This document shows positions 1 to 32,596 of a DNA stretch of 32,596 nt, piece after piece; the stretch's first letter is position 1, and each line of letters starts with the position of its first letter. The stretch covers positions 1 to 32,596 of the forward strand of contig QHYK01000106.1 in the NCBI GenBank assembly GCA_003224085.1. Direction: 5' to 3'. Source of the stretch: Acidobacteriota bacterium. GTDB taxonomy: Bacteria; Acidobacteriota; Terriglobia; Acidiferrales; UBA7541. The notes below the pieces were generated by a model that did no database searches, was not told the origin of the DNA, and saw only the letters and a list, made by a program, of their open reading frames with translations. The translations under genes and the position numbers were made by a program.

Positions 1-207
1 CCACCAAGAACCGCCCCGTCTTGGGCCAACCCGCGTGCGCGTGGAGCGCACACGGCTCGTCTCACCAGTCGACTGCTTCGCCTGCTCGATGATTATGGCG
101 CCAGCGGACTCACCGCGGCTCTGCGCGAGGCCCTCGAACAGCGCCCTCCGCGCGTCTCTTCGGTGGCCTTTATCCTGGTCCGCCGCCACCCACCTGCTGC
201 CAGCTGA
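1..207 (+). mobile_element. IS21-like (IstA) transposase C-terminal remnant
   Basis: The frame that starts with base 1 is open from the window edge to a stop near 207. It reads RLLRLLDDYGASGLTAALRE followed by ALEQRPPRVSSVAFILVRR. This resembles the helical C-terminal tail of IS21-family IstA transposases, where a DDYG-like motif is followed by an alanine-rich helix. Nothing like an IstB helper ATPase follows, so only the tail survives here. The 5' part lies outside the window. The family call rests on a short, low-complexity stretch and could be wrong. Confidence 0.35.
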
Positions 208-304
208 AAAAAACAAAAAAGCAGCGCCTAAACCCGGGCATATTCCCCCCTCTCCTCGATAACCCAGGAGTGTCCGGTCATTTCTCCGGTGGCAACGCTC
301 AAAA

Positions 305-592
305 TCACCTGATTTTTCGGGGCTTTTTTCGTTGCCAAAAAGTGGCCACACCCTGTCGAAGTTCCACCCACCCCTCGATCAACTCAGGTCTAATCATCGT
401 TGGCCCGTGATTTTCGCCACTCATGCCGAGCGAATACCCGTTTGCAAGGTAATCCGGGATGTCTCGCTCATCGGCAAGCGGAATATACGGACCTCTTCTT
501 ATGGGGCTTACGTGATAGCGGCCATCTTCTTGGTATCGATGTGGGAGCAGACGAACGGATTTCCCACCACGGTGTATTATTGCGAACATCAT
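305..592 (-). CDS. Small hypothetical protein, 95 aa
   Basis: I do not recognise the family. The start at 592 is chosen because GGAGGCGATACA lies directly upstream on the minus strand, an excellent Shine-Dalgarno site, and the protein opens MMFAIIHRGGKSVRLLP. A longer frame starts at 628 but has no such site. The protein is soluble with no signal peptide or membrane segment, rich in Arg, Gly and Pro, with motifs PIRRGPYIPLADERDIPDYL and a basic tail WQRKKPRKIR. It sits alone among transposase debris, so it may be a passenger or a small orphan gene. The opposite strand is also open, but its product has no good ribosome site. Confidence 0.45.
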   Translation of the reverse strand: MMFAIIHRGGKSVRLLPHRYQEDGRYHVSPIRRGPYIPLADERDIPDYLANGYSLGMSGENHGPTMIRPELIEGWVELRQGVATFWQRKKPRKIR

Positions 593-971
593 TGTATCGC
601 CTCCGACTTCACAGGTGGGAAACATCACAGAGCGGTTAGATCGGCGAGCAACCGGGCTGAGCTCCCGCCTTTAGGACCCTGAAACTGCGAGTTGAATCCT
701 AGGCCGAAAAGACGTCCATTGCAATGGAGGGTAGAATATTTCAGTTAAACAGTGAGTAACATCGTCCAACAATCTTCGCGATGTTTTCGTGACGACGCCG
801 TCTTGATCGGAGGCACTTGGAAGCCTGCCGGGAATATTCAAGAACCACTGAGGTTTTTCACCGTATCTGTTGCCAAGCCCACCGGATTGCGCCTGCGTCG
901 CTCTTGTGAGCCATAAGCATGCAAGCCGCCCAACAAACCAATGATAGGATAAAGATCGACTAGGAGGAACA
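593..971. other. Spacer with no supported gene
   Basis: A minus-strand frame is open from 979 to 671, but its product has no recognisable motif. The stretch ends in a strong AGGAGG at 962-967 just before the ATG at 972. I see no repeat, RNA gene or terminator here. Confidence 0.5.
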
Positions 972-1046
972 ATGGCCAACCTTAAGATCGCATGGATCGC
1001 AGGCTGGACTTGCGGCGATCAGTCTGGCTCAGTCAAGTGGCTCTGA
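972..1046 (+). pseudogene. Gene start truncated at an IS3 fragment
   Basis: AGGAGG at 962-967 precedes an ATG at 972, with a slightly short spacing of 4 bases. The frame runs 24 codons (MANLKIAWIAGWTCGDQSGS then VKWL) to a TGA at 1044. Homology to an IS3 transposase begins almost immediately after, in the same frame. The simplest reading is the head of a gene cut by insertion-sequence debris. The peptide itself is not recognisable, and it could be a short leader. Confidence 0.25.
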
Positions 1047-1052
1047 GTCTGT

Positions 1053-1199
1053 CTGGCCGTGATCCTCGATGCGTTCTCCCGCCGAGTGGTGGGCGGGGCC
1101 TTGGACCGCACCCTGGCCGTGCGCTTGACGGTTTCGGCGCTGCAGCAGGCCATCGAAAGACCAAGCCCGGGATCAGGCTTGGTGCACCACTCGGATCGC
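1053..1199 (+). mobile_element. IS3-family transposase (OrfB) rve-domain fragment
   Basis: The plus-strand frame from 1053 reads LAVILDAFSRRVVGGALDRT, continues through LTVSALQQAIERPSPGSG and ends LVHHSDRS. This is the classic integrase-core block of IS3-family OrfB: the second catalytic Asp in the LDAFSRR context and the HHSDRG box. It stops abruptly at about 1199, exactly where ISKra4-type coding begins on the other strand. The stretch upstream carries a stop and no IS3 similarity, so only about 50 codons remain. Confidence 0.75.
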
Positions 1200-1459
1200 T
1201 CGGCTCCGTCCCCCAACACCACTTTTTTCTCCGCTCGCGCCCAACCCCGCCGCCAGGCTTCGGCATAGAGACGGCGACCGAATTCCTCACAATTCTCGAT
1301 GGCACCCACATAGCTGGTCGAAGCTTTGCCCCGTAGGGGATAGCCTTCCTCATCCACGGTGGTCTGCGTGAATACGCAACCCAACTTGGCCTCGCGCGTG
1401 TGGGCCAGTTGGCCGTCTGTTTTGGCGGCGGTGGGCCGAGAGTGAAGGCCGTGCAACAT
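1199..1459 (-). mobile_element. ISKra4-family transposase fragment
   Basis: The minus-strand frame reads TREAKLGCVFTQTTVDEEGY, then STSYVGAIENCEEFGRRLYA, then EAWRRGWARAEKKVVLGDGA followed by Glu. This string is typical of the central part of ISKra4-type transposases, where GDGAEW opens the catalytic region. Homology stops at the Glu codon (1199-1201), where the sequence becomes an IS3 fragment in the opposite orientation. The N-terminal zinc-ribbon part expected upstream is not readable beyond about 1420-1459 and frames shift there. The element is a dead internal fragment. Confidence 0.7.
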
Positions 1460-1548
1460 CCGTCGAACGCCGGGCTAGAGTTCCGTGTGGTGATGCCCGC
1501 AGTGCGATGGGGGCCGGACGAACGAGGAAGGCCTCGTGAGCAAGATTC

Positions 1549-1868
1549 CCTAACACCACCCGCTGCGGCGTCTTTGCCACCTCTCAACGCACACGTTGAG
1601 TTGCAACCCAACAAGCAAGTCTCCCGTCCTCTAAACGCTGACAGTAGGCCACCCGCGCTGGTAACTTCAGGTTTTCCTCCGCTACATTCAAAAGGAGTGG
1701 CTTTCCCGGATTGCATATTGAATCGGTAATGACGCGTGTGCCCAGGGGGCTCACGTTTTCAGTAGTGGCCCCATGTTTTTCCATCGGCGATTCGTCCAAG
1801 TACAGAAGCAACTTCTGCTTTGGCAATCCTACGTCGTATCGGCCAGTCGGAACCTGCATCCTTCGCAC
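1549..1868 (-). pseudogene. PilZ-like domain protein, frameshifted
   Basis: The minus-strand frame from 1868 (or the ATG at 1859) reads ENVSPLGTRVITDS, then GKPLLLNVAEENLKLPARVA and YCQRLEDGRLA. This layout matches PilZ c-di-GMP-binding domains: an N-x-S turn, a hydrophobic core, then R-V-x-Y-C and D-G-R-x-A-V-G. At about 1612 the frame is lost; removing one T from the CTTGCTTGTTGGG tract restores AVGLQLNV and carries the frame to a stop at 1549. No clear RxxxR c-di-GMP motif is seen at the N terminus, so the family call is tentative. It may be a real frameshift or a base-call error. Confidence 0.45.
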
Positions 1869-2071
1869 TCTCTCGTGTCGGTCTTTCTGCGACGACCGGG
1901 GCTGGCCCTGGGCCGGGTGGAGTTCACAAGAAGGTAATGATCCGTCAATTTGTCAGCCATCGCGCACCAACCAAACCGCACACTATCAGTTCCGGCAATT
2001 GATAAGGGGAGTTGTGCAGCACTTGAATTCTTCTTAAAGGGGATTAGGTGTTCATTTGTAATTGATTTAGG

Positions 2072-2077
2072 TATGAT
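2072..2077 (+). promoter_or_regulatory. Candidate -10 box for padR; possibly leaderless transcript
   Basis: TATGAT at 2072-2077 is a good -10 match, with a weak -35 candidate TGTTCA at 2049-2054 (17-base spacing). The padR ATG is at 2086, so transcription would begin one or two bases before the start codon. The bases between contain no Shine-Dalgarno sequence, which fits a leaderless mRNA. Confidence 0.35.
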
Positions 2078-2085
2078 GCGTTTCC

Positions 2086-2424
2086 ATGAGCAAACCATCG
2101 GACTTAATTCAGGGAACCCTCGATCTGCTGATTCTCAAGACCATCGCACTTGGGCCGATGCACGGGTGGGCCATCGCGAAGCGGATTCAGCTGGTGAGCA
2201 AAGAAGTGCTGCAGGTGACGCAGGGAGCTCTGTATCCGGCGCTGCACCGGCTCGAACAGCAGGGTTGGGTGCGCGGCGAATGGCGCGAAAGCGAAAGCGG
2301 GCGAGAAGCGAAGTTTTACAGCCTCACGAAGGCCGGACGAGTGCAGCTCGATAAGGAACTGGAGCAATGGCAGCGACTATCGAGCGCCGTCGTGCTGGTG
2401 ATCAACGCGGCGCAGGAGGCGTGA
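2086..2424 (+). CDS. PadR-family transcriptional regulator
   Basis: A 112-aa winged-helix repressor of the short PadR type (PadR-s2). Visible landmarks are the opening LIQGTLDLLILKTIALGPMH, the residues GWAIAKRI of the first helices, the recognition-helix region QVTQGALYPALHRLEQQGWV and the wing GREAKFYSLTKAG. This family binds a palindrome in its own promoter and controls a neighbouring transporter. The stop at 2422-2424 is one base from the ATG of the following permease, so the two are cotranscribed and probably translationally coupled. PadR genes in front of orphan MacB-like permeases are a hallmark of Acidobacteriota. The effector cannot be read from sequence. Confidence 0.93.
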   Translation: MSKPSDLIQGTLDLLILKTIALGPMHGWAIAKRIQLVSKEVLQVTQGALYPALHRLEQQGWVRGEWRESESGREAKFYSLTKAGRVQLDKELEQWQRLSSAVVLVINAAQEA

Positions 2425-2425
2425 G

Positions 2426-5104
2426 ATGGAGACCGGGCGCTGGTGGGACGTGCTTCGAATGAGGTTTCGCTCGCTGGCGAAGCGGCAGCGGTTGGAGAGG
2501 GAGCTCGACAAAGAGCTGCGCTATCACATTGAACGGCAGACGGAAGAAAACATCGCGGCTGGAATGAACGCGCGTGAAGCACGGGAAGCCGCCGCGCGCA
2601 TATTAGGGGGAGTAAGCCAAATCGAGGAGGAGTGTCGAGATATGCGCCAAACACAATATATCGACAACTTTCTGCAAGACTTACGGTACGCGGTGCGCAT
2701 GCTCGGTAGGGGCCCAGCATTTGCAATGGTGATTGTTCTGACGCTGGCGTTGAGCATTGGTGCCAACAGCGCAATTTTCAGCGTGATCGACGGGGTTCTG
2801 CTGAAGCCCCTGCCGTATCCGCAAGCGGAGCGCATTGCGCGGGTTTTCTACAGGAGCAAGGCTTATCCCAAGTTCCCTGTGAATCCGTGGGATTTTCTGG
2901 ATTTTCGAGCGCGAAACCGCTCATTCGAGAATTTTGCGATGTACACACATGCCGATGTACAACTTTCCGGCACGGGTAGCGATCCCGTGAAGCTCTCGGC
3001 GTTTCGGATTAGCTCCGGCTATTTCCGCGTGCTTGGTGTGCAGCCGGCGCGCGGACGCGAATTTGATTTTTCGGAAGAGCGGCCGGGAAACGGAAACGTA
3101 GTGATCCTAAGTGACCGGGTCTGGCGGAATCAGTTTGGCGCAGCGGCGGACATTCTGGGCCGCAAGGTACTACTCGATTCGCAACCGTATACGGTGGCGG
3201 GCGTAATGCCTCCTGGAGTGGATCATCCAGGAAATTCGTACAACTCTGTGGCATATGGCGACACGGTGGATGCATGGACGCCGTTTACCTTTGACGGGAA
3301 CCCGAACAATCGTGGAGCGCATTATGTTGAGGGAATTGGGCGATTGAGGCCTGGTGTGACAGCGGAACAAGCCGCGGCGGACTTTAACGGGATCATGACC
3401 GAGTTGGCTTCGCAGCATGAGGGCGACAAGGGTTGGACCATTTATATGGTTCCGCTGTTTCAGGAGATCGTCGGCCCGGTCCACAAAATGTTACTCGTGC
3501 TGTTGGGAGCGGTTGGACTGGTATTGCTGATTGCGTGTGTGAACGCGGCGAATCTGCTTTTGGCGCGAGCGGCCGCGCGGCAAAAAGAAATCGCCGTGCG
3601 TGCGGCGCTGGGAGCCGGGCGCGGGCGACTGGTGCGGCAAATGTTGGCTGAGTGCCTGCTAATTTCGGTTCTTGGCGGAGCTTTGGGTGCGCTGCTTGCG
3701 ATAGGTGGCCTGCGCGTGTTGGTGTACTTTTTGCCTCCGGGTTTTCCAAGAACGGACGCAATTCATGTTAACGGGTTTGTGTTCGCATTCACGGCGTTGG
3801 TGGCGGTTGCGACAGGATTATTTTTTGGATTGGTCCCTGCGGTGCAGGCTTCGCAGACCGATCCGCAGCAGGGTTTGCGCGATGGCGGAAGAGGTTCGAG
3901 CGAAAGCGGGCGGCAGACGAAGTTGCGCGCGGCCCTGGTGGTAGGAGAAGTGGGATTGGCCTGTTTGCTGCTTGTGGGAGCAGGAGTTTTGTTACGAAGT
4001 TTCGTGAATTTGTTGAAAACAGACCCCGGTTTTCAGCCGGAGCACGTGTTGACGGCGGAAATTGCGTTGCCGGATGCGACCTATAAGGATAAGACGGCAG
4101 TCGCGGATTTTTACACGCGAATGCTTACAAATTTGAGCGCGCTGCCTGGAACGCGGTCGGTAGGCGCAGGAACAGACCTGCCGTGGACCGGATACGACGA
4201 GAACCTGGGCGGATTCACGATTGAAGGAAAGACTCCCCCGCCGAACGATGAATTTCATGCTCGGTATCACACGGCTTCACCAGATTATTTTCGAGCCGTG
4301 GGAATTCCACTGGTGTGGGGAAGGTTTTTTGACGAGCGAGATAAGAAGGATTCGCAAAGGACGATGATAATCAATGACGTGATGGCGCGACGTTACTGGC
4401 CCGGAGAGGATGTCATTGGAAAGCGGATCACGTTCGATGACAAGCCCAAGGAGTCAGACTGGTTCACGGTGGTTGGTGTAGTTGGCGACGTGAAGGACAA
4501 ACCCGAGAGCGCCGGCGCTGAGCCGGCATTCTGGTGGCCGCTAATGCAGCAGCCATTTGCTTTTAGAAGCATGACGATTGCGTTGCGGGCTAACACCGAT
4601 CCGACATTGCTCGCGGAGAGTGTTCGAAATGTCGTGCGGGAGCTTGATCCGAGTTTGGCCGTGGCGCATGTAAGGTTGATGGACAAAATTGCGGATGAAA
4701 ACTTCTCAACGCCGCGGTTTGCTTTGTTCTTAGTGGGATTGTTTGCAGGGCTGGCATTGGTGCTGGCAGCGATTGGGATTTATGGAGTGATTTCGTATTC
4801 CGTGAGCCAGCGGATGCACGAGTTTGGGATGCGAGTGGCTCTGGGTGCAAGCTCGTGGAATTTGCTGAGCATGGTGATGCGGCAAGGAGTTTTGCTGGCG
4901 GCGATTGGCGTGGTGATCGGGATTGGGTGTGCGCTGATGTTTGGGGGCGTGCTCGACAGCTTGTTGTATGGAGTGAGCACTAGGGATCCGCTTACTCTTG
5001 TCGGTGTGGGGGCCATGGCAATTGCCACGGCTACGCTGGCCTGCCTTCCTTCCGCGCGCCGTGCAACCGGCGCTAATCCGATGACATCCTTGCGAGCAGA
5101 CTGA
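2426..5104 (+). CDS. ADOP-type MacB/FtsX permease, 892 aa
   Basis: An ABC-transporter-like permease of the acidobacterial duplicated orphan permease type. The N-terminal 40 residues carry the signature amphipathic segment (RRLERELDKELRYHIE-like). A first membrane helix lies at about 98-122, followed by a large periplasmic MacB_PCD domain (about 125-350). Then come an FtsX block with helices near 355-379, 410-436 and 451-475, a linker helix near 502-526, a second periplasmic domain (530-755), and a second FtsX block with helices near 765-790, 816-848 and 856-880. No ATPase gene is adjacent, so any energising partner must be encoded elsewhere. Likely roles, from the family, are efflux or mechanotransmission at the envelope; the substrate is unknown. 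Regulated with the upstream padR. Confidence 0.93.
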   Translation: METGRWWDVLRMRFRSLAKRQRLERELDKELRYHIERQTEENIAAGMNAREAREAAARILGGVSQIEEECRDMRQTQYIDNFLQDLRYAVRMLGRGPAFAMVIVLTLALSIGANSAIFSVIDGVLLKPLPYPQAERIARVFYRSKAYPKFPVNPWDFLDFRARNRSFENFAMYTHADVQLSGTGSDPVKLSAFRISSGYFRVLGVQPARGREFDFSEERPGNGNVVILSDRVWRNQFGAAADILGRKVLLDSQPYTVAGVMPPGVDHPGNSYNSVAYGDTVDAWTPFTFDGNPNNRGAHYVEGIGRLRPGVTAEQAAADFNGIMTELASQHEGDKGWTIYMVPLFQEIVGPVHKMLLVLLGAVGLVLLIACVNAANLLLARAAARQKEIAVRAALGAGRGRLVRQMLAECLLISVLGGALGALLAIGGLRVLVYFLPPGFPRTDAIHVNGFVFAFTALVAVATGLFFGLVPAVQASQTDPQQGLRDGGRGSSESGRQTKLRAALVVGEVGLACLLLVGAGVLLRSFVNLLKTDPGFQPEHVLTAEIALPDATYKDKTAVADFYTRMLTNLSALPGTRSVGAGTDLPWTGYDENLGGFTIEGKTPPPNDEFHARYHTASPDYFRAVGIPLVWGRFFDERDKKDSQRTMIINDVMARRYWPGEDVIGKRITFDDKPKESDWFTVVGVVGDVKDKPESAGAEPAFWWPLMQQPFAFRSMTIALRANTDPTLLAESVRNVVRELDPSLAVAHVRLMDKIADENFSTPRFALFLVGLFAGLALVLAAIGIYGVISYSVSQRMHEFGMRVALGASSWNLLSMVMRQGVLLAAIGVVIGIGCALMFGGVLDSLLYGVSTRDPLTLVGVGAMAIATATLACLPSARRATGANPMTSLRAD

Positions 5105-5336
5105 GTGCGCTCGATAGGAATCCCGGCGCCGCGTCAGAACTTCATGAGTATCCGCGATCAGTCCTTGTGTTTACCGATTCCGCATCCTGACTTCTCAGAT
5201 TGCGAGCGTATGACGAGCTAACCGGAAATTGAGCAGCAGCGTCGCGTCGCTCTTTAGCTCCATCCAGCTCTGGCCCGATACAGGTGCGGCTCTTCTATAA
5301 TAGCTTCAACTGCTTTTGAACACGCACGCGGGGACT

Positions 5337-5486
5337 CTAAGATGCCGCCGCATCGCCGGCGAGGGCTCGAACCGCCTTGGGCTGAGGACGCAGCAGCAAA
5401 TAGAATGCGACGACGTGCGTGATCATCAGCACGGGCACGTAGATAACCGGGATAGCGTAGGTGGCGCCCAACTGTCCCGCCAGCTC
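5337..5486 (-). pseudogene. Truncated 3' end of a membrane-protein paralogue
   Basis: The minus-strand frame ending at the TAG at 5337 reads ELAGQLGATYAIPVIYVPVL then MITHVVAFYLLLRPQPKAV and a short Ala-rich tail. It aligns with the last 45 residues of the intact protein encoded just upstream (LLGAGYFILAAYVPILLITH, then ALAFRLLLR). Shared positions include GA-Y, YVP-L-ITH and AF-LLLR. Homology ends abruptly at about 5486, inside the spacer behind the intact gene's stop. This is therefore a diverged tandem copy that lost everything but its final transmembrane helix. Confidence 0.65.
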
Positions 5487-5514
5487 TTTTTACCTAACCA
5501 CAAACCATTATGGG

Positions 5515-6030
5515 TCAAGCGATAAGTACTTTGCTCGGTGACGGCGCGACAGCCTTGGTTCGTAGCAGTAGTCGGAACGCCAAGGCATGGGTTATGAGCA
5601 GAATAGGCACGTAGGCCGCCAGGATGAAATAACCAGCGCCTAACAAGCCTGGGGTATCCGGGAGTGATATGCGGTTTCCCACGTAAAAGGCGAAGAGCAG
5701 GTCGGCAGTTCCGAAAGTATTGAAAACCCAGGTCAGCACGGTCCCCGTGCGGGTCCCCAGGGTAGCCAGGGCGAGCAAAGCTAGAATGGCGCTTATGAAA
5801 TCGCCGTAAGCTACTGGCTGAGCAAATGTGGCAGGTAACTCTGGAGAGACAACACCCGGCACGACAAATGCCAATCCGAGGAACCTGAACCCATGCAGCA
5901 GCAGGACGGGCTTCAGATTCTCGGGGCTGGGACGTTCCCTTAGCGCTGGCCAAATATAGTGCCACGCTATTGCTCCCCAAACAACCAAACCGAACGCTGC
6001 ACTGATTCCGAACAAAACTGGAGATGGCAT
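5515..6030 (-). CDS. Small integral membrane protein, 171 aa
   Basis: The start at 6030 is chosen because GGAAAGGAT lies about 8 bases upstream on the minus strand; earlier starts at 6051 or 6064 lack a site. The protein opens MPSPVLFGISAAFGLVVWGA. It has about five hydrophobic helices: an N-terminal one, VLLLHGFRFLGLAFVVPGVV, an Ala/Leu-rich one near the middle, VLTWVFNTFGTADLLFAFYV, and YFILAAYVPILLITHALAF near the end. Conserved-looking polar residues within membranes (His in LLLHGFR and LLITHAL, Asn-Thr-x-Gly-x-x-Asp) suggest a function beyond structure. I do not recognise a named family. A truncated paralogue lies directly downstream. Confidence 0.75.
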   Translation of the reverse strand: MPSPVLFGISAAFGLVVWGAIAWHYIWPALRERPSPENLKPVLLLHGFRFLGLAFVVPGVVSPELPATFAQPVAYGDFISAILALLALATLGTRTGTVLTWVFNTFGTADLLFAFYVGNRISLPDTPGLLGAGYFILAAYVPILLITHALAFRLLLRTKAVAPSPSKVLIA

Positions 6031-6184
6031 GATCGATCCTTTCCGGTGCAATTCGTGCTACCACTTTTTGAATTGTGTTGAGCTCGTGAAATTTATTGGT
6101 TCCTTCCTGAATGCGAGGAAGTGTCTGGTCGTGCGCAGTCTCGCGCCAAGGTCCGCTGAACAGGGGGACGCTCCATCGCCGAGT

Positions 6185-6583
6185 TCACTTATTGGCCGGG
6201 CTATCTCGCAGTAGTATCCCGAGCGGCAGGAGTGGCCCGACCGGAATGAACTGCTCGTCCACGAGGTTTTCCTTCGAGAGAGGTAGGTTTTCGATGAGGG
6301 CCCGAGCCTCCGCCACGTTCTTGCAGTTCAGTATGAAGATGACGCCCCGGCCGTCGCCGCGCGTGAACCACTGCTGAATCTTGCCGTCGAGATACAGGGG
6401 AACGGTCGCACGAATTTCGGCGGGCATGATTTTCATGATTTGCTCGACAGTAGCCCCCGGTTTTGGCGTAAGGATCGTCAGCACGCCAGTGATCTTGGGC
6501 TGCGGCGGTGTGGACTGGCCTTGCGCCAGGGGCGCCAGGACCGTCGCGAACGCCAGCAGCGGGAAGGACATTGTAATGTTCAT
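6185..6583 (-). CDS. Secreted muconolactone-isomerase-like (dimeric alpha/beta barrel) protein
   Basis: A 132-aa protein with an N-terminal signal peptide (MSFPLLAFATVLAPLAQGQS, cleavage near residue 23). The mature part reads ITGVLTILTPKPGATVEQIM, LYLDGKIQQWFTRGDGRGVI and ENLPLSKENLVDEQFIPVGP. This matches small MIase/YCII-like ferredoxin-fold proteins: a K-P-G-x-T segment, a W-x-x-x-x-D-G-x-G strand, then an A-x-x-x-x-x-x-L-P-L helix-turn. The ribosome site AAGGAG lies 7 bases before the ATG at 6583. It diverges from a TetR gene and shares its operator region, so it is probably that regulator's target. Secretion is unusual for this fold; catalysis is not established. Confidence 0.75.
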   Translation of the reverse strand: MNITMSFPLLAFATVLAPLAQGQSTPPQPKITGVLTILTPKPGATVEQIMKIMPAEIRATVPLYLDGKIQQWFTRGDGRGVIFILNCKNVAEARALIENLPLSKENLVDEQFIPVGPLLPLGILLRDSPANK

Positions 6584-6623
6584 TGTTCAGCTCCTTTTGA
6601 TTCCTCACGGAATTGCGATTTTT

Positions 6624-6645
6624 CGTGGTACCATCGGGTACCACG
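6624..6645. promoter_or_regulatory. TetR operator candidate, site 1
   Basis: A perfect 9-base inverted repeat CGTGGTACC / GGTACCACG with a 4-base centre ATCG. Its core is TGGTAC-N6-GTACCA. It lies about 40 bases upstream of the minus-strand MIase-like gene, the expected place for a repressor of that promoter. The same core occurs again at 6699-6716. Confidence 0.7.
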
Positions 6646-6698
6646 CGCTAGTTTAGACGCTCGCGAGGAGAAAAGGTTACGCCCGAGAATAAAGATAA

Positions 6699-6716
6699 TG
6701 GTACTCTACGGTACCA
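6699..6716. promoter_or_regulatory. TetR operator candidate, site 2
   Basis: TGGTAC-N6-GTACCA, the same core as site 1, with a different centre (TCTACG). It ends 20 bases before the tetR ATG at 6737, so it should mediate autorepression. The centres of the two sites are 73 bases apart, close to seven helical turns, which would place two dimers on the same DNA face. Confidence 0.7.
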
Positions 6717-6736
6717 GCGTCCACAGGGAGAGAGTA

Positions 6737-7393
6737 ATGGCTAGGGCATCGATGTCAAAACGCCGCCAGAAAGACGGGGACGAAAGCGCGGTGCGCCAGC
6801 GCATCCTTGAGGCGGCCTTTGCGGCGTTCAGGAAGAGCGGCTACGCAACGACCAGCATGCTTGAGATTGCGACGCGCGCGCGCGTTTCGAAGCGAGAGCT
6901 TTACGGGCTAGTTGGCAACAAACAGGAAATGCTGATCGCCTGCATCAGCGAGCGCGCCAGGCGACTGGAAGTGCCCGCTGACCTGCCCGTGCTGCGCGAT
7001 CGCGAGACCCTAGAGCAGGTGCTGGCTTCTTTCGGGGCGAAGCTCGTCCGCGAGGTAAGCGATCCCACGGTCATTGCGGTATTCCGACTGGCGATCGGCG
7101 AGGCGGTCCAGGCCCCCGAAGTGGCGCGTGCGCTCGACTCTATAGGACGCGAGGCAAGCCGCGCCGCCTTGCGTAAAATCATGGCCCAGGCCCAGAGGTC
7201 CGGACTGCTCACAGGCCGTCCTGCCGAACTTGCCGAGCAGTTCACCGGGCTGCTCTGGGGCCATTTGGTGGTCAGCTTGCTGCTCGGCGTCGCCGAGCGA
7301 CCGAACCCCCGCGAAATCGCGCGACGTGCCCGCGATGCCGCAGCCGCCTTCCTGCAACTTCATCCGCTACCGAATGACGCGCCAGCCTGTTGA
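6737..7393 (+). CDS. TetR/AcrR-family transcriptional regulator
   Basis: A 218-aa one-domain-plus-ligand-pocket repressor. The start at 6737 follows GGGAGAGAG and opens MARASMSKRRQKDGDESAVR; the frame is open further upstream but crosses the operator region and lacks a site. The TetR_N domain covers about residues 18-65: QRILEAAFAAFRKSGYATTS, then the helix-turn-helix MLEIATRARVSKRELYGLVG, then NKQEMLIACI. The rest is the helical C-terminal ligand domain of the TetR_C AefR-like type. It diverges from the secreted MIase-like gene across a spacer with two matching palindromes, so it most likely represses both promoters. The ligand is unknown. Confidence 0.9.
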   Translation: MARASMSKRRQKDGDESAVRQRILEAAFAAFRKSGYATTSMLEIATRARVSKRELYGLVGNKQEMLIACISERARRLEVPADLPVLRDRETLEQVLASFGAKLVREVSDPTVIAVFRLAIGEAVQAPEVARALDSIGREASRAALRKIMAQAQRSGLLTGRPAELAEQFTGLLWGHLVVSLLLGVAERPNPREIARRARDAAAAFLQLHPLPNDAPAC

Positions 7394-7470
7394 CAATTCC
7401 CCTGTCCCTATCGAAAATGCCGTCCGACGCGAACGCCTTTGAAATCAGCGACATTCAAGGAACACGATCG

Positions 7471-7491
7471 GAATGTAACAATGTTACATTC
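7471..7491. promoter_or_regulatory. Perfect 9-base inverted repeat at the subtilase start
   Basis: GAATGTAAC and GTTACATTC are separated by AAT. The TGTAAC/GTTACA half-sites resemble operators of several TetR-type regulators. It differs from the TGGTAC sites upstream, so another regulator may be involved. It overlaps one candidate ATG (7481) of the subtilase, which argues that translation may start later, at 7508. Confidence 0.5.
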
Positions 7492-8503
7492 TGCTGAAAG
7501 CCGCGGAATGGAGTTTTCGGTATTTCAGCAACCTGCGGTTTATGCCACAAACGCCCGGACCGCGATCCAGCAGAGACCTACCGGCATGTTCACCGTGGCC
7601 GTGATTGATGCAGGCATTGACCCGAACAACCCAATCCTCGCTCCGGTGCTTGTCTCGGGTTACGATTTCACCCGCAACGTCGAGGGCTACGCCTCCGACC
7701 TGGCGGATATCGATCAATCCACGGCTGCCATCCTGGATCAACCTCCGCCTTCATCGGGGCAGTCTTACCAAGTCGTTGTGCTCCACGAGTTCACGGCAGC
7801 CATGCTCGAGCAATCCACGGCTGCCATTCTCGATGGCGATCACCTGCCACACTATTTCGGGCACGGCACCATGGTGGCCGGCCTGATTCACCTGGTTGCG
7901 CCCACTGCTAGGATCCTGTCTCTTAAAGCGTTCAATGCTGACGGGACAGCGAATCAATCCGACATAATTCGCGCCATCTACTATGCCGTGGATCATGGCG
8001 CCAGGGTAATTAACATGAGCTTTGAATCGACGCAAATTTCTGACGCGTTGCTGAAAGCAATTAATTATGCAGATCGAAATGGTGTCATCTGCGTTGCCTC
8101 AGCCGGGAATGAGGGTCTAGACAGGCTTGTATACCGGGCGGCGTACGGCAACGTTATCAGCGTCGGTTCTGTGGACCAACAGAGCCAGCAGTCCTCGTTT
8201 ACCAACTTTGGCCCGGACTTGGTCCGAGTCGCAGCTCCCGGTGAAGCTTTGATTACCACGTATCCAGGCAACCATTACGCTGCTGCGTGGGGTACGTCGT
8301 TCAGCTCGGCGATCGTGGCAGGCATCGTGGCTGACCTTTTGTCGGCGGTGGACCAGCACCTAGCTCCAGCGCTGCGAGTCGGAGACTTCCAACGCGCACT
8401 TTCCCACGCCAGGAGTTGCGGGAATGCCGGTTCGCTTGGCGCGGGGTGCCTCGACTTCAACCAGGCCGTGCAATTCATCAAGGGCACGAACCTGCCCCAC
8501 TGA
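7481..8503 (+). CDS. S8 family serine peptidase (subtilase)
   Basis: A compact subtilisin-fold protease, 340 aa if the ATG at 7481 is used. The catalytic triad is complete: Asp43 in VAVIDAGID, His128 in FGHGTMVAG and Ser273 in WGTSFSSAIVAG, with oxyanion Asn210 in VASAGNEG. Between Asp and His is an insert (about 78-122) with two QSTAAILD units and a related FTAAMLE. I see no signal peptide and no inhibitor prodomain, so it is either cytoplasmic, exported by an unknown route, or a truncated gene. Starts are uncertain: TTG at 7439, ATG at 7481 (inside a palindrome) or ATG at 7508, none with a strong ribosome site. It follows tetR by fewer than 120 bases. Confidence 0.88.
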   Translation: MLHSAESRGMEFSVFQQPAVYATNARTAIQQRPTGMFTVAVIDAGIDPNNPILAPVLVSGYDFTRNVEGYASDLADIDQSTAAILDQPPPSSGQSYQVVVLHEFTAAMLEQSTAAILDGDHLPHYFGHGTMVAGLIHLVAPTARILSLKAFNADGTANQSDIIRAIYYAVDHGARVINMSFESTQISDALLKAINYADRNGVICVASAGNEGLDRLVYRAAYGNVISVGSVDQQSQQSSFTNFGPDLVRVAAPGEALITTYPGNHYAAAWGTSFSSAIVAGIVADLLSAVDQHLAPALRVGDFQRALSHARSCGNAGSLGAGCLDFNQAVQFIKGTNLPH

Positions 8504-9308
8504 ACGACACTTCTCCTCGTGCCCTAGCTATAGCTAGCAGCTAGGCTAGTTCGACCGCAAGGAAAACCGCGGCCCCCGAAAAACAGTCGCGCGGCTTAAT
8601 TCATTCTCAAACTGAAAAATCCGATGAGGATGGACACCCTGAGCAAGCTTAGCAAGTCGATGGCTGGGGACATCTGGGGGACAAGAAAGACGTGTTTGGG
8701 GATGGTCCGGAAGCTGTTAACTGACGTCAGAGAAACGAGTTAGTGAATTTGGCGGGTTCGGCAGCTCATCGACCCGACACCCGCTATCACACGATTAGGT
8801 AGCCCTTTTTCCCGGGCCGCGGACGTTGCCCGAAATATGCAGAACAGTTCCGCATTTGCGAAAGTTTGTTCCCTACCCCAGTTTCCACTGTGTCTGAGAG
8901 CCCCGAATACATGCCGTGCTGAACGTCGCGGGTCTATCCGTATGCTCGCACCCAAAGCTTTACGTTTCCTGCATTTGACCGAACTTTTCGCCCATGAGAG
9001 TATTGCCAAATGTCCGCTACGGATTGAAGCAAAAAGCTGACGAGTGCGTCAAGAAGTAGGGTAGGATTCAACACGTAAGACAATGTTTTCAGCAACGGGG
9101 CATACGTATCGTTGTGTTCTCTGGGCCCTGCGCGGTGTGCTCGAACGGCAAATTGGGCGGGTGAGAAATGCAAGCAACCAGAATGCGTTACGGCGGCAGC
9201 TACTTCTATGGAGAACATTCTTTTTTTGAAAAATCAATTTGCCCAGGGTTTTCCGAGGGGGGCAAAACGAAATCGTATCTCGCGCTCTCGCGAGGTACTG
9301 GAGGCTTA
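8504..9308. other. 805-base spacer without a supported gene
   Basis: Short frames exist on both strands, but none shows a family motif together with a ribosome site. The only structure noted is a CTAG-rich palindromic patch at 8523-8549, just behind the subtilase stop. The 3' part probably contains the promoter of the following PpiC-type gene. Confidence 0.4.
8523..8549. repeat. CTAG-rich palindromic patch
   Basis: CTAGCTATAGCTAG at 8524-8537 is a perfect 14-base palindrome, and two more CTAG tetramers follow at 8541 and 8546. An alternative hairpin pairs CCTAGCT with AGCTAGG around a 9-base loop. It lies about 20 bases after the subtilase stop. There is no T-tract, so it is not a standard intrinsic terminator. 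Confidence 0.4.
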
Positions 9309-10454
9309 ATGCGCCGTGTCCTATTAAACGCGGCTCTGCTGGCGTGCGTCACGCCGGCAATGGCGCAAAATTCAAACAGCAGCGGAACCGCTGCGAACCG
9401 AGCGACCGCGAAGACGAATCGACAGGTGGTTGGCAGCCCCACACAGGCCGTCAAGCAAGCCCCGACTGCTGTGGAACTACCCGCCGAAACGCCAGTCGTG
9501 ACTATAAAGGGAGTGTGCGATCCGGGAAAGGAATCGGACAGCCAAGATTGCAAGACCGTGATTACGCGCGGGCAGATGGACCAAATCGTAGAACGAATGG
9601 CGCCAGGCACTCCTCCAGCGTCTCAGCCGCAGTTTGCGATCAAGTACGTGCGAATGCTCGCCGCAGCGAAATTGGCCGAGGACCGCAAGCTGGAAGACAA
9701 CCCAGTCGTCGCGGCGGAGTTGCAGAAAAAAGTGGGACCCGGCCGCGCTGACGTGCTGGCGAAGGCGTTTTACCAGCAGATGGAAGAAGCCGCTGCAAAT
9801 GCGACCGACAGCGAGCTCAGACAATACTACGCCGAGCATCCGTCCGAATTTGAGGAGGGCGAAGTGTTGCGATTGTCTCTGCCAACATCAGAGTACTCTA
9901 GGAATGGCATGCGATGGGACCGCGCATTGCTGAAAACCGAGGCTGACGGTCTGCGCAGCCGAGCGGTTGCCGGCTACGATTTCGACCAGCTGCAGGTGCA
10001 GGCCTACACCGATCTGGGGATCCCACAACCACCCCCACCGACGAGGTTAACCATGGCGCGCCGCAACAGCATACCAGAGGTTCAAGCGCAGGTGTTTGAC
10101 TTGCAGGCGGGGGAAGTTACGCCGGTGATCGAATCCTACACGAAGCTGGTATTTCTGAAGTTGGTCTCGAAACACACCGCCACGTTCGAGTCTGTGTTGC
10201 CGGACATCAAGGCTGCAGTTAAGCAGAAACGGCTTGAGCAGGAACTCGAAAAGGCCTCGAAAAGCGTGACGGCGGATTTTAATCTGCAGTATTTGGGCAT
10301 GCACGCTCAACCGGCACTATTTACGCTTCACCCAGACATGCAATCCCTCGCGAATGCGGCCACGCCAGACCAGCGGAGGCGGGTATCTCGTCGACCGATG
10401 GCCAGAAATACCGCCCCTGCCACCGTTCCGCCGCAGACGCGAGCGCACCCGTAA
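9309..10454 (+). CDS. Secreted PpiC/SurA-like peptidyl-prolyl isomerase
   Basis: A 381-aa exported protein. The start at 9309 gives a clean signal peptide MRRVLLNAALLACVTPAMAQ with cleavage after AMA; upstream in-frame codons would bury it. A low-complexity linker (about 20-60) follows. Then comes a SurA_N-like helical part with FAIKYVRMLAAAKLAEDRKL, the characteristic TDSELRQYYAEHPSEFEEGE, and a degenerate parvulin segment (IPEVQAQVFDLQAGEVTPVI, then ESYTKLVFLKLVSKH). The end is a Pro/Arg-rich tail. The family folds or escorts envelope proteins in the periplasm. The parvulin core is divergent, so chaperone activity may outweigh isomerase activity. It converges on the lipoprotein gene. Confidence 0.75.
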   Translation: MRRVLLNAALLACVTPAMAQNSNSSGTAANRATAKTNRQVVGSPTQAVKQAPTAVELPAETPVVTIKGVCDPGKESDSQDCKTVITRGQMDQIVERMAPGTPPASQPQFAIKYVRMLAAAKLAEDRKLEDNPVVAAELQKKVGPGRADVLAKAFYQQMEEAAANATDSELRQYYAEHPSEFEEGEVLRLSLPTSEYSRNGMRWDRALLKTEADGLRSRAVAGYDFDQLQVQAYTDLGIPQPPPPTRLTMARRNSIPEVQAQVFDLQAGEVTPVIESYTKLVFLKLVSKHTATFESVLPDIKAAVKQKRLEQELEKASKSVTADFNLQYLGMHAQPALFTLHPDMQSLANAATPDQRRRVSRRPMARNTAPATVPPQTRAHP

Positions 10455-10643
10455 CAGAGGTGCGCTGCAATCACGGCTGTAGCTCTTCAGCACGCCCGCT
10501 GTCCTCGAAGTGTACAGGGGAGCGCCAGTTCTGTTTCATTTCACGCAAATCCATCCCGCTGGGTAAACAAAAATAAGGATGGCTTCGGCAGGCAACAGAA
10601 AAACAGCTTTACGACCGTGCAGCATGAAAGGTGATGCGCCGTG

Positions 10644-12785
10644 CTAAAAGAACGGAGCCGCCAGAAAGATTTCCGTGGGGCCAGACGAGGAATTGGGCCC
10701 TGTGCTCGAAAACGTGACGAATTGGTTCGTGAGATCGATTGCAGCATGATCGCCGCCAATGGGGGCGCCGCTGGAGTCGGCCGAGGCAAGAACCGGGCCT
10801 GTGGTCGGACAGGAAACCCCAGTCAGAAGCGGGCAAACGCCTGTGGCATACACCTGCTGGCCGGTAACTCCGGAAATCAAACTCGCTTGCGAAGTGAAGG
10901 CTACGTGGATTCCATTGAATGCCGGATTGAAGCTGTCGCCCTGGCCGGGCAGGCCATTCTGATCCACGGAGATGACGCTTCCTTTTTGCGCGCTGCACGG
11001 GATCGGCGGGACATCGAAGCACGTGTTAGCCAAAAAGATCTGTTCGCTCGAAGTGTTTGCCGGCAGAAGGTTCGGCGCTCTCGTGGCAAAGGCCGTCAAG
11101 CTTCCGAACAGGCCTACAGCCGGCGTAACGCTGTCGCCCGTGCCCAGTTTCCCGCTGGCATCCAAGGAAGCAGCCTGCGCCGTGTTCTTGCACAGCCCGC
11201 CCGCCGCAGGTGAGGCCAGGGCCAAGCAAGTGGTGTGCAAATAGATTTGCTGAAAACCGTTCCCAGGAGTATTCGCAACGATATTGTCGGCAAGCGATTG
11301 AAACGCCACGACGAGGCCGCCCAAGTCCAGCGCAGGATTTGCGGAATCCTTGTCGCCCGCGTTCCCGCTTGCGTCTACGGACAACAAAACCGTGCTGGGT
11401 TGGCAGCCAGCCACCGGGTTGAGCACGGGGAGCGCATTGCAGCCACGGTAGAGATAAACCTGCTGCACGCCCGAAGGAACGGACTGGCTGACCAGGTTCG
11501 TCGCCGCAGATTGAAAAGCCACGAACAAACCGAAGGCGCCCAGCGACGGATTGGTGCTTGGCGCGTTGCCAGGCGCGCCTGTGGGGGAGGCGGAGACAAG
11601 AATAGTTTTCGGCGTGCAGTTCTGAGACGGCGCGAGTGGAGTCAAAAAACCTTGGCAGGTATCGCGCAAGTAGATTTGCTCAACCGCTTGCGTCACGCCA
11701 GGCACTAGGTTTGTATCGTCGGATTCAAACACAATGAAACGGCCGTCAGGTGAGATTACCGGCTTGTCGCTCCCCCTGACGCCTCCAGCGCCAGGCGAGC
11801 CGTCCGGCGCAACCGAGACGAGGGTGGTTTGCGAGGTGCAGTTGGGGGCCGGGGCAAGACAATTGCGCCGCAGATAGACCTGCGAAAGTCCGGTCGTTGC
11901 ATCTGGGACAACATTCGTTGCTGTCGAATCGAAGGCTACAAGAAACCCATCCGTCGCGGCCGAGGAATGCGTGCTGGGCGCGTTGCTTGGTACCGGTGGA
12001 GTTGCGTTGCTCACGGATTCCTCGATTGGGAAGCTGCCCTTATTCACGACGAAGAAATTTCCCGCGTTTGAGACGCCGCCGCTCGCGCCGGGGTTCGCGA
12101 CGGTTACAGCAACTTCTTGGGCGGTGGCCAGCGCCGACACGGGCACTTGAACCTGCAGCGTCGTGAGCGCAGGCGCGCCTGGATAAAAAGTCACGGAGGT
12201 CGACGTGGGCGCAAGCGAGAGCGATCCAAAATTCACTCTGGCGCCCTGCGCCACGTTTTCCGCCTCAATCACCAGATCGACTGGCGTCGTGCCGCCCGCC
12301 GGCGCAAGCAGGGGAGAAAGCAAGAGCAATTGCGGCACCCCCGTGACGCTGCCGGATTGCGGCGTTACAGCAAAAGCCACGGCGTTGGAGACGAGCGAAC
12401 CATTTGCCACAGAAACTGTAATCGTGCTTGCCGTAGCAACATCTTGCGCCGGAACGGAGACCGTCAGAACCTCGCACTTCCCCGCGCCCGCGCAATTCCC
12501 GGGGGTCACTGAGCCTGGCGTGAGCGCGGCGCTGCCGAAATTCACCTGCGAGTTGCTTTGCAACCCCCCGCCGGTGATCGTCAGCTTGAAACCCGCGCTC
12601 CCCGCCAGGGTACTCGTCGGAGAAATGGCCGAGATGCTCGGCTGGATTGGCAGGGGTGGACACGCCGTGCTCGCAGGACAGGCACACCCAGTGGTTAGTG
12701 GACAAGCGGAAAACTTAAAACCACAGCCGAAAAGCGGGAGAAGAGAGCCCAACACTATGCAGAGGAGGATCGCGCCTTTGCGCAT
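10644..12785 (-). CDS. Lipoprotein with two TIG domains and a repeat beta-propeller
   Basis: The start at 12785 is chosen because it gives a lipoprotein signal MRKGAILLCIVLGSLLPLFG followed by Cys21; the longer frame to 12845 would hide it. A Cys-rich linker (21-50) leads to two IPT/TIG Ig-like domains (about 50-141 and 150-247), each starting with an I-x-x-I/L-S-P turn and containing NFGS. From about 265 to 713 there are six full and one partial repeats of about 65-72 residues. Each has a VAF-S/ATN strand, a Q-V/I-YL strand, and a Cys pair a few residues apart (RRNC/PNC, RDTC/QNC and so on), like PD40/TolB-type blades. This predicts an outer-membrane or periplasm-anchored propeller. Function unknown; binding or sugar/peptide recognition is a guess. 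Confidence 0.85.
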   Translation of the reverse strand: MRKGAILLCIVLGSLLPLFGCGFKFSACPLTTGCACPASTACPPLPIQPSISAISPTSTLAGSAGFKLTITGGGLQSNSQVNFGSAALTPGSVTPGNCAGAGKCEVLTVSVPAQDVATASTITVSVANGSLVSNAVAFAVTPQSGSVTGVPQLLLLSPLLAPAGGTTPVDLVIEAENVAQGARVNFGSLSLAPTSTSVTFYPGAPALTTLQVQVPVSALATAQEVAVTVANPGASGGVSNAGNFFVVNKGSFPIEESVSNATPPVPSNAPSTHSSAATDGFLVAFDSTATNVVPDATTGLSQVYLRRNCLAPAPNCTSQTTLVSVAPDGSPGAGGVRGSDKPVISPDGRFIVFESDDTNLVPGVTQAVEQIYLRDTCQGFLTPLAPSQNCTPKTILVSASPTGAPGNAPSTNPSLGAFGLFVAFQSAATNLVSQSVPSGVQQVYLYRGCNALPVLNPVAGCQPSTVLLSVDASGNAGDKDSANPALDLGGLVVAFQSLADNIVANTPGNGFQQIYLHTTCLALASPAAGGLCKNTAQAASLDASGKLGTGDSVTPAVGLFGSLTAFATRAPNLLPANTSSEQIFLANTCFDVPPIPCSAQKGSVISVDQNGLPGQGDSFNPAFNGIHVAFTSQASLISGVTGQQVYATGVCPLLTGVSCPTTGPVLASADSSGAPIGGDHAAIDLTNQFVTFSSTGPNSSSGPTEIFLAAPFF

Positions 12786-13542
12786 GGTACACCACTGATT
12801 GCCAGCGAGCCGGCGGGCGTAGGCTCCTGCGCTTAGCGAGGACAAGAAACCGCCCGGCGAGCGCGCTTTTAAACTTGTGAAACCGCCGCAGACGATTTAT
12901 GCCACCGCCAGGCAAGTCGATTTCGCGACGGCTTATGGGCTGAGTATACTGCGAATCTTGGTACCGACAATACTCGCGATAGTTGATGCGCAGAGACCAG
13001 CGGCGGTTGCCCCAAGCCGCTGCTTCTGTACACTGAAGGAAGCTGCCTTTCGGGCAACAGAGGATCCGCAAAATGATATGTAAGAAGTGAGGCCACCGGT
13101 GGCTCAAATCGGGCCTTAGACAGCGAATGAAAGAGATGGAGAGAATCCTGCTGACGCCGGCGACGTTGGGGTGGCGGATCGAAACACCTAACACCATCCT
13201 AGCCAAGCACAAGCGCAGTGATTTTCGAGGCTGTCATTTAGGGCCTGCGGCCCGCGAAACCTCATGAAAATCACTCAGAGGTAAGATCGGAACGGCCCGG
13301 CTCTCGAAGGAGTCTGGCCACCATCGGCGGACCTTGAAATTGTGGATAGATCTTTTTTCCCTGCAGACGACGTCCTCAGGCCGTCGACGCTAACAGCCTG
13401 CCGCTTGCTGCCTGAGCAAGCCGGCGCCGCTTCCCATCGAGCCGTTGGTTTCTGTTACAGTCTTGTGTCGAGCCTTCGGCCGTTTGCGCCGCCCCCACTG
13501 AAGTGCCGCCAGATTCGCGGAGCTCGGAGGGAGTTTCCAACT
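12786..13542. other. 757-base divergent spacer between lipoprotein and sugar operon
   Basis: No gene is supported. The frame of the downstream HPS-like gene is open back to 13342, but that extension is not family-like. The spacer contains a 12-base palindrome GCCACCGGTGGC at 13092-13103 and a large imperfect inverted repeat at 13218-13274. Promoters for both flanking transcription units must lie here. Confidence 0.45.
13218..13274. repeat. Two-tier inverted repeat upstream of the sugar operon
   Basis: GTGATTTTC at 13218-13226 pairs perfectly with GAAAATCAC at 13266-13274, and the stem continues as GAGG/CCTC after a 2-base bulge. Inside the loop GGGCC-TGC-GGCCC forms a second hairpin. It lies about 270 bases before the first operon gene. 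It could be an attenuator, a regulator site, or a small inserted element; there is no terminal T-tract. Confidence 0.55.
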
Positions 13543-14235
13543 TTGCCCAACTCGCATCCGCCGGTTGTCCAGATTTCACTTGACTTCACGAATATCGCAG
13601 AGGCGCTACAAACGGCGCGCATCGCCGTCGAGGCGGGCGTGGATTGGCTTGAAGCCGGAACGCCCTTGCTTCTGGCAGAGGGTTTGCATGGCGTGCGCGC
13701 CTTGCGGCTCGCTTTCCCGCAACAGCCGATCGTCGCCGACCTCAAGACAATGGATGGCGGCTATCTTGAGGCGGAGATGATGGCCAAGGCGGGCGCCACG
13801 CATGTGGTGGTAATGGCCCGTGCGCACGAGGAGACGATCAAGGCTGTGGTCCGCGCCGGCCGGGATCACGGCATCAAAGTCATGGGCGACAACCTGGCAT
13901 GTGAAGACAAGGTCTCGGCGAGCCGGATGATGGAAGAGTTAGGAGTGGATTACATCGTGCATCACACTGGTTATGATGAGCGCAACGGGTTCGCGACGGC
14001 CGGGCGGGGCCGACTCAGCCCGCTTGCGGACCTCGATGCGGTGGTGAACGCGGTCGGGATTCCGGTGCAAGCGGTCGGTGGACTCACTCTGGAAGAGGCT
14101 GTGCAAATGCCCAAGCGCGGCGCGCCGTTGGTTGTCATCGGCGCGCCGCTCGCCGTGGACGCGCATTCCTTCCGAAGCGCTGCCGGCGACTTGAAGACGG
14201 TATTGAGTGAGATTACGCGGAGGATTCGGGAATGA
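13543..14235 (+). CDS. HPS/KGPDC-family (OMP-decarboxylase-like) barrel enzyme
   Basis: A 230-aa TIM barrel of the 3-hexulose-6-phosphate synthase / 3-keto-L-gulonate-6-phosphate decarboxylase suprafamily. The TTG at 13543 is taken as start because GGAGGGAG lies 9 bases upstream and the family's first strand (VQISLDF) follows directly; the open frame extends to 13342 without family-like sequence. Landmarks are Asp14, Glu37 in WLEAGTPLL, and the signature Asp66-x-Lys68-x-x-Asp71 in VADLKTMDGG. HH and GYDER appear near 145, and a phosphate-loop-like AVGGLT and VVIGAPLA near the end. The stop overlaps the next start (ATGA). Chemistry is aldol or decarboxylation on a keto sugar; the exact substrate is unknown, and no sugar kinase is nearby. 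Confidence 0.85.
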   Translation: MPNSHPPVVQISLDFTNIAEALQTARIAVEAGVDWLEAGTPLLLAEGLHGVRALRLAFPQQPIVADLKTMDGGYLEAEMMAKAGATHVVVMARAHEETIKAVVRAGRDHGIKVMGDNLACEDKVSASRMMEELGVDYIVHHTGYDERNGFATAGRGRLSPLADLDAVVNAVGIPVQAVGGLTLEEAVQMPKRGAPLVVIGAPLAVDAHSFRSAAGDLKTVLSEITRRIRE

Positions 14236-15281
14236 GGGAGATGATGACCGGCTTGGTGCACTACGCCCTCGCGCCACTTTCCGTCGAGCTGAGGGAGATG
14301 CCCGTATCGGAAATCGGCGAAGAGGAGGTGTTGTTGCGGGTGGGTGCCGTCGGAGTCTGCGGAAGCGACGTCCATCAGTATCACAACTCGCAGAGCTGGC
14401 CAGTGCGCGTGCCTGTCGTGCTTGGCCATGAGTTTTGCGGCACAGTTGCGCGAGTGGGGCAGCGGGCAAAAGGATTTCGCGAGGGAGACCGCGTCGTTTC
14501 GGAGACCGCCGCGTCAATCTGCGGCGAGTGCATCTATTGCCGCGCCGGGGAATACAATCTGTGCCCCAAACGTTCGGGGTTCGGCTCGGGAACGCATGGA
14601 GCGATGGCTAACTACGTCTGCGTGCCAGCCCGCTGCCTGCACCACATACCGGATACGCTTCCCTTTGAGCGCGCCGCGCTGACCGAGCCTTGTTGTGTCG
14701 CCTATAACGCCGTGGCCGTGAAGAGCCAGATTCGACCTGGGGACACCGTAGTTGTAATCGGCCCCGGCCCTATCGGTCTCCTTTGCGCCGGGATGGCCCG
14801 GGAGGCCGGCGCAGGAACCTTGGTTGTTGCCGGAACGTCGCGGGATGCGTCGCGGCTCGGGGTGGCACGAGCGCTTGGCGCCACCCAGACCGTGGACGTT
14901 CAGAATGTGAACATGAGGGAATACTTGAGCGGGATGGGGGACGGATTTGGCGCCGACTTGGTGATTGATGCGGCGGGCGCATCGGCGGCGCTCCAGGTGG
15001 CGCTCGAAATTGTGCGTCCGGGCGGGCAAATCACCAAAGTAGGGTGGGGGCCCCAGCCGCTGAATTTTTCCCTTGACCCCCTCGTTCAAAAGGCCGTGCG
15101 ACTTCAGGGGAGCTTCAGCCACACGTTCAAGAATTGGGAAAAAGTCGTGGCCATGCTGGGCGCCGGACAGATCCATCTCGGGCCAATCATCAGTCAGGTG
15201 GCGGCGCTCGATCGCTGGAAGGATTGTTTCGAGGGTATGTACGTGGGCAAATACGTGAAAGCTGTGTTGCAGCCCAATTGA
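14232..15281 (+). CDS. Zinc-dependent medium-chain alcohol/polyol dehydrogenase
   Basis: A 349-aa MDR enzyme of the sorbitol/threonine dehydrogenase type. The catalytic zinc site is Cys43 in GVCGSDVH with His66-Glu67 in GHEFCG and Glu152 in LTEPCC. The structural zinc site is Cys97, Cys100, Cys103 and Cys111 (CGECIYCRAGEYNLC). The Rossmann motif is VVIGPGPIGLL at about 175-184. It probably oxidises a secondary hydroxyl of a sugar, polyol or sugar acid with NAD(P). The start ATG overlaps the stop of the HPS-like gene by ATGA, so the two are translationally coupled. There is a 73-base gap to the isomerase gene. Confidence 0.92.
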   Translation: MREMMTGLVHYALAPLSVELREMPVSEIGEEEVLLRVGAVGVCGSDVHQYHNSQSWPVRVPVVLGHEFCGTVARVGQRAKGFREGDRVVSETAASICGECIYCRAGEYNLCPKRSGFGSGTHGAMANYVCVPARCLHHIPDTLPFERAALTEPCCVAYNAVAVKSQIRPGDTVVVIGPGPIGLLCAGMAREAGAGTLVVAGTSRDASRLGVARALGATQTVDVQNVNMREYLSGMGDGFGADLVIDAAGASAALQVALEIVRPGGQITKVGWGPQPLNFSLDPLVQKAVRLQGSFSHTFKNWEKVVAMLGAGQIHLGPIISQVAALDRWKDCFEGMYVGKYVKAVLQPN

Positions 15282-15354
15282 TTCGTGCGGCAGGGTTAAG
15301 GCGCAGAGAGCGAGTGACGATACTTCGTCCCGTGCTAATTGCGGGCCGGCATTT

Positions 15355-16233
15355 ATGCCCAGACTGAGCGTTTTTCCAAAATGTTATATGCACGAGCTGT
15401 GCGTCACCCGGACGATGACGCTCTTGGATTGGATCGAGCTGGCCTCGACGCTTGGCGTCGACGGTGTGGAAATGTACCCGGGATTCTTCGAGAGCTTTGA
15501 GCCGCACTACCTCGGACGCGTGAAGAGGCAATTGGCGAAGCACAGGCTGGATGCTCCGATGATGTGCGCATCGCCTGATTTCACCAATCCAGACGAGCAG
15601 GCCCGCCAGGCGGAAATCGAGCGAGAGAAACAGTTGATCGACGTCACGGCCGAACTGGGCGGGACGTTTTGCCGAGTTTTGTCCGGTCAACGGCGCGAAG
15701 AGGTATCGCGAGCCGCGGGAGTGCGCTGGACGGTCGACGCCATCCGGTCGCTGCTCGATCACGCCGCCTCACGGAAAATCATCCTTAACATGGAGAACCA
15801 TTACAAGGACGGTTTCTGGCGCTATCCCGAGTTTGCGCAGGATCTGGACATCTTCGAGGAAATCATCGCGCAGATTGATTCGCCCTGGTTTGGAATCAAC
15901 TATGATCCATCGAATGCGATCCTTGCCGGGGAGGACCCGCTCGAGGTGCTAGCGGCGGTCCAAGGCCGGGTCGTGACGATGCACGCATCGGACAGGTACG
16001 TGGCCAGCGGAACCTTGGAAGAGCTGAAGCGGCAGGAGGGAACCACCGGCTACGCCAAGAATCTAAAGCACGGAGTGATTGGAATGGGTTTGAATGATTA
16101 CGATCAGATTTTTTCGAGGCTCAAGAGGCAAGGGTTCAACGGATGGATTTCCATCGAAGACGGCGTAAACGGCATGGATGAACTGAAAGAATCGGTCCGC
16201 TTCCTGCGAGCAAAAATCGCGGAGCATTTTTGA
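15355..16233 (+). CDS. Xylose-isomerase-like sugar isomerase/epimerase
   Basis: A 292-aa AP_endonuc_2/xylose-isomerase-like TIM barrel. The metal-binding residues expected of the fold are visible: Glu147 in NMENHY, Asp184 in NYDPSN, His210 in TMHASD and Glu268 in SIEDG. VDGVEMYPGF near residue 35-44 is the second strand. Such enzymes isomerise or 3-epimerise keto sugars, or dehydrate inososes; several recent members act in oxidative glycoside breakdown. It starts at an ATG with a weak ribosome site 73 bases behind the dehydrogenase, and its stop overlaps the TTG start of the SDR gene. The substrate is not readable from sequence. Confidence 0.88.
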   Translation: MPRLSVFPKCYMHELCVTRTMTLLDWIELASTLGVDGVEMYPGFFESFEPHYLGRVKRQLAKHRLDAPMMCASPDFTNPDEQARQAEIEREKQLIDVTAELGGTFCRVLSGQRREEVSRAAGVRWTVDAIRSLLDHAASRKIILNMENHYKDGFWRYPEFAQDLDIFEEIIAQIDSPWFGINYDPSNAILAGEDPLEVLAAVQGRVVTMHASDRYVASGTLEELKRQEGTTGYAKNLKHGVIGMGLNDYDQIFSRLKRQGFNGWISIEDGVNGMDELKESVRFLRAKIAEHF

Positions 16234-17024
16234 GCATCGTTTTGAACACCGCCCGCTTAGAGAATCGCATTGCCGTAATTACCGGCTCGGCCGCGGGGAT
16301 GGGCGAGGGGATCGCGCGACTGTTTGCAATCGAAGGCGGAACGGTGGTGGTTTCGGATAAAGACAAGGTGAACGGAGCGGCCGTTGCCGCCAGCATTGAG
16401 AAGGAAGGCGGGCGGGCCATATTTCAGCGGGCTGACGTGCGTGTCGAGGCAGAATGCCGCGCGCTCATCGCGCGGGCGGTCGAAATCTACGGGCGCATCG
16501 ATGTGCTGGTCAATAATGCAGCGATCAATCCACGGGGGAGCATCGAGAATACGACAGCGGAGACCTGGGACGAAGTATTTGCCACGAATGTGCGCAGCGC
16601 CTTTTTCTGTATGCGTGAAGCGGTTGCTCACATGAAACAGCAACGACGCGGATCCATCATCAACATCGGATCCGTCAATGCGTATATCGGAGAGCCGAAG
16701 CTGATGGCTTATTCCGCATCCAAGGGCGCGCTGATGACGCTCACGAAGAACACCGCGAGCTACCTCAGCCAGTATCGCATCCGCGTGAACCAGATCAATC
16801 CCGGGTGGACGCTTACTCCTAACGAGCACCGCGTGAAAACCGAGGAAGGCAAGGGCGAAGGCTGGGTGGATCAGGCCATACGCACGCGGCCGTTTGGCCG
16901 TTTGCTGTTTCCCCGTGACATTGCCTTAGCTGCCCTGTATTTTGCGAGCGACGAGAGCGCGTGCATAACCGGGTCCGTGCTGGATCTGGAGCAGTATCCG
17001 GTCGGAGCTCCGCCGAACTGGTAG
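16230..17024 (+). CDS. Short-chain dehydrogenase/reductase (SDR)
   Basis: A 264-aa classical SDR. The cofactor motif is TGSAAGMG (18-25), with NNAA at 95-98, Asn120, and catalytic Ser148, Tyr161 and Lys165 (YSASK). Asp43 at the end of beta-2 (VVSDKDK) suggests NAD preference. The TTG start at 16230 overlaps the isomerase TGA (TTGA), giving translational coupling; the family's first strand begins 12 residues later, which fits. A longer loop (about 185-215, with EHRVKTEEGKGEGWVDQAIR) shapes the substrate site. Together with the MDR enzyme it gives the operon two oxidoreductases, allowing an oxidation at one carbon and reduction at another. Confidence 0.92.
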   Translation: MSIVLNTARLENRIAVITGSAAGMGEGIARLFAIEGGTVVVSDKDKVNGAAVAASIEKEGGRAIFQRADVRVEAECRALIARAVEIYGRIDVLVNNAAINPRGSIENTTAETWDEVFATNVRSAFFCMREAVAHMKQQRRGSIINIGSVNAYIGEPKLMAYSASKGALMTLTKNTASYLSQYRIRVNQINPGWTLTPNEHRVKTEEGKGEGWVDQAIRTRPFGRLLFPRDIALAALYFASDESACITGSVLDLEQYPVGAPPNW

Positions 17025-17057
17025 GGGCGGTCGAGGCGGGGGAAAGGAGACCGAGGG

Positions 17058-18293
17058 GTGAACACACAAGCGGTCAAGCAGGGGAACGGCACCTTATCCG
17101 CTGGCCAGCGACGGCGGCTGTTCATCGCCAGTTGCCTTGCGTTGCTAACCACGGCCATGGTCTTTTCCATTCGCGCCGCCATCCTGGATGATCTTGGCGC
17201 CTACTTTCACGTGAACAGAGAGCTGGTGGGCATATTTGCCGGCAAGGCGTTTCTCGGATTTGCCGCCGCCATAGTCATCGGCGGCCCGCTCTGCGATGCC
17301 CTTGGGATGAGGTCGCTTCTGAGTATTGCTTGCTTGTTGCACATCGCCGGCGTTTCGTTGACCATCTTTGCGCCCAGTTACGGGGTGCTGAAATCGGCTA
17401 CGTTCATCGTTGGTCTGGGCAATGGCCTGGTAGAAGGAGTCATCAATCCGCTGATTGCAACCGTCTATGCCGAGGAGAAAACCCACAAGCTGAATATGCT
17501 CCACGCGTGGTGGCCGGGAGGGTTGATCATCGGCGGCCTAGCTGCGTATGCCCTCACTGCGCTAGGCCTCGGATGGAAGATCAAGATGGGGATCATTTTG
17601 ATCCCCGCTTTGTTCTATGGCGCAATGACGTTGGTGCAGAAGTTCCCGGCAACCGAACGAGTCGCCTCCGGCGTCTCCGCCGTCGAGATGTTTCGCGAAG
17701 GGTTGCGGCCGATGTTCCTACTATTGGCTTTTTGCATGGTGCTGACAGCAAGCACGGAACTGGCGCCAAACCAGTGGATGCAGTCGGTGCTGTGGAACAT
17801 TGCGCATACTCCGGGAATTCTCGTGCTGGTGTACATCAGCGGGCTGATGTTCGTGCTGCGATTTTTCGCCGGCCCGATTGCGCATAAAGTCTCTCCCGTG
17901 GGCTTGATGCTCGGCTGTGCGGCTCTCGCGAGCGCCGGTCTGTTCGCCCTGAGTTACGCGCATAACGCCCTAACAGCGTTTGCGGCGGCGACGGTCTTCG
18001 GCATCGGCGTGTGCTGCTTCTGGCCGACGATGTTAGGCATCACGAGCGAGCAGTTCCCCAAGGGCGGAGCGCTGTTGCTGGGGGTGATGGGTGGGATCGG
18101 AAACGTAGCCGTGGACCAGGCCTTGCCATTGATGGGAAGGATCTACGACGAGCACGGCGCGGCCCAAGCGTTCCGTTACGCCACGATCGCGCCAATCGTG
18201 CTGGTCGGCATTTTCGGAGGCATGTTCCTGTACTATCAAGCCCGAGGCGGCTACCGGGCCGTGGAGCTCAAACAAACGGCGCCGGCAGAATAG
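17058..18293 (+). CDS. MFS transporter, sugar-type
   Basis: A 411-aa major facilitator permease with about 12 hydrophobic helices. The start is the GTG at 17058, preceded by GGAAAGGAG. After a basic N terminus the first helix is LFIASCLALLTTAMVFSIRA. The A-motif region reads GGPLCDALGMRSLL. LNMLHAWWPGGLIIGG in the fifth helix resembles the FucP-like sugar MFS group, and ELAPNQWMQSVL lies in the seventh. It is probably a proton symporter for the operon's substrate. It lies 33 bases behind the SDR and 63 bases before the SMP-30 lactonase. Confidence 0.9.
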   Translation: MNTQAVKQGNGTLSAGQRRRLFIASCLALLTTAMVFSIRAAILDDLGAYFHVNRELVGIFAGKAFLGFAAAIVIGGPLCDALGMRSLLSIACLLHIAGVSLTIFAPSYGVLKSATFIVGLGNGLVEGVINPLIATVYAEEKTHKLNMLHAWWPGGLIIGGLAAYALTALGLGWKIKMGIILIPALFYGAMTLVQKFPATERVASGVSAVEMFREGLRPMFLLLAFCMVLTASTELAPNQWMQSVLWNIAHTPGILVLVYISGLMFVLRFFAGPIAHKVSPVGLMLGCAALASAGLFALSYAHNALTAFAAATVFGIGVCCFWPTMLGITSEQFPKGGALLLGVMGGIGNVAVDQALPLMGRIYDEHGAAQAFRYATIAPIVLVGIFGGMFLYYQARGGYRAVELKQTAPAE

Positions 18294-18356
18294 CCGGATG
18301 GGCCGCTGCTAGTCGAAAAGCGGTAAGGCCCACGGACAAGAGCAATACAGCGACGC

Positions 18357-19256
18357 ATGAGCAGTGTGCGCATTCTGGACGACTCGAAGAATATCGTGGG
18401 AGAAAGCCCGCTGTGGCATCCCGAACACGGCAGCGTCTATTGGACGGACGTCAACGGTTTCAAGATTCAGCGTTACGTCCTCCAGTCTAGGCTGAAGACG
18501 AGTTGGGACTTCGACGAGCCAGTGTGTGCGTTATCCTTGACCACGGACCCAGAATGCTTGCTCGTAGCATTGGGTTCGAGGCTGATTTTCTGGCGGCCGT
18601 CTACCAATCAGCGCAGCGACTTCGCCAACCCCGAGCCGAACTGGCCTTACAACCGTTTGAACGACGGCGCCACCGATCCGAACGGAGTTTTCTGGATCGG
18701 AAGCATGCGCAATAACGTGGCCCCGGACGGGAGCAATGTGGAGGCGTCGGGCAAGACGGGATCCCTGTATCGCGTGCTGCCCGACGGGCGAGTATCCGTT
18801 TGGGATACGGGCTTCGGCATCACGAATACGTTGGCGTGGAGCCCGGATCAGAAAACGTTCTATTGCGGGTGCTCGGTCAGCAATGCGATTTATGCGTACG
18901 ACTACGACGCCAAAGACAGCTCGATCGGCAACCGGCGTCCGTTTCTCTCTGGGGCGACGCCGGGTGTTCCTGACGGGTCAGCGATGGACGAAGAGGGGTA
19001 TTTGTGGAATTGCCGCTTTTATGGGGCCTGCCTCTTGCGGATCTGCCCTACCGGCAAACTGGACAGGATTGTCGAGCTGCCGGTATCGAACATAACCAAC
19101 TGCGCTTTTGGCGGGCCGTCATTGGACACGCTCTTTGTCACCACTGCGTCATTGTTCGCCAAAGAGGGCGAAGACCACGCTGGCGCACTGTTGGAAATAC
19201 CGGTTGGGGTCCGCGGCATGCCAATGAACAGGTTCTGTTTGGCTCAAGGGCGTTGA
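18357..19256 (+). CDS. SMP-30/gluconolactonase/LRE family lactonase
   Basis: A 299-aa six-bladed propeller hydrolase that opens sugar lactones. The divalent-metal ligands are visible: Glu16 in GESPLWHP, Asn157 in ITNTLAWSPD and Asp206 in VPDGSAMDEEG. Substrate-side Arg100 and Asn102 lie in YNRLNDGATD. There is no signal peptide, so it acts in the cytoplasm. As last gene of the operon it fits a pathway where a dehydrogenase makes an aldonolactone that this enzyme hydrolyses to the acid. The ribosome site before the ATG is weak. Family members accept many lactones, so specificity cannot be inferred. Confidence 0.92.
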   Translation: MSSVRILDDSKNIVGESPLWHPEHGSVYWTDVNGFKIQRYVLQSRLKTSWDFDEPVCALSLTTDPECLLVALGSRLIFWRPSTNQRSDFANPEPNWPYNRLNDGATDPNGVFWIGSMRNNVAPDGSNVEASGKTGSLYRVLPDGRVSVWDTGFGITNTLAWSPDQKTFYCGCSVSNAIYAYDYDAKDSSIGNRRPFLSGATPGVPDGSAMDEEGYLWNCRFYGACLLRICPTGKLDRIVELPVSNITNCAFGGPSLDTLFVTTASLFAKEGEDHAGALLEIPVGVRGMPMNRFCLAQGR

Positions 19257-19829
19257 GACAAGGGAGGCCGGTCCGCGTCGGAGGCGCTCGACAGCCTGCG
19301 GTAGCAACCAGTCATCTGAACAAGCCGATCCGATCCGAAGTCGCTGCGCGGATTCCCTGGTTGATCGCACAAGGAAAACCAGCTTTTACTCTGTGTTGGA
19401 CATCAGGCTATGACTCTCGCTCCGGAGCCGTGTGGTCAAAAACTCGAACGGTTTGAAATGGCGTGGCTTAGGATTTTTGCACAGGCTCCGTTTTAGAATG
19501 GGCTTCGCCGACGCAGAGACAGCGCCTACAATCTCGCTTTCACGAAGTTAAGTTATAAATTAGAGGGGAATCCAAGATGCTTTGGGCGCGCGCCAGCAGT
19601 TCCTTTGACTCCGAACGGCTTGGTGACCTAATCGTCGGCGCGTCACGTCCAGCGTGACGACCTTATCCACCTCTTGCCCCGCGCGCCGCGAGCACAATAG
19701 CAGTGCTGAGCTCAAGCCGCGGCAGGAGTCGAAGTCGTTCATCCTGCGAAGCATCGCGTCGAGCAAACCATTCGGATATCCCCATGTCTGTAAAGTGTGA
19801 TATCCTTACTGTAAAGGAGATAAGTAAAG
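19257..19829. other. 573-base spacer between sugar operon and TA pair
   Basis: No gene is supported; a 68-codon minus frame (19560-19766) has no recognisable family. A small perfect hairpin CGTCACG-TCCAG-CGTGACG lies at 19641-19659. The right end holds the direct repeats that probably form the antitoxin operator. Confidence 0.4.
19788..19816 (+). promoter_or_regulatory. Direct-repeat operator candidate before vapBC
   Basis: CTGTAAAG occurs at 19788-19795 and 19809-19816, exactly 21 bases (two helical turns) apart. The second copy runs into the antitoxin ribosome site AAAGGAG. AbrB-fold antitoxins bind such repeats to repress their own operon. Confidence 0.45.
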
Positions 19830-20081
19830 ATGGCAGCTTCTAGCACAATCAGTAGCAAGGGCCAGATCACGGTCCCTCTTGAGATCCGTAATCGTCTCGG
19901 GCTGAAAAAGGGAGATCGTGTGGAATTTGTCGTTGACAATGGCCGAACGACCATCCGCCCCGCACGTGCACCTGAGAATCCCTTCGTGAAGTATATCGGG
20001 GCACTTCCCGCCTTCTCCGGCCCCGATGAAGCAAATGCATGGGTGCGGACGTTGCGTGACCAAGAAACTGAAGGACGATGA
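19830..20081 (+). CDS. AbrB/SpoVT-type antitoxin (VapB-like)
   Basis: An 83-aa swapped-hairpin DNA-binding antitoxin. The SpoVT-AbrB domain spans about residues 5-48: ISSKGQITVPLEIRNRLGLK, then KGDRVEFVVDNGRTTIRPAR. The C-terminal 35 residues (PFVKYIGALPAFSG onward) are the usual toxin-wrapping tail. AAAGGAG lies 10 bases before the ATG. The stop overlaps the toxin start as ATGA, so the two proteins are made in a coupled way. The antitoxin should neutralise the PIN toxin and repress the operon. Confidence 0.92.
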   Translation: MAASSTISSKGQITVPLEIRNRLGLKKGDRVEFVVDNGRTTIRPARAPENPFVKYIGALPAFSGPDEANAWVRTLRDQETEGR

Positions 20082-20491
20082 GAACGGCAATCGATACCAA
20101 CGTCCTCTCCGCCCTCTGGTCCAAGAAACCTGTGGCTTCAGACATAGCAAGAAATCTTGGCAATGCGAAGAGGGAGGGGGGGCTTGTTGTCAGCGCGCCA
20201 GTGTACGCGGAACTGCTGGCCTATCCGAAGGCCACAGAATCGTTCGTGAATGACTTTCTCGCGGATACCGGCATCGCTGCGGACTTTGAGTTTCAACAGC
20301 CGGTATGGCTTGAGGCTGGCCGACGTTTTGCGCGTTATGCGAAACGGCGACGACGGTCTGCGCATCAGGGTCCGAAGCGTCTGCTAGCTGATTTCATCAT
20401 TGGATCGCATGCCTTGGCGCAGGCTGATCGTTTTATGACGCTCGATCCGAAGCGATATGAGCGGGATTTTCCAGAACTGAAGCTCATATAG
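20078..20491 (+). CDS. PIN-domain ribonuclease toxin (VapC-like)
   Basis: A 137-aa PIN-domain protein. The acidic metal-binding residues are present: Asp6 in AIDTNVL, Glu45 in VYAELL, Asp105 in LLADFIIG and Asp123 in TLDP. The family cleaves RNA, typically tRNA or rRNA loops, when freed from the antitoxin. It overlaps the AbrB-type antitoxin by ATGA. A basic stretch (AKRRRRSAHQGPKR, about 88-101) precedes the third acidic residue and may contact RNA. All catalytic residues are intact, so the toxin is probably functional. Confidence 0.92.
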   Translation: MRTAIDTNVLSALWSKKPVASDIARNLGNAKREGGLVVSAPVYAELLAYPKATESFVNDFLADTGIAADFEFQQPVWLEAGRRFARYAKRRRRSAHQGPKRLLADFIIGSHALAQADRFMTLDPKRYERDFPELKLI

Positions 20492-21116
20492 TCTAGCTTC
20501 CGCGACTTCGTCCGGTCGCCTACCGCAGAATTCTCGATTCATCGCAGAAATTCTTCGAAAAGTTGTAAGGGGTTGGAAAAAAGAAGGTTGGCTCGCCCTA
20601 GACGATTTTAGAACTCTCCCAATCGGCCAGATCGTGGCAGATATTCCACAGTTCGACGCTTTCAGGGTTTGAACCGGCGATTGCACTCGAATGGTTGCGG
20701 GGGCCTGCAACGATCCGAATTTGTCTAGTGCGGTCCCTTTAAGTTGGAACTGATCCGATTCGCAGCGTAGCCAGCGTGCAGGGTCATAGCTTGGCGGTTG
20801 CTTCCGGGTGGCCAGGAGTGCATGACGAGATGCGCGTTTCTCGGTACCTATTTGGTGAGACTTCCTCCAAGCGGACTTCTGCCCGGAATAACTCCGGTTA
20901 GCCCGTGATCCGCCCGCAATCGGCGGCAAGCGCCAATTGAGCCGCCGACTTCCCACAGCAGGATTCATAGGCCAGACCGGTCGACGGCGGTGCGACTCGA
21001 CCAACATTGCATCTCTTAAAACCAAGGTTCGTAGACGGTGTAGAATGCACAAACGCACGAATAGAGACGAATCAAGGTTTTCGTAAGCCTTGCGCCTTCA
21101 ATTCAGGGAGGCATTC
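20492..21116. other. 625-base spacer before ggt, holds repeat copy A
   Basis: A 224-codon minus frame crosses it but has no recognisable motif and overlaps the repeat copy, so I do not call it. The promoter of the gamma-glutamyltransferase gene should lie in the right third. Confidence 0.45.
20829..20960 (+). repeat. Dispersed spacer repeat, copy A
   Basis: Shares 17 identical bases with copy E (GCGCGTTTCTCGGTACC). It then has a diverged hairpin region (ACTCCGG, CCCGTGATCCGCCC) and a tail matching copy C (GGCGGCAAGCG ... ACTTCCCA). It lies between vapC and ggt. Confidence 0.6.
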
Positions 21117-22934
21117 ATGACAGTATCGAAGAGAACGCTTGCTACATTCATCTTGATTGCCTGCTTGGGCTTTGCCGCCAATGCGATCGCCCAAGGTCCA
21201 GACGGCTCTTTACCGCGAACCATGCGCCCGGTCATTCGAGGCCGACAGGCAGCAGTGTCGTCGATGAAGGCGGAAGCAACCGAAGTGGCAAGCCGCATCT
21301 TGCGGACGGGCGGCAACGCGTTCGATGCCATCGTTGGCGGCCAAGCGGCACTCGCAGTGACCGACTTCGCCCTTAATGGTGTCGGCAGTGACGCCGTTGT
21401 GCTCGTTTACGATGCGCGCGAGAAGAAAGTAGTTTCCATCAACGCGGAGCCGCGCGCTCCTAAGCTGGCGACCATCGAGTGGTACGAGAAGAATAGTGGC
21501 GGCAAGATCCCGGTCAGCGATGGGCTGCTGTCGGGCGGACTTCCGGGTGTGGTGGACGCTTGGTACATCCTGCTTGATCGCTGGGGAACAATGAGCTTCG
21601 AGCAGGTGCTCCAGCCGGCCATCGACCTTGCGGAAAATGGATTTCCCCTGAGTGAAGGTCGCGCGCGCATGATTGCCAACGCTCAGAAAATACTCAAGTA
21701 CCCTTCGACCATCAAGATCTACAAGCCAAATGGCGATACGCCGAAGGCTGGTGAGATCTTCAAGAATCCTGATCTCGCTCGCACGCTGAAAAAGCTGGGC
21801 GAAGCGGAAAGAGCGAATAAGTCAAAAGGGCGGCACGAGGCATTGAAAGCGGCCCGCGATCGCTTCTACACAGGCGACATTGCGCGCGAGATGGCGGCTT
21901 TCTCAGAAGCCAACGGCGGCCTGTTCCGCTACGAGGACTTCGCGGAGTACACCGCGAAAGTGGAGACTCCGGTCTCCACCGATTACCGGGGCTATCAGGT
22001 TTACAAGAATCCCTCCGCTAGCCAGGGACCGACCGAGCTGATCGCTCTAAACCTGCTGGAAGGGTACGACCTGAAAGCGCTCGGCCATAATAGCGTTGAC
22101 TTCATCTCCACCAATGTCGAGGTCATGAAACTGGCCATGGCCGATCGTGAGAAATTTCTCGGCGACATGGACTTCATCAAAATTCCCTACGACGGATTGT
22201 TGTCGAAGGACTACGCGCGGGAGCGCAGAAAGCTCATCGATCCGGCAAAAGCTTCGCTGGAGCTGCGCCCCGGTTCACCCGACAAATTTGTCGCCGGGGT
22301 TGCGGAGCGGCCCTGGCACGTGGTTCTCGACGGCGACGCGGACTTCAACGGCGACACCAGCTACATCGCAATCGTCGATAAGGACCGCAACATGGTGAGC
22401 TTCGAGCCCAGCCTTCACAGCTTGTTCGGAACGGGAGTCGTGATGGGAAATACGGGAATCATCTTCAACTGCCGTGGCGACTATTACTCGTTGGTTCGCG
22501 GTGAGGCCAACGCGCTTGAGCCCGGAAAGCGGCCCCGCAGCACGTTGCAGAGCACGCTCGTGATGAAGGACGGTCAGCCGTTCATGATTACGGGAAGTCC
22601 TGGCGGCGACGACCAAGTGATGATCACCTTGCAGACTTTGGTCAACGTGATCGATTTCGGCATGAACGTGCAGCAAGCCATCGAAGCTCCACGGTGGGAG
22701 ACCAGAAGCTTCCCGTCTTCGCCGTTTCCGCACACCATGGTTCCGGGCGATATGGCGGTGGAAGAGCGCATTCCTGAAGCGACGCAGAAGGAACTCATCG
22801 CGCGCGGTCACAAGTTGCGTGTCGCACCACCTTGGTCCCTTGCGTCCAGCGCCGCAATCATCGTCGATCCGAAGACCGGCGTGCTGAGCGCAGGGGCTGA
22901 CCCACGAGTCGAGGCGTACGCGTGGGCATGGTGA
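21117..22934 (+). CDS. ggt: Gamma-glutamyltransferase family protein
   Basis: A 605-aa Ntn-hydrolase precursor. The start at 21117 follows GGGAGG and gives a signal peptide TLATFILIACLGFAANAIAQ. Large-subunit features include GGNAFDAIVGGQAALAV and LSGGLPGVVDAW. Autoprocessing should occur before Thr414 in NGDTSYIAIVD, creating the catalytic N-terminal threonine of the small subunit; SPGGDDQ near 493 forms the oxyanion and substrate loop. The usual TTH is TSY here, as in several remote members. The enzyme is exported and cleaves gamma-glutamyl bonds (glutathione salvage, or acylase-like reactions). Length and order match the family. Confidence 0.9.
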   Translation: MTVSKRTLATFILIACLGFAANAIAQGPDGSLPRTMRPVIRGRQAAVSSMKAEATEVASRILRTGGNAFDAIVGGQAALAVTDFALNGVGSDAVVLVYDAREKKVVSINAEPRAPKLATIEWYEKNSGGKIPVSDGLLSGGLPGVVDAWYILLDRWGTMSFEQVLQPAIDLAENGFPLSEGRARMIANAQKILKYPSTIKIYKPNGDTPKAGEIFKNPDLARTLKKLGEAERANKSKGRHEALKAARDRFYTGDIAREMAAFSEANGGLFRYEDFAEYTAKVETPVSTDYRGYQVYKNPSASQGPTELIALNLLEGYDLKALGHNSVDFISTNVEVMKLAMADREKFLGDMDFIKIPYDGLLSKDYARERRKLIDPAKASLELRPGSPDKFVAGVAERPWHVVLDGDADFNGDTSYIAIVDKDRNMVSFEPSLHSLFGTGVVMGNTGIIFNCRGDYYSLVRGEANALEPGKRPRSTLQSTLVMKDGQPFMITGSPGGDDQVMITLQTLVNVIDFGMNVQQAIEAPRWETRSFPSSPFPHTMVPGDMAVEERIPEATQKELIARGHKLRVAPPWSLASSAAIIVDPKTGVLSAGADPRVEAYAWAW

Positions 22935-23250
22935 GGACAGTACATAGGGCCAACGTTCTGATCCGGCACGTGGCCGAGTTGGAAGGTCCGGAAACCGATT
23001 GTCTGTGATACACACTTTCTGAGTGTCAGCAAACCGGAAGGTATCCGGATTCCTCGGTGGGGATTAGTCATGAGACGGCTTGTCGCTGGCAATGCAACGA
23101 TCACTGCTAGCGCGTTATCTGGAGGCAATTACTTCCGGATGCCCGTGATTCGCCCCTAAATAGCAAATTTCGCGGCACAACCTAGCGGCATCGTAGGCCG
23201 ACGAAATGGGCCGCAGCGAACTGCAGCCCACCAGAAAAACCTATCTTTAG
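22935..23250. other. 316-base convergent spacer, holds repeat copy B
   Basis: It separates the convergent ggt and amidase genes. A weak 5-base stem ACACT-AGTGT lies near 23010-23025, but there is no T-tract after it. Most of the right half is repeat copy B. Confidence 0.45.
23033..23156 (+). repeat. Dispersed spacer repeat, copy B
   Basis: The left half begins with the small hairpin CCGGA-AGGTA-TCCGG and shares 32 of 36 bases with copy D. The right half has ACTGCTAGCGCGTT (14 bases identical to copy E) and ATTACTTCCGG, then the partner strand GTGATTCGCCC. It contains both hairpins of the family. Confidence 0.65.
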
Positions 23251-25185
23251 TTAATTCTTATCCTGATCGCGCTCCACTACATCGCTCGCCAGCGCTGGAG
23301 CGCTGGCTGGAGCCTGACGATGATGCGTTGCCTGCTCGAAAGCATACGCAAAGCCGATCAACCTGCCTTCGCTGAATGCCGGGCCGCTAAACGTGACGCC
23401 GTATGGCGCTGGCTGCGCGTCGAAGCCCGCCGGGAACGGCGTAGGCGGTGAGAGCAGCGTGGAGATTGGCGCCGGAGGATTCACGTAAAAGCCTCCTGGA
23501 ACCGTGATGCTTGGATAACCGGCGCGCGCGGCGATATTGGCGCCGTTATTTGCCGGAAACAGGATCGCGTCAAAGTGCTGGTACATGACGTCCAGTCCCA
23601 TCGTCTTGGCCAGCAGAAGGTCCTCGGCACGGTCGCTGTGGTAACGAGCAGTATCGGCACTCAGCGGGCTCGTATCGAGAGCTTGCGCGGCGATTGCCAG
23701 TATCTGTCCATACTTCAGTGCAACAGCTGCGTTCGCATTGTTGTAGGCAATCACGTCGGCCAGCGACGTCACGGGTGTTCCTGAGTCGCTCGTTGCACCG
23801 GCGGAGCCGTACGTCGCAAGAAGATAATTGTTCAAATCGTGCTTAAAGCCGTAGAGCAACACAGTGGAACAATTTGCGGGCTGGGGCGGCAAGCTGCCGC
23901 AACCACCAAATGCGTTCAATGCTGCCTGATCAGGAATCTCGCCCGGACAGTTGAAGAAGTCCTGGGGCTGCTGCCCACTCGTGGGACCATTCTGGTAGCC
24001 ATTCGCGCCGTATTCAGCGGCATAAAACTGATCGCAATCGGTTACGATTGCGCCCAGCGAGCGCAGCACTGCAACAGCGTTTTCCATCACATTCGCACGC
24101 TCGACGCTAATGCTCTCTCGGCCCGACCCGGTAGTCCAATAGCTGTAGTAGGGAACGGCAATGCGTGCGCCGCGCAGCGCGTCTTTATTAAGAAATCCGG
24201 TGTAGTCGCTCAGGCAGTTTCCCGGCGTCAGGCAAGCGGCAGTCGCTGGATCTTGCGGATCGTAGCCGGCAATTACGCCCAGCACTTTGCCAGCATCGGT
24301 GACGGTGCGTGCCAGTGGGCCTGCTGTGTCCTGATCTTCCGTGATGGGCACGATGCCAGTTCGGCTCACCAATCCGATCGTCGGTTTAATACCGACCAGC
24401 ATGTTCTGAAAGCCGGGGCTCAGAATTGATCCAGAAGTTTCAGTACCGATCCCGACAGCCGCCAAGTTCGCAGAAACTGCGATTCCAGGCCCCGAGCTCG
24501 AGCCGCCTGGAGAAAGCGCAGGCCGTCCATCATTAACGCCTGCTCTGGGATCAGGTCGCGGATCATAGGGATTGAAACCGTAGCCGTCTGTCGCCAAATC
24601 GTCCCCCGCCCCCGTCTGCTGGAATCGCAATTGTGAACTGAACCCCGCCGGCATGCCACTGGTCAGGAAATTGGCAAACTCCGTAAGACTCCCCTTTCCC
24701 AAAATGATCGCGCCGGCTTTCCGCAATTTGGCGGCGACAGTCGCATCCTGCGGCGGCATGGATAAGCCTAGCGCTACTGAGCCCGCCGTCGTCGGCATGT
24801 CTAAAGTATTGATATTGTCTTTCAGGATCATCGGCACGCCGAACAACGGCAAGTCGCGCCGGGCATTGTCATCGTGGTTGTCCAGTTGATTTGCGGCATC
24901 GATCGCGTGGTCGTTCAGATGCATGTAGCTCGAAAGATGTGGAGTCGTTGCAAGCCCGTCGTAGGCCGTAATGCGGCCCTGGTACATCTTCACTAATTGC
25001 TCAGGGGTTAAAAGATGGGATCGATAGGCTTGCTCGATCTCGCTGATGGTTGCCTCAACAAGGTGGAAGGATGAGCGCTCGTGCAGCTGCTCTTGCGATG
25101 CACCCTGGCTTGACTGGCTGTGCAGCCGGGGCGCAAAGCTGAGCGTTGCAAGCGCAAGCAAGGTGAGAGAAATGCGGAATTTCAT
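23251..25185 (-). CDS. Secreted amidase-signature family hydrolase
   Basis: A 644-aa amidase. The start at 25185 is chosen because GAGGAGGAAC lies directly upstream and the protein opens with a signal peptide (FRISLTLLALATLSFAPRLH). The Ser-cisSer-Lys triad is visible: Lys122 in MILKDNI, cis-Ser near 229-230 in SPGGSSSGPG, and nucleophile Ser253 in GTETSGSILSP. An insert of about 45 residues (175-222) before the SGG motif and a Cys-containing region in the C-terminal half make it longer than the usual 450-500. The family cleaves amides, N-acyl amino acids or peptide amides. Export suggests scavenging of amides or peptides. Confidence 0.92.
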   Translation of the reverse strand: MKFRISLTLLALATLSFAPRLHSQSSQGASQEQLHERSSFHLVEATISEIEQAYRSHLLTPEQLVKMYQGRITAYDGLATTPHLSSYMHLNDHAIDAANQLDNHDDNARRDLPLFGVPMILKDNINTLDMPTTAGSVALGLSMPPQDATVAAKLRKAGAIILGKGSLTEFANFLTSGMPAGFSSQLRFQQTGAGDDLATDGYGFNPYDPRPDPRAGVNDGRPALSPGGSSSGPGIAVSANLAAVGIGTETSGSILSPGFQNMLVGIKPTIGLVSRTGIVPITEDQDTAGPLARTVTDAGKVLGVIAGYDPQDPATAACLTPGNCLSDYTGFLNKDALRGARIAVPYYSYWTTGSGRESISVERANVMENAVAVLRSLGAIVTDCDQFYAAEYGANGYQNGPTSGQQPQDFFNCPGEIPDQAALNAFGGCGSLPPQPANCSTVLLYGFKHDLNNYLLATYGSAGATSDSGTPVTSLADVIAYNNANAAVALKYGQILAIAAQALDTSPLSADTARYHSDRAEDLLLAKTMGLDVMYQHFDAILFPANNGANIAARAGYPSITVPGGFYVNPPAPISTLLSPPTPFPAGFDAQPAPYGVTFSGPAFSEGRLIGFAYAFEQATHHRQAPASAPALASDVVERDQDKN

Positions 25186-25927
25186 GTTCCTCCTCGAAGT
25201 GATCTGGTTCGGAATAACATTCGACGAGAGTTCGGTCAATTCAGAGCGGGCGAAATTATCCGACCCGAGATTGCCCTGAGTCAAGAGTTGTTGTGAAAAG
25301 CCCGTGCTACTTGGCTCATGGGTCGCAGCAGTGGCGGCAAAGGGCTTTCGGGGTGTACGGTCGGCTAACCGGTAGCTATCCGGCTTCTACTGCGGGATTG
25401 GTAGTCGGCTTGTGGAACGTGATTGAGTGCTTTCCGACTCATGAATGCATCTTTTTGGCCGGATGACGGGTGATGCGGAAGTAACCGGATTACTTCCGGC
25501 TTGCCGTTATCCGCTCCCAATCCGGCGGCAAGCGATAGACGGAGTCTCCAACTTCCCAGAAGGCCCATCCCCGGCTCTTTAGCGGGTAACAGTCCCAACA
25601 CTCCTGGTAGCCCTACGTTAGGCGGTCAAATGCCAATCGCCCTACCCCCACAATTGACCTTTAACGGAAAGGACTTGAAATTCTGCAGCGACAGCGGTAA
25701 GGTGCGCAACACTCGTCGGCCGGAGTCCCTCGGTCAACGAGCCCACGGAAGTCCCTGAAGGCACTCAATATTGAGAGCAAGGTTCTGGGCGGGCGTTGCG
25801 ATCTGCCTGAAGGAGAGAGAGACACCTCATGGACGACTCGCGATTGGTCAGAGGATTCAGCCCCAGCGATTGCAACACCTCGGGAACTCAAGTTCCTGCA
25901 CATTTCTTTGCTCAATGGGAGGAAACG
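25186..25927. other. 742-base spacer, holds repeat copy C
   Basis: Lies between the divergent amidase and CHRD-protein genes. A perfect 12-base palindrome CTCAATATTGAG lies at 25764-25775, about 150 bases before the CHRD gene. Upstream codons in frame with the CHRD gene (from 25829) lack a ribosome site. Nothing else is supported. Confidence 0.45.
25365..25570 (+). repeat. Dispersed spacer repeat, copy C
   Basis: Begins with ACCGGTAGCTATCCGG, a variant of the left hairpin, and then diverges. At 25486-25515 it has GGATTACTTCCGG ... GTTATCC, the right hairpin. The tail GGCGGCAAGCG and ACTTCCCA matches copy A. It is longer than the others, consistent with an insertion in its middle. Confidence 0.55.
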
Positions 25928-26476
25928 ATGAGGAATCTTGGATTGAGAATCACATTGGCTGCGCTGTTTGTGCTCGCGGTGCCTACCATCATGAGCTTGG
26001 GCGTACGAGCCCAAAACGACGATGAGGGCGGTCGAGCCCATCAGTTCGGCGCTGAGTTGCGTGGACGACACGAGGTTCCCTTAACGCTCTCAGGCGCTCA
26101 TGGAAGCCTCGCGTTGACAGTGAACCAAGGCGACAGCTCCATTCACTTTGTACTGACGTACGAGGGCCTGCAGGCACACATCTTGTTTTCCCACATCCAC
26201 GTGGGACAACCAAACGTCAATGGCGGTGTTACGGTGTTCTTTTGCGACAACACAACGCCACCCCATACTTCACGAACTTGTCCGGAGAAAGCGGGGACGG
26301 TTGAGGGCGATTTCACGGCTGCCGACGTGATAGGACTCACGTCGCAGCGGCTCGCCGCAAACGACCTGGCAGCGCTGCTCGAGGCGATTCGCGCACGGCA
26401 AACCTATGCCAACCTCCATACCATGGACAGTCCTGGCGGCGAGATTCGCGGACCAATCCTGCCCGGAAGGGAATAG
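25928..26476 (+). CDS. Secreted CHRD-domain protein
   Basis: A 182-aa exported protein. The start at 25928 follows GGGAGGAAACG and opens a signal peptide (LRITLAALFVLAVPTIMSLG then VRAQ). The mature part is one CHRD domain (about 38-180): FGAELRGRHEVPLT, GSLALTVNQGDSSIHFVLTY, IHVGQPNVNGGVTVFFCDNT, and the end TMDSPGGEIRGPIL. His at HIHVG and His in NLHT with the E-I-R-G-P ending are the family hallmarks. CHRD was named from chordin; bacterial copies are secreted and of unknown role, possibly binding or antioxidant. A Cys pair (FFCDN, RTCPE) may form a disulfide. Confidence 0.85.
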   Translation: MRNLGLRITLAALFVLAVPTIMSLGVRAQNDDEGGRAHQFGAELRGRHEVPLTLSGAHGSLALTVNQGDSSIHFVLTYEGLQAHILFSHIHVGQPNVNGGVTVFFCDNTTPPHTSRTCPEKAGTVEGDFTAADVIGLTSQRLAANDLAALLEAIRARQTYANLHTMDSPGGEIRGPILPGRE

Positions 26477-27056
26477 CCGGAAGCCTTTGTGGCGCAGCAG
26501 GGCTGTGGGAACGACAGCAGCGAAATCCAAGTACAAACATGCGTTAGCCAAGCCCACGAAAACGACTAAAATAGTTCTTTACACTGTTGCGCCCTTTCAT
26601 CGTTGACGGCGCGGATCCGACAACTCTGGACGAGTGGTCGGAAGGTATCCGGGTTCCACGGTGCGGATTAGTCCTGAGAAGTCACCAGCAATTTAACCGT
26701 CACTGCAAGCGCGTTTCCCGGTACCAATCCGCCAACCCGCAGGCATTGCCACAGCCTTTCAGGGCTGGCTCGTTCAGACCACGGCGTTATTTATACCGCA
26801 TCAAGGGTGAAACCGTTCTTCAGTTCCACGGCATAGGACCTTACGATATAAATTACGTGAACCCTGCTGCCGATCCAACCCAAAAGCCAATTGGCGGGTA
26901 AATCATGCAGCGTTCGGCCCCGCCGGAGTATTGAGCGATCAGAGATTTCTGTCGGCTGCCGCTGAAAACCCGGCGCCTTCTGCCCGGCTCTAGGAATAAA
27001 CGGCCCCCTGCCGACCCAAGTTCCCCCGTGCAACAGGGCGCAGCTGCGCGGCGATT
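26477..27056. other. 580-base spacer between CHRD gene and IS66 remnant
   Basis: Contains repeat copy D in its left part. The 26800-27050 stretch may be flanking debris of the IS66 element, but I find no terminal inverted repeat. No gene is supported. Confidence 0.4.
26638..26750 (+). repeat. Dispersed spacer repeat, copy D
   Basis: The left half (GGAAGGTATCCGG onward) matches copy B at 32 of 36 bases. The right half (AAGCGCGTTTCCCGGTACC, then ATCCGCCAACCC) matches copy E at 34 of 37 bases. It lacks the GGATTAC hairpin, ending instead near the CCAACCCG block. Confidence 0.65.
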
Positions 27057-27414
27057 CTGGCCAAGTGGTCGGCTTAAGCGATTCGCTACGCGTTGGGGCG
27101 GTGGGACGCATTGATGCGTTTTTGCGATGATGGTCGAATCGAAATTGACAACAACGCGGCGGAACGGTCATTGCGCGCCGTGGCTTTGGGTAGGAAGAAT
27201 TATCTTTTTGCCGGATCGGATGCCGGGGGTGAGCGCGCCGCAGCTATCTATAGTTTAATCGGCTCCGCCAAACTGAACGGAATCGACCCAGAAGCCTATG
27301 ATACTTGCGCAATGTTCTGTCCTGCATCGCCGATCACCCGATCAATCGCATCGAGGAGTTGCTGCCGTGGAACGTTGCAATCAGCCGGACGTCGGAAATA
27401 CACAAGGCGGCATG
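27057..27414 (+). mobile_element. IS66-family transposase (TnpC) C-terminal remnant
   Basis: From 27078 the frame reads AIRYALGRWDALMRFCDDGR, IEIDNNAAERSLRAVALGRK and NYLFAGSDAGGERAAAIYSL, the near-invariant C-terminal block of IS66 TnpC, with the last catalytic acidic region IDNNAAER. Two lesions kill it: a TAA at 27075-27077 where Glu is expected, and a short insertion near 27297 after DPEAY. Past that, the shifted frame recovers [20 protein letters not shown] then LPWNVA and ends at the TGA overlapping the next ORF. Everything upstream of about 27057 is lost. Confidence 0.85.
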
Positions 27415-27705
27415 AACAAGGAAGCCGCCGGGAGTGTAGGCGGCGAAGGCAGTCCTTGGGAACTACCGCACATTGCTGAGTTGATTGATGAGGGCCAAAT
27501 TACGATCGGTGTGATTCGTCCGGTCGGGAAGAGTGTCGCTGTGGCCAACGACGGAGAAACCACCTTGGCTATGCTGGTACGCAAAGAAGGAGAAACCCTA
27601 CTCCAGTTGCTTACCCGCCTCGACTTGGCCGTCGCCAAAGCGCAAACCGAGGATATCTTCACCGACGAGATCAACCCGCGACCTTCACAGTCGAGACATT
27701 CATAG
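27412..27705 (+). CDS. IS66-associated downstream small protein, 97 aa
   Basis: The ATG overlaps the TnpC stop (ATGA) and opens [20 protein letters not shown]. The body reads [40 protein letters not shown] and [17 protein letters not shown], ending [10 protein letters not shown]. Small proteins of this type follow tnpC in many IS66 relatives; I recall the type but not an assigned function. The frame is intact although the transposase is broken, so it may survive by chance or be recent. There is no signal peptide or membrane helix. Confidence 0.65.
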
Positions 27706-27868
27706 AAATTCGGAATCCGTCAAGGTGCACTCGCCGGGCGCTTACCCACTGTAAAGAATCTCCTGAACTGGTGTGAAGTTGGTCAGCATGGGCTCTGTTC
27801 TTCGATTCGAAGTCGATTGATAGACTTCCGCCGGCCCCACGTCTTGTGCTCCTCCTGTCCGACCGTAC

Positions 27869-28351
27869 TCATGGTTTCGTCGAATTTGTCGGTTCGGCAG
27901 CGCTCATTCCGGCCACGATCTGCCACACCTGACCATTCTTCATCCAAGTGTGGCTCAACCGCCGCGTCGTGGTCGACTCCGAACCGTCAGCGTTGCGATA
28001 GTGCGTCGTAGCACGATAGAAAGTAATCCCGATGGAACCATGCATCTCGACGCTTTCGCGCTGCAGCTCGTACGCGACCACTCGGGACAATGGTGAGTTC
28101 CCCGATTTGAAATCAGAAACGACTTCCTCCTTGTGAATCGGGTGGTCTTTAACCATTGGCCACCCTACAAAGTTATCGCTCCAGAGCGCTACGAAGTGCT
28201 CCACATTGTGGGCCTGCACATAACCCCAGTAGGCTTCCTCGCCGGACCAAACTTGGGCGGCTGCGGACTCGGGGCTGGGCTCCAACCGTACTAAGCCGGC
28301 GCCGGCGAACAGTGAGAAAAAAACAGCCGCGACACGAACCGGAATTGGCAT
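27869..28351 (-). CDS. Secreted NTF2-like (SnoaL/DUF4440-type) protein
   Basis: A 160-aa protein with a signal peptide (VRVAAVFFSLFAGAGLVRLE). GGAGG lies about 6 bases before the ATG at 28351. The mature part is a cone-shaped NTF2-like fold: EEAYWGYVQAHNVEHFVALW then SDNFVGWPM, with strands ESVEMHGSIGITFYRATTHY and RRLSHTWMKNGQVWQIVAGM. These are typical of the SnoaL/DUF4440 group: an early helix with W-x-x-x, an L-W-S/A-D-x-F-x-G strand, and the closing R-x-S-x-x-W-x-x-x-x-x-x-W-x-I-V strand. Family roles vary from enzyme to binding protein; none can be assigned. It is cotranscribable with the beta-lactamase-fold gene upstream but is 154 bases from it. Confidence 0.8.
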   Translation of the reverse strand: MPIPVRVAAVFFSLFAGAGLVRLEPSPESAAAQVWSGEEAYWGYVQAHNVEHFVALWSDNFVGWPMVKDHPIHKEEVVSDFKSGNSPLSRVVAYELQRESVEMHGSIGITFYRATTHYRNADGSESTTTRRLSHTWMKNGQVWQIVAGMSAAEPTNSTKP

Positions 28352-28425
28352 TTTGAGCCTCCACAGGCAGACGGCATTGTAGCCCTGCCCTGAGAGAGTG
28401 CACCGAACCCCCGTCGCAGCGCGGA

Positions 28426-28455
28426 ACTAATTCGATACTAAGATACTAATTCGAT
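28426..28455. repeat. 19-base tandem direct repeat
   Basis: ACTAATTCGAT occurs at 28426-28436 and 28445-28455 with ACTAAGAT between. It lies 75-105 bases upstream of the minus-strand NTF2-like gene, so it could be a binding site in that promoter. The local A+T richness is unlike the flanks. Confidence 0.5.
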
Positions 28456-28505
28456 CAGGTCGCGCTCTTACACACGTCGGTTTAGGCGGTGCCCAGGTCA
28501 GAAAC

Positions 28506-30215
28506 TTAATCGACCCTCTTTTCGAATCGAAAGTTCCGAATGCGGCCGGCGTTGAGGACCAAACCGGAGATGCGCTGCCTCGAATCACGCGTGAAGCGCA
28601 CGGTGCCAATGTCCCCGGTAAAAACGTCGCGGACAGCTGGCCGAAGAGCCTCTGCTTTCTTTTTCAGCCTCGTCAGACTCAAATTCTCGTCCTGCAGCAC
28701 AATGCGGTAAACCGGGTCGATTTCTTCGCTGACGTAAGCGCCCACATACTCGCTCAGTTCCGTGCCTCTCGGCGTAAACGCCGTCGCGGATTCAAATATG
28801 TCCGGCTTTTCGCCCTCGAAGCTCTCCTCCAATCGGCGCGGCTTTTCCGAGCTGGCGGGCAGAAATCGTATCTCCACCTGATCGCCCCAGGGAACGTCAG
28901 CAACGTGGAAGCTGGCTTCTCCGGCGGGCTTCAGCGTATGAAACTCGTCGCCGCCAATGTTGATCTGCAGCTTGCCATCCTTCACCAGGATTTTATGGAA
29001 GTCATCATCTTCCCGGTTCCAGTAAATCCCCGCGAGCGCGGCCATCTGCTCCACGCTAAGTGGCGCTCCACCGCTCTTTGCAGTTTCTTTCACAGCGGTT
29101 GGTTCGGGAGCCTTGAGATCCTTGGCGAGAAGGATGTCTGCGACCTGTCGGACCAACGCAGACGGATTTGTGTTCGCTGCGTTGCAGAGCACCGCTGCGG
29201 AGAAGTGTTGTTCCGGGAATCGTGTCATGTCCGAGCGATACCCGGCATCGCCGCCGGCGTGGTCTACCGTTGGCAGGCCTTTGTACTTGCCCACCACCAA
29301 CCCAAAAGCATAGTCGAGCTGCTCGCCGTTATTGAGCTTGCCGCGTTCGAGCATTTGCTGGAGGAACGCCGGCCCGCCAAGCCTTGGGTGATAGAAATTC
29401 TCATCCCACGGTTGGAGGTCCTCCACCGTGGTGTGCAGACTCGTTGCGCCCACGGTGTCGAAGTTTGTAACGCTCAGCCGGAAGGGCTTGTTTTTGTCTT
29501 CCTGTCCGTATCCGAGAGCATTGTGCTTAACGATCTCTGCGTGGTCGTCTCGGAAATGCGTGTGTGTCATGCCCAGCGGTTCGAAAATATTCTTGGTCGT
29601 AAACTCGCGCAGCGACAGTCCGCTTACTCGTTTCACGATCAATCCCATCAGCGTGTAACCCGTGTTGCAATAAACGTGCTTCTCGCCCGGTTTGAAGTTC
29701 AGATCCTTCTGCCGCGTCATCACGGACATCACGTCGTCATCGGTAATCAAATCCAGCGAATAGCGCCATCCCGCTAGCCCAAGCAGCGACCACTGATCGC
29801 GCAGCCCGCTGGTGTGGTGAACCAGATGCCGAATCGTAATCCGCTCCCCGAAATCAGGCAGGTCGGGAATGTATTTGCGCACATCGTCATCCAGCGAAAG
29901 TTTCCCCTGCTGCGCCAGCAACACGATCGAAGCAGCCGTAAACTGTTTCGACATCGACGCCACATGGAACACCGTCGCGGGCGTGATCGGTACGTCGTCA
30001 TTCAGATTGGCCATGCCGTAGCCGTGCTTGTAGATAATTTGCCCGTCTCTGTAGACCCCCAGCGCGCACCCTGGCGAGTCGCTCTTGTCCCACTTTTCGA
30101 AGACGTTGTCCACCTGCGCCTTGACATTTGAAGGCAGCGGTTGTGGTTGTGTCTGTGCGGCCAATCGGCCACAGGGTATGAGCAGAAAAAGTACGGCAAG
30201 ATTGAAACGCCTCAC
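28506..30215 (-). CDS. Secreted serine hydrolase, class C beta-lactamase fold
   Basis: A 569-aa exported hydrolase. The start is the GTG at 30215 with GGGGGA upstream; it opens a signal peptide (FNLAVLFLLIPCGRLAAQ). The fold's motifs are present: Ser87-Met-Ser-Lys90 in HVASMSKQF, Tyr182-Cys-Asn184 in VYCNTGY and His319-Ala-Gly321 in VDHAGGDAG. The beta-lactamase domain covers about 28-375. A C-terminal beta-rich domain of about 190 residues follows (from about 390, with AALAGIYWNRED and SEYVGAYVSEEI), as in DUF3471-bearing family members. Family functions are D-aminopeptidase, esterase or carboxypeptidase rather than antibiotic resistance. Confidence 0.92.
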   Translation of the reverse strand: MRRFNLAVLFLLIPCGRLAAQTQPQPLPSNVKAQVDNVFEKWDKSDSPGCALGVYRDGQIIYKHGYGMANLNDDVPITPATVFHVASMSKQFTAASIVLLAQQGKLSLDDDVRKYIPDLPDFGERITIRHLVHHTSGLRDQWSLLGLAGWRYSLDLITDDDVMSVMTRQKDLNFKPGEKHVYCNTGYTLMGLIVKRVSGLSLREFTTKNIFEPLGMTHTHFRDDHAEIVKHNALGYGQEDKNKPFRLSVTNFDTVGATSLHTTVEDLQPWDENFYHPRLGGPAFLQQMLERGKLNNGEQLDYAFGLVVGKYKGLPTVDHAGGDAGYRSDMTRFPEQHFSAAVLCNAANTNPSALVRQVADILLAKDLKAPEPTAVKETAKSGGAPLSVEQMAALAGIYWNREDDDFHKILVKDGKLQINIGGDEFHTLKPAGEASFHVADVPWGDQVEIRFLPASSEKPRRLEESFEGEKPDIFESATAFTPRGTELSEYVGAYVSEEIDPVYRIVLQDENLSLTRLKKKAEALRPAVRDVFTGDIGTVRFTRDSRQRISGLVLNAGRIRNFRFEKRVD

Positions 30216-30408
30216 TTAGGTCCCCCTACCAATTCGCGGATCAAATCATCAGCGGCAGCGTACTGCGTCTCTGGTTTGGGGTAAAGGCCCAAACGTGTGG
30301 TGGCCTTCCCGGGCGCTTCCGATCATGCGGCGTCATGGAAGTTTCACAATCGTGTCGGCACACCGCCTGTCGTTGGGTACCATCAGCTAATGAAGTAGGA
30401 GATCCACG

Positions 30409-31335
30409 ATGCCCGTTAAGACGCTGATCGCAATGTTTGCGACTGTTGCCGCCAGCTTTGCGGCCCAGACGATCGTTGAAGCAGCGCAGGAGAAGCCGGC
30501 AATGCAAACCGCCACGCCCAAGCCCGTCAAGAGCGCGTATGCCGCAGTCAACGGCCTGAACTACTACTACGCCGTCTACGGCAAGGGCGATCCACTGTTG
30601 CTCCTTCACGGCGGTCTCGGCCAGATCGAGATGTTCGGTCCCAACTTGACCAGGCTCGCGCAGAGCCGGCAGGTGATCGGTGTCGACTTGCAGGAACACG
30701 GCCGCACGGCACTTGGCGATCGCGAGCTCAGCCTGGTCAACATGGGCAACGACATGGCCGACGTGCTGAAGAAACTCGGGTACGACAAGGTCGATGTGCT
30801 CGGCTATTCGATGGGCGGCGGCGTGGCGTTCCAATTCGCCGCTCAGCATCCGGCGATGGTTCGCCGCCTGGTGCTGGTTTCCACCCCGTTCTCGCAAGAC
30901 GGGTTCTATCCGGAGATGCTGCCGCAGCAGGCAGCCCTCGGCGCCGCGATGGCGGGGCAGATGAAGGAAACGCCGATGTACAAGTCGTACATGGCGATCG
31001 CGCCGCATCCGGAAGAGTTTCCGAAGCTGCTCGACCAGATGGGTGCCTACATGCGCAAGCCGTACGACTGGTCGGCGGACGCCAAGAAACTGACCATGCC
31101 GGTGATGCTCATCTACGGCGACAGCGACATGTTTCGGCCGGAGCACGAGGTGAAGTTTTACCGACTGCTCGGCGGTGGACTGAAGGATGCCGGCTGGCAG
31201 CGCGAGCACATGTCGCAGAACCGGCTGGCGATCCTGCCGAACCTGACGCACTACGAAATGGGCCTCGCGCCGCAGCTGGTCGACACCGCTCTGCCGTTCC
31301 TGAACGGCGCAGGATCATTGATACCTCCACGGTAA
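30409..31335 (+). CDS. Secreted alpha/beta hydrolase
   Basis: A 308-aa hydrolase. GTAGGAG lies 8 bases before the ATG, and the protein opens with a signal peptide (TLIAMFATVAASFAAQTIVE). The HGG oxyanion motif is at 67-69 (LLLHGGLGQ). The nucleophile is Ser134 in LGYSMGGG, the acid is Asp238 or Asp240 in YGDSDMF, and the base is His281 in NLTHYEM. A lid region lies at about 160-225. Codon use is more GC-biased and uniform than neighbours, and the strong opposite-strand open frame (30241-31251) follows from that bias. This may mark recent transfer. It diverges from the beta-lactamase-fold gene. Confidence 0.9.
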   Translation: MPVKTLIAMFATVAASFAAQTIVEAAQEKPAMQTATPKPVKSAYAAVNGLNYYYAVYGKGDPLLLLHGGLGQIEMFGPNLTRLAQSRQVIGVDLQEHGRTALGDRELSLVNMGNDMADVLKKLGYDKVDVLGYSMGGGVAFQFAAQHPAMVRRLVLVSTPFSQDGFYPEMLPQQAALGAAMAGQMKETPMYKSYMAIAPHPEEFPKLLDQMGAYMRKPYDWSADAKKLTMPVMLIYGDSDMFRPEHEVKFYRLLGGGLKDAGWQREHMSQNRLAILPNLTHYEMGLAPQLVDTALPFLNGAGSLIPPR

Positions 31336-31613
31336 CAATCGGTTTGTTCGGGACTACGCGAATTACTGCGGCGGTTGGCATTACGGATTGTAGACCACAA
31401 TGGATATTTGCTTTGAGTTTTGCCATGATCTGGTCGAGCGACTCAGATCAGAGCCTCTCGACTCAAACCGATCCCTAACGATCAAGTCGGCTTCTCGCTC
31501 GTAATTGGTCCGTGACTGCTAGCGCGTTTCTCGGTACCGATCCGCCAACCCGTGGGGATTACTTCCGGTTTGGGCGTAATCCACCCACGATCAGTGATCG
31601 ACCTCGCCTGTGA
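31336..31613. other. Spacer with repeat copy E
   Basis: The stretch right of the hydrolase stop carries repeat copy E in its right half. I see no gene, terminator or RNA in it. Confidence 0.4.
31511..31600 (+). repeat. Dispersed spacer repeat, copy E
   Basis: Contains ACTGCTAGCGCGTTTCTCGG then TACCGATCCGCCAACCC (34 of 37 bases shared with copy D). The best-preserved right hairpin follows: GGATTAC, a 13-base loop TTCCGGTTTGGGC, GTAATCC. The left hairpin half is missing. Confidence 0.65.
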
Positions 31614-31811
31614 TTATGGAATGGGGATCCGGTAAAGATTGCGCTGGATCGTGCCGCGATAGAACGCAAACACATCAGGAGACGGACCGGGGACCACCCC
31701 CGGGACATCGATCCGACGCGCTCCCGGCAGGTGGGCGATCTCTTCCTCGGAATGAAATCCTCCTGCCGGCAAACCCCTGAGTCGCAACACTTCGAAAGTT
31801 ACGTCTGTCAC
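31614..31811 (-). CDS. Short hypothetical protein or gene remnant, 65 aa
   Basis: The minus-strand frame from a GTG at 31811 reads VTFEVLRLRGLPAGGFHSEE, then RRIDVPGVVPGPSPDVFAFY and ends RGTIQRNLYRIPIP. The composition looks protein-like, but there is no convincing ribosome site and no recognisable family. It may be the tail of a decayed larger gene. It diverges from the His/Cys-rich gene to the right. Confidence 0.25.
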   Translation of the reverse strand: MTDVTFEVLRLRGLPAGGFHSEEEIAHLPGARRIDVPGVVPGPSPDVFAFYRGTIQRNLYRIPIP

Positions 31812-31928
31812 TCCAGTAAAGAACTAAAAGTGCGAGCGAAATTTTCACCTGTTTATTTTCAGCCCGTTCACCGGCCATCCACGGAGCATTCTTGTACAAG
31901 AACTATCTCGGGTGTATCGTCAGAATGT

Positions 31929-32378
31929 ATGCGACCTAAGCTGCTAATCGCGGTTTTAGTTCTGGCGCTGTCGGGAGCTAATTCCGGGCTGCGCTCGATG
32001 TGCACTGCATATTGCCTTTCATCGTCGTCTGTAGGAAGTGCCGTAGCCCATCATGACAAAATGGAGTCGCATCCAGGCCCGGCAAGCATCAGCCATCATA
32101 TGCATGCCCATCATAAGGGTGCAGAGTGCGCGGAGTGTCCGCCCAGGTCAGGGAATAGCTTGAGCGAGAAGGCCGATTGCGCCAGCTTCGCTGAAATTCA
32201 GGCGCTCAAGGAGGCTTCCTTCTCCTTTGACGCACCGCGAGGAGTTGCTCACGTCCATGTTGTTGGTATGCCTGCCCGAGCGTTCACATTAGCAAGTGAC
32301 GGCGAACGATTTTTACCTGTTAGCGCTCCCAATAAAATAAGAAGTTTCAATCCTGTTTCGGCTCCCCTCCGTATCTAA
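31929..32378 (+). CDS. Secreted His/Cys-rich protein, likely metal-binding
   Basis: A 149-aa protein of unknown family. From the ATG at 31929 it opens a signal peptide (KLLIAVLVLALSGANSG). The mature N-terminal half is crowded with metal-liganding residues: C25 and C29 (SMCTAYC), H41-H42, H48, H56-H57, H59, H61-H62 (SHHMHAHHKG) and C67/C70 (AECAECPP). The C-terminal half (about 75-149) is an ordinary soluble stretch with HVHVVGMPAR. The pattern suggests binding of copper, zinc or nickel outside the cytoplasm. The ribosome site is weak, and no metal-transport gene is visible before the window edge. Confidence 0.7.
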   Translation: MRPKLLIAVLVLALSGANSGLRSMCTAYCLSSSSVGSAVAHHDKMESHPGPASISHHMHAHHKGAECAECPPRSGNSLSEKADCASFAEIQALKEASFSFDAPRGVAHVHVVGMPARAFTLASDGERFLPVSAPNKIRSFNPVSAPLRI

Positions 32379-32596
32379 CAACTTCCTCAAACTAGAACTC
32401 ATCTCATTATTGGTCTTGTGGCAGGAAAGCGACAAAACCATTACAGCGGGAACCGGCGGAAAGTGATGATTTCGCTGAGTTCCGACAGTTTCACTTCGTA
32501 AGTGTCGCCGTTTCCGCAACCTACGAGCATTTATGAGATGGCTTCATTCCGCGTGTTCGCGGCGTCTGTGCACGTCCGTTTGAAGTTGTGAGCTCT
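32379..32596. other. Right-end spacer, no supported gene
   Basis: A 68-codon minus frame (32313-32519) overlaps the end of the preceding gene and has no recognisable motif. The window ends before the next gene can be judged. Confidence 0.4.

Follow-up and report, generated by a model that had tools for sequence, protein, structure and literature searches.

MITEs and Correia-like elements are small, have inverted ends and carry no gene. At the edges of elements handled by HUH enzymes no direct repeats are expected. The attC sites have a conserved base and a variable tip, an arrangement unlike that of typical REP sequences. For Acidobacteria, PMC6006769 describes high-copy, REP-like hairpins with a CnGA foot that are associated with class 3 TnpA_Y1, and about 600 copies of such hairpins in Solibacter. 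TIRtrons/TIRYT, inverted repeats located beside Y1 transposase genes in Koribacter and other Acidobacteria, are described in PMC3733652.

An earlier note on a 32,596-nucleotide stretch of Acidobacteriota DNA (contig QHYK01000106.1, hereafter called the window) had reported pieces of one element in five spacers. These small hairpin-forming DNA sites are a real family, common to many soil Acidobacteria and wider than the note had it. Two profiles yielded 167 and 149 real matches and none in reversed decoys. A model of the R end found a match in at least 35 of the 36 genomes of the genus, and the further copies that the note had suggested searching for are thus abundant; counts with the R1 model, in which at most 150 candidates per genome were scored, are lower bounds. 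Across 84,980 species genomes, 51 of the 52 stretches with the exact pattern lay in Acidobacteriota. A covariance model served well for detection of the sites. Rfam covariance models gave no match to the window at E values up to 1, and in 20 loci no Rfam family was found at the sites, the single group II intron lying away from them. No description of the hairpin site turned up in the open-access PMC literature searched.

The conserved part of the site consists of two unequal inverted arms, ACGGGCAA...TTGCCGAC, that enclose a variable tip and are set in a looser outer frame, GATTnnGGGCGGATS...NATCC. The arms differ by a mismatched ACG/GAC step, the inverted ends of about 37 bp are unequal at the core, and the aligned hairpin foot reads GGATSACGG. 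It is these arms, and not the two hairpins named in the earlier note, that form the conserved structure. The copied unit has sharp limits at the arm ends. In 195 site pairs with like interiors and unlike flanks, likeness was lost just outside ACGGGC, falling to 0.43 at position -1 and to a background of about 0.3 beyond -15; only this outer side of the profile is evidence, because the interiors were selected to be alike, and the profile was anchored on the core with up to two substitutions, which gave 1359 occurrences, many of them by chance. In 79 site pairs likeness was lost immediately after CGAC. Another 14 pairs were alike outside and unlike inside, some of them being transposase copies (two were viewed closely). 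In the locus pairs L107/L196 and L132/L294 the outer frame assorts independently of the inner unit at the core. An opposed partner end scoring at least 14 was found inside in 14 of 74 cases, against 1 of 74 outside. Some copies with unlike flanks have the same 30-nt interior, for example twice within L308 and between L107 and L309, which points to recent copying. Pairing between the arms holds in 76% of cells and falls to at most 48% when they are slid. Covariation, which the earlier note had proposed to look for in the stems, was weak (score 0.155 vs 0.130 shuffled, equalled by 20 of 500 shuffles); six pairs were changed on both sides vs 6.7 in shuffles, and the number of pair types in the arms showed no excess over shuffles.

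The nearest published relatives found are the REP-like hairpins of Acidobacteria assigned to class 3 in PMC6006769. Compared by description only, the two are alike in host phylum, REP-like hairpin and high copy number; they differ in that no class 3 gene was seen alongside the present sites in a scan by HUH motif. CnGA occurs near a foot in 15 of 32 short sites (raw count). The class 3 hairpins might prove to be identical with this family. TIRtrons/TIRYT, with the described motif GGGGWSAS, can likewise be compared by description only (PMC3733652). With the REP/REPIN/BIME repeats and their RAYT genes, as described in PMC3733652 and PMC6006769, the family shares short dispersed palindromes, paired inverted units and the absence of target duplication. 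Unlike REP sequences, the family has a conserved base with a variable tip and no conserved GT[AG]G, which lay at most 12 nt away from one or the other foot in 12 of the 32 sites (raw count), and the RAYT genes of the genus (30 loci examined) are not flanked by its site. The earlier statement that the repeat does not match REP thus applies to the foot, but not to its nearest relatives, which are REP-like (PMC6006769, class 3). The attC sites (PMC8352920) resemble the family in their imperfect hairpin, conserved base, variable tip and single strand along an array; unlike attC, the family has no core boxes, no integrase over the cut-off and genes that do not follow the strand of the site. The RYYYAAC...GTTRRRY core boxes were found in none of 32 sites, also with 30-nt flanks included, and at the level of this motif the earlier verdict against attC stands, for all the likeness in layout.

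The window spacers contain old, worn copies of the family, and profile matches were obtained in all five of them. The most complete is copy B (23025-23163, + strand), with an L end on the left and an R end on the right and a score of 118.7 bits with the full-element profile. Copy D (26632-26749, +; 109.0 bits) has the left module and middle and lacks the R end; copy E (31481-31593, +; 94.6 bits) has the middle and R end and lacks the left module. These three and part of copy C were rows in the training of this profile, leaving copy A (20832-20925, +; 21.5 bits), a worn element, as its sole independent match. The right side of copy A is an R end on the minus strand (20886-20921), and a second profile match of this copy scored 30.1 bits with a model whose training set contained its R-end row. 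Copy C matched the full-element profile over 25359-25530 (46.8 bits). It is a piece of the element in its left module (25359-25402, +), which matches consensus positions 1-44 at 89%, but the remainder is a separate 72-bp hairpin (25451-25522) of ambiguous strand, with two opposed ends (end-profile pair 25453-25484 on + and 25487-25522 on -) and R2 model scores of 38.1 bits on + and 30.1 bits on -. The five pieces are all related, but a sixth, a lone R end at 5198-5230 (+), lies outside the earlier range of 20829-31600; it was detected at E 7e-5 by a profile built without it and matches 20893-20921, inverted, at 86%. As a single query, copy B retrieved copy D at E 3.5e-12 and the genus relatives G008 (E 1.0e-10) and G018 (E 2.9e-6), copy D retrieved contigs C140 (8.3e-10), C51 (4.2e-7) and C145 of the same genome, and copy E retrieved copy D and C140. 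The similarities noted earlier were borne out, with 90% identity over 41 nt for B and D, 83% over 58 nt for D and E, and a 17-mer common to A and E. Folding of the window copies was no better than that of shuffled sequence (z -0.6 to -1.7).

Of 49 pairs of neighboring sites, 45 share a strand (p 8e-10), and among the 31 loci that contain at least two sites the strand is uniform in 27. The count took R2 matches with E <=0.1 that spanned the whole model, and opposite-strand echoes of one hairpin were dropped (window 25467 -, L137 3505 +, and partial 11-47 matches); copy C of the window is ambiguous in it, and if read on its other strand it would make the window pair a same-strand one. Loci L304-L312, picked by eye from multi-hit contigs after the strands had been seen, supply 16 same and 2 opposite pairs by hand recount, and the remainder 29 same and 2 opposite. 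Among the matches listed that were not hand-picked, neighbors 0.3-15 kb apart gave at least 23 same and at least 6 opposite pairs by hand count. In L307, L308, L309 and L311 the sites form arrays on a single strand and occupy many of the spacers, although the genes point both ways. In Edaphobacter lichenicola the strand of the sites flips along one replicon. The orientation of flanking genes shows no relation to that of the site (84 same vs 74 opposite), and 98 of 124 sites are not centered inside an ORF of at least 110 aa. Genes for Ser/Thr kinases, by ORF reading, recur beside sites; an association with them was set aside as that of an abundant paralogue family. Remnants of tRNA near some copies were not general, intact tRNA genes occurring in 3 of 49 loci scanned.

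In alignments between related genomes 27 of 199 ends fall inside a site and 172 outside, a count that takes each pair from both sides and in which L230 and L300 are one place. The ends inside sites correspond to about eleven independent junctions, copy B of the window among them: homology to contig C258 of genome G019 over 21040-23024 stops at its L end. Copy A is flanked on the left (20739-20841) by sequence that has 97% identity with contig C220 of G019, and on the right, from 20904, by sequence that has 92% identity with contig C479 of G011. Control bins also peak, with 27 ends at 101-200 bp beyond sites and 34 at -500 to -300; these peaks are probably the ends of gene families. Nearly all genomes are metagenome assemblies, with several copies close to contig ends, and some junctions could therefore be assembly joins. 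The break positions differ from junction to junction and fall at several places within the element. A 16.6-kb contig compared with 36 genomes showed ends at sites and no clean empty site. A search for empty palindromic targets that lack the unit (gap 0-6, up to four substitutions) gave two real matches and no decoy match; one of the two is itself an element end, leaving the candidate unconvincing. Because neighbors are mostly co-oriented and changes of gene order often fall inside the sites, these may be recombination sites that still lack a name.

Neither a target-site duplication nor a matching transposase end, both proposed as checks in the earlier note, was found: at the edges of 46 sites direct repeats of k 2-8 were all within shuffled maxima, and in the fetched loci no transposase open between two strong ends was seen at end distances of up to 5 kb. 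As a candidate parent element, the same interval held just short elements and compounds. Genes of IS91 type occur near a few copies, in 4 loci (L171, L006, L128 and L068); the comparison set numbered 170 loci. An HUH-motif scan of 313 loci found an HUH gene in only one of those fetched with the repeat, L052 (the same as L286), where an IS200-type insertion lies inside the R end and disrupts the site. RAYT was over the cut-off in 19 of the 36 genus genomes, and among the loci L258-L290, which include 30 RAYT or Y1 loci, only L286 had a convincing site. The integron integrase TIGR02249 was over the cut-off in none of the 36; sub-threshold tyrosine-recombinase matches occurred in all 36 and likewise in 14 of 14 control genomes.

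As the best explanation, held tentatively, these are asymmetric hairpin sites of Acidobacteriota that work like REP/REPIN repeats. In single-stranded DNA one strand of the unit would fold, and a strand-specific, trans-acting enzyme would cut and rejoin it; the likeliest candidate is an HUH (Y1, TnpA_REP-like) nuclease. The copies would then serve as junctions for exchange of neighboring gene blocks. The sharp limits of the unit, the partner end inside, the shared strand and the junctions inside sites argue for such REP-like sites, as do the REP-like hairpins published for Solibacter and the lack of target duplication, direct repeats not being expected from HUH enzymes. Against them stand the lack of an HUH gene in the loci fetched for the repeat, and of a convincing site in the 30 RAYT loci examined, bar the one IS200-type insertion, the GT[AG]G foot in a minority of sites, the conserved base with a variable tip, the many alignment ends outside sites, the weak covariation, and the strand flip in E. 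lichenicola, which a pure lagging-strand effect does not predict. A structured RNA or cis-regulatory element, highly improbable overall, would suit the pairing of the arms and the position of most sites outside long ORFs, but not the independence of site strand from the neighboring genes, the absence of an Rfam match in the window and at the sites of 20 loci, or pair changes and pair types that do not exceed shuffles. The earlier suggestion of a structured regulatory repeat is accordingly disfavored, because sites share a strand to which the flanking genes are unrelated and have no Rfam match; its other half, a non-autonomous element, agrees with dispersed copies, inverted ends, sharp limits and the lack of a gene of its own. 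The small, non-coding unit with its inverted ends would suit a classical MITE, which a DDE transposase moves by way of terminal inverted repeats. This reading is very unlikely given the missing target duplications, the strong sharing of strand among neighbors, and the fact that paired ends in the searched loci enclosed no parent transposase; unlike MITEs and Correia-like elements, the family also has unequal ends and oriented arrays.

Cassette sites of an integron-like kind without an integron, at whose hairpins a putative recombinase would excise and insert single genes, are unlikely. One-strand arrays with sites in many spacers despite genes pointing both ways, the separate assortment of frame and inner unit at the core, and the attC-like base and tip speak for them, but the core-box arrangement is absent from all 32 sites, no genus genome has an integrase over the cut-off, break positions vary, homologues of two L308 genes elsewhere adjoin a site in only 2 of 9 loci, and no insertion or loss of a single gene was seen. 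An integrase-less, integron-like gene-shuffling system of Terriglobia, in which folded single-strand sites, set on one strand in many spacers of long gene arrays, would cross over at ACGGGC and CGAC and exchange genes and neighbors through a putative recombinase, is unlikely. Old palindromic repeats that have no living enzyme and are passive places of homologous or illegitimate recombination would account for window copies that are worn and fold like shuffled sequence, and for breaks whose position within the element varies; this is quite unlikely, as it leaves the shared strand unexplained and is at odds with the identical interiors in unlike flanks.

Acidobacteria are abundant soil bacteria, and to our knowledge little is known of how genes move in their genomes. 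A family of sites that marks places of gene-order change, with co-oriented neighbors, makes that movement directly accessible to study and allows a REP-like repeat and an integron-like system to be clearly tested against each other.

The related sequence proposed in the earlier note for five spacers of the window, which is the entire contig C110 of a 6.8-Mb host genome in 159 contigs, was found in all five (copies A to E, at 20832-20925, 23025-23163, 25359-25402 plus 25451-25522, 26632-26749 and 31481-31593). Single-copy queries recovered further copies, both within this genome and in relatives, and reversed-sequence decoys searched with the profiles gave zero profile matches. Copy C is a compound, and a sixth piece lies beyond these spacers at 5198-5230. 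Anchored alignment showed the left and right parts originally described to be the two ends of one element, an R end (GATTCTGGGCGAATCACGGGCAAACCGGAAGTAATCC) and an L end (GATTCTGGGCGAATTGTCGGCAAACCGG) inverted relative to each other and differing at a single step, ACGGGC (R) versus GTCGGC (L). The same arms enclose very different interiors, namely about 170 bp in window copies B and D, short hairpins with 45 to 55 bp between cores, 71 to 93 bp, and compounds. An opposed partner end (score of at least 14) was present inside in 14 of 74 cases versus outside in 1 of 74 (controls 4 and 2 of 74, and 3 of 51). Among 32 aligned short sites, A8, C9, G10, C13 and A15 (first-row numbering) were invariant and 14 more columns, CGAC included, were conserved at 90% or above. 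The proposed arms paired in 76% of cells, versus at most 48% once slid. Covariation in the stems gave one score barely above shuffles, but two other measures were not above them.

Further copies were also found in relatives, with the copy consensus matching 24 of 36 genus genomes (E up to 0.01) and a 37-position R-end model, trained on rows that include window copies, matching 35 of these 36 when E up to 0.1 was allowed. Two genus genomes had at least 50 R-end matches each, these counts being lower bounds because at most 150 candidates were scored per genome. An exact degenerate R-core pattern occurred in 52 stretches of an 84,980-species collection, 51 with titles naming Acidobacteria, Terriglobia, Acidobacteriaceae, Edaphobacter or other acidobacterial groups, plus a single Spirochaetales stretch. 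Each of the 12 additional genomes reached via R-core loci, including E. lichenicola and strain KBS 89, had between 8 and 30 matches at E of 0.05 or below.

Other features were also observed. A stretch of about 200 bp immediately left of copy A (20576-20774) also occurs in G043:C96 and G019:C201 (81 and 87%), and MazE-type antitoxin and PIN toxin genes (19830-20491) have relatives on unrelated contigs in several genus genomes. An IS66 transposase C-terminal fragment (27093-27235; PF03050, E 3.2e-17) lies 340 bases past copy D. ORF 7439-8503, which by reading looks like a subtilase, contains three direct repeats (7710-7834), each about 29 nt long. Among other loci, an IS200-type TnpA gene lies inside and splits an R end (L286 1201-1903, G015:C102), a group II intron domain (Rfam RF00029, L126 2616-2692) is close to one copy, and a second hairpin family (GTTGTATCGGAAGCGCG...TTCGATACAAC) directly adjoins two copies (L004/L010 and L006) and is present in L186 too.

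Comparison of 195 site pairs (85 sites) alike inside and unlike around revealed near identity from ACGGGCAA inward; just outside it likeness drops to family level (0.43 at position -1, about 0.6 at GATT), and beyond -15 it equals background. On the opposite side likeness is lost immediately past CGAC (79 pairs, 62 sites). The converse, an alike outer flank with an unlike interior, was seen in few pairs, most clearly L107/L196 and L132/L294. Because both kinds of pair were seen, the inner unit assorts separately from the outer frame, the switch lying at or near the mismatched step.

Alignments of related loci with flanks 81 to 97% identical end within a site at about 11 independent places, among them L107/L196, L186/L195, L065/L069/L080, L048/L073/L074, L162/L171, L150/L163, L132/L294, L101/L125 and L006/L047. 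Window segment 21040-23024, home to a gamma-glutamyltranspeptidase gene, matches G019:C258 at 90% identity; the likeness stops at the L end of copy B, and G019 has no R2 site (R2 being the structure model of the site) at the matching place. The left flank of copy A carries on in G019:C220, and its right flank, starting inside the R end, carries on in G011:C479, with its own site there. There are counter-cases: both sides are kept in L073/L074 and L095/L096, and 172 of 199 counted alignment ends fall outside sites, with peaks in other distance bins too. Homologues of two genes from the L308 array adjoin an R2 site in two of nine loci elsewhere (L314 and L319), the site strand in L319 being reversed relative to the gene; R-end profiles gave a weak extra match in L316. 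A segment of roughly 440 bp, which extends from an R end as far as what reads as a tRNA-gene 3' half, was observed in L101, L125, L065 and L202, and also in L069 and L080; several places in G011 and G019 share it at 92-96% identity, and it could be the terminus of an integrated element. Separately, window 28464 is a sharp boundary at which no family site was found: matches to five places of four other genomes (G043:C304, G043:C66, G019:C275, G017:C64 and G011:C60) all start within 3 bases of it.

The R2 model placed 124 sites in 75 loci, and 45 of the 49 adjacent pairs were on the same strand (p 8e-10); some loci had been picked after their strands were known, and a hand recount minus these gave 29 same to 2 opposite. 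Strand was uniform in 27 of 31 loci having at least two sites, the others being L304, L306, L108 and the window, whose copy C is ambiguous. Sites occupy many spacers of the contig in L307, L308, L309 and L311. In E. lichenicola, strand is common within clusters yet flips along one replicon (1363629 +, 1600602 -, 1605299 - and 1667746 +, some of these matches being weak). Site strand had no link with flanking-gene strand (84 same, 74 opposite). The spacers holding sites were 35 tandem, 27 convergent and 17 divergent, and 26 sites were centred within an ORF of at least 110 aa by a simple call.

A DDE MITE is opposed by the shared strand of neighbouring sites and by missing target duplications, a check proposed in the earlier note: direct repeats flanking 46 sites were not beyond shuffles. 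An RNA element is opposed by the independence of site strand from gene strand. With both disfavoured, a site read on one strand is what remains. Such a site could be a cassette site of attC type acted on by a recombinase. An attC model for Acidobacteria was constructed in PMC8352920, so true integrons occur in the phylum. The attC motif was absent from all 32 sites and none of the 36 genus genomes had an integron integrase over the cut-off; we retain this explanation as the less probable one.

REP-like sites are the alternative. A GT[AG]G foot is carried by 12 of 32 sites, which does not make the family REP by that feature, and no RAYT association was found in the loci examined. The nearest candidates by published description are the class 3 TnpA_Y1 hairpins (PMC6006769), which have CnGA at the foot and reach about 600 copies in Solibacter; CnGA lies near a foot in 15 of 32 sites here, a likeness that is suggestive only. 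We tentatively favour a REP-like, strand-specific site. The family would then be a REP-type repeat that folds on single-stranded DNA and is acted on by a putative HUH enzyme.
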